Source: a virus. From it: 64,000 bases of DNA. The DNA lies in the IMG/VR virus record IMGVR_UViG_3300021962_000054, positions 31,796 through 95,795 of that record, one strand, 5' to 3'. The notes beneath the pieces are model-generated. The model saw only the letters and a list, made by a program, of their open reading frames with translations. It searched no databases and was not told the DNA's origin. The position numbers and the translations under genes were made by a program. This document shows, piece by piece, positions 1-64,000 of this stretch (within the stretch, counting starts at the first letter, position 1; each line of letters opens with the position of its first letter).

Positions 1-375
1 TACGCTGACTTGGCAGAAAAATATGTCTCAGACGCAGATTATGAAGTCGGCACAGTTCTTGTATTCGGCGGAGAACATGAAGTAACTCTAGCAAATGAGT
101 TTGATTCACATCGCGTAGCAGGTGTAGTATCTCATAATGCAGCATACATCATGAATGCAGGATGCGAAGGTGAACATGTAGTTGACTTAGCATTGACAGG
201 TCGTGTCCCAGTCAAGGTACATGGTCCAGTCGCTAAGGGTGACTTGATGGTAACTGGTGAAAACGGTCACGCAGTCGCTAACAACATGGCACGTGCAGGT
301 ACAATACTTGGTAAGGCGCTTCAAAACTTTGAAGGCGGTTCAGGTATAATTGAAGTTGTAGTCGGTAGAGTATAA
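1..375 (+). CDS. virion appendage/fibre protein, C-terminal part
   Basis: The open frame enters from the left edge (Tyr-Ala-Asp-Leu precede the first internal Met-type codon) and stops at 373-375, so only the last 124 residues are seen. The sequence ADLAEKY, the repeated Gly-rich beta segments (FGGEHEV, RVAGVVSHNAAY, LTGRVPVKV, KGDLMVTG) and the ending GIIEVVVGRV resemble the C-terminal domain found on T4-like marine phage structural/fibre proteins. It is followed by a 34-nt gap and a small hypothetical gene. Family placement is from memory of such proteins. The function of the missing N-terminus is unknown. Confidence 0.6.
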   Translation, partial: YADLAEKYVSDADYEVGTVLVFGGEHEVTLANEFDSHRVAGVVSHNAAYIMNAGCEGEHVVDLALTGRVPVKVHGPVAKGDLMVTGENGHAVANNMARAGTILGKALQNFEGGSGIIEVVVGRV

Positions 376-409
376 TCTCTACCGGCTTATCTTTGACGAT
401 AAGTACACT

Positions 410-853
410 GTGACGAATATTTTCCTCGCAGACTACGAGTCTCGCCTACAATCTTGGGCAAAACTTAGATTTGACTTATATGATAAACCTCTAGATAAAA
501 TTTGTTTAGAGGTTGATCAATTTTGGCAACGTGTTCCAACCCAACAACATTATCTACACACGGATTTTATAAAAGATTGGCCTAATCCTTGGCAATTATT
601 ATCAGACAATACATATTGTTATTATGCCCGTGCTTTGGGTATGATATACACATTGTTGTTACTGGGCAACAGAAACATTGACCTTGTTGACGCAGTAGAC
701 GATAATAGTAACGAAGTGGTATTAGTCCTAGTTGATAACGCAAAATATGTGCTGAATTACTGGCCCGACACGGCAGTAAATAATTGCATCAGTGACTTTG
801 CGATAACTAGACAACACGATATAACACCGCTTTACTCTAAGATAGGTCGATAA
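410..853 (+). CDS. hypothetical protein upstream of nrdA
   Basis: This is a 147-residue protein with a GTG start at 410. It is Trp/Tyr-rich and probably alpha-helical, with no signal peptide and one hydrophobic patch (LGMIYTLLLLG). I recognise no domain. Its last base overlaps the nrdA ATG (TAATG), so the two genes are almost certainly translationally coupled and it belongs to the nucleotide-reduction operon. Confidence 0.7.
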   Translation: MTNIFLADYESRLQSWAKLRFDLYDKPLDKICLEVDQFWQRVPTQQHYLHTDFIKDWPNPWQLLSDNTYCYYARALGMIYTLLLLGNRNIDLVDAVDDNSNEVVLVLVDNAKYVLNYWPDTAVNNCISDFAITRQHDITPLYSKIGR

Positions 854-3165
854 TGAAAATAAATGTAGTAAAAAGAAACGGAAATAAAGAACCACTGGCC
901 ATAGAAAAATGGCAACAACAAGTAGCAAAAGTTTGTAATGGCGTAGCAGATATCAGTCAGAGTATGATTGAGATCAAGGCTCAACCACACTTTCATGACG
1001 GTATCACTACTAGAGAAATTGACGAGATTACATTACGTGCTATCGTAGATTTGATCGACAGCGACACTAATCCAGATATCGGTCATACCAATTATCAATT
1101 CGTAGCAGGTAAGCAAAGATTATCAATGCTACGCAAAGATGTTTATGGAAGTTACACACCGCCCAGTCTATACGGTATAGTAAAGAAAAATGTAGAGTTG
1201 GGGCTATACACTAGTGATTTATTAGAATGGTACACTGAAGAAGAATTCAATAAAATGGACGAGATGATCGACCATGAAAAAGATGAACAATATAGTTACG
1301 CAGCCATCGAACAATTGATTGAGAAATATCTTGTCCGCAATCGTGCTACCAAAGAAATCTATGAGACACCCCAAATTCGCTACATGATCGCGGCAGCAAC
1401 AGTATTTCATAATGAAGATAAGGCACAACGACTAAAATATATCAAAGAATATTACACTTGTGCTAGTGACGGATTATTCACATTAGCCACTCCCGTTCTT
1501 GCTGGTCTTGGAACACCGACTAAGCAGTTTAGTTCTTGTGTTCTCATCAGATCAGATGATGACCTCGATTCAATATTCGCATCAGGCGAGATGATGGCTA
1601 AGTATGCTAGCAAACGTGCTGGCATCGGTCTTGAGATCGGACGTTTACGCCCATTGGGTAGTCCTATTCGCGGTGGCGAAGTCATGCACACTGGCATGAT
1701 CCCGTTCTTAAAGAAGTGGTATGGTGATTTACGTTCATGCTCACAGGGTGGTATTCGTAATGCGTCAGCAACAATATTCTACCCAATATGGCACTATCAG
1801 TTTGACGATTTGATCGTATTGAAGAATAACCAAGGAACTGATGAAACTAGAGTACGTCATATGGACTATGGCGTAGTACTATCAGCATTCTTCTTCAAAA
1901 GGTTCAAAAACCGTGAAAATATAACGTTTTTTGACCCCAACGAAGTTCCTGATTTATACGAAGCGTTCTATACAAATACTCAGAAGTTTGAAGAACTTTA
2001 CGTCAAATATGAAAAACGTAAGGATTTACGCAAAAAAGTGATGAACGCTGAAGATGTATTCAAGGGCGGTATATTGAAAGAAAGAACGGATACTGGACGT
2101 ATCTATCTAGTATTCATCGATAACGTAATGAACCAGGGTCCGTTTGATCCAGAATATCACACAATCTATCAAAGCAATCTATGTTGCGAGATATTGCTCC
2201 CAACTAAGCCATTCAAAAGATTAGATGATCCAGACGGTCGTATCGCACTATGTACATTGGGCAGCATCAATTGGGGTGCTTTCCGTAACCCAGAAGATAT
2301 GCGTAGAGCATGTCGCATATTACAACGTAGTTTGTGTAACATACTTGACTATCAGGACTTCTTGTCAATACAAAGCAAGTTGAGTAACGATGAAATACAA
2401 CCATTAGGAATTGGTGTTACTAATCTTGCTTACTGGCATGCAAAGCGTGGCATAAAGTATGGCGAGAGTGATAGTCTACAAGAAGTCAAAACTTGGATGG
2501 AGCATCAGGCATATTATTTGACTGAAGCCACTGTTGAACTTGCCAAAGAACGAGGTAAGTGTGTAGATAGTGATAAGACACGTTATGGTCAAGGTATTTT
2601 CCCTTGGGAGCATAGAGCTTCCGGTGTGAACAAACTCGCAGATTTCAAGCCCGAGTTAGACTGGGAACCACTCCGAGAAGAGATGAAGCAATATGGTGTT
2701 AGAAATGCCACACTGATGGCAATCGCCCCTGTTGAGAGTTCGTCAGTAGTGATAAACTCTACTAACGGCATAGAAATGCCTATGTCGTTGATCACGGTCA
2801 AAGAGTCAAAAGCGGGTTCGTTCACACAGGTCGTACCAGAATACAACAAGCTGAAGAATAAATATCAACTCATGTGGGATCAAACTGACTGTATCGGATA
2901 CTTGAAAACAGCAGCAGTACTCGCTGCGTATGTTGATCAAAGTATTAGCACAAACACATTCTATAATCCTGCACACTTTGAAGGGCGTAAAGTTCCTTCA
3001 ACATTGATCGCTAAGAATTTGATGTTAGCACATCAATATGGATTGAAGACTTTCTACTACAGTTTGATCAATAAGGCTGGATCTAAAGTAGAAGAAGAAC
3101 AACAGACCGAACAAGCTGAACATCAAGTAGTAAGCGAAGAAGATTGCGAAAGCTGTAAACTATAA
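853..3165 (+). CDS. nrdA: class Ia ribonucleotide reductase, alpha (large) subunit
   Basis: It reduces ribonucleoside diphosphates to deoxyribonucleotides together with NrdB. The 770-residue length fits the family. An N-terminal ATP-cone-like segment (VVKRNGNKEPLAIEKW) is present. The NLCCE catalytic motif gives N442, C444 and E446. The redox pair is C229 (SSCVLI) and C467 (LCTLGS). Radical-transfer tyrosines Y735-Y736 sit in TFYYSL. The C-terminal tail CESCKL provides C765/C768, which are re-reduced by glutaredoxin or thioredoxin. All key residues are intact. It overlaps the preceding gene by one base, and nrdB and grx follow, giving a complete dNTP-supply operon as in many T4-like phages. 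Confidence 0.97.
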   Translation: MKINVVKRNGNKEPLAIEKWQQQVAKVCNGVADISQSMIEIKAQPHFHDGITTREIDEITLRAIVDLIDSDTNPDIGHTNYQFVAGKQRLSMLRKDVYGSYTPPSLYGIVKKNVELGLYTSDLLEWYTEEEFNKMDEMIDHEKDEQYSYAAIEQLIEKYLVRNRATKEIYETPQIRYMIAAATVFHNEDKAQRLKYIKEYYTCASDGLFTLATPVLAGLGTPTKQFSSCVLIRSDDDLDSIFASGEMMAKYASKRAGIGLEIGRLRPLGSPIRGGEVMHTGMIPFLKKWYGDLRSCSQGGIRNASATIFYPIWHYQFDDLIVLKNNQGTDETRVRHMDYGVVLSAFFFKRFKNRENITFFDPNEVPDLYEAFYTNTQKFEELYVKYEKRKDLRKKVMNAEDVFKGGILKERTDTGRIYLVFIDNVMNQGPFDPEYHTIYQSNLCCEILLPTKPFKRLDDPDGRIALCTLGSINWGAFRNPEDMRRACRILQRSLCNILDYQDFLSIQSKLSNDEIQPLGIGVTNLAYWHAKRGIKYGESDSLQEVKTWMEHQAYYLTEATVELAKERGKCVDSDKTRYGQGIFPWEHRASGVNKLADFKPELDWEPLREEMKQYGVRNATLMAIAPVESSSVVINSTNGIEMPMSLITVKESKAGSFTQVVPEYNKLKNKYQLMWDQTDCIGYLKTAAVLAAYVDQSISTNTFYNPAHFEGRKVPSTLIAKNLMLAHQYGLKTFYYSLINKAGSKVEEEQQTEQAEHQVVSEEDCESCKL

Positions 3166-3166
3166 T

Positions 3167-3481
3167 ATGACAATAGTCCAAAAATTTATTTGGGAATATC
3201 CTGACGGTATACAGTCAACATTAGATGATTGGGTATTGACTTTAAGTGAATATGAACAAAAACGATTCGAAGAGGCACGAAAAAACACAGATATAGGAAG
3301 ACAGCAGGCTATAGATGAAGGCAGATTGATTTTAACTGATGACGGTCAATATACATGGAAAGATCAAGAAGCATTCGCACAACATAAGTATCAAGATCCT
3401 ATTTGGGAAGAATACTTCAATCGATGGCTTACAGAAACAGGAATTACTTGTCGTTGGGAAATGATTGATCAAGATTTGTGA
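3167..3481 (+). CDS. hypothetical protein between nrdA and nrdB
   Basis: This is a 104-residue acidic protein rich in Trp, Gln and Glu, starting one base after the nrdA stop. I see no recognised domain, membrane segment or Cys cluster. Its position inside the nrd operon implies coexpression with the reductase; any regulatory role is unproven. Confidence 0.7.
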   Translation: MTIVQKFIWEYPDGIQSTLDDWVLTLSEYEQKRFEEARKNTDIGRQQAIDEGRLILTDDGQYTWKDQEAFAQHKYQDPIWEEYFNRWLTETGITCRWEMIDQDL

Positions 3482-3522
3482 ACACGACTCTGTAAAATAG
3501 TACTAGCATCAGGAAATTACAA

Positions 3523-4623
3523 ATGAGCAAAGAACAATATAACCTAAAAACTAAAACTGATTATTTGAATCGCAAGATGTTCTTGGATCCAAAAGGTCCA
3601 GTAACCATTCAAAGATTTGAAGAAGTAAAATACAACAAATTACAGAAACTAGAACAAACAGCTAGAGGTTTCTTCTGGGTTCCAGAAGAAGTCAGTCTCA
3701 CTAAAGATGCTAATGATTTCAAAGAAAGTAGTGATGCTGTGAAGCATATCTTTACAAGCAACCTATTACGTCAGACTGCCCTTGATAGTTTACAAGGTCG
3801 CGGCCCTAGCCAGATATTCACTCCAGTCATCTCATTACCAGAACTAGAAGCATTAGTCTATAATTGGACATTCTTTGAAACTAATATTCATAGTCGTTCT
3901 TATTCACACATCATTCGCAACATCTATAATGTACCAAAAGATGTTTTCAATACTATACACGATACTAAAGAAATCGTTGATATGGCAAGTAGTGTTGGCA
4001 AGTATTATGATGATTTACATTTGCTCAACTGTAAAGTAGAAGCAGGGGAAAAGGTAAAAGAAAGTGATCATATCAAAGCGATCTGGTTAGCACTCAACGC
4101 AAGTTACGCACTTGAAGCATTTAGATTCATGGTCAGTTTTGCCACAAGCCTCGCAATGGTTGAAAATAAAATCTTTATCGGTAATGGGAATGTCATCAGT
4201 TTGATATTACAAGACGAATTGCTACATAAAGAATGGACAGCATGGATCATCAATCAAGTTGTCAAAGAAGATCCAAGATTCGCAAAAGCAAAAGAACAAT
4301 GTGAAACTGAAGTTTATGAGATGTATATGGATGTTATCCGCGAAGAAAAAGATTGGGCAGACTATTTGTTCATCAAGGGCAATGTTATTGGACTCAATGC
4401 AAATATATTGAAAGATTTCGTTGACTTCACTGCCAACACAGCACTCAAAGACATTGGTATCAAGTACCAAAATCCTGCACCCAAAATTACTCCTATACCT
4501 TGGTTCAACAAGCATAGCGATACTAGCAAAAAGCAAACAGCATTGCAGGAAAACGAAAGTACTAATTACGTCATTGGCGTGATGAGTGACCAACTAAATT
4601 ATGACGATCTACCGTCACTATAA
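3523..4623 (+). CDS. nrdB: class Ia ribonucleotide reductase, beta (small) subunit
   Basis: It generates the diiron-tyrosyl radical for NrdA. The 366-residue length is normal. Ligand motifs match E. coli NrdB: ALDSLQGR (Asp), ETNIHSRSY (Glu, His and the radical Tyr), LEAFRFMVSF (Glu) and LQDELLH (Glu, His). The ETNIHSRSY motif is one residue longer than the E. coli ETIHSRSY, placing Glu and His four rather than three apart. The C-terminus (VIGVMSDQLNYDDLPSL) has the usual acidic NrdA-binding tail ending in Leu. A 41-nt gap separates it from the upstream small gene. Confidence 0.96.
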   Translation: MSKEQYNLKTKTDYLNRKMFLDPKGPVTIQRFEEVKYNKLQKLEQTARGFFWVPEEVSLTKDANDFKESSDAVKHIFTSNLLRQTALDSLQGRGPSQIFTPVISLPELEALVYNWTFFETNIHSRSYSHIIRNIYNVPKDVFNTIHDTKEIVDMASSVGKYYDDLHLLNCKVEAGEKVKESDHIKAIWLALNASYALEAFRFMVSFATSLAMVENKIFIGNGNVISLILQDELLHKEWTAWIINQVVKEDPRFAKAKEQCETEVYEMYMDVIREEKDWADYLFIKGNVIGLNANILKDFVDFTANTALKDIGIKYQNPAPKITPIPWFNKHSDTSKKQTALQENESTNYVIGVMSDQLNYDDLPSL

Positions 4624-4649
4624 TATATAATAAACATAAGGAGAATAAA

Positions 4650-4880
4650 ATGAAAGCCATTGTATGGAGCAAACCTGATTGTCCCTATTGCGTAGTAGCA
4701 AAAAAATTATTAGAAACTAAAGGATATCAAGTGGAAGAAAGAAGAATAGGATTCGGGTGGAATAGAGAACAATTGCTTGAAGCAGTACCGCACGCACGTA
4801 CAGTACCGCAGATATTTTTAGATGGACAGTATATCGGCGGAAGCGACGATCTAAAAAAATATTTCAATGAGGCAAAATAA
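4650..4880 (+). CDS. glutaredoxin (CPYC type)
   Basis: This is a 76-residue dithiol glutaredoxin with active site C11-P-Y-C14, the cis-Pro motif TVP at 51-53 and the glutathione-binding GGSDD at 63-67. It most likely reduces the C765/C768 pair of the adjacent NrdA. An AAGGAG ribosome site lies just before the ATG. Its stop codon abuts the next ATG, so it is cotranscribed with nrdB and the downstream small genes. Confidence 0.93.
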   Translation: MKAIVWSKPDCPYCVVAKKLLETKGYQVEERRIGFGWNREQLLEAVPHARTVPQIFLDGQYIGGSDDLKKYFNEAK

Positions 4881-5183
4881 ATGCAATTAGTAAAAGACGA
4901 GATTTATACATTCAAACTCAATAGCGGTGAAGAATTGATCGCTAAAATCGTAGAAGTGACAGAAACATATCTAGTTCTCACTGAACCCGTGAGTATCGGT
5001 CCTAGCCCACAAGGCGGACTTGGACTAGTACCAAGTTTATTTACCTACAATAACCGAGAAAATGTCAGACTAAATACTAGTAGCCTTGCACTAGTAGCCC
5101 AAACAGACGATAATGTAAAGACAAAGTACATCGAAGCAACTACTGGATTACAAGTGCCTGCAAAGAAAGTATTGATAGGATAA
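4881..5183 (+). CDS. small beta-rich phage protein (Sm-like fold possible)
   Basis: This 100-residue protein begins immediately after the glutaredoxin stop. The alternating hydrophobic pattern (YTFKLNSGEELIAKIVEV, YLVLTEPVSI) resembles the small Sm/Lsm-like proteins common in T4-like marine phages. There is no signal peptide and no Cys. Function is unknown; the Sm-like idea rests on pattern only. Confidence 0.65.
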   Translation: MQLVKDEIYTFKLNSGEELIAKIVEVTETYLVLTEPVSIGPSPQGGLGLVPSLFTYNNRENVRLNTSSLALVAQTDDNVKTKYIEATTGLQVPAKKVLIG

Positions 5184-5186
5184 ACT

Positions 5187-5468
5187 ATGGCAGCAAAAAA
5201 ACTCAGTAGGAAGGGAGACAAGAATACAACAGGTGGGGTGTTACAAAAAGGATGCAATACTGTATTTGCCAATAACAAACCAGTAGCAACACATCCTAAT
5301 AAAATTACACCGCATAGTCCTCCTAAACCTAGCATACATAAGAATGCTGTGACTACTGAAGGAAGTCCTACTGTTTTTGCTGAAAATAAGCCAGTTGTTC
5401 GTGTAGATTCTGGAAACAACTGCGGTCACAAAATTGTTGAAGGAAGCGAGAACGTTTTCGTTCCATAA
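5187..5468 (+). CDS. PAAR-like spike-tip protein
   Basis: This is a 93-residue protein with three Gly/Asn-rich repeats ending in TVFANNKPV, TVFAENKPV and NVFVP, typical of PAAR-motif proteins that sharpen the tip of the contractile tail spike (T4 gp5.4 family). Candidate metal ligands are H36, H43, C79 and H81. It sits just before two large structural genes, which fits baseplate assembly. Confidence 0.8.
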   Translation: MAAKKLSRKGDKNTTGGVLQKGCNTVFANNKPVATHPNKITPHSPPKPSIHKNAVTTEGSPTVFAENKPVVRVDSGNNCGHKIVEGSENVFVP

Positions 5469-5471
5469 CTT

Positions 5472-8015
5472 ATGTCAGACACAGGTATACAAAGTCCGTT
5501 AGGTGTAAACGTTGTTGCATCAACCATCCTAAATGAAGGACTAAGTATCAATCCGGTCGCACAGCGTTTGATCGGAACTAGTCAGACAAATGATACTTAC
5601 ACACCAGGATCAATAATAAACGATACTTGCTTGTCTTGGGCTACACAATCAATACAAGCGGCATATTATTCAAATGGTTTTAGAGACAGTGACGGCTTAT
5701 CACCTACAGAAATCATAGGTGATTTAGTTGGGATTACAAACTATCTCGGTATATTGACTGTAAAAAAAGTTATAAGAGGAGGAATAATTCCTCGCGGTCA
5801 AATTTTAGTGCAAGATATGCCTATTATATTACCTAGCAATCAAATGACGGGATTTGGTGCTAGATTCGTAATCACAGAAATGGGCGATACAGACTGGGCT
5901 AGACAAGACGTATATGGTTTTCCTCCATATAGTGATGACATGGGGAGATATCAATATGTAATTGAAATTAATCCCCAATCTAGTCCGGGAGTGTATCAGA
6001 CAGATTTTACAGTAGTAGGAGCACCCTCAAATGACGTAGGCACTGTGTTTGAATGCACGGTTTCAGGACCATCACTACCGGGCTATACACAAGGTCAAGT
6101 TAGAAGATTGGGATACAGTGTCGGGACAGTAATAGTCTCAAACGGTAGTGGAATAGGTTATGGTATCAACGGTAAAGGACAAGCACTAACTTTAGGATTC
6201 TTTATAGGTAACTTAGTTTCGGGTGACGGTAATACACCGGGTAGTCAATGGCAAGTATATTTTCTTGATCCTGGCCCAGGCGCAGCCGGTAAATGGTGTC
6301 TGGATTATACACCAGATGTAGCTGAATATATGAATTTTACAGACCATACATTTAGATTCCAAGTACCAAATATAACATATTATAATTCTAATATTGATAA
6401 AGATACCTATGATAATTTACTTGCAATGGGACAAAGCAGAATTCCTGCATTATCAAACAGTTTGCCTCCAACATATCTAATCAATGATCCTTCAAACGTT
6501 TGGGGAGGGCAAGCAACAAGCGGATATGCGATATCAGGTAATGTAGGTCAAGGACAAGAAGCAAAGTGGTTTCCCTACGATACTGACAACAATAACTTTT
6601 CTGTCACGCAATGGGGTTTTTTACGTTGCCTAGCATTGCAAGCATGGAACGTATTCAACTGGCAAGGATCAAGCCCGCTAAACGAAGATCCAGAATATAA
6701 AAATTATACTACTCAATTTTTGAATCTAGATGGATTTATAGAACAATCCAATAAAGCATTGATGACATTGCGCAATTCAGTCGAATTTCTTGACGGGACA
6801 TATAGTAATATGAATGATCTTATTACCGGCGATATTACCGGTGTAAGTTTATCTACTCAAGCATTTGGTGAAGATTTGACTAATTTAGGAAAAGCGATAC
6901 CACTATCATCAATCGCTAAGTTTGGTTTGCCTAGCGTGTTGTTACAAACACTGCAACAAAATAATGCATTGACACAACCTGTAATATTGGCTTTACTCAC
7001 AAGCGGGTTGTCGCAAAATGAAATAAATGACATCAGTGCAGGAAATCTTACACCAAGTGTTGATCAAGAGCAAAAAATTTATGGAGCTTTTAGTGTAATA
7101 ACCGGTCAAGATTGTAAAACTATATTGAAAACATTAGGATGTAAAACTAAAGGAATTTTGCAACTCATAGACTTATTGAACGTCAAAAAAATGTTTCCAA
7201 TCAGCTATACTAGTTTGACTGTTCCGGTATATAACACTAGCCCCGGACCTACAAATAGTAAAACCTATTACTTATTATTTGTTGATAGAGAAGTTAATCC
7301 TCAGCTTTTTACAAAGAGAATGAAAGAGATGGTGGGAACGATAGAACCGATAGTAGAACCACCCCCGCCTTTGCCGGATCCTCTCCCTACTCCGGTGATA
7401 GAAGAAATTTTAGAGGTAATCGCAGAACCTCCTATATTATTACCTCCGCCACCGACACCGGATATTCCTATTCCGCCAGCAGTGCAACCACCTCCTCCAC
7501 CACAACCAGTGCCTCCACCTGCTCCAGTCAAACAAGGCGGTGGTGGTTGCGTAGCACTAGAGAGTTTCGTGCCACTGGTAGAAACAGAACAAAAGCACAA
7601 TGGCAGAGAAATAACAAAAGCCTGGATGCTAGAAAGCGGTATGAAGATAAGTCTTGGCACAGAAGAGTTAGAGATAGTAGACGGCAACGTAGTAAAAACA
7701 CTCAACGATTATCAGCCTTGTGTTAGAATTAGCACAAGCGACGGTATAACACTTGTGTGCAGTACAACTGCTCCTATATTGACAAAAGACAAAGGGTTTA
7801 TTCCAGCAACAGAAGTATATGGTAAACGTGTAGCAGTCATGCGTAATGGCGTAACATGGTATGATGAAGTTGTTGGACTAGAAGATGTTGGTATGAAGTT
7901 TGTGCGTGTAATTGACGCAGGTAATAATAGTTTTTGGGCAGGCGAACGTCCTGGATCATTTATACTACACCACAACGTACCAATCAAAGATGGATTCGAC
8001 TACGATAAGAAATAA
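5472..8015 (+). CDS. virion structural protein with proline-rich linker and C-terminal Hint domain
   Basis: This is an 847-residue protein. Residues 1-620 are beta-rich and Gly/Asn/Ser-rich, as in phage appendage proteins. Residues about 635-690 form a Pro-rich linker with runs such as PPPPP. A Hint (intein/hedgehog-type) domain follows: it starts at C693 after GGGG (CVALESFVPL), contains a CSTTAPILTKDKGF segment and ends with H833-H834-N835. Twelve residues follow N835, beginning with Val rather than Cys/Ser/Thr, so splicing is unlikely and self-cleavage is more plausible. Neighbours are a PAAR protein upstream and another structural-type gene 2 nt downstream. The Hint assignment is confident; the autoprocessing role is inference. 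Confidence 0.8.
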   Translation: MSDTGIQSPLGVNVVASTILNEGLSINPVAQRLIGTSQTNDTYTPGSIINDTCLSWATQSIQAAYYSNGFRDSDGLSPTEIIGDLVGITNYLGILTVKKVIRGGIIPRGQILVQDMPIILPSNQMTGFGARFVITEMGDTDWARQDVYGFPPYSDDMGRYQYVIEINPQSSPGVYQTDFTVVGAPSNDVGTVFECTVSGPSLPGYTQGQVRRLGYSVGTVIVSNGSGIGYGINGKGQALTLGFFIGNLVSGDGNTPGSQWQVYFLDPGPGAAGKWCLDYTPDVAEYMNFTDHTFRFQVPNITYYNSNIDKDTYDNLLAMGQSRIPALSNSLPPTYLINDPSNVWGGQATSGYAISGNVGQGQEAKWFPYDTDNNNFSVTQWGFLRCLALQAWNVFNWQGSSPLNEDPEYKNYTTQFLNLDGFIEQSNKALMTLRNSVEFLDGTYSNMNDLITGDITGVSLSTQAFGEDLTNLGKAIPLSSIAKFGLPSVLLQTLQQNNALTQPVILALLTSGLSQNEINDISAGNLTPSVDQEQKIYGAFSVITGQDCKTILKTLGCKTKGILQLIDLLNVKKMFPISYTSLTVPVYNTSPGPTNSKTYYLLFVDREVNPQLFTKRMKEMVGTIEPIVEPPPPLPDPLPTPVIEEILEVIAEPPILLPPPPTPDIPIPPAVQPPPPPQPVPPPAPVKQGGGGCVALESFVPLVETEQKHNGREITKAWMLESGMKISLGTEELEIVDGNVVKTLNDYQPCVRISTSDGITLVCSTTAPILTKDKGFIPATEVYGKRVAVMRNGVTWYDEVVGLEDVGMKFVRVIDAGNNSFWAGERPGSFILHHNVPIKDGFDYDKK

Positions 8016-8017
8016 TT

Positions 8018-9664
8018 ATGGCAGACGAACTAAATTTTCAAATACCGCCTCGAGGATATGATTCATATCTTAGAAATATTATTCCGGAAGAATTAGGAGT
8101 ATTGGCTGGTGCTTTTGGCATCAGTATGCAGCAGATCAAAAATATAGAAAATATTGATCCGCAGACGTTTGCAAAAATTGTATACTCACTTGAAACAAAT
8201 AACGGACTACCTTTGACTAACGGTACTAATGTGCCGACTAATGCTTTTACTGTTGATGCCGCATTGAGAAAAGTTGCTATAGGTTCAGGCCTTTATGGCA
8301 CATATACGCATAGTGATTTTATGGGCTCTATGACTGCATTGCCCTATGCATTACAAGACATTTATGATGGAATCAAAGAATTGCAAACTGATAGATTGAT
8401 AGAAATCTATAAAGAAATATGGGCTCTTTGCACGTATAGTCGCGCCATTATTAATATCACGTTTAGTCAATTTGATGAGTTAGAAAATCCATTACCACCT
8501 GAGGAATTTAGAATTACAGGGGCAAGTATTTTATATCCAGGTGGAGGATATGATCCTAATAGTCCACCAATTTTAAAACAAGAACAGGGGCCGTACACAC
8601 TACAAATAGGTACATTGACTGTAGGTAATGATCCTAATGATGCTGCTACTTATAAAAGAATTACGGGCGTAACCCTACTACCTGCTTATCAAAATAAAAT
8701 TATTACCGGGGCTTTAATACCTAGAGTAGAACCAGACCCACCAAATGATGCGTTTGGTCCTATAGACGATTTTTGGCTACAACGTAACGAGAGAATAAAC
8801 GAACTTATTATCGAGGCTGATGCTGAAATACAAAACATTTTATCAAGCAGCCCTGAGAATTTTGCAAGAGCAAAATTACTCAATGCTAATTGGTATCAGT
8901 TAGGCACAGCACTAAAAATAGAACAAAGAGCAAGATACACTGCGGTACCACCGGTACCAATTCCAAGAGATCCTTTCTTAGCATTATATCCTACAGCATT
9001 GTACAACTTTGTTGATGCACTACCCGAACTTGCAGCAAATACTATGCCGCATGGTCCGGCACAAAGTTTAGAAATGCTTGCTGACTTCTGTACTCCGGGC
9101 GGTCAAAGTATAGTAGCCATGATGCGTCAGGAACGTAATCAGCAAAGATTGGCAGAAATAGGAATCCCGTTAGATAACAACATTCCAAATTCTTTATCAG
9201 TCGAAGATCAGAGAGAATTGATGGCTAATGGAACGAAGTGTGGTGCAACTGATGAGGGCGGGGTGAACGCAGATAACGGTCTAAGTTTCCCTATGCCGGC
9301 ATTCCCAAATACTGAGGCATGCGATGGTACAGTTTTGACTATAGAGAAAAATACCACTTATGATAATACAGAATCAGCGTTACGTCTCTATGAGGATGTC
9401 AAACCGGGCACAATCGCTCCGTTACTCGGTAACCCTGATTGTAGCGTAGTTGCCGGTCCACAAATACCGGTAGGTGACTCTGAACTTCTAAGTACAGGAA
9501 TTCCTAGTTTCCTAGATTTAGATTTGAATGTTTCTATAGGAAATGTCATACCAGACAATCTAAACATCAACTACATTTCGGGCATATTGTTGCCTAGCCA
9601 ATACGATGTCAACGATGCTATCGATAAAGTCATAGAATGTAACTGTGATTGTTGGGTAAATTGA
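8018..9664 (+). CDS. probable virion structural protein
   Basis: This 548-residue protein starts 2 nt after the Hint-domain gene. It has no signal peptide or transmembrane segment. The composition (Pro/Asn/Gly loops with helical segments) and the Cys-containing end CNCDCWVN suggest a virion or baseplate-associated protein. I recognise no named family. The operon position with PAAR and Hint genes supports a tail role. Confidence 0.55.
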   Translation: MADELNFQIPPRGYDSYLRNIIPEELGVLAGAFGISMQQIKNIENIDPQTFAKIVYSLETNNGLPLTNGTNVPTNAFTVDAALRKVAIGSGLYGTYTHSDFMGSMTALPYALQDIYDGIKELQTDRLIEIYKEIWALCTYSRAIINITFSQFDELENPLPPEEFRITGASILYPGGGYDPNSPPILKQEQGPYTLQIGTLTVGNDPNDAATYKRITGVTLLPAYQNKIITGALIPRVEPDPPNDAFGPIDDFWLQRNERINELIIEADAEIQNILSSSPENFARAKLLNANWYQLGTALKIEQRARYTAVPPVPIPRDPFLALYPTALYNFVDALPELAANTMPHGPAQSLEMLADFCTPGGQSIVAMMRQERNQQRLAEIGIPLDNNIPNSLSVEDQRELMANGTKCGATDEGGVNADNGLSFPMPAFPNTEACDGTVLTIEKNTTYDNTESALRLYEDVKPGTIAPLLGNPDCSVVAGPQIPVGDSELLSTGIPSFLDLDLNVSIGNVIPDNLNINYISGILLPSQYDVNDAIDKVIECNCDCWVN

Positions 9665-9755
9665 TACCCAAAATAGTTGTATTATTATAATCAACAGCTT
9701 ATGATACATACATAATGTACCAACTAAAGGCAGAGATTCTGCTGGAGGAAAAGGC

Positions 9756-10289
9756 ATGTTGAAACAATCGTTGATCGCCCTAAATATAGTTTTAGGTCTT
9801 ATTTTCGTTTCATTTCTAACAACTGCTGTAGCAAATCATAAGTTTTCTGAATATAGAAACCGTGATTTCACAACAGAGTATATGACCGCAGCAGAAGTAG
9901 AGAAGAATCTACAATGTCTTGCGATGAATATCTATAAAGAGGCTGGATACGAGCCGTTTGAGGGTAAGGTTGCTGTGGCGCAAGTCACAATGAATCGTGT
10001 TGAAAGCGATCAATTCCCAAACGATATCTGTTCAGTAGTACATCAAAAAAATAGATTTACTGAAAAGGTTGTATGCCAGTTTAGTTGGTATTGCGATAGC
10101 AAACATCGTAATCGTCCCGTAGGTGAAGAAGCATACAACGAATCATACGAAGTAGCAAAGAAAGTTTTGTTAGAAAATTTTAGATTACAATCAGTTGAAG
10201 GTGCTTTATACTATCATGCCGACTACATCAAACCAAACTGGAAAAAGAAACGAGTTGCCAAGATCGGTCAACATATTTTCTATACATAA
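9756..10289 (+). CDS. SleB-type cell wall hydrolase with N-terminal membrane anchor
   Basis: This 177-residue protein likely cleaves peptidoglycan. A hydrophobic segment at about 7-26 acts as a signal anchor or signal peptide. Residues 50-177 match the Hydrolase_2/SleB family: NIYKEAGYEPFEGKVAVAQV with the catalytic Glu at E62, then MNRV, CQFSWYCD and ALYYHADYIKP. A GGAGG site precedes the ATG. The following gene is a multi-pass membrane protein, so the pair looks like an endolysin and holin-like unit. The lysis role is inferred. Confidence 0.85.
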   Translation: MLKQSLIALNIVLGLIFVSFLTTAVANHKFSEYRNRDFTTEYMTAAEVEKNLQCLAMNIYKEAGYEPFEGKVAVAQVTMNRVESDQFPNDICSVVHQKNRFTEKVVCQFSWYCDSKHRNRPVGEEAYNESYEVAKKVLLENFRLQSVEGALYYHADYIKPNWKKKRVAKIGQHIFYT

Positions 10290-10290
10290 T

Positions 10291-10626
10291 ATGAAACAAT
10301 ATATTTTCGTTTTAGTTGATAAAGTCAAACTGTTACTGAAGAACCTATATCAGGAATTCAAGAACAGCATCAAGGGCATCAGCATTGAAGGCATCAACTG
10401 GACAGCATTGCTCACATTACAAGCGATACTGTTGCCGTCATTGTTTGGATTGATGTCAGGTCTCACAGATGATGTGCCACCTATCGACATGGTCTTGATA
10501 CTATATGCTGCGCTAGCATTGTTCTATGTCAAGGCGATCATCGAAAAGAATGTTGTTAGCCTAATCATTATAGGCGCAGGATTTATCGGACAAAGTATTT
10601 TGATGGCTCTGATCTTCTTTAAATAG
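10291..10626 (+). CDS. small multi-pass membrane protein, holin candidate
   Basis: This is a 111-residue protein. I chose the ATG at 10291, one base after the hydrolase stop, rather than an in-frame upstream codon inside that gene. Hydrophobic stretches occur at about 38-55 (TALLTLQAILLPSLFGLMSG), 66-80 and 88-108. The size, topology and adjacency to a cell wall hydrolase make it a holin candidate, but no holin family motif is recognisable. Confidence 0.65.
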   Translation: MKQYIFVLVDKVKLLLKNLYQEFKNSIKGISIEGINWTALLTLQAILLPSLFGLMSGLTDDVPPIDMVLILYAALALFYVKAIIEKNVVSLIIIGAGFIGQSILMALIFFK

Positions 10627-10629
10627 AAA

Positions 10630-11136
10630 GTGAGCGACGAACCTAAAAAAACAAACACAGCAAAAGGACGAGAGAGTTTCGACATAACAGTTGGAAACTC
10701 TCTTGTTTCCTTTTTCAATAGGAACATCACTGAATATCCTACAGAAGTAGGCGCACCTAAGTTTGATCTAGTTCCAGTAACTAAACAAAAAGATATCATG
10801 ATCAATGTGGCTAGATTACATGCTAGCCAAGAATATGATCGTATCATGGAACTAGTCAATGTCTTACAAAAGCAAGCACAGCAGATCAAACGCAGGCTTG
10901 AACTAACAGACATGGTACATGGAGCAGAATACAAGTTTCAATTGTATCATAATCAATGCTACTGGTTGGTATGGGACCATACTAAAAATCTCTCAAGGCT
11001 AACACCATTAGGACCTAATGATTGGGTGACTGGAGTACCTAGAGATTATGAGTACGTCTGTAGAGTAAGATGGTTGGGCGATTACACTTGGATCGAAGTC
11101 AACGAAGATGGCACAGATGGAATCCAAACACTTTGA
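10630..11136 (+). CDS. DUF2452-like phage protein
   Basis: This 168-residue protein has a GTG start at 10630, 3 nt after the preceding stop. It contains a helical central region (QEYDRIMELVNVLQKQAQQIKRRLEL) and a C-terminal beta region (YHNQCYWLVWDHTKNLSRL, WLGDYTWIEV) as in DUF2452-type proteins. The family function is unknown. Its 3' end overlaps the next gene. Confidence 0.7.
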   Translation: MSDEPKKTNTAKGRESFDITVGNSLVSFFNRNITEYPTEVGAPKFDLVPVTKQKDIMINVARLHASQEYDRIMELVNVLQKQAQQIKRRLELTDMVHGAEYKFQLYHNQCYWLVWDHTKNLSRLTPLGPNDWVTGVPRDYEYVCRVRWLGDYTWIEVNEDGTDGIQTL

Positions 11137-11470
11137 TCTAGAACTTGAAATGATGAGTGCTGACTGGTTTCGCAATAAAGTGTGTGAAAGTGAAAGCTAT
11201 GCACAAAACCTTTATGCTGCTATGTGTAATAATCAATTCGTAAAAAATGATGTATGGCCTATACTAGAAGATAAACGCTGGGGTTGTAGTTGGCGTTATG
11301 CGGGCGGAATCATTGCTGATCTACGCGAAGAAGGCGATTACATAGATTGGTATTGTAGCGGGATTGGAGCTGACAAGGATAACAAGTTTGTTAGTGAAGG
11401 TCATGTCACAGATGAAATACGAGATGATCTATTGAAACTAGGTTGGATAATTATAGTTAGCGAAGATTGA
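11108..11470 (+). CDS. hypothetical protein
   Basis: This protein has up to 120 residues, beginning at ATG 11108 or, more likely, ATG 11117, and overlaps the DUF2452-like gene in another frame. It is acidic and Trp-rich (WGCSWRYAGGIIADLREEGDYIDWYCSGIG), with no transmembrane segment. The end EIRDDLLKLGWII resembles small cytosolic phage proteins of unknown role. Confidence 0.7.
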   Translation: MAQMESKHFDLELEMMSADWFRNKVCESESYAQNLYAAMCNNQFVKNDVWPILEDKRWGCSWRYAGGIIADLREEGDYIDWYCSGIGADKDNKFVSEGHVTDEIRDDLLKLGWIIIVSED

Positions 11471-11481
11471 TAAATAACCAT

Positions 11482-11646
11482 ATGATAGATTTGCGTAATT
11501 TAGGTGGTGGGAAAAAATTGATAAAGGAAGTCATGGGCAAAAGTAAACCTGCCAACCAGCCATGGACAAAGCAAAATCAATATAAATCTGTCAAGAAACA
11601 GAAAAACGTGTACAGCCCAGGTACGCGCCCTAAAAACATTTTCTAA
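11482..11646 (+). CDS. small basic protein (54 aa)
   Basis: This short ORF starts MIDLRNLGGGKKLIKEV and is Lys/Gln-rich with a C-terminus GTRPKNIF. It fills the gap after the preceding gene and is followed 5 nt later by another small gene, in the same strand and spacing pattern as the rest of the operon. No family is recognised. Confidence 0.55.
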   Translation: MIDLRNLGGGKKLIKEVMGKSKPANQPWTKQNQYKSVKKQKNVYSPGTRPKNIF

Positions 11647-11651
11647 ACATC

Positions 11652-11825
11652 ATGGATAAAGTAGAAAGTCCCTGCATCAGTGTATGCAGAGTAAAAAATG
11701 GAATATGTATTGGCTGCTTTAGATCAAGTAAAGAGATCATGGAGTGGTACGATGCCGATACTCCTAGAAAAAAACAGATTGTAGAAGATGCCCGAACACG
11801 CAAAAAAACCTTTGAAGAAATGTGA
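11652..11825 (+). CDS. DUF1289-like small Cys-rich protein (57 aa)
   Basis: The sequence MDKVESPCISVCRV followed by GICIGCFRSSKEIMEW carries the CxxxC and CxGC pattern of DUF1289 proteins, which are small probable iron-sulfur or zinc binding proteins found in proteobacteria. Cys8, Cys12, Cys19 and Cys22 are the metal-ligand candidates. It overlaps the next small ORF in another frame. A bacterial-type family carried by a phage is consistent with acquisition from a host. Confidence 0.75.
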   Translation: MDKVESPCISVCRVKNGICIGCFRSSKEIMEWYDADTPRKKQIVEDARTRKKTFEEM

Positions 11826-11931
11826 ATCTTGCCATACAGCTATAAAAAGTAAAAGTAAGTTACGATTTTTACTTCCTATAGTATGTGTTGCAATATTTGT
11901 ATTTGCGGCGGTTGATCAATTTTTACTATAA
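11788..11931 (+). CDS. small membrane protein with CxxC (47 aa)
   Basis: The ORF begins ATG at 11788, inside the end of the DUF1289-like gene. It encodes a basic head with a C-E-S-C pair, then one strong transmembrane segment (FLLPIVCVAIFVFAAV). The stop codon lies within the TATAAATA late promoter box of ahpC. No family is recognised. Confidence 0.45.
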   Translation: MPEHAKKPLKKCESCHTAIKSKSKLRFLLPIVCVAIFVFAAVDQFLL

Positions 11932-11934
11932 ATA
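11927..11934 (+). promoter_or_regulatory. T4-type late promoter box (TATAAATA) before ahpC
   Basis: A perfect TATAAATA box lies 52 nt upstream of the ahpC ATG. This is the consensus recognised by T4-type late sigma factor (gp55-like). It suggests that the peroxide-defence pair is expressed late with the virion genes. Confidence 0.65.
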
Positions 11935-11985
11935 AATTGGTCAAATGAAGGCAAGCTACATACTATTCATTTACAGGAGATAAAG

Positions 11986-12558
11986 ATGAAAACAGTCGGA
12001 GATAAGTTAGGTTCATTCGCAGTAACTGGTGTAAAGCCAGGTAAGTTGACCCCAGATGACGCTTTTGAAACAATTACGGATAAGAGTTTTGAAGGCAAGT
12101 GGAAGGTAATCGTTTACTATCCAAAAGATTTCACATTCGTCTGCCCAACTGAGATCGTTGCTTATGACAAACTAAACAAGGATTTCGCTGACCGTGACGC
12201 TGTATTATTGATCGGTTCAACTGACAATGAATTCTGTAAGTTAGCATGGCGTTCAGCACATGAAGATTTGAAGAAGACCAATAGCTGGATGTTTGCTGAC
12301 ACACAACGTGATTCATACAGCGACAGCGATGGTTGGAAGAATCTAAGCCTAGTCGATCAGTTAGGTGCATTCTATGCACCAGCCGGCGCAGCATTACGTG
12401 CCACTTTCATCGTTGATCCAGAGAACGTCATTCAGCACGTTACTGTCAACAACTTGAATGTTGGTCGTAGCCCAGAAGAAACATTGCGTGTATTAGACGC
12501 TTGCCAGACAGGCGAACTATGCCCATGTAATCGCACTATTGGTGGCGAGACACTATAA
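11986..12558 (+). CDS. ahpC: alkyl hydroperoxide reductase C (2-Cys peroxiredoxin)
   Basis: This 190-residue peroxiredoxin reduces hydrogen peroxide and organic peroxides. The peroxidatic Cys is C53 in DFTFVCPTE; the conserved Pro/Thr context is present. Resolving cysteines C179 and C181 sit in GELCPCN near the C-terminus, the arrangement seen in AhpC proteins that work with AhpD rather than AhpF. A good AGGAG site precedes the ATG. The last base overlaps the ahpD ATG (TAATG), so the pair is coupled. Confidence 0.95.
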   Translation: MKTVGDKLGSFAVTGVKPGKLTPDDAFETITDKSFEGKWKVIVYYPKDFTFVCPTEIVAYDKLNKDFADRDAVLLIGSTDNEFCKLAWRSAHEDLKKTNSWMFADTQRDSYSDSDGWKNLSLVDQLGAFYAPAGAALRATFIVDPENVIQHVTVNNLNVGRSPEETLRVLDACQTGELCPCNRTIGGETL

Positions 12559-13085
12559 TGCGCGGTTGGGTAGAAATTATCAAGGATAGCATTCCTGATC
12601 ATAGCAAAGATATCAGATTGAATCTTGATAGTGTTATCAATCGTAGTCTATTGAGTGTAGAAGATACACATGCTTGCGCACTAACAGCAGCACTAGCAGC
12701 CGGCAACGGTGAACTAGCATATGCTATCATGACAAGTGGCGAACTAGATAATTTCACAGCCGAGATGGAAGCAGCGAAAACTGCTGCTAGTCTTATGGGC
12801 ATGAATAATGTCTGGTATCCATTTGTTGAAATGTGTAACGATCCTGAACTAAAGGGACTACCTGCAGGACTACGCATGAATGCTTATGCTACACACGGTG
12901 GAGTATCAAAGAAAAAGTTTGAACTCTATGCATTAGTAGCAAGTGCTATCGGTAAGTGTCATTTCTGTGTAAAGAATCACTATGATGTATTACGCAAAGA
13001 AGGCATGACTGTACAAGAGTTGCATCACGCTGGTAAGATCGCTAGTGTTATCAATTCGATTGGAAAGGTCGCCCCACCAGTCTAA
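12558..13085 (+). CDS. ahpD: AhpD-type alkylhydroperoxidase, reductant for AhpC
   Basis: This 175-residue AhpD-family protein regenerates reduced AhpC. The complete catalytic set is visible: E122, C134 and C137 (KCHFCVKNH) and H141, with the same spacing as mycobacterial AhpD (Glu, +12 Cys, CxxC, +4 His). The helical core (ALTAALAAGNGELAYAIM) matches the family. It is coupled to ahpC by a one-base overlap. AhpD proteins are normally fed by dihydrolipoamide systems of the host; no such partner gene is in this window. Confidence 0.92.
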   Translation: MRGWVEIIKDSIPDHSKDIRLNLDSVINRSLLSVEDTHACALTAALAAGNGELAYAIMTSGELDNFTAEMEAAKTAASLMGMNNVWYPFVEMCNDPELKGLPAGLRMNAYATHGGVSKKKFELYALVASAIGKCHFCVKNHYDVLRKEGMTVQELHHAGKIASVINSIGKVAPPV

Positions 13086-13652
13086 TCATTTCTTGCCTAT
13101 AAGCATATAGCGATCATATTTTAGATGATCATAGTCATAAGTTCGGCAACCTTCAAATAGAATATTCGATAAAGGATATTTCTGTTTGAAGGTTTCCATA
13201 TCTGGAATATGATTACGAATTATCCAGTTTGGATATTGATTTTTTATTTCCGGCGAAAGATTTATAGTCTGTAGGCAAATTAGTTTCCCTTCAGGAACTA
13301 GGTCATACCAGTCAATACCGATGTCTTCTACGCTAGTTGATACTATAACATCATATGATTTATAGTCTACGTCTTTTGCATCTTTACAAATATTGCTGAC
13401 TTTTTGGTCTTTATTGATCATCCATGCATCATTGATTTGATTGGATTTAGATATTGACTCTATGTCAACATCATATCCGTCAATATGATTGTAAAGGTCT
13501 TGATTTCTAGCTAGGAGCATGAACGCTAAGACATTATACCAAGATCCTATTATGGCGACTGATTGTGGCTTTTCTGATAGTAACGGTTCTAAACTCTCAC
13601 ATAACCAAAGCTTGCTTTGAATTTGCCCATGACTAAATGCTGAAAAATCCAT
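13086..13652 (-). CDS. class I SAM-dependent methyltransferase-like protein
   Basis: This 188-residue protein runs on the minus strand, convergent with ahpD and touching its stop. Motif I is SVAIIGSWYNVLAF (about 31-44), followed by an acidic strand end (IDGYDVD) and DVIVSTSVED as the motif IV region. No SPPY-type base methylation motif is present, so a small molecule, RNA or protein substrate is more likely than a DNA base. The substrate is unknown. Confidence 0.7.
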   Translation of the reverse strand: MDFSAFSHGQIQSKLWLCESLEPLLSEKPQSVAIIGSWYNVLAFMLLARNQDLYNHIDGYDVDIESISKSNQINDAWMINKDQKVSNICKDAKDVDYKSYDVIVSTSVEDIGIDWYDLVPEGKLICLQTINLSPEIKNQYPNWIIRNHIPDMETFKQKYPLSNILFEGCRTYDYDHLKYDRYMLIGKK

Positions 13653-13680
13653 ATTATTATTTACGATACAAATAAGGTTT

Positions 13681-13688
13681 TATAAATA
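13681..13688 (+). promoter_or_regulatory. T4-type late promoter box (TATAAATA) before lipoprotein gene
   Basis: A perfect TATAAATA lies 49 nt before the lipoprotein ATG, between it and the divergent methyltransferase-like gene. Confidence 0.6.
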
Positions 13689-13736
13689 AAGCGTGGACAT
13701 AGTGTTCACATTTTCATTTATACCTAGGAGAAAAAA

Positions 13737-13952
13737 ATGAAGAATGTATTAGTACTTGGTTTAGCCGCTCTAGCATTAGTTGGTTGCGGTGCAAAGGAAG
13801 AAGCCGCAGTTGAAGCCGCAGCAGTTGAAGCACCTGTCGTAGAAGAAAATGCAGAGGCTGATGCCGCTGCTGTATTGGAAGAGGCAAAGGTTGCTGCTGA
13901 AGAGAATCAGGCTGAAAAGTCTGTAGCAGACGGCGAAGCACAACCAGAGTAA
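13737..13952 (+). CDS. small Ala/Glu-rich lipoprotein (71 aa)
   Basis: An N-terminal signal (MKNVLVLGLAALALVGCG) ends in the lipobox LVGC, so Cys17 would be lipidated. The mature part is an acidic Ala/Glu/Val repeat of low complexity (EAAAVEAPVVEE type). It is probably anchored in the inner or outer membrane facing the periplasm. It may serve envelope modification or superinfection exclusion; both are guesses. AGGAG precedes the ATG and a late promoter box is upstream. Confidence 0.8.
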   Translation: MKNVLVLGLAALALVGCGAKEEAAVEAAAVEAPVVEENAEADAAAVLEEAKVAAEENQAEKSVADGEAQPE

Positions 13953-14089
13953 GTATAAATAAAGTCATGTTCAATAACTCACATATATGGCAAAGTACTA
14001 CCCAGCAAGAAATGGGTAAAGACCTATGTGCCTATACAGGAGACATAGCGTAACCGGAGTGTAAGTTGTTGATTTGATTAGACTTTCGA

Positions 14090-14117
14090 CCCCGGGCATA
14101 AAAAACCCGGGGTTTTT
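14090..14117 (+). terminator. rho-independent terminator before the tRNA array
   Basis: A 7-bp G+C stem CCCCGGG / CCCGGGG encloses an A-rich loop and is followed directly by TTTTT. It would end transcripts coming from the late promoter upstream. Confidence 0.85.
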
Positions 14118-14128
14118 CGTTTTATCTA

Positions 14129-14156
14129 TTGACTTTGTTTAGAAATCGTATATAAT
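14129..14156 (+). promoter_or_regulatory. sigma70-like promoter for the tRNA array
   Basis: TTGACT (14129-14134), 16-bp spacer, TATAAT (14151-14156). It lies between the terminator and the first structured RNA, so it probably drives the beginning of the tRNA/ncRNA array with host RNA polymerase. Confidence 0.8.
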
Positions 14157-14162
14157 GCTTAG

Positions 14163-14390
14163 ATAGTGTTGAAAGGGGAACGAGGCTCCGCGAGACACTT
14201 TAAAATTATCGCATACGGGCGGACAGTATACATGAAAGGGTTGGCGACAACTACCCAAGTAAGACTACTGACTAGGGCTTGACCCTAGTATAGCAAAGGA
14301 AACTTTGCTATTCTGTAAACATATACAAGAAAGAGGCCCCAGGCCCCTGACGCATGGAAAAGGCATTGTGTATGTTTACAGAATAGTAAA
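14163..14390 (+). ncRNA. structured non-coding RNA A, start of tRNA array
   Basis: About 228 nt with no plausible ORF, starting at the expected transcription start of the upstream promoter and ending 8 nt before the first tRNA. Visible helices: 14165-14169 with 14195-14199; a 7-bp hairpin 14271-14277/14283-14289; an 8-bp hairpin with GAAA tetraloop 14291-14298/14303-14310; and a 16-bp perfect long-range stem 14308-14323/14371-14386. G+C is higher than in flanking genes. It is neither a tmRNA nor an RNase P RNA by motif. T4 also carries stable RNAs of unknown function in its tRNA cluster, a reasonable analogy. Confidence 0.65.
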
Positions 14391-14398
14391 TAGATTGC

Positions 14399-14474
14399 GC
14401 CCCGGTAGCTCAGTTGGTAGAGCAGCGGATTAGTAACCCGCAGGTCGGAAGTTCAACCCTTCTCTGGGGCACCA
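14399..14474 (+). tRNA. tRNA-Thr, anticodon AGU
   Basis: A full cloverleaf: acceptor GCCCCGG/CTGGGGC, D-arm GCTC/GAGC, T-arm GGAAG/CTTCT, encoded CCA. The anticodon loop TTAGTAA gives AGT, the Thr ACU reader. The last anticodon-stem pair (A31-C39) is mismatched. A34 is unusual for a bacterial Thr tRNA. Confidence 0.8.
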
Positions 14475-14481
14475 TTTTTTT

Positions 14482-15225
14482 ATGAAGTATACTTTAGGAC
14501 CTATAGACAGACAAAAAGAATTAGATTTTCATCTTATTCCTTTTAGGAATAAAGGCTTGACTGTGCCAGGCATTTTAGGTGGATACACTAAGTTGGGTGT
14601 ATACTTTTCTGGTGGGTTAGATTCTACGATTACATTATGTTTGATACTTGATGAATTGCGTAAATCAAGAAAAATAGAAGAAGTTTCAGTAACATGTTTT
14701 ACTGTAGTCAAAACATCTGGCTCTACTTATTATGCTAGTAGGATGCTAGAAAAGGTCAGAAAAGTATTTGATTGTGATATAAATCATATCACTAACTTAG
14801 ATAATCCTGATATTGATAAAACACCGACACCCTTGTCGTTTTCAACGATAGCAGAGTTGGTTGGTCAATATAAAGATACATTATTTTTTACAGGACTGAT
14901 GTCTTATCCTGATAGCAAAGAAAAAGATTTTGTATATAAAGAGTCGATGAGCAATATTCCTAATATTGGATTGCGGAATTACAAGGTGGTACAACCTTTG
15001 ACTCATTTATATAAATATCATGTAGTTGATTTGTACTATCAAATGAATCTTGATAGCCTCATACCTTACACTCATACATGTACAAAACAATCCATAGGTA
15101 CTTGTAATATGTGTACGGGATGCGAAGAAAGACAGTGGGCGTTTGATGTTCTCAGTAAAACTGACCCTGAACCTATAATGCCTGACATCGAGGATCTGTC
15201 AAATAACGGCAGTTGGAAATTTTAG
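14482..15225 (+). CDS. QueC-like PP-loop ATPase
   Basis: This 247-residue protein has the PP-loop SGGLDST at 43-49 and a zinc-type cluster C200, C208, C211, C214 (CTKQSIGTCNMCTGC), the arrangement of QueC, which makes 7-cyano-7-deazaguanine (preQ0). No QueD, QueE or FolE partner and no DpdA-type insertion enzyme is visible in this window. It could serve 7-deazaguanine modification of DNA or tRNA, or be a relative with another substrate. It sits between the Thr and Glu tRNA genes. Confidence 0.7.
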   Translation: MKYTLGPIDRQKELDFHLIPFRNKGLTVPGILGGYTKLGVYFSGGLDSTITLCLILDELRKSRKIEEVSVTCFTVVKTSGSTYYASRMLEKVRKVFDCDINHITNLDNPDIDKTPTPLSFSTIAELVGQYKDTLFFTGLMSYPDSKEKDFVYKESMSNIPNIGLRNYKVVQPLTHLYKYHVVDLYYQMNLDSLIPYTHTCTKQSIGTCNMCTGCEERQWAFDVLSKTDPEPIMPDIEDLSNNGSWKF

Positions 15226-15230
15226 TTTAT

Positions 15231-15305
15231 GGACCCATCGTCTAACGGTTAGGACTCAGCCCTTTCACGGCTGCAATAGGGATTCGAATTCCCTTGGGTT
15301 CACCA
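15231..15305 (+). tRNA. tRNA-Glu, anticodon UUC
   Basis: Acceptor GGACCCA/TGGGTTC, anticodon loop CTTTCAC, T-loop TTCGAAT, encoded CCA. It begins 5 nt after the QueC-like stop. Confidence 0.92.
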
Positions 15306-15377
15306 TATTTTTGTGGTAAGATGATTGATTAGGCATCATCACGATAGTTCGCGGGTGTGCGGGCGACTATCACTTTT
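15306..15377 (+). other. structured spacer between tRNA-Glu and tRNA-Trp
   Basis: Two hairpins are visible: GATGAT/ATCATC, and GATAGTTCGC pairing with GCGACTATC with a one-base bulge. There is no ORF. It is possibly a processing spacer. Confidence 0.4.
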
Positions 15378-15451
15378 CCCGGGTTGGTCTATCGGTATGA
15401 CAGCGGTCTCCAAAACCGTTAGGGGCGGTTCGACTCCGTCACTCGGGGCCA
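15378..15451 (+). tRNA. tRNA-Trp, anticodon CCA
   Basis: Acceptor CCCGGGT/ACTCGGG, anticodon loop CTCCAAA, discriminator G73 as usual for bacterial Trp, encoded CCA. Confidence 0.92.
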
Positions 15452-15457
15452 TTTTAT

Positions 15458-15531
15458 TGAGGCGTCGTCTAACGGCAGGACAGCAGGTTTTGATCCTGCT
15501 TATCGTGGTTCGAATCCATGCGCCTCAGCCA
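15458..15531 (+). tRNA. tRNA-Gln, anticodon UUG
   Basis: Acceptor TGAGGCG/CGCCTCA, anticodon loop TTTTGAT within GCAGG/CCTGC, T-loop TTCGAAT, discriminator G, encoded CCA. Confidence 0.92.
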
Positions 15532-15810
15532 GGCTTGATGACCTGCAGGCATGTCTGACGGGTTCATCCTATCAGTGTGAGGGCTTTTCCGTTTCGGTAG
15601 CACTGATTGATATATGAGGTAGAACGGAATGTAAACCATATGTTGTAACCATATGGTTAAGAACAAGCCTTAGATGGTAGTTACTGGTATAATGCGAGGT
15701 TGTCTGTTAGTAGCGTGAATACAACAAATGGAAACAGAATAGTCTATGTTGCGTGGGGGCATAGATGAAACTAAACTGAATGGTTGATAGCCGTGCGGTT
15801 AGCCCACGCC
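15532..15810 (+). ncRNA. structured non-coding RNA B
   Basis: About 280 nt without a convincing ORF between tRNA-Gln and the restriction-modification genes. Paired segments: GGCTT 15532-15536 with AAGCC 15665-15669; ATCAGTG 15571-15577 with CACTGAT 15601-15607; a 9-bp hairpin AACCATATG 15634-15642 with CATATGGTT 15650-15658; and a second domain closed by GCGTGGG 15751-15757 with CCCACGC 15803-15809. It may be one or two RNAs. Confidence 0.5.
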
Positions 15811-15817
15811 ATATTAG

Positions 15818-15845
15818 TTGTAATGTAATTATATTATGTTATAAT
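15818..15845 (+). promoter_or_regulatory. sigma70-like promoter for the restriction-modification pair
   Basis: TTGTAA (15818-15823), 16-bp spacer, TATAAT (15840-15845), followed by an AGGAG site and the GTG start at 15871. Confidence 0.6.
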
Positions 15846-15870
15846 TAGTATCTAACAACAGGAGATATTT

Positions 15871-16359
15871 GTGACTATACTGAATCTTATTGATCCAAAG
15901 TTGTTAGATGCTGAAGTTGAAGATCCACGTTATGTGAATAGTCCTTTTCGCCATCTAAAACAACTAAGTGCCAAACAAAAAGGCAAACGCTATGAACTGA
16001 TTACTGAATGCGTAGTCCGTAAATTAGGACATACTGTCAGTAAGCCAACTGATACTGATCATGATCGTATCGTGGATGGTTTGAAAGTCGAGATCAAAGG
16101 TAGCACTCTAAACAAGAATACAGATCATTTCTCATTCTTGCAGATACGACCCGATCAAGATTATGATAAAATTTATTTCACTATGTTCTATCCCACTGAA
16201 TTAGTCATCATGGAGATGACTAAATCAAAGGTTCTTGAAAACATTGCTAATGGCAATTTCAAGAAGCAACATGGTGGCAACAAGGCTGATAGCGGTACAT
16301 ATCTTTATTATGGTAATCGTGAGAGCCTTGTAAATATAGGAGCGACATTTGTACAATGA
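15871..16359 (+). CDS. PD-(D/E)xK-type restriction endonuclease-like protein
   Basis: This 162-residue protein with a GTG start contains a nuclease-type signature: D65/D69 in HDRIVDG, then V73-E74-I75-K76-G77-S78, followed by a Gln-containing strand (SFLQIRP). This fits the PD-(D/E)xK core of small type II restriction enzymes. Its 3' end overlaps the methyltransferase gene by 4 nt (ATGA), as expected for a coupled restriction-modification pair. The recognition site cannot be read from the sequence. Confidence 0.7.
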   Translation: MTILNLIDPKLLDAEVEDPRYVNSPFRHLKQLSAKQKGKRYELITECVVRKLGHTVSKPTDTDHDRIVDGLKVEIKGSTLNKNTDHFSFLQIRPDQDYDKIYFTMFYPTELVIMEMTKSKVLENIANGNFKKQHGGNKADSGTYLYYGNRESLVNIGATFVQ

Positions 16360-17288
16360 GTGAACCCGCACTAGATCCCAATATCACAACTCAGGAGTTG
16401 ATGGCGATAGATTATCGTTACAACTATACTGAGAAAGAACTATTGGCTGATTGGGTAAAACTCAAAAATACAACAGAGTTCAAGAAGGGCAGTCAATTCA
16501 AGCCCGGCATGAAACTCTGTCAACACTTCTTTCCTAACTTTTGGAATATCAAAAGTAGTGGCGGTGTGTCATTTGCTGATTGCTGGCAAGACCATGCTCT
16601 AATGGATAAAGTACGATTGTGGGGCAAACAAGGCATGAGTCAGTTGTGGCTCTCTTGGGTGCGCCGTGCCGTGTTCATGGCTGGTGGACTACCTAACAGT
16701 AGTTTCTATCGCCCGCACTTTTCAAGACAAGTCATATTGAATACTGGTAAGGATGAAGGCACATTGTTTGATCCTTGCGCGGGTTGGGGCGGTCGTATGT
16801 TAGGCACTGTTAGTGCTGGCTGGCATTATATTGCTTGCGAGCCAAACGTCGAGACATATAACAATCTCAACATTCTAATTGATTTTCTTGGTATACGTGA
16901 TAGTGTTACATTATACAATATACCAGCAGAGACGTTTGACTACAAGAATCATAGTAAGGTAGATGTCGTATTGACAAGTCCACCTTACTTCAATCTTGAG
17001 GTTTATACTACTGATAGCAATCAAAGTTATCATAAGCATAATACATTTGATATATGGGTAACCAATTGGTTAGAACCATTGATCAATAATTGTGTCGATA
17101 TGCTCAAAGATGATGGACTATCAGTATGGAATGTCATGAATTTCAACAATTGTCATCTGGCAAGTAGTGTCATTGACATCCATACAAAGTTGAATTATAG
17201 TTGTAAGTACACATTAGGTTTTCAGAGTCCTATCGCAAACATTAGAACTGTGAAAAATAAAGACCTAACATATGTATTTGCTAAATAA
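16356..17288 (+). CDS. DNA methyltransferase (amino-group type, TSPPY)
   Basis: This 310-residue SAM-dependent DNA methyltransferase has motif I FDPCAGWGGRMLG at 138-150 and motif IV TSPPY at 207-211, typical of N4-cytosine or N6-adenine enzymes. Residues 1-130 may include the target recognition part. It overlaps the endonuclease-like gene by 4 nt and presumably protects phage DNA from it. It could alternatively act mainly as a modification enzyme against host restriction. Confidence 0.85.
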   Translation: MSEPALDPNITTQELMAIDYRYNYTEKELLADWVKLKNTTEFKKGSQFKPGMKLCQHFFPNFWNIKSSGGVSFADCWQDHALMDKVRLWGKQGMSQLWLSWVRRAVFMAGGLPNSSFYRPHFSRQVILNTGKDEGTLFDPCAGWGGRMLGTVSAGWHYIACEPNVETYNNLNILIDFLGIRDSVTLYNIPAETFDYKNHSKVDVVLTSPPYFNLEVYTTDSNQSYHKHNTFDIWVTNWLEPLINNCVDMLKDDGLSVWNVMNFNNCHLASSVIDIHTKLNYSCKYTLGFQSPIANIRTVKNKDLTYVFAK

Positions 17289-17292
17289 GTTT

Positions 17293-17451
17293 TGTGAGAG
17301 TCCGAGAGCGAAGAGTCTAACCCACTACCTGGCTATCGAGGATGAACCGATCTGTTGTTAGTTCTGTTCCCGCTTATTAGGGTGTGCTGTGGTGGCACTG
17401 GAAACAACAGAGGGCGATCTGCCCTTCAACGGATATGATAGCACTCTCACA
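17293..17451 (+). ncRNA. structured non-coding RNA C
   Basis: About 160 nt closed by a perfect 9-bp stem TGTGAGAGT (17293-17301) with ACTCTCACA (17443-17451). Inside are an 8-bp stem CTGTTGTT (17352-17359)/AACAACAG (17403-17410), an AGGGC/GCCCT hairpin (17411-17425) and a GTGC/GCAC hairpin within the second stem. No ORF fits. The organised multi-helix design argues for a functional RNA. Confidence 0.65.
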
Positions 17452-17469
17452 CCTATATAGGAAGTGTTT

Positions 17470-17715
17470 ATGTTTGAGGCTTTTTTAGAATGGTTGAATC
17501 CTAAAGTCGTTAGAGATACTTCTAATGACAGATTAGAAGAACCAGTTCGTATCAAGAAAAAGCCAACAGCAGAAGTTTACAAAGATAAGAAAGGTGAATT
17601 TCGCTGGCGTATAATCTCACATACAGGTGAGATTATAGGTGCAAGTTGTGAAGGTTATTCGTCAAAAGCAAGTTGTCAAAACAATTTGAAAACGATAACT
17701 AGTCTAAAGTTCTAA
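17470..17715 (+). CDS. DUF1508/YegP-like protein
   Basis: 81 residues from ATG 17470, chosen because AGGAA lies 6 nt upstream; a GTG at 17464 is in frame but too close to that site. The core AEVYKDKKGEFRWRIISHTGEIIGASCEGYSSKASCQNN is the DUF1508 repeat (YegP type), a small alpha/beta domain of unknown biochemical role. Its stop codon directly abuts tRNA-Ala. Confidence 0.85.
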   Translation: MFEAFLEWLNPKVVRDTSNDRLEEPVRIKKKPTAEVYKDKKGEFRWRIISHTGEIIGASCEGYSSKASCQNNLKTITSLKF

Positions 17716-17791
17716 GGGGATGTAGCTCAGTTGGGAGAGCGCCAGCTTTGCAAGCTGGATGTCGTCGGTTCGATCCCGTCCATCTCCACCA
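17716..17791 (+). tRNA. tRNA-Ala, anticodon UGC
   Basis: Acceptor GGGGATG/CATCTCC, anticodon loop TTTGCAA in CCAGC/GCTGG, T-loop TTCGATC, encoded CCA. It starts at the base after the preceding stop codon. Confidence 0.93.
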
Positions 17792-17798
17792 ATTCTAT

Positions 17799-17873
17799 TG
17801 CGGGATAGAGAAGTAGCAACTCGTCAGGCTCATAACCTGAAGATCGGTGGTGCAAATCCATCTCCCGCTACCA
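17799..17873 (+). tRNA. initiator-like tRNA-Met, anticodon CAU (divergent)
   Basis: The first base T1 faces T72, so the 1-72 pair is absent as in bacterial initiator tRNA. Acceptor GCGGGA/TCCCGC follows. The anticodon arm TCAGG-CTCATAA-CCTGA has two of the three initiator G:C pairs (AGG:CCT instead of GGG:CCC), and the flanking ACTCGTC/GAAG match tRNA-fMet. Odd points: the D-loop has C where G19 is expected, and the T-loop reads TGCAAAT with G at position 55. CCA is encoded. Confidence 0.7.
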
Positions 17874-17878
17874 AATTC

Positions 17879-17968
17879 TGAGTGTGAAAACAATACAAAG
17901 GGTGGTATGTAGTGGGGACTGTCCCCGTGAGGACCGGGATGCCCTACTAGCAACACTAGACACACTCA
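17879..17968 (+). ncRNA. structured non-coding RNA D (~90 nt)
   Basis: Closed by TGAGTGTG (17879-17886)/CACACTCA (17961-17968), with an inner 8-bp stem TAGTGGGG (17910-17917)/CCCTACTA (17942-17949, one G-U) capped by GTCC/GGAC. It lies between initiator-like tRNA and tRNA-Cys, with short flanks. Confidence 0.6.
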
Positions 17969-17978
17969 TTTTGATTAT

Positions 17979-18056
17979 GTGGAAGTGCCCGAGAGGCCCA
18001 AGGGAAGAGTCTGCAAAACTCTAAAGCCGTCGGTTCGACTCCGACCTTCCACTCCA
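17979..18056 (+). tRNA. tRNA-Cys, anticodon GCA
   Basis: Acceptor GTGGAAG/CTTCCAC, anticodon loop CTGCAAA, discriminator U73 as required for Cys, encoded CCA. Confidence 0.93.
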
Positions 18057-18059
18057 AAC

Positions 18060-18213
18060 GTGCAGTCTAATCAACTGCTAGTCTACCCAGACGATGAGAA
18101 ACGGAGTGATGTCCGTAGGGTGGTTCCAGTCTAACCGAACTGGCGCTGGCAATGCGAAAATCCTCTTTGGTCGTGATGCGGTACGAGCGACCGCCGCAGA
18201 GAGGAAGCAACTT
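18060..18213 (+). ncRNA. structured non-coding RNA E
   Basis: About 150 nt between tRNA-Cys and tRNA-Tyr with several local hairpins: ACGGA 18101-18105/TCCGT 18112-18116; CCAGT 18126-18130/ACTGG 18139-18143; CCTCT 18162-18166/AGAGG 18200-18204 enclosing GGTCG 18169-18173/CGACC 18188-18192. An open frame runs through it but continues into the tRNA and is not a gene. Confidence 0.5.
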
Positions 18214-18218
18214 ATTTT

Positions 18219-18305
18219 GGGTGAACGGCGAAGTTGGAGAGTCGCGCCGGACTGTAAATCCGTTGTCTTACGACTGAGTAGGTTCGAATCCTACTTCACC
18301 CACCA
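18219..18305 (+). tRNA. tRNA-Tyr, anticodon GUA
   Basis: Acceptor GGGTGAA/TTCACCC, anticodon loop CTGTAAA, long class II variable arm, T-loop TTCGAAT, encoded CCA. Confidence 0.93.
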
Positions 18306-18314
18306 ATGTAATCA

Positions 18315-18351
18315 TTTTGTAACACATTATTTTGTAAATAGTGTTACAAAA
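18315..18351 (+). promoter_or_regulatory. inverted repeat before the thioesterase start
   Basis: An 11-bp perfect inverted repeat, TTTTGTAACAC and GTGTTACAAAA, with a 15-nt loop ends 5 nt before the CGGAG ribosome site. It could be an operator, a translational control hairpin, or a terminator for minus-strand transcription. Confidence 0.45.
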
Positions 18352-18365
18352 AAAACGGAGTATAT

Positions 18366-18737
18366 ATGAGATTTCTAACAAGGAAGTTAGTACAGCCCGG
18401 CGATCTAAACGTAAGAGGCACACTCTTTGGTGGTCGCTTATTGGCTTGGGTTGACGAAGAAGCAGCGATCTTTGCTGGTGTTGAAACTAGACACAATAAG
18501 GTGGTGACTAAAAAGATTTCAGCAATCGATTTTATCGCGCCTGCATTTCAAGGTGACATCGTTGAGATCGGCGTCGCGCTAAAACGTGTAGGCAAGACAA
18601 GTGTAACTTTAGAAGTGCAGGTACGAAATCTAGTCACGCAAAAGGTTATCGTAAATATAGATGAAATGGTTTTTGTATGTGTCGATGAGAACGGTGTTCC
18701 CGTCAGACATATGTTAGGATTACCTAAGGGACAATAG
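18366..18737 (+). CDS. acyl-CoA thioesterase (hotdog, YciA-like)
   Basis: This 123-residue hotdog-fold protein hydrolyses acyl-CoA thioesters in its family. The signature PGDLNVRGTLFGGRLLAWVDEEAAIFA contains the conserved catalytic-region Asp/Glu, followed by SAIDFIAPAFQGDIVEI and the strand KTSVTLEVQV. A CGGAG site precedes the ATG. The stop codon TAG lies inside the first bases of tRNA-Ile. It may alter host lipid or CoA pools; the substrate is unknown. Confidence 0.85.
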   Translation: MRFLTRKLVQPGDLNVRGTLFGGRLLAWVDEEAAIFAGVETRHNKVVTKKISAIDFIAPAFQGDIVEIGVALKRVGKTSVTLEVQVRNLVTQKVIVNIDEMVFVCVDENGVPVRHMLGLPKGQ

Positions 18738-18803
18738 CTCAGTTGGTAGAGCAAAGTGTTGATAACGCTTAGGTCCATGGTTCGAACCCATGTTGTCCCA
18801 CCA
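18728..18803 (+). tRNA. tRNA-Ile, anticodon GAU
   Basis: Acceptor GGGACAA/TTGTCCC, anticodon loop TTGATAA, encoded CCA. Its first 10 bases overlap the end of the thioesterase gene. Confidence 0.93.
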
Positions 18804-18810
18804 ATTTTCT

Positions 18811-18902
18811 GGAGACTTGGCTGAGTGGTCGAAAGCGGCGCCCTGCTAAGGCGTTGTATGGATAACACCGTACCATTGGTTCGAATCCAATAGTCTCCGC
18901 CA
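18811..18902 (+). tRNA. tRNA-Ser, anticodon GCU
   Basis: Acceptor GGAGACT/AGTCTCC, anticodon loop CTGCTAA, long variable arm, discriminator G, encoded CCA. Confidence 0.92.
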
Positions 18903-18905
18903 GAT

Positions 18906-19079
18906 TTAGACTACGATGTGTAATCGTTCTTCACGTTTGCGCCATGCCTCAAGATTACGTTGTATCTCTTCAGGTGATGTGACAAGCAAACTTGTATCTT
19001 TGGGTTTAGCAAGTTCTTCTTTTGTATATACAGGATCTATGAGAGGTATATACTTGTCTAATAGTTTTCCTACTTCCAT
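18906..19079 (-). CDS. small hypothetical protein (57 aa) antisense in tRNA array
   Basis: A minus-strand ORF beginning MEVGKLLDKYIPLID and ending ERLHIVV, charged and helical, fills the space between tRNA-Ser and tRNA-Met. An AATAAATA late-type box (19085-19092 complement) lies just upstream of its ATG. No family is recognised, and the orientation opposes the tRNAs. Confidence 0.5.
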   Translation of the reverse strand: MEVGKLLDKYIPLIDPVYTKEELAKPKDTSLLVTSPEEIQRNLEAWRKREERLHIVV

Positions 19080-19092
19080 AAATATATTTATT

Positions 19093-19169
19093 GGTGAGGT
19101 AGCTCAGACGGTTAGAGCGATGGATTCATAACCCATAGGTCGGGAGTTCGATTCTCCCCTTCACCACCA
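19093..19169 (+). tRNA. tRNA-Met, anticodon CAU (probably elongator)
   Basis: Acceptor GGTGAGG/CTTCACC fully paired (so not initiator), anticodon loop TTCATAA, A73, encoded CCA. The alternative is an Ile2 tRNA with lysidine; the 29.3-kb gene is the better Ile2 candidate. Confidence 0.85.
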
Positions 19170-19178
19170 ATAGTATTC

Positions 19179-19255
19179 GGCTCGGTAGTTCAGTTGGTTA
19201 GAATATCGGCCTGTCACGCCGAGGGTCACGGGTTCAAGTCCCGTCCGAGTCGCCA
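19179..19255 (+). tRNA. tRNA-Asp, anticodon GUC
   Basis: Acceptor GGCTCGG/CCGAGTC, anticodon loop CTGTCAC, discriminator G, encoded CCA. Confidence 0.93.
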
Positions 19256-19263
19256 ATTTTAGT

Positions 19264-19271
19264 TATAAATA
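19264..19271 (+). promoter_or_regulatory. T4-type late promoter box (TATAAATA) before SGNH gene
   Basis: A perfect TATAAATA 7 nt before the ATG at 19279; the transcript would have almost no leader, so a second upstream start may also serve this gene. Confidence 0.5.
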
Positions 19272-19278
19272 ATTAGGT

Positions 19279-19959
19279 ATGTCACGCTTGATAACATTAG
19301 GTTGCAGCCTAACTTATGATATAGGAATGAAAGAACGGTTAGCTGAATTGCTAGCATATGACCTCATAAGTCATGCTCAGACTGCCGGCAGTAATGGCTT
19401 GCAGATAAACAAATTTCATGAATATGTTTTAGAAAACGATGTCGATAAACAAGATTTAGTATTATGGCAAATCACAAGTCCTACTAGGAACCATGTTAGA
19501 TTGTATCCTAATATTGTCAACACAAAGAAAGTAAAAGACATTCAAGAAAAAGATTTTGCACCTAACGATAGATATCATTATATTCAGAATAGTATGAATG
19601 TGTTTGACAATTTGTCAAGGCTTGATATGCTATGCAATAGTCCATATAGTTTGGTTGAATTTGACTCTAACGAACAGTTACAAAACATACTAACTAACAT
19701 AGTTTTATGTAGTAAAATATATCCCAAAACTATGATCTTGTTTGGATGGTCTCAGATGTTGAACGATAAAGAAAAAGATATATTTTTTCAATACCTAGAT
19801 AGACATAATGTTCAATACATAAAAGAATTCTATGTAGATTGGATAAAAAATAATAAATTGAAGATGTGGGATGATGACTACCATCCGGCTCCCGAGTCCG
19901 GGGCAATATTTGCCGAACAAGTCATCATGCCGAAATTACAGGAACTGAGCTGGATATGA
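19279..19959 (+). CDS. SGNH/GDSL-like hydrolase
   Basis: This 226-residue protein has the block I nucleophile region LGCSLTYD (Ser10) and a C-terminal DxxH-type block DDDYHPAPESG (Asp199/200, His202), matching SGNH-fold esterases often found in T4-like marine phages. There is no signal peptide. It overlaps the next gene by 4 nt (ATGA). Possible substrates are O-acetyl groups on glycans. Confidence 0.65.
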   Translation: MSRLITLGCSLTYDIGMKERLAELLAYDLISHAQTAGSNGLQINKFHEYVLENDVDKQDLVLWQITSPTRNHVRLYPNIVNTKKVKDIQEKDFAPNDRYHYIQNSMNVFDNLSRLDMLCNSPYSLVEFDSNEQLQNILTNIVLCSKIYPKTMILFGWSQMLNDKEKDIFFQYLDRHNVQYIKEFYVDWIKNNKLKMWDDDYHPAPESGAIFAEQVIMPKLQELSWI

Positions 19960-20654
19960 CACTACCTATCGTCGATACAAAAGTTGTAGAAAACTTCTTT
20001 ACTGATGAAGAAGTAGATATGATTTTGCAAGAGTACCATAATGCAAATAGAGTTAGCAGAGAAAATCCATTCTACAGAGATGGCGTATTACAGAATTATA
20101 CGCAAGGCATAATTGCTATCGACAACGGACGACAGGTTCATGTCAGGCAATTCGCTAGAACAGCAGAGTTGTTGAAAGCTAGACTGGCTATGCATTTTGG
20201 TGACGACATCAATATCGGCACTGCGCACGTATTACGTAGCTATCAGCCATATAAATGTCACACAGACGGCGAGGACGGACAAGCAAAAATAGACGCTCAA
20301 CATTACGGAGCGTATACTTTTGTCATACCTTTAGAGACGGTTGATTCATATACGATAGTTTTCAATGAATATTTTGATAAAGGTAAATTATTAGACGAAT
20401 GGTTCTTAGAAAACCCTGACATGCCTAAAAAAGATGTCATAACAGATGAAATTTATGAGAAGCACCTCAGCGCAGAATATAGAGAATATATGAGGTATCT
20501 TTCAATCGATACTATTTTCCCTTGGAAAAGGGGATCATGTCTTGGGATGAGTAGATATAAGTTTCATGGTAGTGATAATTTTCCAACAAGAATGGAAAGT
20601 AAATTAGGAATTATAGTTTGGACTGTCTTCAATCACGGTCCTAAATCAATATAA
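19956..20654 (+). CDS. 2OG-Fe(II) oxygenase-like protein 1
   Basis: This 232-residue protein is coupled to the SGNH gene. The iron-binding pattern H102-x-D104 (KCHTDGED) and a distal His204 (KFHGSDNFP) with downstream strand LGIIVWTVFN fit the double-stranded beta-helix oxygenase fold. It is one of seven such genes between 19.9 and 31.1 kb. The substrate is unknown. Confidence 0.6.
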   Translation: MTLPIVDTKVVENFFTDEEVDMILQEYHNANRVSRENPFYRDGVLQNYTQGIIAIDNGRQVHVRQFARTAELLKARLAMHFGDDINIGTAHVLRSYQPYKCHTDGEDGQAKIDAQHYGAYTFVIPLETVDSYTIVFNEYFDKGKLLDEWFLENPDMPKKDVITDEIYEKHLSAEYREYMRYLSIDTIFPWKRGSCLGMSRYKFHGSDNFPTRMESKLGIIVWTVFNHGPKSI

Positions 20655-20656
20655 TT

Positions 20657-20733
20657 GTGACCGTTGTCAAGTGGCCTAAGACCCCGGGTTGTGATCCCGG
20701 TATTCGTTGGTTCGAATCCAACCGGTCACCCCA
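20657..20733 (+). tRNA. tRNA-His, anticodon GUG
   Basis: Acceptor GTGACCG/CGGTCAC, anticodon loop TTGTGAT, discriminator C73, encoded CCA. The base at -1 is T, so the G-1 identity element is not genome-encoded. Confidence 0.9.
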
Positions 20734-20739
20734 TTTTTT

Positions 20740-20834
20740 GCCCCTGTAGTTTAATGGTAGAACACCTGTCTTATACACAGGCTTTGGCGCCAGATTAGCG
20801 CACAGTGTCGGTTCGACTCCGGCCGGGGGTACCA
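20740..20834 (+). tRNA. tRNA-Ile, anticodon UAU, with expanded variable arm
   Basis: Acceptor GCCCCTG/CGGGGGT, D-arm GTTT/GAAC, anticodon arm CCTGT-CTTATAC-ACAGG, T-arm GTCGG/CCGGC, encoded CCA. The 34-36 triplet is TAT (codon AUA). The region between anticodon and T arms is about 25 nt and forms a GCGC/GCGC hairpin, unlike a normal type I Ile tRNA. Confidence 0.75.
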
Positions 20835-20848
20835 ACAGTAAATAAAAC

Positions 20849-22153
20849 ATGAAGCAAAACATCTATGTTTTACCAAAAGAGTTTACTAACTTAAGTTGGT
20901 CGAAAGATTATTCTTTTGCACACATAGATGATGCATTCAAGTTCGATTCCCCAAATTTTCTTGAAAACACTGTGGGGTTAGAAGAGATATTACAAAATAA
21001 TAATCTGTTATGTGAATATAAATTGATAATCATATTTCCTATGCCTTTACAAAGCACGTATCTATTAGATGAAAATTACAAAGATAACAACACTAAATGG
21101 TTTAGTTTATTGGATAGATGTCTGTTACTTTGTAAAAATAGACCGGATACTAGGATAGTGTCTGGTACAGACTGGGATGAACATAATGTAAGCTGTTACG
21201 AAAATAAAAGTTTGATCAAACTCATAATAGACAAATTTAGATATAACAGAGTTGATTTAGCAAAACTGACGTGGCTGTACAGCAACCCATTCGTTCCGGA
21301 ATGGTTAGCGCAAGAAACATCATATGACAAAACAACGGTCAATAGTTTTTACTACAGTAGCTATCTACCACGTTGCAAAGAACTTATACTGTTGTTGGGA
21401 GAACCAGACTATTTTGTAAACAAAACCCATTGGTTTTTGAGTCTCAACAGAAATGTAAGACAGCACAGAACCAATCTAGCATATTGGTGGTACAAGAATA
21501 AACGAAGACCGGCTCATATAAGCTATCGAATGATGTCCGGTTCATATGAGGTAGCAGACAAAGCTCTTATAAAAAAATGGTTCAAAGGCATTAATTTAGG
21601 CTTTCATGATAATAAAATGAAAGATCCCGAAAACTACTATGCATTTGTAGATTCTTTACCTTGGTGTCTTGACACACCGGATGCTAAAAAAACCCTTGAT
21701 ATCGAATATCAAGATTGTCTCTCAAAAAAATTTATTAGTGAATCGGCGTGTTATATTCCTACAGAGACACATTGCACTAATGATTTATACTATAAAGGAT
21801 TCATAACAGAGAAGACATACAAAACATTCGTATTTGGAATGCCGTCAATCTGGATTTCATCAGCACATACTATCGAAGCCTGTAAAAAATTAGGTTTTCG
21901 ATCTTTTGGCAAACTAATCAATGAAGAGTATGATAAAGAAGAAAATTTGTCCAAAAGAATGAATATGGTTTTGCGAGAGCTAGATCGAATACAAAAAATA
22001 GAAGATATCACGTATTGGTATAGAAAGGGCATCGATATCTATAGACATAATTTTACCAAAATAAAAGAATTGACCGAAATAAATTACGTTGACAAAGTGG
22101 GAAATTATCATGATATCTATGCTGCTAAGTATGGAACTATCTCTAATCTATAG
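20849..22153 (+). CDS. putative glycosyltransferase (GT10/fucosyltransferase-like C-terminus)
   Basis: This is a 434-residue protein. The C-terminal half has FISESACYIPTET, then FITEKTYKTFVFGMPSIWIS and a following KKLGFRSFG, resembling the donor-binding signature of alpha-1,3-fucosyltransferase-like enzymes in phages. The N-terminal half is Trp/Tyr/Asn-rich with no recognised motif. It is a cytosolic protein without signal peptide. It may glycosylate phage DNA, fibres or host envelope; this is unresolved. Confidence 0.55.
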   Translation: MKQNIYVLPKEFTNLSWSKDYSFAHIDDAFKFDSPNFLENTVGLEEILQNNNLLCEYKLIIIFPMPLQSTYLLDENYKDNNTKWFSLLDRCLLLCKNRPDTRIVSGTDWDEHNVSCYENKSLIKLIIDKFRYNRVDLAKLTWLYSNPFVPEWLAQETSYDKTTVNSFYYSSYLPRCKELILLLGEPDYFVNKTHWFLSLNRNVRQHRTNLAYWWYKNKRRPAHISYRMMSGSYEVADKALIKKWFKGINLGFHDNKMKDPENYYAFVDSLPWCLDTPDAKKTLDIEYQDCLSKKFISESACYIPTETHCTNDLYYKGFITEKTYKTFVFGMPSIWISSAHTIEACKKLGFRSFGKLINEEYDKEENLSKRMNMVLRELDRIQKIEDITYWYRKGIDIYRHNFTKIKELTEINYVDKVGNYHDIYAAKYGTISNL

Positions 22154-22239
22154 TATTTTTTCTATGGGTGATATAAATTTGCATTGTTCCGACGAATATA
22201 TTATAATTCAAGATAGTGATTGTACACTTGAGATATTAC

Positions 22240-22315
22240 GGGACCTTAGCTCAGATGGTAGAGCAGTAGACTTTTAATCTATTGGTCGGGAGTTCGATCC
22301 TCCCAGGTCCTACCA
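22240..22315 (+). tRNA. tRNA-Lys, anticodon UUU
   Basis: Acceptor GGGACCT/AGGTCCT, anticodon loop CTTTTAA, A73, encoded CCA. Confidence 0.93.
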
Positions 22316-22321
22316 ATTTAT

Positions 22322-22397
22322 GGCCTCGTAGCTCAGGGGATAGAGCAACAGCCTTCTAAGCTGTGGGTCGCAGGTTCGAATCCTGCCGGGGTCGCCA
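22322..22397 (+). tRNA. tRNA-Arg, anticodon UCU
   Basis: Acceptor GGCCTCG/CGGGGTC, anticodon loop CTTCTAA, discriminator G, encoded CCA. It reads AGA, a codon typical of AT-rich phage genes. Confidence 0.93.
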
Positions 22398-22410
22398 ATA
22401 TGAGGTGTGT

Positions 22411-23028
22411 ATGAAGATAAAAGTTTATAACAAAAATATTATATACGCAGCGTTTACTACGCAAAAGGAACTGACGTTGACTATGTGTAGACCACAAGAG
22501 TATTATGAGTGTGATAGCATTAAGTTACGCGGTAAAGTATTTTCATACGAAAAACTCGTCGACCACTATACACAAGATGATGGGCACTTGAGTTACTTTA
22601 GTATTTGGTCAGGCTTCAACATACCCAGTTATGTACTAGAAGATTTCTTTAGTAAGTTTGAATTGACCAAACGTGAACAAAAGCTGTATAACGTCACAAG
22701 ACCTTACAGCAATAAACCATATTATTTTATTGCTAGTAAAAAGAATGACACCGATACATTACGTCATGAATTAGTTCATGCGCACTACTATCTCAATCCT
22801 GTTTATAAACAAGCAGCAAATACATTAGTAAAGCATATGCGACCCGATTTACGTAAAAAGTTAACAGCAGGGTTGAAAGAAAAAGGGTACACTAATAGTG
22901 TGATAGTAGATGAAATAAATGCTTACATGGCAACAAGCGGTACTAAGTATCTCAAGACAGAATTTGATTTAGAAGTGACAAGAAAAGATATAAAGCCATT
23001 CGTAGATTTGGCTAAAACAGTTTTATGA
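22411..23028 (+). CDS. HExxH-type putative metalloprotease
   Basis: 205 residues from ATG 22411; the longer open frame upstream runs through tRNA-Arg and is rejected. The motif H119-E120-L-V-H123 in TLRHELVHAHYYL is a zinc-metallopeptidase signature. No signal peptide is present. The stop codon abuts tRNA-Gly. Proteolytic activity is inferred from the motif alone. Confidence 0.65.
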   Translation: MKIKVYNKNIIYAAFTTQKELTLTMCRPQEYYECDSIKLRGKVFSYEKLVDHYTQDDGHLSYFSIWSGFNIPSYVLEDFFSKFELTKREQKLYNVTRPYSNKPYYFIASKKNDTDTLRHELVHAHYYLNPVYKQAANTLVKHMRPDLRKKLTAGLKEKGYTNSVIVDEINAYMATSGTKYLKTEFDLEVTRKDIKPFVDLAKTVL

Positions 23029-23102
23029 GCGGGATTAGTTTAATGGTAAAACAGCAGATTTCCAATCTTCGGTCGAGAGTTCGATTCTCTCATCCCGCTC
23101 CA
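23029..23102 (+). tRNA. tRNA-Gly, anticodon UCC
   Basis: Acceptor GCGGGAT/ATCCCGC, anticodon loop TTTCCAA, U73, encoded CCA; it begins directly after a stop codon. Confidence 0.93.
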
Positions 23103-23122
23103 ATTACAAAAGGTAAAGTTAT

Positions 23123-23362
23123 ATGATGGACAGCAAACAATTAGCGTTAGTATATCTCATGGAAGAGGCTAACCGCATGTCTAGTGTATGCACAAAAAAT
23201 GTGCATAGCCTTGATAAACGTAAAGCTAAAAAACAATTAGAAGAGCAACTAGGAAAGTTGTTTTCTGCTATGCGCGAAGTAGGAGAAGAGTTTGATATAG
23301 ATGAAGATTCTACTATGGTTCATGCAGAAAAAGAATATCTGCGAAGATTAGAAGAGAAATAA
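23123..23362 (+). CDS. hypothetical helical protein (79 aa)
   Basis: This short, highly charged helical protein (KRKAKKQLEEQLGKLFSAMREVGEEF) may start at the second Met. It is followed by the convergent sulfotransferase-like gene. No domain is recognised. Confidence 0.6.
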   Translation: MMDSKQLALVYLMEEANRMSSVCTKNVHSLDKRKAKKQLEEQLGKLFSAMREVGEEFDIDEDSTMVHAEKEYLRRLEEK

Positions 23363-23364
23363 TA

Positions 23365-24114
23365 TTAGCTGAATTCTAGATCGTCTATGTGCCTGTAATC
23401 TTGTATGCACTCATTGACACAATCAATAAGTTGATCATGATTACCGATCGCAGTTGAATAGTTGATATTATTTGGTTGTTTTCGATATGTAAATTCTTTT
23501 ATATGATCAGGAATTTCGTCGAAAGATAATTCTATTATGTTTCTATTAGTTGTAGTCAAGAATTTTTTGAGCTTTTCCAATAGTAGTACATCTAACACAG
23601 CACGACATATTATTGTTTTACAATCATATTTGAATTTATATTCCATATCATTAGCTTTCATCGCATGATAAAACCAGCTGCTTGCTACGTCATAGATATC
23701 TCGTTGTAGATAGTATATTTTATCAAATCGATCAAATGGAATCAATTTACTGATTTCTTGAAAAATAAATTGTTGATCATAGTCGAGTTCATAATCTGCT
23801 TTACTTAGTGGAAATGTTCTAGATAGAGGACCACAAATGAAAGGTTTGTAGTTGTTAGTATAGGTGAGCATTGTTCCCCATAATTTAGCAACAACTGCCT
23901 GATGGCTAAAAATCTCATTGATCTGATCATGCCATTTTTTGATATAAAACTCTTTTCTTGATTTTTTTATAAAAAAGTTGGGATGGATACTACTAGAGCT
24001 TTCATGGGGAAAGTTTAGTTTTTCGTGATGATTATGGCAATCATATTTTTTTACAAGATATTCATTGAATATGGTCGATCTTGATCTGGGGGTAGAGCAA
24101 ACTAAAATTCGCAT
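23365..24114 (-). CDS. sulfotransferase-like protein 1
   Basis: 249 residues from the minus-strand ATG at 24114; the longer frame passes through the tRNA-Leu region and is rejected. The N-terminus MRILVCSTPRSRSTIF has the 5'-PSB loop pattern (PRSRST) of PAPS-dependent sulfotransferases, and a later YLQRDIYDVASSW resembles the 3'-phosphate-binding R/D segment. It has a paralogue just upstream. An AATAAATA box lies before the start. The acceptor is unknown. Confidence 0.65.
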   Translation of the reverse strand: MRILVCSTPRSRSTIFNEYLVKKYDCHNHHEKLNFPHESSSSIHPNFFIKKSRKEFYIKKWHDQINEIFSHQAVVAKLWGTMLTYTNNYKPFICGPLSRTFPLSKADYELDYDQQFIFQEISKLIPFDRFDKIYYLQRDIYDVASSWFYHAMKANDMEYKFKYDCKTIICRAVLDVLLLEKLKKFLTTTNRNIIELSFDEIPDHIKEFTYRKQPNNINYSTAIGNHDQLIDCVNECIQDYRHIDDLEFS

Positions 24115-24144
24115 GATGATATATTTATTTTGGAATAATATTGG

Positions 24145-24172
24145 TTGACAATTTGCGTATAATAAGTATAAT
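24145..24172 (+). promoter_or_regulatory. sigma70-like promoter for tRNA-Leu(UAG)
   Basis: TTGACA (24145-24150), 16-bp spacer, TATAAT (24167-24172), 17 nt before the tRNA. It is needed because the tRNA is isolated between two minus-strand genes. Confidence 0.85.
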
Positions 24173-24189
24173 ATATAAACAATATATGA

Positions 24190-24272
24190 GCCCAGGTGGT
24201 GGAATGGTATACACGGTGGTCTTAGAAGCCACTGCCTTGTGCATGGAGGTTCGAGTCCTCTCCTGGGCACCA
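24190..24272 (+). tRNA. tRNA-Leu, anticodon UAG
   Basis: Acceptor GCCCAGG/CCTGGGC, anticodon loop CTTAGAA, class II variable arm, encoded CCA. Confidence 0.92.
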
Positions 24273-24273
24273 T

Positions 24274-25035
24274 CTATGTAAAATCGATCTTATCAGCATA
24301 GACTTGTAATTTGTTTATTTTTTCATGTATCAATCCTTCTATGTCAGCATAGTTTGTTATAAGATCCTTGTAATTGTTTTCTAAATCTAAGATTGTATTG
24401 CTCTTTACGAAATTTTGTTCGCAAAAAGCAGGTAATGTATCATAATGTAAATCTATCACAGAGAGTCCAATATTTTTTATAAAGGTGTTTATTTTTTGCT
24501 GTATCAGATATTCTAGTACTTTAAGATCTATGACTTTATGCATTTCGTCTGTGATAGTGATGGGTCTTTTTTTGATTTGATAATCCTTATGCCAGTAATT
24601 TGTATGCACCATCCATTTGTTTTTATAATCGGCATATAGATAGCTCATTGTGCTGTCTACTGGATCCCTGTCGATATTATAAATCGCATCATACTTTTTG
24701 AAGTCATAGGTGCTGCTAATGTTTTGGATGTATTGGAAATCATCTAAATCATTATAAAGAAGAAGGTGTTTTGGAAAAAACTTTATCACGAATCCTCTAG
24801 GGTCAGAAAATAGCTCTTCTGTAAATTTTTTAGTTTGGGTCTCAAATTGATCAAGTTCTATTTTATAATTCCTAAGTTGTAGTTTGGGCACTAATCTGAG
24901 TAACGGGTCGATTTGTAGCGAAAGCGGAATTCTGTGATAGTATTCCATTTTATTTGATATTTTATAAAATTCGGCTAATGTATAACATAATAAACTACTT
25001 CTAGTTCTATGTCTGGAAACAATAAGGATACGCAT
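24274..25035 (-). CDS. sulfotransferase-like protein 2
   Basis: This 253-residue paralogue of the neighbouring gene starts MRILIVSRHRTRSSLLCYTL (the RxRTRSS loop replaces PRSRST) and carries YNIDRDPVDSTMSY as the R-D-P segment. There is no signal peptide. It lies on the opposite side of tRNA-Leu from its paralogue. The substrate is unknown and the enzyme assignment rests on these two motifs. Confidence 0.6.
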   Translation of the reverse strand: MRILIVSRHRTRSSLLCYTLAEFYKISNKMEYYHRIPLSLQIDPLLRLVPKLQLRNYKIELDQFETQTKKFTEELFSDPRGFVIKFFPKHLLLYNDLDDFQYIQNISSTYDFKKYDAIYNIDRDPVDSTMSYLYADYKNKWMVHTNYWHKDYQIKKRPITITDEMHKVIDLKVLEYLIQQKINTFIKNIGLSVIDLHYDTLPAFCEQNFVKSNTILDLENNYKDLITNYADIEGLIHEKINKLQVYADKIDFT

Positions 25036-25102
25036 CTAGGATTACCTTTATTTTTGAATGAATCAAGGGTATTTAGTATAATAATCATACGGAGATTAGC
25101 TT

Positions 25103-25270
25103 ATGAAACAGGTAACTTTGGAAAATATTTATAACAAGGAACGATATACCAGTGTGGGTAAGCAAACTAAAAAGTATATTGATGGGGTTGAATACATAAA
25201 AGTTGTTTTGGAAGGAACTCAGCGAGAAGTATTAATTCGCAGAGACTATGTAAAGAAGGTAAATAAATAA
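25103..25270 (+). CDS. small basic protein (55 aa)
   Basis: This short ORF starts MKQVTLENIYNKERYTSVGK and ends RRDYVKKVNK, predicted beta-rich and basic. It has a CGGAG site and an upstream TATAAT-like sequence, and is followed 9 nt later by the HNH gene. No family is recognised. Confidence 0.5.
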   Translation: MKQVTLENIYNKERYTSVGKQTKKYIDGVEYIKVVLEGTQREVLIRRDYVKKVNK

Positions 25271-25279
25271 AGAGGACAT

Positions 25280-25840
25280 ATGGCAGTTTTAGCATTAGAT
25301 ATCAGTGGAAATCCTCGACAGTGGATAAGTCACGACATGGCTATCGTTTACCATGCAAAAAAATCTGTCGCTTGGTCTTTAGGAGAAGTGATCGCGAAGT
25401 ATAGGGGCGGCTACCAAAATAACGGTAATCAATCCTATATCGAAACTCCTAGCATAATAGCTATCAGGGGAAATGGGTTCAATCCTGCAAGACAGGGACG
25501 GGTAACATTGACAAATAAAACTTTATTCGGTCGAGACAGACATATCTGTGCCTATTGCGGAGGACATTTCCCCAACACTACCCAATTGAGCAGAGATCAT
25601 ATCGTACCACGTAGCAAAGGCGGAGTAGACGATTGGATGAATGTTGTCACTGCTTGTAAACGTTGCAACACACATAAGGGTCAAAAGTCACTGAAAGAGG
25701 CACGCCTTGAGTTGATCTATGTACCTTATGTTCCTAATCATTTTGAGAATCTTATATTACAAAATAGGAATATCCTCGCGGATCAAATGGAATATCTACT
25801 ATCTGGTGTACCCAAACATAGTAGAGTTTTGTTATGCTAG
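25280..25840 (+). CDS. HNH endonuclease
   Basis: This is a 186-residue protein. The HNH core spans about 84-135: C90-x2-C93, D106-H107 in LSRDHIVPRSKGG, N121, C126-x2-C129, N130 and H132. This is the zinc-bound betabeta-alpha nuclease fold. N-terminal residues 1-80 are of unknown function. It overlaps the next gene by 7 nt. It may be a homing or free-standing endonuclease within the tRNA-rich region; no interrupted gene is seen next to it. Confidence 0.9.
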   Translation: MAVLALDISGNPRQWISHDMAIVYHAKKSVAWSLGEVIAKYRGGYQNNGNQSYIETPSIIAIRGNGFNPARQGRVTLTNKTLFGRDRHICAYCGGHFPNTTQLSRDHIVPRSKGGVDDWMNVVTACKRCNTHKGQKSLKEARLELIYVPYVPNHFENLILQNRNILADQMEYLLSGVPKHSRVLLC

Positions 25841-26403
25841 TTCAAAAGAATAAATTCGAGGTTCCATATTACATTTATAAAGTAGAAGATCATGAGGATC
25901 TAAAGTCCAAATTGATTCCTTTACTTGAGAAGATAGATGGAATCAATTCTGTACAGAGTTTTGAAACAATAAGCAAGTCAGATTGGAATACTAATCAGGA
26001 TGCCACTTATTTTAGAAAAAATTTCGTATTGAACAAAGAACCTAATTATTATTCTCTATTGGAACATCATATAGACAAAATTATTCATGAAGTTATTCCT
26101 GATAAAAATAAGAAATCTTTTTATGTGGGTCAAGGATGGTTTCACCAGTATAAAAAGATGAATTATTATTTTTATCACTGGCATCCGGGTTCAAGATGGG
26201 CATTAGTATACTATCTAGAGTTACCGGAAGATGGTCCTAAAACCGAGTTTGAAAACGAGTTTGGATTACCAATATGTCCTGATGTAAAAGAAGGAGATAT
26301 ACTCATTTTTCCTAGCTGGATAAAACATCGGAGCCCTCCCAACAAATCTGTCGGTAGAAAGACAATTATTGCCTTTAATCTTGTAGAAAAAGAATCAGTA
26401 TAG
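25834..26403 (+). CDS. 2OG-Fe(II) oxygenase-like protein 2
   Basis: This 189-residue protein has the motif FYHWHPGSRWALVYYLELPED, then DILIFPSWIKHRSPPNKSVGRKTIIAFN, supplying the proximal His pair, distal His and 2OG-binding Arg. The pattern fits the putative 2OG-Fe(II) oxygenases abundant in T4-like marine phages. The start overlaps the end of the HNH gene. Confidence 0.75.
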   Translation: MLVQKNKFEVPYYIYKVEDHEDLKSKLIPLLEKIDGINSVQSFETISKSDWNTNQDATYFRKNFVLNKEPNYYSLLEHHIDKIIHEVIPDKNKKSFYVGQGWFHQYKKMNYYFYHWHPGSRWALVYYLELPEDGPKTEFENEFGLPICPDVKEGDILIFPSWIKHRSPPNKSVGRKTIIAFNLVEKESV

Positions 26404-26427
26404 TACACTGATCTAAATAAACGAGTC

Positions 26428-26502
26428 GCCCACTTAGCACAGCGGTAGTGCAACTGATTTGTAATCAGTAGGTCGGGAGTTCAAATCTCTCAGTGGGCAC
26501 CA
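26428..26502 (+). tRNA. tRNA-Thr, anticodon UGU
   Basis: Acceptor GCCCACT/AGTGGGC, anticodon loop TTTGTAA, T-loop TTCAAAT, encoded CCA. Confidence 0.93.
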
Positions 26503-26513
26503 TCTCTTTTAGC

Positions 26514-26521
26514 TATAAATA
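26514..26521 (+). promoter_or_regulatory. T4-type late promoter box (TATAAATA)
   Basis: A perfect TATAAATA 33 nt before the ATG of the 52-aa membrane protein. Confidence 0.6.
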
Positions 26522-26553
26522 TAATAGTAACCCTAACATAAGGAGAAATTATT

Positions 26554-26712
26554 ATGTCATTTGAAGTAATATTGGCTATCATAGTTTTAGTAGGTTTTGG
26601 AGCATTTCTATACCTCAGAAAAAAGAAAGCAGACGCTAATCGTGGTGCTAATGGAAGCAGCGGAAGCGGCGGCGAAATTCCAAAAACTGACGGAAAAGAT
26701 AGTCTAAAATAA
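26554..26712 (+). CDS. small single-pass membrane protein (52 aa)
   Basis: N-terminal transmembrane segment VILAIIVLVGFGAFLYL, then RKKK and a Gly/Ser-rich polar tail. AAGGAG lies before the ATG and a late promoter box upstream. The tail would lie in the cytoplasm by the positive-inside rule. Function is unknown. Confidence 0.65.
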   Translation: MSFEVILAIIVLVGFGAFLYLRKKKADANRGANGSSGSGGEIPKTDGKDSLK

Positions 26713-26763
26713 GAATTGTACAGCTTTTGTACTGTACAAAACTTCTACATTTCGGCCAGTAAG

Positions 26764-26771
26764 TATAAATA
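26764..26771 (+). promoter_or_regulatory. T4-type late promoter box (TATAAATA) before EF-hand gene
   Basis: A perfect TATAAATA 42 nt before the EF-hand protein ATG. A TTGTACAG/CTGTACAA hairpin (26717-26739) lies just upstream. Confidence 0.6.
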
Positions 26772-26813
26772 AGTTTGTGCAAGGATGCACAATCTACTAT
26801 ACAGGAGTTCGTT

Positions 26814-27065
26814 ATGAAGAAGTTAGCAATTGGTCTATTGGCATTGGTTTCTGTAACAGCAATGGCACAGGATCGTGTCAGCAAGTTTGATAAAAACGGT
26901 GACGCAAAGGTAGACTTTGCTGAACTAACATCAGTATGTGAAGTTAGCCAGAATCTTTTTATGAAGGCTGACAAGGATAATGATGGTGCATTGAGTAATG
27001 GTGAGATGCGTACTGCTAAAGCATATTTGTTTAGCAAGTGCGGTAAGGAAGAAAAGAACGCCTGA
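26814..27065 (+). CDS. secreted EF-hand calcium-binding protein (83 aa)
   Basis: The start at ATG 26814 follows AGGAG; an in-frame upstream codon is rejected. A signal peptide MKKLAIGLLALVSVTAMAQ is followed by two EF-hand loops: DKNGDAKVDFAE and DKDNDGALSNGE, with a Cys in each half (Cys42 region and near the end) that may form a disulfide. It is predicted periplasmic and calcium-binding. This is an unusual phage product; it may stabilise the envelope or a surface protein. Confidence 0.85.
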   Translation: MKKLAIGLLALVSVTAMAQDRVSKFDKNGDAKVDFAELTSVCEVSQNLFMKADKDNDGALSNGEMRTAKAYLFSKCGKEEKNA

Positions 27066-27105
27066 TAGTAGGTGTTAGTTTTACAACTCACCTCCAGAGG
27101 GTTGT

Positions 27106-27131
27106 GGGGCGATAGAAATATCGCCCCTTTT
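27106..27131 (+). terminator. rho-independent terminator after EF-hand gene
   Basis: A 9-bp stem GGGGCGATA / TATCGCCCC with a GAAA tetraloop followed by TTTT. Confidence 0.9.
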
Positions 27132-27139
27132 GTTTAGGC

Positions 27140-27147
27140 CATAAATA
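27140..27147 (+). promoter_or_regulatory. late promoter-like box (CATAAATA)
   Basis: CATAAATA immediately upstream of the oxygenase-like gene starting at 27155; a one-base variant of the late consensus. Confidence 0.45.
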
Positions 27148-27154
27148 AAAATAT

Positions 27155-27733
27155 ATGAATTTGCGCGAAGTAGACAATTTTTTTCCTATTTTCTTACAAA
27201 AAGACCTAATGGCTACCATACTCAAGACTGACTTTGTATGGGGATATACACGTAGCATCAATTCTGAAGATCAACTTCTTGTGCAAAAATGGTTGAAAAA
27301 TGAAAGAGTCGTAGACGATTATGCATTTGTTCATATCCTTGACTTAGAAAGCGGAAAAGATAAAAGTTTGCTAGCGAATATAAAATTTTACATTCAAAAA
27401 CATTTCAATGTCGAGGTGAATCAAATATTACGGGGAAGGTTTATTTTCTCTCCACCCAATTCTAAAGCACGTCCAGATAATATATTGATGCCACATATTG
27501 ACTTAATGACCCCTCATCAAACTCTGCTTTATTATATAAACACTAATGATGCCGAGACTGTATTTTTTGATCAATCATATAATGAACAGTTGCTAAATTA
27601 TATTTTACCTGACACCTATTACGCTGTAAAACCAAAACAAGGCAAGGCTGTATTATTTGACGGACTGATACATCATGCTGGTAGGATATCAAATCAAGAT
27701 AAAAGAATTTTACTAAGTGTCAATTTCATCTAA
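27155..27733 (+). CDS. 2OG-Fe(II) oxygenase-like protein 3
   Basis: This is a 192-residue protein. Iron ligands H114-x-D116 (LMPHIDLMTPHQT) and H173/H174 (DGLIHHAGR) with the 2OG-binding R184 (DKRILLSVNF) are all present, so it is probably active. A close paralogue lies at 30459-31052. It has no signal peptide. The substrate is unknown. Confidence 0.8.
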   Translation: MNLREVDNFFPIFLQKDLMATILKTDFVWGYTRSINSEDQLLVQKWLKNERVVDDYAFVHILDLESGKDKSLLANIKFYIQKHFNVEVNQILRGRFIFSPPNSKARPDNILMPHIDLMTPHQTLLYYINTNDAETVFFDQSYNEQLLNYILPDTYYAVKPKQGKAVLFDGLIHHAGRISNQDKRILLSVNFI

Positions 27734-27745
27734 ATATCAAAGTGT

Positions 27746-27821
27746 TGGCGAATAGCTCAGTCGGTAGAGCAGGTGACTGTTAATCACCCTGTCGCAGGTT
27801 CGATCCCTGCTTCGCCAGCCA
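27746..27821 (+). tRNA. tRNA-Asn, anticodon GUU
   Basis: Acceptor TGGCGAA/TTCGCCA, anticodon loop CTGTTAA, G73, encoded CCA. Confidence 0.93.
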
Positions 27822-27833
27822 ACCCAATTATAA

Positions 27834-27861
27834 TTGAATAATCATATAAATCATGTATAAT
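27834..27861 (+). promoter_or_regulatory. sigma70-like promoter for tRNA-Pro
   Basis: TTGAAT (27834-27839), 16-bp spacer, TATAAT (27856-27861), 15 nt before tRNA-Pro. Confidence 0.7.
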
Positions 27862-27876
27862 AAACTTATGATGACT

Positions 27877-27953
27877 CGGGATGTAGCTCAGCCTGGTAGA
27901 GCATTTGCTTTGGGAGCAAAGGGTCCAAGGTTCGAATCCTTGTATCCCGACCA
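27877..27953 (+). tRNA. tRNA-Pro, anticodon UGG
   Basis: Acceptor CGGGATG/TATCCCG, anticodon loop TTTGGGA, encoded CCA. Confidence 0.93.
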
Positions 27954-27964
27954 CTAAATAAAAT

Positions 27965-28528
27965 ATGTTTACAGTTTATGAAAACTTATTGCCGAAACAC
28001 TTATTCAACGGTTTGCATGACAGACTTTGTAGGGAGCCCGGTTGGAAGTATGATAATGCTTCGGATAAATCTAAAGAAAGTGAAAATAAACTAGTTTTCT
28101 GGCTCAAAGACTTAATGAATGATGAGTTATTTACTAAGGTATTGTTTGAAAAAATTTGTGAGGTAACCGAAACTAAATTTACTTTACTCAGAGTATACGC
28201 TAACGGACAGACATATGGACTGTCCGGCGATCTACACTATGATGATTCAAGGTTGAATGCACATACTTTTTTGTACTATACGAATCCTAAATGGATGGTA
28301 CAGTGGGGCGGCAGCACGATATTCACGGAAATAACAAATCCAATACAAAATAAACTTACAGCAGCTACTCTCAAGGGAGATACCAGTAAGAGTGAAGTAC
28401 AGCAATTTTCGCCTAAACCAAACGCAGGGCTTTTTTATAAAAGTAATATCACACACGCAGGTCTGGAGCCCACAAGACATTGCAAAGAGCTAAGGATTAC
28501 AGTATCATATAAACTTCTTTTAGAATAG
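27965..28528 (+). CDS. 2OG-Fe(II) oxygenase-like protein 4
   Basis: This is a 187-residue prolyl-hydroxylase-type protein: H91-x-D93 (LHYDDSRLNAHTFLYY), WGGSTIF, H164 (SNITHAG) and R177 (LRITVSYKL). The full metal and cosubstrate set is present. It lies between tRNA-Pro and tRNA-Val, with an AAATAAA-rich start region. Confidence 0.8.
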   Translation: MFTVYENLLPKHLFNGLHDRLCREPGWKYDNASDKSKESENKLVFWLKDLMNDELFTKVLFEKICEVTETKFTLLRVYANGQTYGLSGDLHYDDSRLNAHTFLYYTNPKWMVQWGGSTIFTEITNPIQNKLTAATLKGDTSKSEVQQFSPKPNAGLFYKSNITHAGLEPTRHCKELRITVSYKLLLE

Positions 28529-28529
28529 T

Positions 28530-28604
28530 GCGGGATTAACTCAGTGGTAGAGTAGCGCCTTTACACGGCGAATGTCGGGAGTTCGACCCTCTCATCCCGC
28601 ACCA
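28530..28604 (+). tRNA. tRNA-Val, anticodon UAC
   Basis: Acceptor GCGGGAT/ATCCCGC, anticodon loop TTTACAC, A73, encoded CCA; it starts 1 nt after the preceding stop. Confidence 0.93.
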
Positions 28605-28654
28605 ATTCTCTTGAAATTATATACATTCTGTAGTAACATAATAAACATGAATTA

Positions 28655-28741
28655 TGCCTCGGTGGTGAAATTGGTAGACACAACAGACTTAAAATCTGTC
28701 GGCGATTCGCTGTGCCGGTTCGAGTCCGGCCCGAGGCACCA
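28655..28741 (+). tRNA. tRNA-Leu, anticodon UAA
   Basis: Acceptor GCCTCGG/CCGAGGC, anticodon loop CTTAAAA, long variable arm, encoded CCA. Confidence 0.93.
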
Positions 28742-28760
28742 TATATATAGAATTTGATTT

Positions 28761-29267
28761 ATGAATAGATTTTCTGCCAATCATCAATTACAAGAAAGTA
28801 GAACGTTAGCAAAACATTATGTATTTCATATGCCTGACTTGCCTGATTTGTCGTGGGACGAGGTAGTGTCTTGCATGAATTATAATGTCAAAGAAAAAAT
28901 TCCACATAAAACACAAGAAAATTTGGGACTAGTTTTACATAGTTGTTCTAACTTACCAAAAATTTTAGATGTACTTGACGAGTTCGCTATCTTGCAACCT
29001 GAAAAAAATCCTACAGCACATTTGTATATTTCTTTTTCTGAAAAATCAAAAACTTTTGGCTGGCATAAAGATTTTACTGAAGTTATATTTTGGCAAGCAA
29101 TAGGGACTACACTGTTTAGCGTAAAACAGGATGATACTGTTTTCAAGTACGAACTTCACCCAAATGATGTCATATACATACCTAAAGGAATGTGGCATAG
29201 CACGGAACCTCTAACTTCTAGAGTTGGAGTAAGTATGGGGTTTGATAAAGTATATAAGGGCCTATAG
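28761..29267 (+). CDS. cupin/JmjC-like Fe(II) oxygenase
   Basis: This 168-residue protein has the cupin-fold metal set H102-x-D104 (FGWHKDFTEV) and H146 (IPKGMWHSTEP), resembling JmjC/Cupin_8-type hydroxylases. NDVIYIPKGMWH is the classic second cupin motif. The stop codon is embedded in the first bases of the following tRNA. A protein or RNA hydroxylase role is possible; the substrate is unknown. Confidence 0.75.
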   Translation: MNRFSANHQLQESRTLAKHYVFHMPDLPDLSWDEVVSCMNYNVKEKIPHKTQENLGLVLHSCSNLPKILDVLDEFAILQPEKNPTAHLYISFSEKSKTFGWHKDFTEVIFWQAIGTTLFSVKQDDTVFKYELHPNDVIYIPKGMWHSTEPLTSRVGVSMGFDKVYKGL

Positions 29268-29333
29268 CATAACGGTTAATGCAGCGGACTCATAATCCGT
29301 TGAGTCTAGGTTCAAATCCTAGTGGGCCCACCA
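29258..29333 (+). tRNA. tRNA with CAU anticodon, probably Ile2 (AUA reader)
   Basis: Acceptor GGGCCTA/TGGGCCC, anticodon arm CGGA-CTCATAA-TCCG resembling bacterial tRNA-Ile2, A73, encoded CCA. Lysidine modification by host TilS would make it an Ile tRNA. The first 10 bases overlap the cupin gene's end. Confidence 0.85.
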
Positions 29334-29416
29334 TTTTTTTATATCTATCTATAATACACCCTATTTCCACCGTAAATACTACTGAGGAAACTTACCAATC
29401 CTCTGGAGGAAATAAA

Positions 29417-29647
29417 ATGGATAAAGTATTTGAACACGTAAGCGGCTTTCTAGGCCATTTAATGGATCTAGGAGTCAAATTACTAGCAGTAGGAGTACTA
29501 TTCCAGATCCTATTCGGTGCAGCAGTACCGTTCTTGGGTCTTGATGTAGTCGGAGCAATCACAAACTTTGTGGGTGCTTTAGGTGAAAAAGGCCTAGTAG
29601 GCTTGGTAGCACTATGGGTATTGTTCTGGGCTTGGAATAAGAAGTAA
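29417..29647 (+). CDS. small hydrophobic membrane protein (76 aa)
   Basis: Starts at ATG 29417 after CTGGAGGA. Two hydrophobic helices (VKLLAVGVLFQILFGAAVPFLGL and GLVGLVALWVLFWAW) flank a short loop, ending NKK. Its size and topology match small membrane proteins common in T4-like marine phages. A strong terminator follows, so it is a single-gene unit. Confidence 0.75.
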   Translation: MDKVFEHVSGFLGHLMDLGVKLLAVGVLFQILFGAAVPFLGLDVVGAITNFVGALGEKGLVGLVALWVLFWAWNKK

Positions 29648-29671
29648 GAACGATCTCATTGATGACAATGG

Positions 29672-29700
29672 ACCCGCTTGAGCAATCAAGCGGGTTTTTT
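29672..29700 (+). terminator. rho-independent terminator
   Basis: A 10-bp stem ACCCGCTTGA / TCAAGCGGGT with GCAA tetraloop followed by TTTTT. Confidence 0.92.
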
Positions 29701-29738
29701 ATTATAGATAGAAAACTAAGTAAATAACTAGATTACAC

Positions 29739-29828
29739 GGAGAGGTGGCAGAGCGGTTGATTGCAACAGTCTTGAAAACTGTCGAACGTGAAAGCGTTCC
29801 GTGAGTTCGAATCTCACCCCCTCCGCCA
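29739..29828 (+). tRNA. tRNA-Ser, anticodon UGA
   Basis: Acceptor GGAGAGG/CCCCTCC, anticodon loop CTTGAAA, long variable arm, G73, encoded CCA. Confidence 0.92.
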
Positions 29829-29855
29829 AATCTATTAATAGGGAATATTGTATCA

Positions 29856-30407
29856 ATGATTTGTGAATCTACGCCATTATCTAATTTTATAAAAAAATTT
29901 GATAAAGTTATACCAGACAAATTGTGCGATACAATAATAAATGATTCCTATGAATACTATAAGCACCACTGGTATACAAACATCAATGGTGCAGTACCGG
30001 GTGATAATAAAGATTTTGATCGATCATCTGTCAAAACAAAACACTATCTATTTTTGAAACCGATTCTGGATAAATGTATAGAAAAAGGACCTTTTTCAGA
30101 TCATTTCAGTTTGATTGGGGAAAGTGAGGTACTTCTAAATCGATATAATGTCAGTACTAGAATGAGACCGCATTTCGATCACATAAATTCGTTGTTCGAC
30201 GGACAAAAAAAAGGTATTCCAGTCTTGAGCATTGTTGGATTGTTAAATGATGATTTTGAGGGAGGAGATTTTCTTTTTTTTGAAAATTATAATATTTCTT
30301 TACAAAAAGGAGATATTGTAATTTTTCCCTCAAATTTTCTTTTCCCTCATGGGGTTTCTGATATTACCAATGGAACAAGATATAGCATAGTGCAATGGAG
30401 ATGGTAA
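29856..30407 (+). CDS. 2OG-Fe(II) oxygenase-like protein 5 (prolyl 4-hydroxylase type)
   Basis: This 183-residue protein has H106-x-D108 (MRPHFDHI), LLNDDFEGGDFLFF, KGDIVIFPSNFLFPHGV (H165) and R175 (GTRYSIVQW), a textbook P4H-like domain with all catalytic residues. It is cytosolic. The target is unknown. Confidence 0.85.
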   Translation: MICESTPLSNFIKKFDKVIPDKLCDTIINDSYEYYKHHWYTNINGAVPGDNKDFDRSSVKTKHYLFLKPILDKCIEKGPFSDHFSLIGESEVLLNRYNVSTRMRPHFDHINSLFDGQKKGIPVLSIVGLLNDDFEGGDFLFFENYNISLQKGDIVIFPSNFLFPHGVSDITNGTRYSIVQWRW

Positions 30408-30458
30408 ATAAATTATCATGTTATACTACTATAGTCTTGCTACCGTGCTAATCTATTT

Positions 30459-31052
30459 ATGAAAGAGTGTGAAAATTTTCTTCCTCTTTTTTATCAAAAA
30501 AGGCTACAAGGTTTGTTTGGATCAAATATTTTTCCCTGGCTTTATTACAAAAATGTAAGCGGTCTCGACGCAGCAGAGATGGCTAGCTTGTGTAAAGAAG
30601 ATTCCAACATTAGAGAGGGATATGGTTTTCAACACTTGATTTATGGAGAAAATCAAAAATATGATAAACGACTATATGAAAATTTAAATTTTATAGAATT
30701 ATTTTCTAAAGCAATAAAGTCAAAATTCTCTGTTGAAGTCAATCAAATACTTAGAATTATGGTTGGACTTACTTTGCCTGATATAACTTATAAACCTACT
30801 CAATACTTTTGTCCGCATGTCGACAGGGTTACTACACACCAGACAGTTATATACAATATCAATACACATGATGCTGGCACTAGGATATTCAAAGAAAAAT
30901 TTGATGGAAAACCTAATCTCGACAAGAAAACACACATTCATACCGCTATTAGTAAACAGGGTAGTGCAATATTATTTGATGGGTTGACATATCATGCAGG
31001 CGCCATACCAAATATGTTCGATAAACTAATAATCAACATCAATTTTGTATGA
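30459..31052 (+). CDS. 2OG-Fe(II) oxygenase-like protein 6, Arg site altered
   Basis: This 197-residue paralogue of the 27155-27733 gene shares VEVNQILR, PH-V-D-x-VTTHQT (H120, D122) and ILFDGLTYHAG (H179). The Arg that binds 2-oxoglutarate in the paralogue (DKRIL) is replaced here by Leu (DKLII), so activity is doubtful or the cosubstrate site is changed. It overlaps the next gene by 4 nt. Confidence 0.75.
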   Translation: MKECENFLPLFYQKRLQGLFGSNIFPWLYYKNVSGLDAAEMASLCKEDSNIREGYGFQHLIYGENQKYDKRLYENLNFIELFSKAIKSKFSVEVNQILRIMVGLTLPDITYKPTQYFCPHVDRVTTHQTVIYNINTHDAGTRIFKEKFDGKPNLDKKTHIHTAISKQGSAILFDGLTYHAGAIPNMFDKLIININFV

Positions 31053-31861
31053 GCGATCTACTACATCTCAATACTAATTACTACGTGAACCCTAACGGGC
31101 TGGCATTTGATTTTAGAGATAATAGTGAAATAACTTTGATAAAATTTTTAGGCTATGAAGTAAAACAAAAACCTATCGAACATTTGTTAAGATTTTGGAA
31201 AACTCTGTCACGAAAGTTAGCTGGTTCTGATTGCAACATAGTTATAGTAACAGATAGAGGTAATAATAGACATTATATCGCCAATTATTTTGGCATAGAA
31301 AATGTTTGTAACAATGTTTGGGAGTTATCGAAATTACTAAACGACAAAATCTACCTAAATAGTAAAACAAAACGATGTATCGTGTTCGCAGATTGCGGTG
31401 GCACTATCCCCGCTATTTTGAGTTCTACCATAGTAAAATATCATAGCATAAATGTGACTACTCCCTATCTGACAATAGTCGGTTCAGAAAATGAGTTCGA
31501 TACTAATCAATATACATTGTGGTATTCTAGGGAGTTGTGTGTTGAAATATATCACGATGCACAGGAATTTAGGGATTATTACGATACTTTACAATATTAT
31601 GATCGTTATACACAAGAACCAGACAGTTTATTGAATATGCATTGGGCATCTAATGTAAAAGGAACGGACCTATATTTCAGAAACAGGGCAAATCAATTAC
31701 CAAAAAGATCAAATATCACAATCACAGATCATGTTTTACCGGCGCATATAGAAGGCCACAATCTAACAAAGTATCTATGGGCAAATAAGCAATATCAAGG
31801 GCTTCTAAAACAACAGTTATTGATACAAAAAGGATATCTAGATACTGTCACAAAACTGTAA
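31049..31861 (+). CDS. hypothetical protein (270 aa)
   Basis: This alpha/beta protein has a strand-loop segment RCIVFADCGGTIPAILSS that resembles a nucleotide- or nucleophile-type turn but matches no family I can name. It is coupled to the oxygenase-like gene by an ATGA overlap. It has no signal peptide or transmembrane helix. Confidence 0.6.
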   Translation: MSDLLHLNTNYYVNPNGLAFDFRDNSEITLIKFLGYEVKQKPIEHLLRFWKTLSRKLAGSDCNIVIVTDRGNNRHYIANYFGIENVCNNVWELSKLLNDKIYLNSKTKRCIVFADCGGTIPAILSSTIVKYHSINVTTPYLTIVGSENEFDTNQYTLWYSRELCVEIYHDAQEFRDYYDTLQYYDRYTQEPDSLLNMHWASNVKGTDLYFRNRANQLPKRSNITITDHVLPAHIEGHNLTKYLWANKQYQGLLKQQLLIQKGYLDTVTKL

Positions 31862-31965
31862 CTGTTTTACACACCATGTGCCTCTAAATACCGTTGCCCG
31901 TAAGTTTTATTTGGGTCATCGTGATCCATGTAAATAATCTCGTATAAAAACAAAGGAGACTATAA

Positions 31966-34900
31966 ATGAGTCAATTATCTGGTAAGATTTGGAGCAGGCT
32001 AACAGTTAGTTTAGCTGTCGCTTCAATAGCTCTAGTGTCACTCATGGGTAATCCCGTGAATGCGCAAGAGACGGCTGCCAGTGCTGCAGGTGTTGTTCAA
32101 TCTGAACAGGGTGCAGCTAGCGGCCTATCAGTTGAAGTGCTACACGTTCCATCAGGAACAGTCAGCAAATCAACTACTGATGCAAACGGTAGATATGTTC
32201 TACGCGGTTTGCGTGTAGGTGGTCCTTATAAGGTCACTGTCAAAGGTGAAGGGTACAAAACTGTAGTATTAGAAAATCAGTTTTTAGCCCTCGGAGATAA
32301 CGGTAACTTGAACCTCGTTACAGAATCAAGTGATCTAGCAGAAGTAGTAGTGTTAGCCGGTCGTGCTGATCTAGTATTTGATAGTTCACGCACTGGTACA
32401 GGTACTACAGTTAGCAACGAACAGATCGTAGCACTCCCAACAATCAGTCGTAATATTCAGGATCTCGTAAGAACAGATCCTCGTATCGCTCAGACTGATA
32501 AAGAGCGTGGTGAAATTTCAGCAGGTGGACAAAACACTCGCTTCAACAACATTCGTATTGACGGTGTCAGCACCAACGATGCGTTTGGTCTTGAAGCAAA
32601 CAATCTACCAACTGATCGTCAACCAATTCCGTTGGATGCAATCGAATCAATCAATATCGCATTGACAGATTTCGACGTTGCTCGTTCGTCATTCACTGGC
32701 GCAAGCATCGACGCAATCACTAAGTCAGGTACAAACAAGTGGAGGGGAACTTCATACTTCCTCACACGCGATGCTGACTGGGTCGGAAAGCGCAATGGTC
32801 AAAAGTTCAACGGTTTCGATAAAGAAGAAACAGTTGGCTTGACTATCGGCGGTCCAATCATTGAAGACAAGTTGTTCGTCTTTGCTTCTTATGAGAAGTT
32901 TGAACGCGCAGCATTGGCTCCAACATTTGGTCCAACTGGTTCTGATAGCGCACAGATCGTAACAGGTATTTCACAAGCACAACTTGATGAAGCCGCAGCA
33001 ATCGCTAAAGATGTATGGGGTTTCGACGCTGGTTCATTCAATCCTCCCGGTGCTCTAAACACTGAGATTGAAGATATCATGGTCAAGTTTGACTGGAACA
33101 TCAATGACAGTCATCGTGCTGCTCTACGTGTCAATCGCACAGAGCAAAGCGATCCATACTTACGTAATATCGGACCACGTGATCTTTCATTGAGTGGTTA
33201 CTGGCACATCAATAACAAGAAGTTTGAAAGTGCGGTTGCTCATTTGTATAGCAACTGGACAGACAATCTTTCAACTGAGATGTCAGTCAGTGTCGCCAAT
33301 CAAAGTTCACTTTGGGATATCGGCGATCCTCGTCCAACAGTTCGCATCTGCTTGAACAGTTCATCCTGTTCTGGTGCTGATAGCATTTGGTTGGGTAGCG
33401 AGAGATTCCGTCATGTGAACATTCTTGAAACTGAAACATTGAACGCATTCGCAGCAGCAACTTATGTTGTTGGTGATCATGCTATCAAGTTCGGTGCTGA
33501 ATACGAAACAAGAGATATCTTCAATCTCTTCGGACGTGATCAGTTTGGTTACTATGAGTTCTATGGCTTGAATAACTTCCGTTCAGGTACACCAGCAGTT
33601 TACAACCTTTTCTATCCAGTCAATGGTGATGTAAACAGCCGTGCTGCTGCTTGGACATTAGAGAATGCTGCCGTGTTCTTACAGGATACTTGGACAATCA
33701 GCCCAACGTTGAATGTCACAGCAGGTGTTCGTGTTGATATGCCAATCGTGGGAGATACTCCTCCATACAATGCTGTTGCCAGTGACTTCTTTGGTCTACG
33801 CAACGACAGCACTCCAGATGGTAACTATCTCATTCAACCACGTGTTGGATTCAACTGGCAACCAGAATGGTCTGATCGTAAGACACAGGTTCGTGGTGGC
33901 GTTGGCTTGTTCCAAGGTATCGCCGCTAACGTGTGGTTGAGCAATCCATTCAGCAACAATAACGTGACTCAGGGAGCAATCTTTGATAATCGTGCTGCTC
34001 AGAATGGCATCGTGTTCAGTCCAGATCCAAACAATCAGCCAGGAGTTCGTCCACCACCAGGACTTGGTGGTAACGTTGACTTCTTGAGTCCAGACCTACA
34101 ACTCCCAGCAGCATATAAAGTTTCTTTCGCTGTTGATCATGAGTTGCCATGGTACGGATTGGTTGCAAGTTTTGAGACTGTTCTAACTGAAGTCGATGAA
34201 GGCATTCGCTATGTGAAGCCAAACTTAGGCGCACCAACAGGAGTTGCTCCAGATGGTCGTCCATTGTATTGGTCAACTGTGAATCCTGCTACCTTCACTG
34301 GTTCAAGTTCACAGCGTACAGCCAACACAAATCGTGACTTTGGTGTAGATTCAACGATTGCTCTACCAACATCGAAAGGTGATGGTAAGCAGTTCACTGT
34401 TTCATTACAAGGTCCTCAGAATGAGAACTGGTACTGGAACGTTGGATACACCTACACTGAAGCAACTGAAGTCAATACATTGACATCTTCACAAGCCGCA
34501 TCAAATTGGAACAACGCAGTTCGTGTTGATACCAACGCCGATGTTGCCGAGAAGTCAGTGTATGCCATCAAAGATCGTTTCACGGCAACTGTAAGTTATC
34601 GTAAGAAGTTCTTTGCTGACTTAGTAAGCTCAGTTGGTGTGTTCTATGAAGGTCGCATTGGTCGCCCATACACTTTCACTTTCGTCAATGACGCAAACGG
34701 CGATGGTCGTGTAAACGATCCATTCTTTGTGCCAAACAGAGGTGATGTTGTATTCAAGGGCGGTGCTGCTATGGAGCAAGCATTCTTTGATTATCTTGCT
34801 TCAAACGGTGAACTCGCTAAGTATCAAGGTGGTATTGCTGAAGTAAACAACAACAATGCTCCTTGGGTTCATAACGTTGACATTCGCCTCTCACAAGAAT

Positions 34901-35157
34901 TGCCAGTCTTTGGTGATGTGAAGGGTGAAGTATGGCTCGACATCATGAACGTTGGCAACATGATCAATAAGGATTGGGGTGTGATTGAAGAAGTCGGATT
35001 CCCAGGTGCCTTTGGTGTTGCTCGTTTCGCTGGTGTTGACGCTTCAGGAAAGTATGTCTACGATTTCCGTGCTTCGGATCTACGTGACTTGACTCTCCGC
35101 GACAACCGTGGTGAATCACGCTGGGCGATGCAGCTCGGTGTCAAGTTCAAGTTCTAA
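31966..35157 (+). CDS. TonB-dependent outer-membrane receptor (Oar-like)
   Basis: This is a 1063-residue protein. Signal peptide 1-33 (hydrophobic core SLAVASIALVSLMG, cleavage near VNA). Residues about 45-115 form a CarboxypepD_reg-like domain (TDANGRYVLRGL). About 135-260 form the plug (NIRIDGVSTND, SFTGASIDAITKSG). The rest is a 22-strand-type beta barrel ending in aromatic-terminated MQLGVKFKF, the BAM recognition end. It is intact, with AGGAG before the ATG and a terminator after. Its G+C and codon use look higher than those of neighbours. TonB receptors import siderophores, vitamins or glycans; here a role in nutrient uptake or receptor masking is inferred. Confidence 0.9.
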   Translation: MSQLSGKIWSRLTVSLAVASIALVSLMGNPVNAQETAASAAGVVQSEQGAASGLSVEVLHVPSGTVSKSTTDANGRYVLRGLRVGGPYKVTVKGEGYKTVVLENQFLALGDNGNLNLVTESSDLAEVVVLAGRADLVFDSSRTGTGTTVSNEQIVALPTISRNIQDLVRTDPRIAQTDKERGEISAGGQNTRFNNIRIDGVSTNDAFGLEANNLPTDRQPIPLDAIESINIALTDFDVARSSFTGASIDAITKSGTNKWRGTSYFLTRDADWVGKRNGQKFNGFDKEETVGLTIGGPIIEDKLFVFASYEKFERAALAPTFGPTGSDSAQIVTGISQAQLDEAAAIAKDVWGFDAGSFNPPGALNTEIEDIMVKFDWNINDSHRAALRVNRTEQSDPYLRNIGPRDLSLSGYWHINNKKFESAVAHLYSNWTDNLSTEMSVSVANQSSLWDIGDPRPTVRICLNSSSCSGADSIWLGSERFRHVNILETETLNAFAAATYVVGDHAIKFGAEYETRDIFNLFGRDQFGYYEFYGLNNFRSGTPAVYNLFYPVNGDVNSRAAAWTLENAAVFLQDTWTISPTLNVTAGVRVDMPIVGDTPPYNAVASDFFGLRNDSTPDGNYLIQPRVGFNWQPEWSDRKTQVRGGVGLFQGIAANVWLSNPFSNNNVTQGAIFDNRAAQNGIVFSPDPNNQPGVRPPPGLGGNVDFLSPDLQLPAAYKVSFAVDHELPWYGLVASFETVLTEVDEGIRYVKPNLGAPTGVAPDGRPLYWSTVNPATFTGSSSQRTANTNRDFGVDSTIALPTSKGDGKQFTVSLQGPQNENWYWNVGYTYTEATEVNTLTSSQAASNWNNAVRVDTNADVAEKSVYAIKDRFTATVSYRKKFFADLVSSVGVFYEGRIGRPYTFTFVNDANGDGRVNDPFFVPNRGDVVFKGGAAMEQAFFDYLASNGELAKYQGGIAEVNNNNAPWVHNVDIRLSQELPVFGDVKGEVWLDIMNVGNMINKDWGVIEEVGFPGAFGVARFAGVDASGKYVYDFRASDLRDLTLRDNRGESRWAMQLGVKFKF

Positions 35158-35315
35158 TGAATTTGAAATATGACAACAAGAAGGGGAGCAAAAACTCCCC
35201 TTCTTTTTTGGATATAGAAAGTCCGTTATGGCTACTATTGTATTGTCTAATATCATGCACTATTGGTATAGGCTTGATATTGACTATGTTATTTTTTGTG
35301 TCAAACTTTGCGTAA
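35157..35315 (+). CDS. possible small membrane protein (52 aa)
   Basis: The ATG overlaps the receptor stop (TAATG). A polar N-terminus is followed by a transmembrane segment (LWLLLYCLISCTIGIGLILTMLFFV). The terminator hairpin lies within codons 8-17, so the ORF may be fortuitous or poorly transcribed. Confidence 0.35.
   Translation: MNLKYDNKKGSKNSPSFLDIESPLWLLLYCLISCTIGIGLILTMLFFVSNFA
35178..35209 (+). terminator. rho-independent terminator after the TonB receptor
   Basis: An 11-bp stem AAGAAGGGGAG / CTCCCCTTCTT with a CAAAAA loop and TTTT tail. Confidence 0.9.
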
Positions 35316-35385
35316 AATATACAACTATATTCATTCAGTAATATAGTATTACATTATTGTTACATTCAACTAGGTAAATATTCTT

Positions 35386-35481
35386 ATGTCCCGAGAGGTT
35401 CATATCTAACATTCCTATAGGTCTTTGACTTATGTGTATGTTATTTGGATCGAACGGGACATCATGCCATTTATTTGGCAT
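35386..35481 (+). promoter_or_regulatory. structured 5' leader of the porin gene
   Basis: ATGTCCCG (35386-35393) pairs with CGGGACAT (35455-35462), and a hairpin ATGCCA/TGGCAT (35464-35481) ends just before the AAGGAG site. The arrangement suggests control of porin translation or mRNA stability; no known riboswitch class is recognised. Confidence 0.45.
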
Positions 35482-35503
35482 AACAACAAGGAGATAAAAT
35501 TAT

Positions 35504-36481
35504 ATGCGTAAAGCATTTTTGACATTAGTTATGTTAGGATCACTTTCTGCAACTGCTATTGCTGGTGAACTAAATCTAAATGGTGGCATCGGCTATCGTT
35601 TTGACAGTGTAGAACTAGCAGCAGGACCAAAATCAGAAAAAGATCGTCTTGGAGCAGAGTTGGTATTATCAAACAAGGTCAACGACAAGATCAATGCTGT
35701 CGTAGGTCTACGTACTGGTAGTTTCAACAGCCAATACGATGATATGGGTCCAGGTGGTCAGTTGAAGGATGTGAATCTACACCTAGCATATGTTGAATAC
35801 GCTGCTATGGATAATGTCAAGGTAACACTTGGCAAGATGCATCAACCTTGGGCAAGTTCACCAAGTCTATTTTTTGACCGTGACGTAAAGCCAGAAGGCG
35901 TGGCAGTAAGTTGGAAGAGTGAATCAGGATTGTTTGCTAATGCTTCAAGTCTAAAACTTGTAGAAGGCGGCATCAACGATGATTCTAAGGTACAGAGCCT
36001 ACAAGTCGGCTTGCATAAGAATCTAGCAGGACTTCACTTCAAGGGCGCAGTAGCACTACATGATCATAAGATCAAGCACGTTGCTATCGGCGGCATCAGT
36101 GATGCTAAATTACAGCAAGCATTTGCTTCAGTAGGAACAAAATTCGCTGGTAAGCCAGTAGTATTGTTCGCAGACTACATGAAGAACGACAAGGCAAGTG
36201 CAGAGGACACAGCCCTAGCATATGGTATCAAGTTTGGACATGCTAAGAAACCACAAGAGTGGGATCTAAGCGTATTCCATCAAGATGTAGAAGCCAATGC
36301 TCAGTTTGGTTTGTGGAATGATTCTGACTTTGCTCTATCACAAGGTGGTCACAAAGGCTATGGTCTAGTCGGTGGCTATGTTGTAGCAGACGGTTGGAAA
36401 GTAAACGCCAAGTATTTCGATGTTGAAATCGGAAATGCTGATGTAAAGCGTCTACAACTAGACTTGAATTACATGTTCTAA
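35504..36481 (+). CDS. outer-membrane porin
   Basis: 325 residues with a clear signal peptide (MRKAFLTLVMLGSLSATAIA), then alternating amphipathic beta strands (LNLNGGIGYRF, VYVEYAAM-type, GYGLVGGYVVADGWKVNAKYF) and the C-terminal aromatic LDLNYMF, as in outer-membrane porins. It is probably a diffusion channel. A terminator follows. Porins are very rare on phage genomes; the classic example is the lambdoid nmpC/lc type, which is unrelated in sequence as far as I can tell. Confidence 0.8.
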   Translation: MRKAFLTLVMLGSLSATAIAGELNLNGGIGYRFDSVELAAGPKSEKDRLGAELVLSNKVNDKINAVVGLRTGSFNSQYDDMGPGGQLKDVNLHLAYVEYAAMDNVKVTLGKMHQPWASSPSLFFDRDVKPEGVAVSWKSESGLFANASSLKLVEGGINDDSKVQSLQVGLHKNLAGLHFKGAVALHDHKIKHVAIGGISDAKLQQAFASVGTKFAGKPVVLFADYMKNDKASAEDTALAYGIKFGHAKKPQEWDLSVFHQDVEANAQFGLWNDSDFALSQGGHKGYGLVGGYVVADGWKVNAKYFDVEIGNADVKRLQLDLNYMF

Positions 36482-36508
36482 TTTAGAACTAACATTTCAG
36501 TCAGGAAC

Positions 36509-36540
36509 AGGGGAGATAGAAATATCTCCTCTTTTCTTTT
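36509..36540 (+). terminator. rho-independent terminator after porin
   Basis: GGAGATA-GAAA-TATCTCC stem, extended by three pairs, followed by a T-rich run. It shares the GATA-GAAA-TATC core with the 27.1-kb terminator. Confidence 0.85.
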
Positions 36541-36556
36541 GTAAAAAAAATATGAT

Positions 36557-36564
36557 TATAAATA
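36557..36564 (+). promoter_or_regulatory. T4-type late promoter box (TATAAATA)
   Basis: A perfect TATAAATA 25 nt before the GTG of the small basic protein. Confidence 0.6.
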
Positions 36565-36589
36565 TTATTGTTACAACAGGAGATTTTCA

Positions 36590-36727
36590 GTGGCTATTGG
36601 TTCAACAACATCAAAAAGACAAACAGTGATCAAGCGTACAAGCCAGGGCGGAGCTAATCCAAAGACTAGTGCTATGAACAAAGATCGCAAACGTACTTAC
36701 AAGAAATATCGTGGACAAGGAAAATGA
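36590..36727 (+). CDS. small basic protein (45 aa)
   Basis: GTG start at 36590 with AGGAG upstream. The sequence (AIGSTTSKRQTVIKRTSQGG, ending KRTYKKYRGQGK) is strongly basic and probably nucleic-acid binding. It overlaps the next ORF by ATGA. Confidence 0.6.
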   Translation: MAIGSTTSKRQTVIKRTSQGGANPKTSAMNKDRKRTYKKYRGQGK

Positions 36728-36864
36728 GCGGTAAAGGAAGTAAGCCTAGACCTTTCAGTGTAGATCGAAAAATATATGAAAGTAACTGGGACAAGATATT
36801 CGGTAAAAATAGCAATAAAAAAGTTATTGAAAAAAATAAGAAGAAACAAAAGATAGATATATAA
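36724..36864 (+). CDS. conserved small phage protein MSGKGSKPRPFSVDR type (46 aa)
   Basis: The N-terminal pattern MSGKGSxPRPFSV and NWDKIFGK is a motif I recognise from many tailed phage genomes (small proteins of unknown function). It is coupled to the preceding ORF by a 4-nt overlap. Confidence 0.75.
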   Translation: MSGKGSKPRPFSVDRKIYESNWDKIFGKNSNKKVIEKNKKKQKIDI

Positions 36865-36873
36865 TAATACACT

Positions 36874-36949
36874 GCGGGTGTAGCTCAGTTGGTAGAGCAT
36901 TACCTTGCCAAGGTAAATGTCGGGCGTTCGAGCCGCCTCACCCGCTCCA
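36874..36949 (+). tRNA. tRNA-Gly, anticodon GCC
   Basis: Acceptor GCGGGTG/CACCCGC, anticodon loop TTGCCAA, U73, encoded CCA. It is isolated about 7 kb from the main array. Confidence 0.93.
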
Positions 36950-36967
36950 TTATAAACTAAATACTAC

Positions 36968-37459
36968 ATGCTTTACATTTCTTATCGTGGTATTTACGAC
37001 GGCACCAATTATGAAGACGCTAACACTCCTAGCCAGTTAGGCAAAGCTATGGGCATGGGCTTTTCATGCATGATCGATATATGGAAAGTGGACGACAAGT
37101 TCTATCTAGGTAATGATCAACCATTGACTGAAGTCACAGAGAAATACATACAGGGCAATCGTTGGTGGATCAATGCTAGAAACACTGCAATGCAAAATTG
37201 GTTACCTACACAGAATCAGAAACTATATCCTAACTGGTTCTACTTCACTACTCCTACTCCTCCTCCGCCATATGTCACAGCAAGTAACGGTAAATTGATC
37301 ACGCCGGGCACCGTGCCTGTCAACAATGATAGCGTTATCTTTTTACCTGAGATTGATGATAAGGGATTGTTTAGCACAGTGCATCTACGCAATTATGGAG
37401 TAATCAGCACTTATCTAACGTTTATAAGACGCATTAGGCAAGAGGGTGCTAGGTACTAG
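36968..37459 (+). CDS. glycerophosphodiester phosphodiesterase-like protein
   Basis: A 163-residue short GDPD-like fold: ISYRGIYDG (HRG-type start with His replaced by Tyr), a GKAMGMGFSCMIDIWKVDDKFYLGNDQPL block equivalent to the EIDVW...HD segment, with His replaced by Asn. The altered catalytic positions make hydrolase activity uncertain. It convergently overlaps the GNAT gene by 4 nt. Confidence 0.55.
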   Translation: MLYISYRGIYDGTNYEDANTPSQLGKAMGMGFSCMIDIWKVDDKFYLGNDQPLTEVTEKYIQGNRWWINARNTAMQNWLPTQNQKLYPNWFYFTTPTPPPPYVTASNGKLITPGTVPVNNDSVIFLPEIDDKGLFSTVHLRNYGVISTYLTFIRRIRQEGARY

Positions 37460-37896
37460 AGATGCCTTACACAATAAGCATTTTTACCTAATTCACTATC
37501 TTCCCAATCACTAGCTAACTTGAATCCAGCTTTATTATAAGTTGACCAGCTATTATATTTGGGATAGCTCCATATATATCCTGCACCTTTACTAGTAGCA
37601 AAATCGATAGATTCTTTCAGTAAGACTGTGCCTATACCTTTATTTCTAAAGTCTGGATTTACATATAAGCCCCTGCTGCGATATCCCCCGTCGCTACATG
37701 GATGAACGCTATTCACTCCTACTATCATATTATCGATCTTATAAGCAAAAAAAGTAGCCGGTTTTACCATGTTATCTAAACTATATCCGCCTAGGAAACA
37801 CATAGCACTTGTTTCTGTGATCTCTGATATCCTATCAGGCCACAAGTCGTGTTTCCAAATTGGGAAAATCTTAGAAAAATCTGCTTGAATGACCAT
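37456..37896 (-). CDS. GNAT-family N-acetyltransferase
   Basis: This 146-residue protein has motif A RGLYVNPDFRNKGIGTVLLKESIDFA containing the acetyl-CoA loop (R-N-K-G-I-G), followed by AGYIWSYPKYNSWSTYNKAGF, typical of GNAT enzymes. It runs on the minus strand between plus-strand genes. The substrate is unknown. Confidence 0.85.
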   Translation of the reverse strand: MVIQADFSKIFPIWKHDLWPDRISEITETSAMCFLGGYSLDNMVKPATFFAYKIDNMIVGVNSVHPCSDGGYRSRGLYVNPDFRNKGIGTVLLKESIDFATSKGAGYIWSYPKYNSWSTYNKAGFKLASDWEDSELGKNAYCVRHL

Positions 37897-37922
37897 ATGT
37901 TTTACTAAAGAATTGTATTTGG

Positions 37923-37930
37923 CATAAATA
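37923..37930 (+). promoter_or_regulatory. late promoter-like box (CATAAATA)
   Basis: CATAAATA 27 nt before the subtilisin-like gene; it differs from the consensus by one base. Confidence 0.45.
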
Positions 37931-37957
37931 TAATAGTATACTGTCAGGAGTCATACA

Positions 37958-39820
37958 ATGAAGTATTTAGTAGATTTTAAGAACACCGCAACAGATGCAG
38001 AAATCCAGAGCTATTTGTCAGCACATGGCTGCACAGTCCTAAAAGAGTGGGACAATTTTGATAAAGTTTTTCTCGTAGAGGTCGCATCAGCACCACCAGT
38101 AACTGATCTCACCGAACACGTTGTTCTTGAAGAGGGAGTCGCAATCACCCCACATTATGACATCAATACACACTGGGGCCGTCATGACGATCCAAATTCA
38201 GAGAGTATCACAGTAGATACTGGTAATGAACAAGACTGGTGGAAAAATTACAGTTACGCACAACCTGTATTTGATGAGCCAACTCTTACTTTGAAAAGAT
38301 TTGGAGATCATATTAGCGTTTATGTAATGGATAGCGGTTTCACTGATAACTCTAACGGCGAATTCGCAGGTGTAAATGTAGTCAATCTTTACAGTATATT
38401 AGGCACTGATTTTGCTGATTGCAACGGTCACGGAACAGCTATGTCAAGTTTGATATCAGGACGTACATGCGGAATCACTAACGCGACTATCAAAGTAGTA
38501 AAAATATTTGATGATAACACTCCTACATTACAGAGTCAGTTTCTTGATGCATTAGATGCTATCATCGCCGATCATGATCCTAGCAAGTTCGGCGTAGTAA
38601 ATTGTAGCTGGACTATTCCAAAAAATGCTTGGATCGAATCTAAATTCCGTACTTTGACTCAAAGCGGAGTTTATGTCGTTGCAGCTGCCGGTAACACAGG
38701 CGTTGAGATTGAAGACGTTACACCTGCTAGCATGGTAGAAGCTCTTACAGTCGGTGCTTATAATAAAGATTTAGAACCTTGCTCATTTTCTGCTTATAGC
38801 GATCTAAATACTTCTGATCAGCTCGGAACAACTAATCACGGCGAATTAGATGGTTGGGCACCCGGGGATAGAATTTGGTCATATGGTACAGTGTATGGTT
38901 GGATTCAGGGAACATCCCCTGCCGCAGCTATCACCTCAGCTATAGTAGTAAATAATTTACATCGATATTGCGGTAACACTGGATCAAGACTTCCATACAC
39001 TCATGACTGGAATTTGGATAGCGCAAATCCTAATACAAGTCAAGTGCTAGCATTTTCAAGAAAAGATTTACTTGACCTTAGCGATCCTAAATATGCTAAC
39101 TCTGTAAATAAGATAGCAACTATCAACGATACTGCAATCAGTCCTACAGTTCCCCCAACTGATGAGTTGAACTACGGTATGCCAGCTGGGCAAAAAGATT
39201 TATTAGGATATGTAGTAGATCCACTAACAACTAAATCAATAGTTGATATAACTCCATTACCATCTTTCTGTCAATTATTACCTAGCGCAGGTTTATATGC
39301 ATCTCCTTCTTTAGAAGATGGACCACAAGACGGTGAAGTTTATAAACAATACGTATGGCAATTCACCAAGACAAATTTTGAAGATGTTTCAGAGACAGTG
39401 ACAGTCAATATATACGTAACTAAGGAAGATTTTCAACCTAGCGATTTACCTGATGATCACGTTATCAATATAACGCTAGCAGCAAACTGCTGGAGAAATT
39501 TCTATGTTCCTAGCTGCACAATTAGCACTTATTTTGCAAATTGCTTGAACAATTGCCCCAACAGTCAGTGCTGCTATCACATTTACAAGTCAATGGCATT
39601 CTGTGAATGCACTAACGCTTTCAGTGATCGACGACTAAAATCTAATATTGTAAGAATAGGAACACATAGCTTAGGAATAGGCTTATATGAATACGATATA
39701 TTTGGTAAAAGAACTACAGGCGTGATGGCAGAAGAATTATTAGAAGTCATGCCTCAAGCAGTATCAGTTCATTCTAGCGGATACTATATGGTCGACTATG
39801 GTATGATAGGGATGAAATGA
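37958..39820 (+). CDS. subtilisin-like serine protease fused to an S74 self-cleaving chaperone domain
   Basis: This is a 620-residue protein. N-terminal 1-90 resembles a propeptide. The S8 protease triad is D125 (YVMDSG), H158 (GHGTAMSS) and S320 (GTSPAAA), with an oxyanion Asn in AAAGNTG. A Cys-rich segment (about 515-552) precedes a C-terminal peptidase S74/intramolecular chaperone domain starting S556-D557 (SDRRLKSN) and ending GYYMVDYGMIGMK. S74 domains normally trimerise fibre or tailspike proteins and cleave themselves off. There is no signal peptide. This implies a virion-attached protease, an inference. Confidence 0.88.
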   Translation: MKYLVDFKNTATDAEIQSYLSAHGCTVLKEWDNFDKVFLVEVASAPPVTDLTEHVVLEEGVAITPHYDINTHWGRHDDPNSESITVDTGNEQDWWKNYSYAQPVFDEPTLTLKRFGDHISVYVMDSGFTDNSNGEFAGVNVVNLYSILGTDFADCNGHGTAMSSLISGRTCGITNATIKVVKIFDDNTPTLQSQFLDALDAIIADHDPSKFGVVNCSWTIPKNAWIESKFRTLTQSGVYVVAAAGNTGVEIEDVTPASMVEALTVGAYNKDLEPCSFSAYSDLNTSDQLGTTNHGELDGWAPGDRIWSYGTVYGWIQGTSPAAAITSAIVVNNLHRYCGNTGSRLPYTHDWNLDSANPNTSQVLAFSRKDLLDLSDPKYANSVNKIATINDTAISPTVPPTDELNYGMPAGQKDLLGYVVDPLTTKSIVDITPLPSFCQLLPSAGLYASPSLEDGPQDGEVYKQYVWQFTKTNFEDVSETVTVNIYVTKEDFQPSDLPDDHVINITLAANCWRNFYVPSCTISTYFANCLNNCPNSQCCYHIYKSMAFCECTNAFSDRRLKSNIVRIGTHSLGIGLYEYDIFGKRTTGVMAEELLEVMPQAVSVHSSGYYMVDYGMIGMK

Positions 39821-40737
39821 TCGATTGGACTAATTTTAGCGTATCAAATAATACACTAAATTTTGACTGCAAAAGAAAAAATAAAGAGCCGCATCTAACA
39901 GGTTTAGAAGCGGCTTTTTATAATATCAATTATATCACAGAAAATTATCCTGCGCCGTATACCTTATATTTGAGCGGCGGCGTCGATAGCCAAGCTATGC
40001 TATATGCCTGGGTAAAATCAAAAGTGCCGTTCAACACATTTTCAGGAATCTATAATTTTGATAGTAACTGGAATGATCTCGCGACATGTAATTTGTTCGC
40101 AAAAATATTAGATGTGAAAATTTCCTATCATCATTTTGACCTAATAAATTTTCTTGAAACAGAACATCATGATTACGCCATAAAATATAAAACAGGAAGT
40201 CCCCAATTTACTACATTTATAAAAATGGCGCAAATGACAGAAAAAGGCACAGTGATTTTTTCAGGAGAATGTAGACCTTTTTTTACATTTGTAAGAGATG
40301 ATCCTCCCCTAGCTATTCCAGACCTAAACAGTATGGGATTATATTATTACGGAAGCATAGATAAACGACCAATCGTGCCGTGGTTTTTTATCGAAACAGA
40401 AACGATAACATATTCTTGGATTTATGATCATAATATCACACACAAACCTGTGATAGATTCTTTTGAAGTACGACAGCAAAATAAAGAAATGAAATTAGGA
40501 TACAAGCGAAAGATTGACATCTATCATCAAAATGATTATCCTGTTATTCCGCAAGATAATAAACAAAACGGTTTCGAAAAAATCAAAGACTATTATGACA
40601 CACAGAATAAAAAACCTGTTACCCTACAAGATAGATTAGCAAAAGGATTTTTCAGATCCGATAGAAATTTTGATTTATTATTCCGAAATAAATATGAGGC
40701 TAAACTCGTAAAATATAAATACAACATAAACTGGTGA
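39817..40737 (+). CDS. PP-loop ATPase (asparagine synthase/ATP pyrophosphatase-like)
   Basis: This 306-residue protein has the PP-loop LSGGVDSQ at 52-59. The rest does not show the zinc cluster of QueC or a glutaminase domain. It overlaps the protease gene by 4 nt. It probably adenylates a substrate; the target is unknown. A second, different PP-loop protein is at 14.5 kb. Confidence 0.7.
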   Translation: MIDWTNFSVSNNTLNFDCKRKNKEPHLTGLEAAFYNINYITENYPAPYTLYLSGGVDSQAMLYAWVKSKVPFNTFSGIYNFDSNWNDLATCNLFAKILDVKISYHHFDLINFLETEHHDYAIKYKTGSPQFTTFIKMAQMTEKGTVIFSGECRPFFTFVRDDPPLAIPDLNSMGLYYYGSIDKRPIVPWFFIETETITYSWIYDHNITHKPVIDSFEVRQQNKEMKLGYKRKIDIYHQNDYPVIPQDNKQNGFEKIKDYYDTQNKKPVTLQDRLAKGFFRSDRNFDLLFRNKYEAKLVKYKYNINW

Positions 40738-40741
40738 GTAC

Positions 40742-41014
40742 ATGTTTGATAAATTGAAAAATAAAATGGCAGCTCTGCAAAAAATTGCAGAAGAAAAAGC
40801 TGTAGAAAAATTATTAGTAGATAAAGTTCATCCAGACGTCCAGCTAGAACGTATTTCTATCTGTCATTCATGTGAAAAGTTTTACAAACCTACAGCACAA
40901 TGCAGGTTGTGCGGATGCTTTATGAACGTAAAAAGCTGGATGCCAGAGCAGGCCTGCCCGATAAAAAAATGGGGACATGCAGAAGTTCATAGTAATGGTA
41001 TAATACCAGATTGA
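40742..41014 (+). CDS. zinc-ribbon-like phage protein
   Basis: 90 residues with helical N-terminus and a metal site C41-x2-C44, C54-x2-C57, C72 (CRLCGCFMNVKSWMPEQACPIKKW), a small zinc protein type common in T4-like marine phages. The stop overlaps the start of the next gene (TTGA). Confidence 0.75.
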   Translation: MFDKLKNKMAALQKIAEEKAVEKLLVDKVHPDVQLERISICHSCEKFYKPTAQCRLCGCFMNVKSWMPEQACPIKKWGHAEVHSNGIIPD

Positions 41015-41508
41015 TAAAAATTACTTTTATATATAAAGGCTCTATAAAGCCTCCCGATATATATTGTAAACTCGCAGAAAAAGTAACCAATCTCGTCAAT
41101 ACATTATACGTATTACCGAAAATTATAGAAGTTCAATTTGAGGAAATGGGTCCAAGCATTTATGGTATGACTATGCTCGATCCACGATTTCCTAACAGGA
41201 TCCGTATCAATCAGGATTTATCATTAGAAGAATTTCTACTGCCCTTGACCCATGAACTTGTACATCTTCACCAGATTTATACTAATAAATTACAAGCGAG
41301 ATCGGGCGGCAAGATACTTTGGGAAGGACAGATTTATAAGTCTGATTCATCTAAACTGTCTTATGATGAGTATCTAAACTTACCCTGGGAGTTTGACGCT
41401 AATCAAAAACAAAAGCAGATTTTGGAATTCTTGAAGCAACATAAAAGACGCATAGACAATCAAATCAAAAAGGAATTACAGTTTACCCAAAATACTATAC
41501 AACAGTAG
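41011..41508 (+). CDS. HExxH-type putative metalloprotease 2
   Basis: 165 residues using a TTG start that overlaps the preceding stop. H81-E82-L-V-H85 in LPLTHELVHLHQ is a zinc-binding signature, followed by a helical, Lys/Gln-rich tail. A similar HELVH gene lies at 22.4 kb. The substrate is unknown. Confidence 0.65.
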   Translation: MIKITFIYKGSIKPPDIYCKLAEKVTNLVNTLYVLPKIIEVQFEEMGPSIYGMTMLDPRFPNRIRINQDLSLEEFLLPLTHELVHLHQIYTNKLQARSGGKILWEGQIYKSDSSKLSYDEYLNLPWEFDANQKQKQILEFLKQHKRRIDNQIKKELQFTQNTIQQ

Positions 41509-41556
41509 TTCAATTTGTAATACTATTCATGTGTTTATTTTTCTTTAGGAGTTTTT

Positions 41557-41766
41557 GTGTCTTTTGCAAATTATCCTTTTAGGCCTACTGTATTATTTGA
41601 TGTAAGTAATCCTGAGCATAGACAATGGCTTGGTGAGTTTACAAAATCTAGGTCTTGGGGCAAGTGTCCTGTAAAATTCGCTACATCAGGTAATGGCAAT
41701 ACTATTGCCCAGATGCAGTTACGATTGTTACAATATTACACAGACCAGGAATTCAATAAGGCTTGA
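41557..41766 (+). CDS. hypothetical protein (69 aa)
   Basis: GTG start at 41557. The protein is Phe/Trp-rich (YPFRPTVLFDVSNPEH, WGKCPVKF). Its 3' end carries the -35 box of the next promoter. No family is recognised. Confidence 0.55.
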   Translation: MSFANYPFRPTVLFDVSNPEHRQWLGEFTKSRSWGKCPVKFATSGNGNTIAQMQLRLLQYYTDQEFNKA

Positions 41767-41791
41767 CATCGGATTGGATACCCACTATAAT
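41763..41791 (+). promoter_or_regulatory. consensus sigma70 promoter
   Basis: TTGACA (41763-41768), 17-bp spacer, TATAAT (41786-41791): perfect hexamers and spacing. It drives the early-type small-gene block with host RNA polymerase. Transcription would start about 1 nt before the ATG at 41799, giving a leaderless or near-leaderless message. Confidence 0.88.
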
Positions 41792-41798
41792 TAATATC

Positions 41799-41963
41799 AT
41801 GAAAACTGAACGCATTAGTTTTGTCGTAAAGGCCCCCAAGCAGCGCAATCATCGTGCGCTATTTGATAGGGATTTTAACTTCCGTGGTAAGCGTCATGAT
41901 GATAAGCACGCCTACAAGCGTAAACCAAAATACAACAAATGGAGCGATTATGACTTCGCCTGA
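41799..41963 (+). CDS. small basic protein (54 aa)
   Basis: Start chosen at ATG 41799 because the upstream in-frame region is the promoter. It is very basic (RGKRHDDKHAYKRKPKYNKW), probably nucleic-acid binding. It overlaps the next gene by 14 nt in another frame. Confidence 0.6.
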   Translation: MKTERISFVVKAPKQRNHRALFDRDFNFRGKRHDDKHAYKRKPKYNKWSDYDFA

Positions 41964-42126
41964 AATTAGACAGATGGTTGTAGACCTGAGGTCCGAGGGT
42001 ATGGACTGTCATACTATAGCCCGTAAACTTGAGTTGACAGTTCCAGAGGTCGAGGAGATCGTGTACGGTCCTGCTGTGACGGATCCTGATATGATCGAAT
42101 TCGTACACTGGGGCGCACATTACTAA
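41950..42126 (+). CDS. small HTH-like protein (58 aa)
   Basis: Start ATG 41950 after GGAG. The stretch CHTIARKLELTVPEVEEIV resembles a helix-turn-helix unit, as in sigma region 4-type or Mor-like small regulators. It may regulate early phage or host genes; this is inferred from one motif. Confidence 0.55.
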   Translation: MTSPEIRQMVVDLRSEGMDCHTIARKLELTVPEVEEIVYGPAVTDPDMIEFVHWGAHY

Positions 42127-42204
42127 AAACCTAACAAAATCAATAGGTTACGTAAGTTGTTGATTTATAAAGCCTTTTTCTTGCTAAAAATGTGAGAAAA
42201 AGGC

Positions 42205-42233
42205 TTGACCTTATCTGGGTTTGGGCATAGACT
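42205..42233 (+). promoter_or_regulatory. early-type promoter copy 1
   Basis: TTGACC (42205-42210), 17-bp spacer, TAGACT (42228-42233). It is followed by the repeated leader element at 42235-42256. Confidence 0.65.
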
Positions 42234-42234
42234 A

Positions 42235-42256
42235 TATCTATAGTTGAGAAACGGAG
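42235..42256 (+). repeat. repeated promoter leader element, copy 1
   Basis: A 22-bp element TATCTATAGTTGA + GAAACGGAG, placed between the -10 region and the start codon and ending in the CGGAG ribosome site. Near-identical copies lie at 42475-42496 and 43698-43719. Confidence 0.75.
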
Positions 42257-42262
42257 ATAGAT

Positions 42263-42448
42263 ATGAAGATCGGTGACAAGGTAAAGGGTGTTTCATACGA
42301 TGCTAATTTCGACGAGATTATGGTCGAGGGCATCTACGAGTTTATCACCGACGATCCCGAGGATTACAGTCACGATATCGGCATTCGCACTAGCGACGGT
42401 CGACTGGTCTATTGTGAGGAAGGAGATGTCTGGCCTGTCAAGGCTTGA
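42263..42448 (+). CDS. hypothetical protein (61 aa)
   Basis: Acidic beta-type protein (KVKGVSYDANFDEIMVEGIYEF). Its stop codon lies inside the -35 box of the next promoter. No family is recognised. Confidence 0.6.
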   Translation: MKIGDKVKGVSYDANFDEIMVEGIYEFITDDPEDYSHDIGIRTSDGRLVYCEEGDVWPVKA

Positions 42449-42473
42449 CATTTGGGTAGTTTGGTGTTACCAT
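42445..42473 (+). promoter_or_regulatory. early-type promoter copy 2
   Basis: TTGACA (42445-42450), 17-bp spacer, TACCAT (42468-42473); followed by leader copy 2. Confidence 0.6.
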
Positions 42474-42474
42474 A

Positions 42475-42496
42475 TATCTATAGTTGATTCACGGAG
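42475..42496 (+). repeat. repeated promoter leader element, copy 2
   Basis: TATCTATAGTTGATTCACGGAG-type copy, differing by three bases from copy 1 and by one from copy 3. Confidence 0.75.
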
Positions 42497-42504
42497 TAAT
42501 TGAA

Positions 42505-42846
42505 ATGTATCAAGAACACGATATGGATATGGCGCTAACTGAGTACATGGACAAGATCCAGGCCAGTTACAATGAGTTTCAGGGTAAGACTGAGGATTAT
42601 CTAAAGTCCTTCCGCGACCTAGAATACACGCGCCCGCAATTGAACATCACCTTTGTTCGCGGTAGCAAATTTTATAAGTGTGTGGTCAACAATAGCGCAC
42701 ACAGTTTCATCTGCCGCAAGGCGCATGACAAGTGGAAGGTTGGCGATGTATTGAAGGCTGCGAGTTGGAACGCCCCTGCTAAGAATTTTGTGCGTGGCAA
42801 TGTACTCACGCAGACTTATAATACACTGAGTTGGACTGGAGCCTAA
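42505..42846 (+). CDS. hypothetical protein (113 aa)
   Basis: ATG 42505, 8 nt after the CGGAG site; an in-frame upstream codon overlaps the leader and is rejected. The protein has a helical N-terminus (MALTEYMDKIQASYNEF) and a beta-rich C-terminus. No family is recognised. Confidence 0.65.
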   Translation: MYQEHDMDMALTEYMDKIQASYNEFQGKTEDYLKSFRDLEYTRPQLNITFVRGSKFYKCVVNNSAHSFICRKAHDKWKVGDVLKAASWNAPAKNFVRGNVLTQTYNTLSWTGA

Positions 42847-42853
42847 TAGGAGT

Positions 42854-43144
42854 ATGACAATGAAAATCAATGATGTTACTCATGCGATTATGTTTGGTGA
42901 CTTTACTAACGACCAGTTGAATGCGATTGCGCAGGCTGTCAAGTATCGTCGCAATCAGATATCTAAGGATGTCAAGCGCGGCTTGTGTATCGGTGACAGT
43001 GTAAAGTTCCCTGGTCGCAACGGTCAGTATGTGATTGGTAGTGTGACTAAGGTCAATCGTAAGTTTGTGTTAGTGAAAGAGAATCGCGGCGGATATTTGC
43101 CCATGACTTGGCGAGTGCCCGCTTCAATGTTAGAAACGGTGTAA
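42854..43144 (+). CDS. hypothetical protein (96 aa), KOW/SH3-like C-terminus
   Basis: N-terminal helical part (NDQLNAIAQAVKYRRNQISKDVKRG), then a beta segment (IGDSVKFPGRNGQYVIGSVTKVNRKFVLVKE) that resembles a KOW/SH3-like nucleic-acid-binding fold. AGGAG precedes the start. Function is unknown. Confidence 0.6.
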   Translation: MTMKINDVTHAIMFGDFTNDQLNAIAQAVKYRRNQISKDVKRGLCIGDSVKFPGRNGQYVIGSVTKVNRKFVLVKENRGGYLPMTWRVPASMLETV

Positions 43145-43145
43145 T

Positions 43146-43490
43146 ATGAAAGTCCATTCATTTGACATTATCCAAGACAAGGTAGTCCGCGACGGTAAGG
43201 TCGCGGTACTATTCAGCCCGGGCTTTGGTGCGGGTTGGTATACTTGGAATCAATCTCATCCGGAACTACTGTTCCTGCCCCGTGTCGTAGAAATGGTTCT
43301 CAATCAGGACAGCCATCACGATATTGAGGCCTACATCAACTCCGTATATGAGGAGGATGATATCTATACGGGCGGCGTCCACGACCTCACGATCATGTGG
43401 ATACCCCAGGGTACAGAGTTCCAAGTAGAGGAATATGACGGCGCGGAGAGCATCAAACTGAAGGATACTCAGGACTGGATCACCGCATAG
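43146..43490 (+). CDS. hypothetical protein (114 aa)
   Basis: Starts 1 nt after the preceding stop. It contains Trp/Tyr-rich turns (SPGFGAGWYTWNQSHPELLF) resembling small phage proteins found beside early genes. No motif is assigned. Confidence 0.65.
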   Translation: MKVHSFDIIQDKVVRDGKVAVLFSPGFGAGWYTWNQSHPELLFLPRVVEMVLNQDSHHDIEAYINSVYEEDDIYTGGVHDLTIMWIPQGTEFQVEEYDGAESIKLKDTQDWITA

Positions 43491-43504
43491 GACCACTTAT
43501 AAGC

Positions 43505-43549
43505 CCCCGGGCGGGGTAGTTTATACTCAATTTCATTCCCCGCCCGGGG
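43505..43549 (+). terminator. large G+C hairpin after early gene block
   Basis: A perfect 12-bp stem CCCCGGGCGGGG / CCCCGCCCGGGG with a 21-nt loop. The lack of a T-run argues against a simple intrinsic terminator; it may block exonucleases or act as a pause site. Confidence 0.5.
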
Positions 43550-43667
43550 TCGCTTATAGAGCGTTATAGGCGGTTTTAGGAAAACCTAATAAAATCAACA
43601 ACTTAGCACTTATCGTAAGTCATTGATTTATAACGGTTTATTTTTCGCAGGAATTTGATAAAAAGGC

Positions 43668-43696
43668 TTGACCTAGGAATGGATTGGGCGCATAAT
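43668..43696 (+). promoter_or_regulatory. early-type promoter copy 3
   Basis: TTGACC (43668-43673), 17-bp spacer, CATAAT (43691-43696). An upstream block with AAAACCTAAT-AAAATCAA and TTGATTTATAA (43580-43633) resembles the block before promoter copy 1 (42126-42170). Confidence 0.7.
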
Positions 43697-43697
43697 G

Positions 43698-43719
43698 TAT
43701 CTATAGTTGATTAACGGAG
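43698..43719 (+). repeat. repeated promoter leader element, copy 3
   Basis: TATCTATAGTTGATTA + ACGGAG, the third copy, immediately before the ribosome-binding position of the 43728 gene. Confidence 0.75.
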
Positions 43720-43727
43720 ATTACGAA

Positions 43728-44144
43728 ATGGCTTACATGAACCAAGAACGAAAGGCGAAGATTACTGCGAACCTCAAGCCCATCCTCAAGAAGTATGGTA
43801 TCAAGGGTACGTTGCGTGTTCGTAATCATATGGCGATTGTCTTGACCCTCAAGAGTGGCAAGATTGATTTTATCGCTAACAGCAATCGTGTCTGTGGTAG
43901 CAACCCGTTTCAAGTGTCTCGCGGGTTCAAGCTCAACACTGGCGGCTACTGTGATGTGAATCAGTTTTGGTTCCACGAACACTATGATGGTGACGCCAAG
44001 GCGTTCTTGACTGAGGCGTATGCTGCGCTCAAGTCGGCTTCTTGGTATGATCGTAGCGATGCGATGACCGATTATTTCGACACCGCGTACTACATGGATA
44101 TCAATATCGGTCGTTGGGACAAGCCCTACGTGGTGACCAAATAA
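43728..44144 (+). CDS. conserved phage hypothetical protein (138 aa)
   Basis: ATG 43728 after the third leader element. It begins AYMNQERKAKITANLKPILKKYGIKGTLRVRNH, a pattern I have seen on other phage and plasmid proteins of unknown function. It overlaps the next gene by TAATG. Confidence 0.7.
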   Translation: MAYMNQERKAKITANLKPILKKYGIKGTLRVRNHMAIVLTLKSGKIDFIANSNRVCGSNPFQVSRGFKLNTGGYCDVNQFWFHEHYDGDAKAFLTEAYAALKSASWYDRSDAMTDYFDTAYYMDINIGRWDKPYVVTK

Positions 44145-44383
44145 TGGCTACGAACAATTTACAGCGTCCCAAATATAATTATTTTGTCCAAATCAAGGAC
44201 CATAGTGAGTTGGTACAGGATACGATTGACTTTTTGGAAACTCATGCGACTAAACCGTTGAATGAGATTTCGGTAGAGGAGATCAATCAATTCTTGGCCG
44301 ATTGTTGGGGACGAGCCCGCTGGGCCGGTGAGGGTCTGAACTGGGATTGTAAGCCTGGCTTTACTAAAACTGTTTCCTACTAA
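44144..44383 (+). CDS. hypothetical protein (79 aa)
   Basis: Begins at ATG 44144 overlapping the preceding stop. It contains an acidic central part (ISVEEINQFLADCWGRARW) and ends TKTVSY. Unknown function. Confidence 0.6.
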   Translation: MATNNLQRPKYNYFVQIKDHSELVQDTIDFLETHATKPLNEISVEEINQFLADCWGRARWAGEGLNWDCKPGFTKTVSY

Positions 44384-44409
44384 ATATCTATAGGAACAGG
44401 AGAACCGAC

Positions 44410-44574
44410 ATGTCACAGTTGAAACAATATTGGATGCTTTGCAGATTGAAAGATGAACCGGGCGCAGGTACGACCCGTGTCTATATCATGGCTGAGAACC
44501 CCTACGCGGCGACTCAGATGTTGAAAGCCCAGTATGGCAAGTTGCTCATTAGCGACTATGCGATGCCGGTATAA
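44410..44574 (+). CDS. small hypothetical protein (54 aa)
   Basis: Start MSQLKQYWMLCRLKDEPG, with AGGAGAA before the ATG and the ending ISDYAMPV. Too short for a family call; the alpha/beta pattern suggests a compact globular protein. Confidence 0.55.
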   Translation: MSQLKQYWMLCRLKDEPGAGTTRVYIMAENPYAATQMLKAQYGKLLISDYAMPV

Positions 44575-44591
44575 ATTGGGTAACAAAACGG

Positions 44592-44620
44592 TTGACATTT
44601 GGAGATCGTTTTGTTATACT
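44592..44620 (+). promoter_or_regulatory. sigma70-like promoter for the 44687 gene
   Basis: TTGACA (44592-44597), 17-bp spacer, TATACT (44615-44620), followed by a GTAGA/TCTAC hairpin leader. Confidence 0.78.
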
Positions 44621-44686
44621 AATCATGTAGAGTGAAATTCTACAAATGTGTGTGTTGTTTATTTTTAACTTGATGAGGTAATTTAT

Positions 44687-45028
44687 ATGTCTACTAAGTT
44701 GTTTACTGTTGCTGGTATCACTGTTCACAATGGCAATGCTAAGGTCCGCTTTACTGACGACATGAGTCGTCGCGTCAAGCAGTTTAGCAAGGGCGGCGCT
44801 TCGCGTGTTGATTTCGTTACGCTCCCGAATGCTATGAACAAGATCGATGCTCTGAAGTATCTTTTGACGCTGCCGAATTTCGCGTCTGCTGAGGATCAGG
44901 CTACGATTAGCGAGACTCTTGCTGATCGTGAGCGTGAGGCTCGCAAGGGTGAAGTGCGTGTTCAGGCTAAGCCCTCGCTCGACGCTATCAAGAGTCGCGC
45001 TAAGGTGAATGCTAGCGTTGATGCGTAA
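44687..45028 (+). CDS. hypothetical protein (113 aa)
   Basis: A basic, Lys/Arg-rich protein (KVRFTDDMSRRVKQFSKGG, ADREREARKGEVRVQAKPS). The strong promoter and own terminator make it a single-gene unit with high expression likely. No family is recognised. Confidence 0.65.
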   Translation: MSTKLFTVAGITVHNGNAKVRFTDDMSRRVKQFSKGGASRVDFVTLPNAMNKIDALKYLLTLPNFASAEDQATISETLADREREARKGEVRVQAKPSLDAIKSRAKVNASVDA

Positions 45029-45051
45029 TCAGTAACTCAATACTGAATGTG

Positions 45052-45075
45052 AAAAGCCCCGGTAACGGGGCTTTT
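45052..45075 (+). terminator. rho-independent terminator, bidirectional-type
   Basis: AAAAGCCCCG-GTAA-CGGGGCTTTT: A-run, 6-bp G+C stem, T-run. It serves the 44687 gene on the plus strand and can end the minus-strand glycosyltransferase transcript. Confidence 0.88.
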
Positions 45076-45216
45076 CCATATCTGGTGAGGTATTATGGAC
45101 CTAACAGGACCTTCTATAGGGACCTATTTTGGGGCTAGCTATACTCAGATATACCCCCTGCTCTGATCCGCTCTAATGCGGTCCTATTGCGTTATACGGC
45201 CAATAGAATCAATGAC

Positions 45217-46338
45217 TTAGAGTGTAGGTAGGTCTCTACGTAGATAATCTAGGGCAACTCTGTTGCTATGTCGTTCGTACCAGCCCTTACCTGTATATAC
45301 GTCTAGCACGTTTTGGAAGTATTCTTCATACATTGGGGCGACATTTTCTAGGCTGAAATTCTCACCGAACTTGCGACAGTTTGCAGGCTTGATGTTACCA
45401 ATATTCTCAGTAGCCCAAACAAAGTGATCGAACGTGCGACAACGATATCCGGTGTACCCGTGAATGTTGTTCTCTGTAAATGATCCCCAATCTGTTGTGA
45501 TAGTAGGAGTACCGCTCAATAGCATCTCAATCTGAACACCACCAAATGGTTCTATGTACATGCTAGGTACATATGCACCTTTAGCATTAGCCATAAGTTT
45601 CTTACGTGTTGGTACATCTGCGTAACCTACGAATTCTACATGTTTTGGAAAGCTGATGTCATCTGGCTTTTGTCCGGCGATCACTAGCCTGCATCCTGCT
45701 GCTTCGCTAGCCTGCATTGCTACATGAACACCTTTACCACTATACACACGACCTAAGAATAACATGTAATCTTCTTTCTTGTCGTTGTATTGAAAGTCAT
45801 CTAAATCAAAGTAGTTAGGTATTACGACATCGTACCAATCACTCTTACAAGTTCCTACACCTTGCATACCATAATAGGCATGCATGATCGCATAACTCTC
45901 AAAGACTTTCCAACGTGCCCAGTGTCCACCTGCATAACCGATACCGGGTTCAACAACGATGAGGTCATTATGTGCATCACAGATAGGTCTTACTCCGCTA
46001 CCCCAAAACGGAAGCACAAAGTCATATTTTTGTTTGCGTTTACCAATCTCTGTTATCGCATTCTTATAAAAAGTTTGATAAGCATGATCACTTGTGTTAT
46101 ATGTAAAGAAATTTTTGCGCCAGTCATAGTTACCGTAAGCAATCTCTAAATCTTTGTTTGTGACTACTGTAACATGTTCGTCGCAAACTAAATCTGATTC
46201 TTCATGACCATAGTGGATGATTTCATGCCCGCGGGCTTTCATCATCTTACCGAACTTGAGGACTTTCTGTGTGTAAGCACAAGCGTTATATTCTTTGCTA
46301 GTGACTGTGTGCGGCAGTCCTAAAATGTGAAATCTCAT
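45217..46338 (-). CDS. GT4-type glycosyltransferase
   Basis: 373-residue GT-B enzyme: N-terminal [11 protein letters not shown], a central [15 protein letters not shown] donor-side segment and the EX7E motif EPFGGVQIE with following LLSGTPTI, typical of GT4. It transfers sugar from an activated donor to an unknown acceptor. It stands alone between the early block and the fibre cluster, on the minus strand. Confidence 0.85.
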
Positions 46339-46412
46339 AGATATGGAAAACCTAGTATATGTAATAATTACTTATACTAGGTAACCATTTGTGCTAAATT
46401 TTTAGTTTAGTA

Positions 46413-49370
<2,958 letters not shown>

Positions 49371-49387
49371 TCATCTGACGATATAAA

Positions 49388-50077
49388 TTATGCACTAAAA
49401 GCATTCCCACCATTTAGGCTTGCTAATAGTAAAACTGAACTACTTGCGTCGCCGCCATCTCCGCTGACGCTAGGATCTATATAGACCCAACTTAGATTCC
49501 CTGAACCATCTGTTGCTAATACATATCCATTGCTACCGCCACCTATATGAACATTAGATGGGCTAGATGCAAATAATGAATCAATGTTAGCATTACCAAT
49601 ATTAGCATAGTCAAGGTTGGCTGTTCCTTGTAATCTTAGCAGACTAGTGTCTTTATCAAACGTGAAAGATGCACTACCACCAAATAAACCATCGTTATTA
49701 TATTGAACAGCAGTGTTTGAACCACCTGCGTTTGCAATCTCGCTTTGAATATTTGCCCAGTTTAGATTTCCTGTACCATCTGTGCGCAACACATAATTAT
49801 TACTGCCACCTGTGATAGTAACATTTCCTACTAAACCTAAATTTGTCTTACCCTCGACAACAAGATTTTCAACTTCGACATTACCTAAGTTTGCATTGAT
49901 GCTACCTAAGACTGTAACGTTTCCGTCTACTGTGACGTTTCCGCTTACCCCCAAATTTCCAACAATATTACCCTCGCCTGTAACAGCAAGATTGTCTACC
50001 AGTAGGGTGTCCCCTGCAGGTAATTCCTGAATTGTAAGAGTACTTGAGTTAGAAACTAACGGATACTTATTAGCCAT
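49388..50077 (-). CDS. fibre-like structural protein 2
   Basis: 229 residues with Val/Asn/Gly-rich repeats (VSGNVTVDGNVTVLG) and two YVL-x-TDG-x-GNL-x-W segments, a module also present in the neighbouring fibre genes, plus VQYNNDGLFGGSASFTFDKD. A GATAAATA-type late box lies just upstream (50097-50104 complement). Confidence 0.75.
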   Translation of the reverse strand: MANKYPLVSNSSTLTIQELPAGDTLLVDNLAVTGEGNIVGNLGVSGNVTVDGNVTVLGSINANLGNVEVENLVVEGKTNLGLVGNVTITGGSNNYVLRTDGTGNLNWANIQSEIANAGGSNTAVQYNNDGLFGGSASFTFDKDTSLLRLQGTANLDYANIGNANIDSLFASSPSNVHIGGGSNGYVLATDGSGNLSWVYIDPSVSGDGGDASSSVLLLASLNGGNAFSA

Positions 50078-50096
50078 TTTTACTTCCTAATAGTTG

Positions 50097-50104
50097 TATT
50101 TATC
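50097..50104 (-). promoter_or_regulatory. late promoter-like box (GATAAATA)
   Basis: The minus-strand GATAAATA box upstream of fibre-like gene 2. Confidence 0.55.
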
Positions 50105-51098
50105 ATATTTGCGTAACATTGAGGTCTAAGAAAGAGCCGTCTCTTTGCTGCAACGGATATACTCTTAAAACAGCATTTGGGCTAGAAAGATATGTACTAC
50201 CGTCACGTAATTCCACTGTAATATAGTATACTGGAACCGTTTTCCAGCCTAATTGTTGTGTACCTTGATTTGTGACTCCCAAGACTTGCTGCCCTGTACC
50301 TGCATTATCGGGTAGTGTATACGCTGTACCATTAGGATATGAGATTTTAGATAAACTTACAACGTCTGTATCTTCGTCGTAAGTGAAAGTGCTGCTGCCA
50401 CCGAACTTTCCGTCATCATTATATTGTACCGATCTATTTGGGGCTGCTGCTACTGCTGCTTGCTGCCAATATAGATTTCCAAGACCGTCAGTTGACATCA
50501 CATATTGACTATTACCGCCGTAAATTTTTACATTTGAGATGTCGCCCAGATCGCTAATTCCATTGATGTACATTCCCTGACTAGAAAATGTAGCTACATT
50601 TGATGTGCCTGATACAGATATTGTTACATTTCCACTAGCAGTGGCTATGTCTACGTTACTTGATCCATTTGCTAATTTTGCTGTCACTATATTTGCGACA
50701 ATAGTATTAGCAGTTAGTGTATTTGCGATAATATCGTCAGCATTTATGTCAGCAGCATTTATATTTTGAGTGTTTATATTGTTACTAGTGACATTTCCCG
50801 TTACTGACAAGTTGCTACCGATAGATGTATTACCGGAAACTGTAAGACTTACTAATGTACCGACACTAGTAATGTTTGGCTGCGCATTATTTTTTACAGT
50901 ATTTGCAACATTAGCTTCTGGAAAGAGATTTCCGGCTTCAGAAAGTACGTAGTTTGCTAATTGATTTACATTTGACTTTAGAGACTGTCCGTCTGGGGTA
51001 GCAAGCGTGACCGTAGGATCGACTACTGGTATTATGATGTTACCAGATAAATTCGCGATAGAATTCAATCCTGTTATTTTAGTGCCACGTATTGCCAT
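50103..51098 (-). CDS. fibre-like structural protein 3
   Basis: 331 residues starting MAIRGTKITGLNSIANLSG. It shares with the 54935-57748 product the N-terminal blocks QLANY-LSEAGNLF and AQPNITSVGTL, and with fibre gene 2 the module VQYNDDGKFGGSSTFTYDED. It has many Asn/Thr repeats and no catalytic motif. A GATAAATA late box precedes it. Confidence 0.75.
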   Translation of the reverse strand: MAIRGTKITGLNSIANLSGNIIIPVVDPTVTLATPDGQSLKSNVNQLANYVLSEAGNLFPEANVANTVKNNAQPNITSVGTLVSLTVSGNTSIGSNLSVTGNVTSNNINTQNINAADINADDIIANTLTANTIVANIVTAKLANGSSNVDIATASGNVTISVSGTSNVATFSSQGMYINGISDLGDISNVKIYGGNSQYVMSTDGLGNLYWQQAAVAAAPNRSVQYNDDGKFGGSSTFTYDEDTDVVSLSKISYPNGTAYTLPDNAGTGQQVLGVTNQGTQQLGWKTVPVYYITVELRDGSTYLSSPNAVLRVYPLQQRDGSFLDLNVTQI

Positions 51099-51116
51099 CT
51101 TATTATCCTTATCTAG

Positions 51117-51124
51117 TATTTATC
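51117..51124 (-). promoter_or_regulatory. late promoter-like box (GATAAATA)
   Basis: The minus-strand GATAAATA box (TATTTATC on the plus strand) 19 nt before the start of fibre gene 3. Confidence 0.6.
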
Positions 51125-52565
51125 AAAGGCCGTACATGGCCTTTGATGCGTTATAGTTTTTTAGTACTTGTGAGGCTGATAATGCATTGCTGTATATGCG
51201 CACTACTGAGATATCACCCGGAAAATAATTTGTAGAGGTAGTAGCTTCATCCCAACGTCTGGCTATTCTCATCCCTAACCCGCTTGCTTGACTAGTTCCT
51301 GCGTAACTAAGTGTGGTATTTGATGATCCGTTTACGTACTGTGTTATAGTATTTCCGTCATAAGTTCCTACAACATGATACCAAGTATTTAACGACGGAG
51401 CGAACCCAGTTGTAGTTCTCCAAGCACCGTTATAAAATCCTATACAGATATTAGAATTAGTTGGAAAAGTATTCGTCCCCATACTGAAATTTATTTTAGC
51501 TAGATCGAATATATCTGTAACTACCGCAGTGCATTTACCTGATAATGAACTTGTTACTCTAAACCAAGATTCTATTGTCCAGTTTGACAAACTTGAAATT
51601 GCAGGTAATGTGGCTTCTTCTAAACTGGCAGGAGCAAAGTTGAAATATCCCGGGCTAGTTACAGTATATGTAGGAGTGTTAACTAATGTAGCATTCACAG
51701 CATTTTTCAATCCAGTCCAAGTAGTACCACTACCCTGATAACTACCGCCACTCAAATATACTTGTAAACTGTCTGTAACGATTGTATTATTTGATGGTAA
51801 GTTCCATATAGATTTCAGATATGCTTCAACCTGTAAACATTCTGTTATGCTCAATGCTCTAGTCCATATCATGATGGTGCCTATAGCACCTTGAAAATAT
51901 ACTGTGCCAGCGGCATCACGACCTAGATACAAATAATTAGCACTAGCATTTGTTGCTGTGCCTACAGTGGTAGCACCGAAATCTAGTGTGATAGGTTGAC
52001 CATCATATCTAAACTTCAATCTATTATCATTGCCTGACTGTGTGCCGTCAAAGATTTGACCAAATATATGATAATTATTTGTATCTGCTGCTAAACTAGT
52101 AGCACGACCAGTGCCGCCTGCTTGTTTTACTTGCCAATAATTACCGTCCCAACTGATATTGAAATCACCTTGGTTACTTGTTACAATAGTGTTATTGCTT
52201 GTGCCTAATCTATATGCTTTGCTGACTACATAGATCGTTGCGCCGGGTAAACTCTGTGCCCAGGCGATAGGATTGATATCAAGGCTATCTGTCTCGCTAG
52301 CAGTAAACTCTACAACGCCACAACCATTTTGTTCGTTTGCTTGCCAAGTTGGTTTTACTGTTGATGAACCTGCTTTGTTAGCATCATGTCCTGTACCTGA
52401 TAAATCTTTCCAAGTAGTGACTACACTACCATCTGAAAGTGTGCTACCGAACTGTGCTGCATTGCCTGTGGTAGCGTCATACCATAGGTTCAAACTAGGC
52501 AATTGACTAGGATTGATGTTGTTGCTAGCGCCAACACCAACGATAGGCAACAATATGCCACCCAT
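51123..52565 (-). CDS. LamG/concanavalin-like fibre protein 4
   Basis: 480 residues from the ATG at 52565 that overlaps the upstream stop (TAATG); a start 30 nt earlier is possible but overlaps the neighbour. Two LamG-like modules are visible: the first around LNLWYDATTGN-AAQFG and KDLSGTGHDANKAG, the second around NWTIESWFRV and GTYDGNTITQYVNGSSN. Such lectin-like domains bind glycans, suggesting host-surface recognition. Confidence 0.8.
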   Translation of the reverse strand: MGGILLPIVGVGASNNINPSQLPSLNLWYDATTGNAAQFGSTLSDGSVVTTWKDLSGTGHDANKAGSSTVKPTWQANEQNGCGVVEFTASETDSLDINPIAWAQSLPGATIYVVSKAYRLGTSNNTIVTSNQGDFNISWDGNYWQVKQAGGTGRATSLAADTNNYHIFGQIFDGTQSGNDNRLKFRYDGQPITLDFGATTVGTATNASANYLYLGRDAAGTVYFQGAIGTIMIWTRALSITECLQVEAYLKSIWNLPSNNTIVTDSLQVYLSGGSYQGSGTTWTGLKNAVNATLVNTPTYTVTSPGYFNFAPASLEEATLPAISSLSNWTIESWFRVTSSLSGKCTAVVTDIFDLAKINFSMGTNTFPTNSNICIGFYNGAWRTTTGFAPSLNTWYHVVGTYDGNTITQYVNGSSNTTLSYAGTSQASGLGMRIARRWDEATTSTNYFPGDISVVRIYSNALSASQVLKNYNASKAMYGL

Positions 52566-53476
52566 TATTGTACTCCGGCGCCAACTATGAACCAAGTATC
52601 AGTTGCTACTTTTGTTAGTGTTGCTACACCATAACTTGTAACTGTTCTATTACCTGCTGTGCTATTACCAGCGATATAAAGTGTGACACCGCTAGTAGCA
52701 TTGACTAGTATATTTGCTGAACCTTGATTGTAGATGTTGATAGCAGCACCGATATTGAATGCTACTGAACTATTCAATGGTATAGTCAATGTATTTGCTG
52801 TGGCTAGTGTTGAATAATAATGCTTGCCTGCATCGGTAAGAGCAAGTGTACTATCACCTGTAAATGATAGTTGAGGTATATCACGGTAGCCGATAGCGAA
52901 ACCTGCGGTGTTACCACTGATGTTACCATTGACCGTCAATAAATTTGTTGTCTTATCAAATGTTAGATTTGCTGATGCACCGGCAACACCGGCATCGTTG
53001 AATATGACTTGTGTGTTACTACCAGCAACTGGACCTGTTGCACCTGTAGCACCAGTGGCTCCATCGACACCTGCAACACCTGTTGCTCCCGTTGCCCCAT
53101 CAACACCTGCAACACCTGTTGCACCAGTTGCTCCATCTACACCTGCTGTGCCAGTGGCACCAGTGGCTCCATCTGTGCCGTTAGTTCCGGCTGGGCCAGT
53201 AGCACCTGTGCTTCCTGTATCGCCTGCTATACCGGGTGTACCTGGATCACCTTGCGGACCAGTGGCACCTGTTGCTCCATCTGTGCCGTTAGTTCCGGCT
53301 GGACCTGTACTACCAGTGGCTCCGTCTGCTCCTGCAACGCCTGTACTACCAGTCGCCCCATCAACACCTGCTCCAGTAGCCCCTTGTGGCCCCGTTGCTC
53401 CGGTCGCACCCTGATCACCCAGTGATGCTGGTTCCCATGTGCTTGTCAATGTGTTGTAATATTTTAGGACGCTCAT
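52565..53476 (-). CDS. collagen-like fibre protein 5
   Basis: 303 residues: a short head (MSVLKYYNTLTSTWEPASLG), about 130 residues of collagen-like GATGATG/GVDGATG triplets, then a C-terminal globular domain (LTIPLNSSVAFNIGAAINI...AGNSTAGNRTV...TDTWFIVGAG) whose close copy ends the 54935-57748 protein. Confidence 0.85.
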   Translation of the reverse strand: MSVLKYYNTLTSTWEPASLGDQGATGATGPQGATGAGVDGATGSTGVAGADGATGSTGPAGTNGTDGATGATGPQGDPGTPGIAGDTGSTGATGPAGTNGTDGATGATGTAGVDGATGATGVAGVDGATGATGVAGVDGATGATGATGPVAGSNTQVIFNDAGVAGASANLTFDKTTNLLTVNGNISGNTAGFAIGYRDIPQLSFTGDSTLALTDAGKHYYSTLATANTLTIPLNSSVAFNIGAAINIYNQGSANILVNATSGVTLYIAGNSTAGNRTVTSYGVATLTKVATDTWFIVGAGVQ

Positions 53477-53500
53477 TATCTAAAAAACTCCAGTTCTATG

Positions 53501-53508
53501 TATTTATT
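53501..53508 (-). promoter_or_regulatory. late promoter-like box (AATAAATA)
   Basis: The minus-strand AATAAATA upstream of collagen-like fibre protein 5, a one-base variant of the late consensus. Confidence 0.45.
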
Positions 53509-54934
53509 ATAATCCGTAGATACTCTTTGTTGCGTTGTAATTTGCTAGTATCTGTGCACCGGTTAGTGCTGTTGAATATACTCTAATGACGCCATATCGT
53601 CCAGCATACCAGCCTGCGGTAGTACCTGTATATTCAGTATCATCTCTAGCACCAAATGCTAGATACCACTGTCCAGCGGTAGTAGCATAGGGTGGATCAT
53701 AATTCATTGTAATGCTACTGCCGGACACACCATTGAGATAGGGTGTCAATGTAGTGCCATTATAAGTAAAAGCCACTTGCTGCCAGTTATTGAGGAAATT
53801 GAGGCTAACACCGTTGACTACACGGCTTACACTTGTACCGTTCCATAATCCAGAAATGATAGTATTGTTGCTTATAGGACCAGCATAGATTTGTCCACTG
53901 GCAAAATGATATAGATCATTTGGTGTAGTAGTACTGAGCTGGCTCCACAAACAAGTGTTAGTAGTAGTAGGATATATCCAAACTTCAATAGTATGTGCTT
54001 CATCTATGCCATGATAGAAGTTAGGACTGACGATATAATCATTAGTGCCATCAAATGTGAAGTAATCTGTGTTATAAGCAGGTGAACCTGAGATAGTAGC
54101 ATCACGATTATTACCGCTTAGATCAGGCAATACTGTACCACTGCCACTGTAACTAGATGGATCATACCAGAAGTAAGGACTGCCTGAGATATATCTATAA
54201 CTGAATTCTTCATATAGATCACTTACTTCACTGTCTGATAATACTTTGTTGTAGTATTGTGCCACTGGCAATTTGCCATTGACATAATCCGTGATGTTAC
54301 GACCATAATAGCCTGCTGCTACTGCTATATTTCCAGTGGCTGGTATCATGTCTGTGCTGTTGTTAGTTGTAGATACCAAAACACCATTTTTATATAGTTT
54401 CAGTGCTGTGGAACTGACTGTTCCTACATAGTTATACCAGACACCCGTAGTCACTGTGGTAGTGTCTTCAGCATATATGGTAGTGTCGGTATTATCTACG
54501 ATCTTGATACACACTGTGTTTGATGTGCCATCACCGCCGGTACTGCCATTAGTGGCTTTCTGGAAGTAATATGCTGCTCGGGGAACACTAGTGTTAGATG
54601 TATCTTGTCCAATAAAAGTTTGCCAGCCAGTGAGATCGTCAAAGTTGACCCAGACATTGAAACTAAAACCTTCTGTGCGTGATGGAGTGATAGTTGAACT
54701 CACTGTGGCATATTGCGTAGTTCCATTGAAATCTAAAACGCCATAATTATTAGTAATATATGTTGGACTATTGACTAATGTACCGTTATTATCATAACCG
54801 CTTAGATCAGTCCATGTCGATCCTGAGCCACTGTAACTACTTGTATTGCCACTATCTAAGAATAAACGCAGTCCTGGTACATCCACATTTGTAGGCTGAA
54901 CATTGTTCATGATAGCCATCATGACGCCAGTCAT
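53507..54934 (-). CDS. LamG-like fibre protein 6
   Basis: 475 residues beginning MTGVMMAIMNNVQPTN, with two LamG/concanavalin-like repeats (DLSGYDNNGTLVNSP, FNVWVNFDDLTGW; DLSGNNRDATISGSP, TIEVWIYP). The repeat pair is related to fibre protein 4. The start abuts the stop of the upstream collagen-like gene. Confidence 0.8.
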   Translation of the reverse strand: MTGVMMAIMNNVQPTNVDVPGLRLFLDSGNTSSYSGSGSTWTDLSGYDNNGTLVNSPTYITNNYGVLDFNGTTQYATVSSTITPSRTEGFSFNVWVNFDDLTGWQTFIGQDTSNTSVPRAAYYFQKATNGSTGGDGTSNTVCIKIVDNTDTTIYAEDTTTVTTGVWYNYVGTVSSTALKLYKNGVLVSTTNNSTDMIPATGNIAVAAGYYGRNITDYVNGKLPVAQYYNKVLSDSEVSDLYEEFSYRYISGSPYFWYDPSSYSGSGTVLPDLSGNNRDATISGSPAYNTDYFTFDGTNDYIVSPNFYHGIDEAHTIEVWIYPTTTNTCLWSQLSTTTPNDLYHFASGQIYAGPISNNTIISGLWNGTSVSRVVNGVSLNFLNNWQQVAFTYNGTTLTPYLNGVSGSSITMNYDPPYATTAGQWYLAFGARDDTEYTGTTAGWYAGRYGVIRVYSTALTGAQILANYNATKSIYGL

Positions 54935-57748
54935 TTAGCTTACCCCGGTGCCGTTTATGAACCAAGTGTCTGTGCCAGTTTTGATGATAGTAGCCATGCC
55001 ATATGTGCCTACTATTCTATTTCCTGCAGTGGCATTGCCGGCAAGATATAAATTCACATTTGCGGCTGCGTTGACTAACACATTACCTACTGCTTGTACT
55101 ACTACTGATAATGCTGAACCGATAGGGAAAGCAACACTTGAGTTTTCAGGTATAGTCAATGTTAGATCACCTGCTGTATTAGAAAAGAAATGTTTTCCGC
55201 TATCAGTAAGACCTGCTGTAGCATTACTGTTTAGCACTACTTGAGGAAGTTCTAGATAACCTATATTATAACCATCAACATTAGCAGATATATTTCCAGT
55301 AAAGATACCATCAACAGCATATACATTGGCTAATGATATGAAATTGTTATTAGTGCTGATGTTTGCGTTAGCAAAGATATATTGAACATTGCTGATGTCA
55401 CCACCGATCTTCACATTGCCATTTATGTTAGCACCACCGGCACCAACATATAGTGAGTAAATATTTGCTTCGCCTGTTGAGATTAGATTGCCAGCAGTGA
55501 AACTACCATCTGTGTCAAAATACCATTGCTTGCTAATCAGTGCTGGAGGATCATTACCGTCTGGGCCAAAGATTGATAGTTCTATGCCAGTAGCACCATT
55601 GCCTGTCTGTATTTGATTATTGGTGAATGTAAAGTTGCCTGTATTTGCTGATGCACCAGTAGCACCTTGTGGACCAGTAGCACCAGCTGGACCAGTCGCG
55701 CCTGTAGCGCCTGCGCTTCCTGTCGCGGTAGTATCAACCCATAACACACTTGTATCTGTTGGTGCTGTCGCTTGTGCTACGATACCGGTATCGCCTGTCG
55801 CACCAGTAGCACCTGTGCTTCCATCAACACCTATAGTTCCTGCAGGACCTGTAGCACCTGTTGCGCCATCAGCACCGGCTGGTCCAGTCGCACCTGTGCT
55901 TCCATCGACACCTATAGTTCCTGCAGGACCAGTAGCACCTGTATCTCCTTGCGGTCCTGTTGCTCCAGTTGCGCCGGTCGCTCCGCTATCTAATAGTACT
56001 GGATTGCCGTTAGCATAATTGATGCTAAAACTATTGCCTGGTAGTGTTAGATTACTCTGATCAAATACGAATCCAGCAATGTTAGCACCGTCGTATGTTT
56101 CAACACTGCTAAAGCCAGTAAGAAAAGGAGCAGGACTTGCTAGACCATCACCTGCAATATTGCCTGGTACTGTTAGAACACTATCTATTCCAAACTGCCA
56201 AGTATGATTGTTACCACTTATATCACTGTCTGTTGTAAGATTTATTCCTAGACCAAGTGGAGAATCAATTCTGAATACCGGAGGTGCTGCGCCACCTTCA
56301 TCACCTATAAATGATCCATCTCTGAAATTTATGTAATTTGGAACAGTCAAGTCACCATTAGTGTCAAATGTCCAAGTAGTAGCATTTCCGTCAAAACCTG
56401 TAATGATGCTAACATTCTGTTCCTGCAAAGTAGCAAGTGTCATTGAATTGTTGCTGCCTACAATGAAACCTGATTCGCTTATATAAGATTCTGTGGCTAC
56501 ACCGCCGTCAATAAACTCTACGTAATCTGCTAATACTTTTCCATTAGACCTGATATTATCAACAACAATAGTGTCGCTGTTAGCACTGATAGTAGCATCA
56601 CCGATATAGATCGTGCTATTACTTAGATATAAATCTTGCCAACGATTATTAGCATTGCCTAATGTTAGTGGTAAACTATCCAATGGTACTAGATTTGATA
56701 ATACGCTGTCTGCAACTGATAAAAATTGTAGATCGGCTCTTGTGACAGTTAGAACACCGTCTTGTGGATTATACTGTAAATCATCATCAGCATCAATATG
56801 TACAGTACTATCACCGTGACCAGTTGTCAATACAACGTGGTAACTATAATTATTATTGACCTCTTCTACTACTATATCTGTAGCAGCGCCGACAAAATAA
56901 TTTGCTGATATATTACCTGCGTTGCTGATATTATAACCATTAGCGTCAACGTTTGATAACAATGTACCTTCAAATGCACCGGTCGCACCCGTCAGACCTG
57001 TAGCACCAGTAGGTCCTTCAACACCCTGTATGCCTGTAGCACCTGTTGCCCCTTCTGGGCCTGTGCTGCCTTCTGGGCCTGTGCTACCTGTAGCACCTAC
57101 TGCGCCAACAGCACCATCTAAGTTGACATACCATACACTATAACTACCACTACCTGCTACGGTGATGCTATCAAAGATAAGTTCGCCGTTAGCACTATCA
57201 TATGTCAATATAGGACCTGCCATGTAATTGTTAGGATCATGGCTTACTGTGATATCTTGTCCTACAGTATATGCTAATCCTGTATCTACTGTGAGCGTGA
57301 CATTGCCTGTAGTGATTGATAATGTAGTTGTGCTTTCAGTAGCATACTTGTCACCTTGTGGACCTGTAGCACCAGTAGCACCTATCTGATCGATCCAACC
57401 TAAACTTCCATCCCCAAATGTAGCAAGTACTTGTCCTGCTGTACCACCTAAGATAACGACATTGTTAGGATAACCTATGTTACTAGTACCAGTGACAGTA
57501 AGTCCTGTCAATGTACCCACGCTTGTGATATTTGGCTGCGCAGCGTTGACTACATTATAAGATAGATTTGCTAGATCGGCACTAACAAATAGATTGCCGC
57601 TTTCGCCTAAGATATAATTTGCTAATTGTTCAACTGTAACTTTATCTGTCGTGGCAGCACCGTTAACGCTGACGATAGGCAATAATGAAACATTGCTTAG
57701 ATTAGCATTGATATTAGGAAGTTGTGATATTTTTATATTTGCAGCCAT
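54935..57748 (-). CDS. collagen-like fibre protein 7
   Basis: 937 residues. Its N-terminal block is shared with fibre gene 3 (NITSVGTLTGLTV). Three collagen-like runs (about 130, 215-245, 595-690) are separated by beta-rich Asn/Gly repeats. The C-terminal domain LTIPENSSVAFPIGSAL...LYLAGNATAGNRIVGTYG is a duplicate of that of fibre protein 5. No enzyme motif. Confidence 0.85.
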   Translation of the reverse strand: MAANIKISQLPNINANLSNVSLLPIVSVNGAATTDKVTVEQLANYILGESGNLFVSADLANLSYNVVNAAQPNITSVGTLTGLTVTGTSNIGYPNNVVILGGTAGQVLATFGDGSLGWIDQIGATGATGPQGDKYATESTTTLSITTGNVTLTVDTGLAYTVGQDITVSHDPNNYMAGPILTYDSANGELIFDSITVAGSGSYSVWYVNLDGAVGAVGATGSTGPEGSTGPEGATGATGIQGVEGPTGATGLTGATGAFEGTLLSNVDANGYNISNAGNISANYFVGAATDIVVEEVNNNYSYHVVLTTGHGDSTVHIDADDDLQYNPQDGVLTVTRADLQFLSVADSVLSNLVPLDSLPLTLGNANNRWQDLYLSNSTIYIGDATISANSDTIVVDNIRSNGKVLADYVEFIDGGVATESYISESGFIVGSNNSMTLATLQEQNVSIITGFDGNATTWTFDTNGDLTVPNYINFRDGSFIGDEGGAAPPVFRIDSPLGLGINLTTDSDISGNNHTWQFGIDSVLTVPGNIAGDGLASPAPFLTGFSSVETYDGANIAGFVFDQSNLTLPGNSFSINYANGNPVLLDSGATGATGATGPQGDTGATGPAGTIGVDGSTGATGPAGADGATGATGPAGTIGVDGSTGATGATGDTGIVAQATAPTDTSVLWVDTTATGSAGATGATGPAGATGPQGATGASANTGNFTFTNNQIQTGNGATGIELSIFGPDGNDPPALISKQWYFDTDGSFTAGNLISTGEANIYSLYVGAGGANINGNVKIGGDISNVQYIFANANISTNNNFISLANVYAVDGIFTGNISANVDGYNIGYLELPQVVLNSNATAGLTDSGKHFFSNTAGDLTLTIPENSSVAFPIGSALSVVVQAVGNVLVNAAANVNLYLAGNATAGNRIVGTYGMATIIKTGTDTWFINGTGVS

Positions 57749-57761
57749 TTATTTTATCCTA

Positions 57762-59228
<1,467 letters not shown>

Positions 59229-59246
59229 AGTTCAGTCCTGATATTG

Positions 59247-59254
59247 TATTTATC
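59247..59254 (-). promoter_or_regulatory. late promoter-like box (GATAAATA)
   Basis: The minus-strand GATAAATA box 18 nt before the fibre protein 8 ATG. Confidence 0.6.
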
Positions 59255-59579
59255 AATAAGGACTGAACGAACTCCCGCACCCGCACGTAGTTTTAGCTGA
59301 AGGATTATTCATGACAAATCTTGCACCTTGGAGATCATCTTTATAGTCAATAGTAAGCCCTTCAACATATAGTAAAGAGATAGGATCTATCAGCACATCT
59401 GTCCTGTCAGCAGGAACAATATAATCATCTTCTGCTTGCTCATCAGTCAATTCAAATGCATATGAAAAACCGCTGCATCCACCGCCCTGTATATACATGC
59501 GCAGTTTTAGGTTGGTTTCTTCTTTGGATGAGACAATTGTGTTGATTTGCGCTATCGCAGATTCAGTAAGATTGATCAT
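59253..59579 (-). CDS. A-type iron-sulfur cluster carrier (ErpA/IscA/HesB-like)
   Basis: 108 residues with the three cluster-binding cysteines C35 (GGGCSGFSYAF), C99 and C101 (TTCGCGSSF), in the order and spacing of ErpA/IscA. It would carry or insert Fe-S clusters. Similar genes are known in T4-like marine phages. It follows the ParB/kinase-like gene by 14 nt. Confidence 0.92.
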   Translation of the reverse strand: MINLTESAIAQINTIVSSKEETNLKLRMYIQGGGCSGFSYAFELTDEQAEDDYIVPADRTDVLIDPISLLYVEGLTIDYKDDLQGARFVMNNPSAKTTCGCGSSFSPY

Positions 59580-59593
59580 AACTCTTACTTATA

Positions 59594-60772
59594 TTATTTT
59601 CTATTGTACCCATATAAAGGTGCTACTTCGTCAGTAAACCCGAGATCAATGATGACTGGTCTACCGTTATAAACACCCCAGTTTGCTGGATTTTGTAGAT
59701 CACCTGAATCTAAAGTGCTGGACATAACTAATTCTGCTATTTCTTCGCTATATTGTCTAAAAATATTCCAACCTTCTTTTGTTGGTTTCCAATTGTCATT
59801 TGCTGTTTCAAAATAATATTTCTTTATTTTTTCATCATCCATGTCATGTGGACCGCGCTTGCCTGATATGTTTCTGACTAAGTTAGTCAAGAGCCACATA
59901 TTAGGAGCATGTAATAATTTCAACAGTGTGTCTCCGCGCACTTTCTTTGCTATCTCTGTTTGTAACCATACTGGACGCTTGTTTGCTTTATCGTAGTCAA
60001 TCAAAGGAATAACGATTGGTAGTCTGCCTACATAAAAATCTTCTAGTATCTCAATCTCTGCTTCGTTCTGTGCTAGACCTTTAGCATTCTTTGCGACTTT
60101 GAGTGCTGTTGGGCGACCTTCATAATCAATAGTCATAGCTACACGACTGCTACCACCACCTAATCTTTTAGCACGATCAAGTGCGTACTTTAGTCGATCC
60201 TTGAAAGTTTGGCGCAAATTCATTTTTTCTGGATCCCAATCTGGGGGTAGTGGAACCTCATCTAATTTTTGTTTGAAAGTATCTCCACTTATTATTTTTA
60301 CTTTTGCTGGAACATTTAGTGCTAGTGCTGCATATAGTCTTGTTCTACCACCAATTACATATAATCCTGTAGGTAGTTGTAGTAATACTGGTGCTTCGTA
60401 ATTACCTGACTTGATAGAATTTATAAGCCCACTTACATCATATCCACGATTGCGTTTTTCTCCAGCATCACGCGCTTTCATCAATTTAGCATATTGTTCT
60501 GCTGCATTAGGTTGACCACTAATTTTTATAATTGATTGTAATGTTTGTGCATCGTTGCCCTTATTGGCAAGATTTTTTAATTTTGGTATACTAGATGCAG
60601 GAATTTCTTTTTCAGCAACAGCATCTATAAGTGGTGAAATTTTTTCTGCACTTTCTTTATTTTGTAAAAGCCCTAAATCTTTTACAAATTTCTGTATTTC
60701 GGGCACAGGTTGACTTATCAGTTCCCATGCTTCTTCGTAGGCAGATTCAACTATGAATTCTTTTGCTCTCAT
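59594..60772 (-). CDS. ParB-like domain fused to a protein-kinase-like fold
   Basis: 392 residues. N-terminal MRAKEFIVE is followed by a helical region. About 110-165 is ParB/Srx-like (PVLLQLPTGLYVIGGRTRLYAALALNVP). From about 210 the sequence has kinase-like features: SSRVAMTIDYEGRPTALKVAKNA (VAIK-type Lys), AQNEAEIEILEDF (helix-C Glu), NPANWGVYNGRPVIIDLG (catalytic loop and DLG). It may be an active or pseudo-kinase. It overlaps the SOD stop by ATGA. Both assignments are by motif only. Confidence 0.6.
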   Translation of the reverse strand: MRAKEFIVESAYEEAWELISQPVPEIQKFVKDLGLLQNKESAEKISPLIDAVAEKEIPASSIPKLKNLANKGNDAQTLQSIIKISGQPNAAEQYAKLMKARDAGEKRNRGYDVSGLINSIKSGNYEAPVLLQLPTGLYVIGGRTRLYAALALNVPAKVKIISGDTFKQKLDEVPLPPDWDPEKMNLRQTFKDRLKYALDRAKRLGGGSSRVAMTIDYEGRPTALKVAKNAKGLAQNEAEIEILEDFYVGRLPIVIPLIDYDKANKRPVWLQTEIAKKVRGDTLLKLLHAPNMWLLTNLVRNISGKRGPHDMDDEKIKKYYFETANDNWKPTKEGWNIFRQYSEEIAELVMSSTLDSGDLQNPANWGVYNGRPVIIDLGFTDEVAPLYGYNRK

Positions 60773-61323
60773 AAACTTTTACCCCAACGTGTGTTGATTA
60801 CGTTCCAGTTTATGATCTTCCATTGTTCTTTCAAATACTTTTTCTTGTCACTACCATAATCAAGTATCCAGGCATGTTCCCACCAGTCTACTAACAATAG
60901 TATATCATCACGCACTTCGTGATTCTTTATGATCTTGATCTTACCGTCATATGCTAGGTATATCCAATTGCTACCCTGTAGTTTCATGGCTTCTTCTTCA
61001 AAAGCAGATTTCATTTCATCGAAACTTCCATGGTGCTTGTTGATAAATCCTAGCATAGGACCGTTTGGTGGGTTGCTATTGCGCACTTCACGATACTGTG
61101 TGAACAATAGATTGTGCAGAAATACCCCTGCATAGTTGAAATCTTTATCGCCCTCACCTTTGTTATAGCGAGTAGCATAGCCCTTAGCGAGTTTTTCGTA
61201 GTGCAGGTCTAATGCATCTTTAGATAATACGGGACTGAGTTCACTTTCCTTGAAATTCAAGGGTATGATTTCAATATCTTTAGGACTAGCTTTGTCCTCT
61301 AATATCTTGATTATCTCGCGCAT
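60769..61323 (-). CDS. Fe/Mn superoxide dismutase
   Basis: 184 residues. Metal ligands H41 (LDLHYEKL), H70 (YAGVFLHN), D146 and H150 (DWWEHAW) are all present, with GSNWIYLAYDGK and the helical WKIINWNVINTRW end. The second-sphere Gln site of E. coli FeSOD is Gly here; a His (IIKNHEV) takes the MnSOD Gln position, as in some FeSODs. It converts superoxide to hydrogen peroxide and oxygen. There is no signal peptide, so it is cytoplasmic. Late-type boxes (TATTTATC on plus, 61329-61336) precede it. Confidence 0.88.
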   Translation of the reverse strand: MREIIKILEDKASPKDIEIIPLNFKESELSPVLSKDALDLHYEKLAKGYATRYNKGEGDKDFNYAGVFLHNLLFTQYREVRNSNPPNGPMLGFINKHHGSFDEMKSAFEEEAMKLQGSNWIYLAYDGKIKIIKNHEVRDDILLLVDWWEHAWILDYGSDKKKYLKEQWKIINWNVINTRWGKSL

Positions 61324-62077
61324 TTATATATTTATCGTGATAATATGATACTAGATAGTCAGTGATAAGTTGGTGCGTATCGATACCTATGTGCTGCAAA
61401 TCTCTAGCTCTGCACTCCATATTTCTGTCAAATGTCTTGCATTCTAGATAGGGAAGGTTCGGATGAAAGATTGATATGTTACAGTAAGGAATGTCAAAAT
61501 GAGCTAATAAATTTTTTATCTGTAGACAATATAATTCTAGTCTAGTTCTAAAGAAGCCGACATTTGAGCCAGAGACAAGAAATTGTTTAGAATCGTCATC
61601 GCTGGACCAGGATCCATTTTCTACAAATGGCATGATCCCACCATATGCTCGACTCATAAATCTATTTTCATCGCTAAAGAATAGTACGATATATTTAGGT
61701 TTGGGGTATTTAGAAAGCCATACTAATAGATTGTGCATCATAAAGTCGATGCCCGTACCGCCTAAGCCCATGTTATAATAGTCACATCCTAGTGCTTTTG
61801 ATGTTTTATATGCGTAAGTATTTTCTAACTCTAGCCCTACGCCCTCAGTATGACTATCTCCCAAAAAAAGTATGTAGTTAGAAAAGTCTACGTCTGCGAT
61901 CTGCTTGCATCTATGTCCATTTTTATTATACCTATAAGTGATTTCTACATCTCTATAATACCAGTCTTGAGGCATTATTTTGAGATGTTTGAAAAAAAGA
62001 TTCTTTGAATCCATCCCTGAAAACAGCAATGTTTTATCACTATCAAACATGCCTAACAGATCATCGCGCATTTGCAT
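61286..62077 (-). CDS. SGNH/GDSL-like hydrolase 2
   Basis: 263 residues with block I FLGDSHTEGVG (Ser75) and a GLGGTGIDF segment equivalent to block II/III. It has no signal peptide. Its end overlaps the SOD start by 38 nt and it starts 9 nt after IF-1. It could deacylate a glycan or lipid; a different SGNH gene lies at 19.3 kb. Confidence 0.75.
   Translation of the reverse strand: MQMRDDLLGMFDSDKTLLFSGMDSKNLFFKHLKIMPQDWYYRDVEITYRYNKNGHRCKQIADVDFSNYILFLGDSHTEGVGLELENTYAYKTSKALGCDYYNMGLGGTGIDFMMHNLLVWLSKYPKPKYIVLFFSDENRFMSRAYGGIMPFVENGSWSSDDDSKQFLVSGSNVGFFRTRLELYCLQIKNLLAHFDIPYCNISIFHPNLPYLECKTFDRNMECRARDLQHIGIDTHQLITDYLVSYYHDKYINARDNQDIRGQS
61329..61336 (-). promoter_or_regulatory. late promoter-like box (GATAAATA) before SOD
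   Basis: Minus-strand GATAAATA 6 nt upstream of the SOD ATG, inside the end of the SGNH gene; a TATAAATG follows immediately. Confidence 0.5.
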
Positions 62078-62085
62078 GTTGGTAC

Positions 62086-62301
62086 TTATAACCTTCTAGT
62101 GATTCTTCCCTTAGTAAGGTCATAGGGACTCATTTCGATTTCTACACGATCAGCATCTAGTATTCTTATTTCATGTTGTCGCATTTTACCTGAAATATAT
62201 CCTAATACCTCTACACCATTTTTTAGTTTTACTTTGAACATGGCGTTAGGCAAAACATCGATTATTTCACCTTCCATCTTTATTCCACCTTCTTTAGACA
62301 T
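62086..62301 (-). CDS. infA: translation initiation factor IF-1
   Basis: 71 residues, one shorter than E. coli IF-1, and alignable end to end: [35 protein letters not shown] and [14 protein letters not shown] match [34 protein letters not shown] and LTPYDLSKGRI. This is the S1/OB-fold factor that occupies the 30S A site during initiation. A host-type essential factor on a phage is rare. It sits between the nucleosidase and SGNH genes. Confidence 0.95.
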
Positions 62302-62310
62302 ATAATATTT

Positions 62311-62868
62311 TCACTTCTCCTCTAATGTTGCTTGTAAATCCTGTAATACTTTCATATACAGGTCTTCTCCGGCAGCAACTTGTTCCTTCCAAGTTGTAGC
62401 AGCGTTCTCATCTGCCTGATCGCTGATATATTTGTAAATCTCACAACTAACTCCTGCCATCAAGCAAGATTTAGCAATACTGAAACATTCCATATCTACC
62501 ATGTCACACTTTACTCTAAGTTTGTGTCGTTCTGTGACATGCATATCTCCTGTCGCACAAGTGTAACCTTGTCCTTCAAAAGTTATAACGTTAGTATTGT
62601 CTAATGCGATATATCCGGGCTGTAGTCCCATAGCCAATAAATTGACATCATGCTGTATGACATTGTTGACACGATGTATGCCAGATGACAATGTGATGCC
62701 ACCTGCGGTGCCTAGATTGATTACACGTTTTGGATTATATGTAGCAATTAGATTTGTGACACTGATCGCAGCATTGACTTTGCCTATGCCGATACAAAAC
62801 ACATTCCTATACTTACTGAATAAGTTAGGAGCCTCATCACGCAATGCGAAAACGATTAGATCATTCAT
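62311..62868 (-). CDS. MTA/SAH nucleosidase-like phosphorylase-family protein
   Basis: 185 residues from the ATG at 62868, 8 nt inside the apt end. The nucleoside phosphorylase fold is indicated by GIGKVNAAISVTNLI, VINLGTAGGI and VDMECFSIAKSC, with D-M-E-C as the substrate-binding E in MTA/SAH nucleosidase, plus YISDQADENAA. It would release adenine from methylthioadenosine or SAH. Adjacent apt can use the adenine. Confidence 0.78.
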   Translation of the reverse strand: MNDLIVFALRDEAPNLFSKYRNVFCIGIGKVNAAISVTNLIATYNPKRVINLGTAGGITLSSGIHRVNNVIQHDVNLLAMGLQPGYIALDNTNVITFEGQGYTCATGDMHVTERHKLRVKCDMVDMECFSIAKSCLMAGVSCEIYKYISDQADENAATTWKEQVAAGEDLYMKVLQDLQATLEEK

Positions 62869-63400
62869 TGACATCAATAAGCGTCTCTACATGTACGCCT
62901 AATTCACGTAACTTTTGTTTACCAGGAAGGAAACTGATATTCAATAGACATGCTACAGTCATGCTATTATAAGGTACACCTAATTCATGTACAAGTTTAC
63001 ATATCGCTTCTGCTGTGCCGCCTGTCGCTAACACATCATCAACGATCATCACACTTCCTTTAGAATAATCAAACTTGCGTAATTCAAGTGTATCGGTGCC
63101 ATATTCTAATTCATATTCACGGCTGATCAGTTCGCCGGGCATCTTGCCTTTCTTTCTGACAACATGTAATGGAATGCCTAATCTATATGCTATTGGGCTT
63201 CCCCAGATAAATCCTCTAGCATCGGCTGCGAAAATATAATCAACATCATGGCCAGCCGCCACATTATAGAAATATTCTATACTTTCACGAAAGGCTACAG
63301 GTTTTGCACATACATCAACAGTGTTCAAATAATTGATGCCATCTTTGGGCCAATTACGATATACGGGTAATGCGTCTAATATGATTTGTTTGTCTATCAT
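62861..63400 (-). CDS. apt: adenine phosphoribosyltransferase
   Basis: 179 residues from the ATG at 63400 that overlaps the upstream stop (ATGA). The PRPP-binding loop VMIVDDVLATGGTA, the adenine-binding stretch ADARGFIWGSPIAYRLG and RKKGKMPGELISREYELEYGTD match bacterial Apt closely. It converts adenine and PRPP to AMP. The neighbouring nucleosidase supplies adenine, making a two-step salvage route. Confidence 0.92.
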   Translation of the reverse strand: MIDKQIILDALPVYRNWPKDGINYLNTVDVCAKPVAFRESIEYFYNVAAGHDVDYIFAADARGFIWGSPIAYRLGIPLHVVRKKGKMPGELISREYELEYGTDTLELRKFDYSKGSVMIVDDVLATGGTAEAICKLVHELGVPYNSMTVACLLNISFLPGKQKLRELGVHVETLIDVNE

Positions 63401-63906
63401 TTTTTGAGTGTGTTCCAAATCTTTTCTTTTTCTAATATATCTTTTTCAAGTTCACGATACTTATCACCTAGTGCTTTGAGTTCTTCCCACTTTTCTTCTA
63501 ACACTTCATTAGGATGTAATATACCTAATCGTTGTTCAATCTTGTCTAATGATTCGGTAAGACTTTTGCCTTTGAGTTTTATATCGCCTTCAAACTCAGC
63601 GTCACCTTGCACTTTGAGTTTGGGATCAGCATATTGCCAAGTATCACTAAAACTTAGTGAAGGGCTAATATTACCTAGACTATAGCCACCTGTACTATTT
63701 GTAGCCCAAGTATAACTACCACTGCTTGAACTAGGATATGGCCAAGTATTGCCTGCTACTGTAGAAATAGTCGATGCGCTAGCAGTCGAGGTCATCATAT
63801 TATCATCGTAAAACAAATCACCTTGCGCAAAGGTTTTGTCATCTGCTAACTTTTGTAAAAGTTTGTCTATTTCCGAGAAGTCAATTTTGATATTATTTTC
63901 GTCCAT
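63397..63906 (-). CDS. virion-associated coiled-coil protein
   Basis: 169 residues from the ATG at 63906; the longer frame upstream is part of the neighbouring gene. The central part is Ser/Thr-rich (TSTASASTISTVAGNTW), followed by VQGDAEFEGDIKLKGKSLTESLDKIEQRLGIL and a helical coiled-coil tail (KWEELKALGDKYRELEKDILEKEK). This pattern is found in T4-like marine phage structural proteins. Confidence 0.7.
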   Translation of the reverse strand: MDENNIKIDFSEIDKLLQKLADDKTFAQGDLFYDDNMMTSTASASTISTVAGNTWPYPSSSSGSYTWATNSTGGYSLGNISPSLSFSDTWQYADPKLKVQGDAEFEGDIKLKGKSLTESLDKIEQRLGILHPNEVLEEKWEELKALGDKYRELEKDILEKEKIWNTLKK

Positions 63907-63907
63907 A

Positions 63908-64000
63908 TTACTTTTTCTTGAGATATAACTTGCCTTCTTTGTCGATGTCGATATCGATTTCGTCACCTTCTTTCCAGCCCATAGATTTGAGTACTGGTTC
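63908..64000 (-). CDS. AbrB-like small protein, partial
   Basis: The last 30 codons of a gene running off the right edge: EPVLKSMGWKEGDEIDIDID then EGKLYLKKK. The LGWKEGDEI...L-x-L pattern resembles SpoVT/AbrB swapped-hairpin proteins seen in phages. The stop is just before the ATG of the virion-like gene. Confidence 0.55.
   Translation of the reverse strand, partial: EPVLKSMGWKEGDEIDIDIDKEGKLYLKKK

Follow-up and report, generated by a model that had tools for sequence, protein, structure and literature searches.

A TonB-dependent receptor gene in a T4-superfamily phage contig occupies a porin-adjacent slot that related phages fill with phosphate-stress genes

Phage-borne TonB-dependent receptors (TBDRs; PMC9723777, PMC10504331) and phage genes under the control of PhoB are both already known. 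A complete TBDR, of the SusC type, is likewise carried by the large marine megaphage Mar_Mega_1 and by LR745206; the passage on it offers a carbohydrate-uptake interpretation and mentions no phosphate context (PMC9723777). A TBDR has also been annotated in the genome of Polarivirus skadi, where its gene is flanked by those for tail tube and capsid and was taken as a hint to the adsorption receptor (PMC10504331). The lytic T4-type cyanophages P-SSM2, which carries pstS, and S-PM2d bear phosphate-stress genes under host PhoB, with a Pho consensus that differs from the one considered here and with no porin or TBDR mentioned (PMC10976474). In bacteria, the plcP-agt system remodels membrane lipids (PMC4796936, PMC8528852): under phosphorus stress PlcP releases diacylglycerol and phosphate groups from phospholipids, and the glycosyltransferase supplies replacement glycolipids (PMC4796936).

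The window analyzed here is a stretch of 64,000 nucleotides (positions 31,796 to 95,795) of the IMG/VR virus record IMGVR_UViG_3300021962_000054, which is 95,795 bp long. Its portal and major head protein genes are of the T4-superfamily type, and it also has a ribonucleotide reductase gene, 26 tRNAs and tail fibres; these features identify it as phage. The portal shares 52-54% identity with the portals of phages that have genomes of 284-469 kb (PA5oct-type Pseudomonas phages, Sinorhizobium phage Phosso), and for this reason the linear 95.8-kb record is probably a fragment of a larger phage genome. A sequence-only reading had described an intact Oar-like receptor of 1063 residues in the window, with signal peptide, plug, barrel and a terminator of its own, and this description is confirmed (Table 1). 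The frame is open, PF13620, PF07715 and PF25183 all match, and the combination of a PF13620 domain with an OMP_b-brl_4 barrel (PF25183) places the protein in the Oar-like subgroup; the classic barrel model PF00593 scores 26.4, slightly short of its cut-off of 27. The C terminus (...GVKFKF) ends in the final Phe of outer-membrane-type proteins. An AlphaFold2 model built from 19 sequences reached a pLDDT of 75.6 and a pTM of 0.76, and every PDB fold match listed for it is a TBDR (YddB, FusA, Cir, FepA and others), with E-values down to 6e-28. The candidate TonB box falls in a low-confidence flexible linker between the N-terminal domain and the plug, with pLDDT below 50 at residues 113-135. Searching solved structures by sequence gave no match for either the TBDR or the neighboring porin, and neither PHROGs nor NCBIfam held a family matching the TBDR. 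The BFVD viral fold library contained only one other complete TBDR-like match, and its only strong one: A0A8D9FQQ5, annotated as 'TonB-dependent receptor SusC [uncultured marine phage]', with 11% identity in the structural alignment, which is perhaps the same as or similar to the SusC of Mar_Mega_1/LR745206.

Table 1. Features of the receptor locus, in window coordinates
Feature	Coordinates	Strand	Basis
Small conserved gene, left bound of the variable slot	29279..29647	+	orthologues in L031, L033, L034, L035
270-aa ORF of no known family, in the slot directly upstream of the TBDR	31049..31861	+	ORF list, family scans
PhoB-box-like site CTGTCACAAAACTGTAAC, 103 bp before the TBDR ATG	31845..31862	+	hand-set matrix; weaker by strict consensus
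Ribosome-binding site AAAGGAG	31952..31958	+	read from sequence
TonB-dependent receptor (TBDR), 1063 aa, intact	31966..35157	+	uninterrupted ORF, Pfam, AlphaFold2, fold matches
Signal-peptide-like N terminus, residues 1-33	31966..32064	+	read from sequence, MSQLSGK...NPVNA/QE
Carboxypeptidase-regulatory-like domain, residues 42-117	32089..32316	+	PF13620, 48.5 bits
Possible TonB box LAEVVVLA, residues 124-131	32335..32358	+	resemblance only
Plug domain, residues 145-231	32398..32658	+	PF07715, 25.5 bits (cut-off 23.9)
Beta-barrel, residues ~250-1063	32713..35154	+	PF25183, 134 bits; AlphaFold2, Foldseek
Intrinsic terminator after the TBDR, 11-pair stem	35178..35205	+	hairpin found
Phage porin, 325 aa, signal peptide	35504..36481	+	Porin_5, 52 bits; weaker Porin_O_P
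Terminator-like hairpin after the porin	36509..36532	+	hairpin found

Two further viral contigs encode the same receptor. The copy in L002 is 82% identical over 580 aa and adjoins sliding-clamp-like, clamp-loader-like and Hsp20 genes, while that in L003 (55 kb) is 86% identical over the last 143 aa; both contigs terminate within the TBDR. The gene is present in otherwise unrelated T4-superfamily phage contigs. Among 50,697 phage records the sole TBDR match was an unannotated 6-kb faecal contig at 29% identity, and a viral search with an alignment of the phage TBDRs only returned L002 again and nothing else. The best bacterial relatives found are Oar-like TBDRs of Lysobacteraceae (Lysobacter, Stenotrophomonas, Pseudoxanthomonas), which have the same full-length architecture at 43-46% identity. 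In the tree, all three phage copies fall into a single clade (100/100) with a long branch (0.71), which is nested inside the Lysobacteraceae-type receptors with support of 100/98; the bacterial genes lie by ppnN, whereas the phage genes lie by a porin or a plcP-GT4 pair. An assembly chimera, in which bacterial DNA had been joined into a phage contig, is extremely improbable. Ends inside the TBDR, as in L002 and L003, are a usual breakpoint for assemblies and would fit such an artifact, but copies 82-86% identical stand between other phage flanks in these independent contigs, no bacterial genome was found above 46%, and the porin and flanks of the window are syntenic with the related viral contig L031. 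We therefore reject a chimera, and the earlier proposal that the receptor is truly phage-borne is upheld.

The ratio dN/dS of the TBDR, taken over the aligned part, is 0.15 against L002 and 0.20 against L003, values that show purifying selection, and the gene is best explained as a selected phage auxiliary gene for an outer-membrane transporter. At synonymous sites, it lies closer to its L003 copy (distance 0.48, over 143 codons) than the porin of the window does to that of L031 (0.70), although L003 has almost nothing else in common with the window within the 10 kb compared. We conclude that the TBDR was transferred from one phage lineage to another, either directly or via a shared host pool. 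It had also been noted that the base and codon composition of the gene is unlike that of its neighbors, and its GC content (0.456) does differ from that of the gene upstream (0.335) and the porin downstream (0.428). As a mark of foreign origin, however, this composition is weak evidence, because the phage's own major capsid gene is nearly identical in GC (0.455) and the TBDR leans toward it in codon usage: when 76 ORFs were ranked by codon-usage similarity to the capsid gene, with the capsid itself first, the TBDR came 5th and the porin 9th. Relative to the contig, CCA makes up 0.78 of Pro codons in the TBDR (0.45), ATA 0.02 of Ile codons (0.32) and CGT 0.61 of Arg codons (0.32). We accordingly dropped composition as proof of recent transfer. 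The bias is compatible with selection for high expression, and the gene may nonetheless be of foreign origin. Another way to read a mobile gene is as passenger cargo that spreads among phages and hosts with no clear benefit to the phage. Its patchiness would agree with this, as it is missing from seven related contigs that bear the porin and present in otherwise unrelated phages; but three divergent phage copies in one clade with dN/dS of 0.15-0.20, along with the gene's own terminator, strong ribosome-binding site and capsid-like codon bias, make mere cargo very unlikely.

The position of the gene is more telling when related phages are compared. The porin family occurs in seven other related viral contigs at 65-76% identity, all of them without a TBDR. 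In four of these relatives, an orthologue of the small conserved gene lies on the same side of the porin, and synteny between L031 and the window extends to both flanks of the slot so delimited. In the interval from the small gene to the porin, L031 has genes for a calcineurin-like phosphoesterase (plcP) and a GT4 glycosyltransferase, L033 and L034 a gene for a PstS-like protein, and L035 a plcP phosphoesterase gene with a GT2; in L036 and L037, a plcP-GT2 pair stands immediately upstream of the porin. In the window, the slot holds the TBDR and three unknown or weakly typed ORFs. The TBDR thus occupies a porin-adjacent slot that relatives fill with phosphate-stress genes, either plcP plus a glycosyltransferase or pstS, and the copy in L003 has a plcP-GT4 pair directly at its 3' side. 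The 95.8-kb contig itself has no relative of plcP, agt-like genes or pstS. Structure prediction for the porin from eight sequences gave an unusable model (pLDDT 30).

A putative regulatory site agrees with this context. Scored with a PhoB-box matrix that we set by hand from general knowledge, the site before the TBDR reaches 19.4, the highest value in the 95.8 kb; none of 60 simulations attained it (maximum 18.3), and the 99th percentile among 298 control upstream regions was 11.8. The same matrix finds a CTGTCAC-type site before plcP of Pseudomonas aeruginosa, and the half-site CTGTCAC is common to the TBDR site; several phage plcP genes have sites of 14-16, and the genes of the module score above controls (p ~1e-13, over loci that are not independent). 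Under a strict Pho consensus, the TBDR site has three mismatches, and the contig contains 13 such sites against 9 expected, which is no excess. The site also overlaps the end and stop codon of the upstream 270-aa ORF, and in E. coli most PhoB sites inside genes are reported to be inert (PMC10294691). Prediction of Pho boxes in phages has been found unreliable by experiment (PMC10976474). No PhoB-like site precedes the TBDR copy of L002. Before the bacterial homologues, Pho boxes are suggestive in G360 and Lysobacter (0/100 shuffles) and weak in most others, and they are therefore not part of our main evidence.

The genes around bacterial homologues bear on the ligand. Gammaproteobacterial homologues fall into two clades in the tree, and we examined 13 to 17 of their loci, several from close relatives among xanthomonads, with a query set of nupC, udk, tdk, deoA, cdd, nuclease, 5'-nucleotidase, alkaline phosphatase, PhoD and ppnN. 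Every one of these loci had a nucleoside, nucleotide, nuclease or phosphatase gene within ~6 kb. In the clade that is sister to the phage's own, the neighbors come from nupC and the genes for uridine or thymidine kinase, thymidine phosphorylase and cytidine deaminase, or are a nuclease-phosphatase, an alkaline phosphatase, PhoD, or a nuclease with a 5'-nucleotidase. Within the clade of the phage, xanthomonad members have ppnN (a nucleotide nucleosidase) as neighbor, possibly through nothing more than shared synteny, and the deepest member has PhoD. The nucleoside-transporter (nupC) neighborhoods belong to the sister clade, where the link is strongest, and not to that of the phage. Neighbors from the query set were found at 0 of 15 Bacteroidota homologue loci and at 0 of 4 loci of other TBDRs from the same xanthomonad genomes. 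These neighborhoods point to nucleic-acid-derived or phosphorus-bearing substrates. A paper linking a TBDR with NupC did not come up in the parts of the open-access literature covered.

Taken together with the slot, this context leads us to propose, with about even confidence, that the TBDR is an auxiliary gene controlled by host PhoB that serves TonB-powered uptake of phosphorus or nucleic-acid-derived nutrients. In a phosphate-starved host, PhoB would turn on the TBDR from the putative site, and the product would be inserted in the outer membrane and powered by the host TonB-ExbBD. It might then import a phosphorus-containing or nucleic-acid-derived substrate, such as nucleotides, nucleosides or DNA breakdown products. 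The adjacent porin could add a passive route, so that the two proteins would jointly provide the phosphate and nucleotides needed to synthesize phage DNA. As a class, TBDRs transport many different ligands, and it is conceivable, if unlikely, that the import concerns another nutrient (an iron-siderophore, a carbohydrate or some other ligand) and that the phosphate neighbors are the coincidence of an accessory hotspot. Among solved structures, those closest in fold are receptors for siderophores and proteins; accessory slots can take unrelated genes, and three unknown ORFs share the slot of the TBDR. The SusC of Mar_Mega_1 was interpreted as serving carbohydrate uptake (PMC9723777). Against such a ligand, two of the three phage TBDR copies have a phosphate-linked immediate neighbor (porin or plcP-GT4), and the bacterial homologues lie by nucleoside and phosphatase genes, while the ORF lists and family scans show neither iron nor carbohydrate genes in adjacent positions.

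Of the three functions the sequence-only reading had offered, nutrient import is thus the one that gained ground, from the phosphate slot, the PhoB-like site and the nucleoside and phosphatase neighbors; for receptor exchange and superinfection control we found no evidence. These two are possible roles, in which the TBDR would displace, mask or mimic a receptor used by competitors or by the phage's own progeny, and we judge them quite unlikely. Many phages adsorb to TBDRs and porins, the TBDR is probably abundant judging by its codon bias, and a second outer-membrane protein gene follows it. However, there is no sign of mimicry, the aligned part is under purifying selection, the full architecture includes a plug that passive masking would not need, and the gene context points to phosphate genes.

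Beyond the single locus, and more tentatively than uptake by the TBDR, we speculate that T4-superfamily phages possess an exchangeable envelope module under host PhoB, made up of porin, PstS, PlcP with a glycosyltransferase, and TBDR; on this somewhat doubtful proposal, a phosphate-starved infected cell would have two sources of phosphorus to scavenge, its own phospholipids and nucleic acids outside it, and the TBDR would bring in nucleotide or DNA breakdown products for use as precursors of phage DNA. Among the open-access papers searched, none described a phage phosphate module containing a TBDR and porin, nor a phage plcP-glycosyltransferase cassette. To our knowledge, the phage phosphate genes described so far (PstS, PhoA, PhoH, DNA metabolism) have their site of action in the periplasm or cytoplasm. 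If the proposal is true, a TBDR together with a porin would give phages a hold on host nutrition at the outer membrane as well, which is the cell's real entry barrier, and with the linked plcP-glycosyltransferase genes they would be able to release phosphate from the phospholipids of the host. The proposal would also provide a testable guess at the ligand of an uncharacterized group of Oar-like receptors in Gammaproteobacteria. Moreover, swapped porins, TBDRs and membrane lipids would alter which phages adsorb, and nutrition and superinfection may therefore be linked.

The phosphoesterase on which part of this proposal depends is, by its sequence, PlcP-like. The phage protein is 49-50% identical to a P. 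aeruginosa protein whose gene stands directly in front of a glycosyltransferase gene and cyaB, a locus that we take to be PA3219-PA3218-PA3217, and the phage GT4s are 34-37% identical to the glycosyltransferase of that locus. PA3219-PA3218 is the plcP-agt1 pair (PMC8528852). LpxH was considered as an identity and excluded, both by curated cut-offs (LpxH models give 34-49 bits against cut-offs of 134-190) and by the match to P. aeruginosa PlcP. Across 274 gammaproteobacterial genomes, matches to the phosphoesterase were of two kinds, strong ones with 30-54% identity and E <1e-35, and weak, LpxH-like ones with E ~1e-5 to 1e-10; some genomes contained both. Related phages keep the bacterial order of plcP followed by the glycosyltransferase; unlike the bacterial pair, the cassette is phage-borne and coupled to pstS, to the porin and, in two phages, to the TBDR, and it is absent from the contig of the window. 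The open-access papers searched included none on a phage-encoded PlcP. The cassette is widespread: at 58 of 79 phage plcP loci a glycosyltransferase gene is adjacent, 12 have pstS, and 10 contain a porin of the window's family, and in the isolate Pelagibacter phage Mosig plcP adjoins pstS.

A phospholipase C-like phosphoesterase (plcP-like) gene is carried by at least 79 phage contigs (L083-L161 and L003, L031, L035-L037), and in 58 of these at least 79 contigs it adjoins a GT4 or GT2 glycosyltransferase gene, with the phosphate-stress gene pstS as its neighbour in 12. The plcP-like gene, together with the glycosyltransferase or pstS, may constitute a lipid-remodelling cassette in phages. In Pelagibacter phage Mosig EXVC030M, where the plcP-like gene is annotated as UDP-2,3-diacylglucosamine hydrolase, the pair with pstS is flanked by tRNAs and baseplate genes. 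This phage, an isolate, offers an experimental system for the cassette.

Coordinates of the features discussed
Feature	Location	Remarks
pstS and plcP-like gene	MT647606.1 (L194, Pelagibacter phage Mosig EXVC030M), 93031-94866	divergent neighbours
Match to the TonB-dependent receptor	MT837825.1, 2490-5648	28.8%
Hairpin ATGCCA-loop-TGGCAT	window 35464-35481	short; immediately 5' of the porin ribosome-binding site
Subtilase domain fused to C-terminal endosialidase-chaperone (S74) domain	window 37958-39820	single phage protein
26 tRNA genes	window 14399-36949	small ORFs scattered between

The only match to the TonB-dependent receptor in the phage collection lies in a 6-kb faecal contig that has no annotation and whose phage origin is unproven. 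Two viral contigs with closer copies, L002 and L003, break within the receptor gene, at the end of the former and the start of the latter, which may reflect multiple gene variants in one sample. Upstream of the xanthomonad homologues in L005, L006, L013 and L179, a direct repeat with an 11-bp period (GTGTTAATCTAGTGTTAA) is conserved; it follows a weak Pho-like site and could possibly be a site for an OmpR-family regulator.

The hairpin preceding the porin gene is kept at the equivalent place before the related porins of L031-L037, with one compensatory change among seven sequences, too little to go by. The subtilase-S74 fusion protein is also conserved in L031 and L037, and the tRNA genes of the window cover nearly every amino acid.

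Follow-up and report, generated by a model that had tools for sequence, protein, structure and literature searches.

The main result of this analysis, and the one that goes beyond the coordinates given by an initial annotation of the same DNA, is a conserved pair of phage genes whose purpose as a pair is putative. Judged from gene order, the conserved unit is a subtilisin-like protease and a co-transcribed PP-loop enzyme. The example described here lies in a 64,000-nucleotide stretch of viral DNA (referred to as the window), in which the protease ends in a short S74 domain. The explanation we favor, to which we assign a probability of about 0.5 as a whole, is that the protease is a self-activating extracytoplasmic zymogen and that the PP-loop enzyme is an amide-forming partner whose target is the protease itself, the processed end of the protease, or the substrate on which it acts. 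The weakest step in this explanation is that the two gene products act together. The protease may be a subtilase that joins known parts in a new combination, and the two-gene system may itself be new.

Domain structure of the protease and its genomic setting

The window is part of a 95,795-bp virus record in IMG/VR (IMGVR_UViG_3300021962_000054). A T4-type portal, a head maturation protease, and a major head protein are encoded in the part of the record that lies outside the window. Because the closest matches of the head protein (66–68% identity) are those of jumbo phages, among them Vibrio phage 2.275.O, Pseudomonas PA5oct, and Sinorhizobium Phosso, the record probably represents part of the genome of a jumbo T4-like phage.

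Several other genes in the window deserve mention. Positions 31966–36481 encode a TonB-dependent receptor (1063 amino acids) and a porin-like protein, each followed by a terminator-like hairpin; the GC content of the receptor gene is ~45% compared with 32–44% nearby, and its nearest bacterial relatives found are from Lysobacter and Stenotrophomonas (~44%). Twenty-six tRNA genes are interspersed between positions 14399 and 36949 with metabolic genes, many of which appear by eye to be 2OG-oxygenase-like. Peroxiredoxin-like and AhpD-like genes (assigned by eye) lie in tandem at 11986–13085, and an 847-amino acid proline-rich protein is encoded at 5472–8015, the C-terminus of which looks Hint-like by eye and has no Pfam match. 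Far from the protease, at 14482–15225, lies another PP-loop gene, which matches a QueC model weakly.

Table 1 Features of the protease locus (window coordinates)
Feature	Position	Strand	Basis
S8-S74 protease ORF	37958-39820	+	Single uninterrupted ORF, 620 amino acids
Prodomain, pro-subtilisin (I9-like) type, ~residues 1-66	37958..38155	+	AlphaFold, VIA-align to 3wiv
S8 catalytic domain, ~residues 111-396; D125, H158, S320, oxyanion N246	38288..39145	+	Pfam, invariant columns, fold
Beta-strand domain, probably Ig-like, residues 403-488	39164..39421	+	Strands in model; Ig-like by eye
Cysteine module, 8 Cys in residues 504-555	39467..39622	+	Sequence; low model confidence
Short S74 domain, residues 556-620; predicted cleavage between S556 and D557, dyad S556/K561	39623..39817	+	Pfam, identity to L004, lengths
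Partner PP-loop ATPase, asparagine-synthetase-like, stand-alone, 306 amino acids, SGGVDSQ motif	39817..40737	+	Motif, model, linkage
Small Cys-rich DUF6171 protein, third gene of apparent operon	40742..41014	+	Pfam DUF6171, E 6.4e-7
GNAT acetyltransferase, divergent neighbor, loosely associated	37456..37896	-	Pfam Acetyltransf_1, E 4.6e-11

The order of the triad residues, the oxyanion asparagine, the predicted fold, and the profile score place the protein in peptidase family S8. Peptidase_S8 matches residues 118–332 (E 5.1e-14; 52.7 bits versus a cut-off of 21.8). The catalytic residues, whose triad had been numbered correctly by the initial annotation, and the oxyanion asparagine are invariant in an alignment with three distant phage S8 proteases. 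Among 80 representatives of the family, D125, H158, and N246 are present in all 80 and S320 in 79; the sole exception is a gap. A sequence search of the PDB returned aqualysin-1 and proteinase K as top matches. The AlphaFold monomer, built from 35 aligned rows (mean pLDDT 77.5, pTM 0.66), superimposes through residues 1–396 on a variant of pro-Tk-subtilisin (3wiv) with a VIA-align Z of 34.0 (rmsd 3.4, 341 residues aligned). Other pro-subtilisins and PCSK9 rank next, EpiP also appears in the list (Z 30.5, rmsd 3.5, 334 aligned), and Foldseek agrees on the pro-subtilisin fold. The description of the ORF as a subtilisin protease with an S74 tail is thus borne out, since both profiles score above their cut-offs and the triad is invariant. 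That description did not mention the prodomain, the eight-cysteine module, the overlap with a PP-loop gene, or the fact that S74 lacks its coiled coil.

Confidence in the model varies along the chain. Residues 1–60 of the prodomain are predicted with block pLDDT of 92–97 and are followed by a low-confidence linker (residues 68–81), whereas the beta-strand domain reaches 76–94. Values fall below 50 for residues 499–558, and the cysteine module and the links between domains are poorly modelled. The Pfam scan gave no I9, Ig-like, or P-domain match in the protease. Based on its fold, the prodomain is predicted to act as both chaperone and inhibitor of the protease; the protein would then carry an intramolecular chaperone at either end, the subtilisin prodomain at the N-terminus and S74 at the C-terminus. 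The prodomain, catalytic fold, triad, and oxyanion Asn are the same as those of S8A pro-subtilisins such as pro-Tk-subtilisin, pro-subtilisin E, proteinase K, and aqualysin. The window protease differs from these enzymes in lacking an evident signal peptide, in carrying Ig-like, cysteine, and S74 modules, and in having a PP-loop partner gene.

Relatives of the protease are reached through profile searches; exact-peptide matching is insufficient. An exact-peptide search with the whole protease matched a single IMG/VR contig (L004) through its S74 domain, and the same search with the catalytic domain alone found nothing. A PADLOC scan of five window proteins gave only weak matches, to a subtilase model (E 1.6e-6) and a QueC model (E 0.038), both of which are generic, and NCBIfam matches of the protease to mycosin, QhpE, and PatA fell far under cut-off.

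Linkage of the protease to a PP-loop gene

The stop codon of the protease overlaps the start codon of the PP-loop gene in the sequence ATGA (39817–39820). To place this arrangement in context, IMG/VR was scanned with S8-domain profiles (80 loci of 126 confirmed). One clade (L095–L138 and L158) comprises proteins of the same build, mostly 500–630 amino acids in length; the rest of L139–L174 are other S8 proteins, many with N-termini that look signal-like by eye. No clade member was found among the isolated phages searched.

A first count identified a PP-loop gene in the fetched flank of 29 of 29 loci, 28 drawn from L095–L138 plus the window. Twenty-eight of these genes were recognized by the SGGxDS motif and one (L135), cut at a contig edge, by similarity. 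Profile HMMs run over all 45 clade loci detected the gene in 43, and in the two loci without it (L130 and L136) the protease lies at a contig end. A third S8-anchored scan, many of whose contigs had already been covered, gave 43 of 43 with 11 loci on contigs marked new. As controls, the profile HMMs detected the partner in none of the 35 other S8 loci and in none of 80 S74 loci (725 kb; the best 80 of at least 518). In the reciprocal count, 65 of 71 PP-loop loci had a protease of the clade no more than 5 kb away; among the six misses, the PP-loop gene is itself truncated in four (L225, L236, L237, and L247), and two (L205 and L231) are true misses.

The S8 scan and the partner-anchored scan together yielded 95 ORFs that fall into 80 groups at 90% identity. 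This set includes loci baited with the PP-loop gene and is therefore complete partly by construction, the unbiased counts being 29/29, 43/45, and 43/43. The nearest PP-loop gene is asparagine-synthetase-like in 66 groups and QueC-like in 14. It overlaps the protease gene or lies within 150 bp of it in 58/80, is 0.7–0.9 kb away in 14/80, mostly with an opposite-strand gene between, and is separated from it by one to four ORFs in the remaining 8/80. One 185-kb viral contig (L190, 2432–7625) carries two protease/PP-loop pairs in tandem. By itself, linkage does not show joint function, and it can persist through co-transfer of genes that do not act together.

Other neighbors are less constant. Across 100 loci (29 S8-anchored and 71 PP-loop-anchored, with some contigs in both), DUF6171 homologues occur in 24 and the GNAT acetyltransferase cluster in 34. 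The 8-mer CATAAATA at 37923–37930, ~27 bases ahead of the start of the protease gene, resembles the consensus of T4 late promoters. Similar sites also precede AhpC-like and lipoprotein-like genes, and none was found before the major capsid gene in L002.

The S74 domain and the location of the protease

Peptidase_S74 (PF13884) matches residues 556–602 with an E of 1.2e-4 and 22.7 bits, barely above the cut-off of 22. The assignment is secure despite this marginal score because L004 carries an S74 tail with which this stretch shares 78% identity over 64 residues. S74 domains of the endosialidase type cleave themselves at a Ser-Asp site by means of a Ser/Lys dyad. The window protein has such a site at S556 and D557 with a lysine (K561) five residues on, the equivalent in L098 being SDERVK, and is predicted to cleave itself between S556 and D557. 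With endosialidase-type S74 and KVP40 gp37 it shares the SDxRLK core, the dyad, and the GVMA and VDY motifs. It differs from KVP40 gp37 in being short, lacking a coiled coil, and following a subtilisin rather than a fibre. Counting the serine, the window domain ends 65 residues after the cleavage site, whereas that of KVP40 gp37 runs to 101 and has an end that looks coiled-coil-like by eye. By this length comparison, the window protein lacks the C-terminal coiled-coil extension of fibre-type S74, a feature of fibre members that lies outside the Pfam PF13884 model.

Among the 80 groups, S74 is found in two lineages, that of the window and that of L098 with its identical copies. The latter (L098–L100) come from IMG/VR contigs of three other samples, so the fusion did not arise through chimeric assembly. 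With 39% identity between their S74 domains, the two lineages probably acquired the domain independently. In a tree of 65 columns, the window domain joins L004 (99/72), and L098 sits on a very long branch of unsure placement. Inheritance of a single S74 by both lineages was considered and is unlikely, given 78% identity of the window domain to L004 and 39% to L098. From these comparisons, S74 is apparently a late, optional add-on to the protease family that was captured twice. Two other members (L195, 5800–7839; L208, 5878–7923) end in a Hint domain that scores above the Pfam cut-off. As another self-cleaving module at the same end of the protein, Hint counts in favor of self-processing. The protease of L280 ends in a sequence that is Hint-like by eye only.

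The initial annotation reasoned that S74 normally finishes fibres and proposed a virion-borne, trimeric protease that degrades host surface proteins. The intact subtilase-S74 fusion on which this interpretation was built stands; the premise that S74 means a fibre does not hold for this lineage. Of at least 518 S74 relatives confirmed by a profile scan of IMG/VR, the best 80 were retained. All of these 80 end 62–65 residues after the cleavage serine, and in all 80 the passenger, S74 excluded, is homologous to that of L011, a podoviral protein of the phrog_6121 type. Six scanned carriers matched phrog_6121 ("virion structural protein") with E values no higher than 6.9e-45, and all but one had an additional, weaker match to phrog_4287 ("DNA ejection protein"). 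Their S74 domains are up to 78% identical to that of the window and of the same length (best 80 of at least 518), but their passenger is unrelated and they reside on small podoviral contigs. The fibre reading as the default for S74 was dropped on this basis. An S74 domain alone does not denote a tail fibre, which corrects a common shortcut.

It is unlikely, then, that S74 assembles the protease as a trimer at the tip of a fibre, where it would digest proteins on the host surface at adsorption. Fibres are the setting from which S74 is best known, more distant S74 copies are found on them, long tail fibre proteins of Vibrio phages match the window domain with 30–45% identity, and S8 genes lie near tail genes in Atu_ph07 and Mallos. 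Against this, the closest relatives (best 80 of at least 518) are not fibres, S74 is limited to two of 80 groups, and collagen-like fibre genes are present elsewhere in the window. PHROG fibre matches are confined to residues 544 onward with no fibre profile outside the S74 region, there is no coiled coil, and the passenger is globular in the AlphaFold model.

An alternative that we judge similarly improbable is an intracellular protease that serves host takeover or processing of phage proteins, with an S74 tail devoid of function. The window protease has no evident signal peptide, and most of the family lacks a strong hydrophobic run at the N-terminus: of 80 representatives, 67 have 6–7 hydrophobic residues in the most hydrophobic 12-residue segment of the first 35, eight have 8, and one has 9. 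In several contigs, the cassette lies amid replication genes (PhoH-, gp32-, and ligase-like by eye) rather than structural genes. These observations must be set against the cysteine content of the tails and the repeated fusion to self-processing modules. The segment past the Ig-like region is free of cysteine in 36 of 80 representatives and contains 4, 6, 8, or 10 in the other 44; the count is even in 44 of 44 cysteine-bearing tails, which cover 25 of 25 groups at 50% identity. Even counts suggest pairing in disulfides and hence action outside the cytoplasm, although they could also reflect metal sites. Such disulfides would be dispensable for the family as a whole because 36 of 80 representatives lack cysteine there.

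Carriers of this S74 lineage are annotated as virion proteins, which makes it plausible that the protease is virion-borne. A distinctly unlikely variant is that the protease is packaged and injected and then works in the cell envelope or the cytoplasm at an early stage of infection. The L011-like passengers (80/80 of the best 80 of at least 518), with their phrog_6121 and weaker phrog_4287 matches, are compatible with this route, as is Rhizobium phage RHph_Y1_10, in which the S74 gene immediately precedes two putative injection proteins. However, most family members have no S74, so S74 cannot provide the general route, and the location of the podoviral protein itself comes only from annotation.

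Like the window record, the jumbo phages Atu_ph07 and Phosso encode S8 proteases, and the capsid protein of Phosso is 65.8% identical to that of the record. Their S8 proteases (1251 and 1287 amino acids) differ in architecture, that of Atu_ph07 falls outside the clade of the window protease, and no PP-loop gene is annotated within 6 kb of either. According to the portion of the Atu_ph07 report available to us, virion proteins of this phage are encoded in clusters of CDS 31–76, 170–215, and 284–329 (PMC6102473). FDI40_gp329 is the S8 protease of this Agrobacterium phage, and the numbering agrees at tail fibre gp327; the protease thus appears to close the third cluster, an indirect hint at a virion location.

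The PP-loop partner and a possible role for the pair

The partner has the SGGxDS motif and an N-type PP-loop fold. Its AlphaFold model (pLDDT 75.2, pTM 0.79) aligns best with asparagine synthetase (VIA-align Z 12.4, rmsd 4.5, 263 residues aligned), and beta-lactam synthetase (Z 11.7, rmsd 4.8, 233 aligned) and carbapenam synthetase (Z 11.1, rmsd 4.9, 230 aligned) are tied with it or nearly so. We do not classify the protein as an asparagine synthetase because it has only 306 amino acids and its alignment starts at about chain residue 116; it has no N-terminal glutaminase domain. The Pfam Asn_synthase score of the window partner is under threshold (15.6 versus 21), and matches among 11 family members are weak and split (QueC in four, PP-loop in three, and Asn_synthase in three). 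An exact-peptide search for the partner found nothing, and two queries of limited sensitivity against INPHARED phages revealed no relative. One motif pattern, likewise of limited sensitivity, matched 81 stretches in 84,980 bacterial and archaeal genomes, none of which was confirmed.

In the biosynthesis of lasso peptides and cyanobactins, a protease removes the leader and an ATP-using enzyme closes an amide. A comparable peptide-maturation role for the pair is highly unlikely in view of the large C-terminal modules on the protease, and no precursor peptide or recognition element was noticed, despite the resemblance of the partner's fold to asparagine and beta-lactam synthetases, the weak sub-cut-off matches of the protease to PatA/PatG and QhpE, and the presence of EpiP among its fold matches.

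The favored explanation, a self-activating extracytoplasmic zymogen with an amide-forming partner, can be set out as follows. The prodomain would fold and keep the S8 domain inactive until self-processing. Where present, S74 would help the C-terminal end assemble and then cut itself off. Mature protease would most likely be extracytoplasmic, either attached to the virion or set free together with it, and could act on host-surface proteins or phage structural proteins. The amide formed by the PP-loop enzyme would probably be a modification of the substrate, of the protease, or of the end left by processing. It is tempting to extend this explanation to an undescribed two-gene system of aquatic phages, in which a self-activating subtilase is joined to a virus-specific asparagine-synthetase-like or QueC-like PP-loop enzyme whose chemistry adds a cap or a crosslink to the protease or to the substrate after cleavage, while target or delivery is set by whichever module (cysteine, S74, or Hint) occupies an exchangeable C-terminal slot. 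We hold this extension, including the virus-specific nature of the partner, tentatively and at somewhat under even odds.

Phage subtilases have seldom been studied, and we know of none that depends on an ATP-using partner. Literature searches, in which subscription journals were mostly outside coverage and which therefore provide weak evidence, found no paper on a phage subtilisin with S74 or on a virion or tail subtilisin-like protease, and nothing relevant on the pairing of a phage subtilase with a PP-loop, asparagine-synthase, or QueC protein. The accessible text of a paper on the QueC family does not mention subtilisin, protease, peptidase, viral, or "phage genome" (PMC13329287), and that of a paper on jumbo phages does not mention subtilisin, subtilase, or PP-loop (PMC7824862). 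The closest parallels are Cap9 of type IV CBASS and QatC, PP-loop proteins whose genes likewise form a fixed pair with that of a protein partner; the window family includes a QueC-like variant. As far as the available parts of the reports indicate, these systems serve bacterial defence and no protease partner is mentioned, whereas the window pair is viral. Cap9 attaches a deazaguanine to an N-terminal glycine, and a similar activity is proposed for QatC, in the sections available to us (PMC13279940; see also preprint PMC11996544). Protein modification by Cap9 and, as proposed, QatC offers a precedent for the tailoring of proteins by PP-loop enzymes. If the subtilase and its partner work together, a PP-loop enzyme that a search of limited sensitivity did not find in 84,980 prokaryote genomes would represent a protein-tailoring chemistry of phages.
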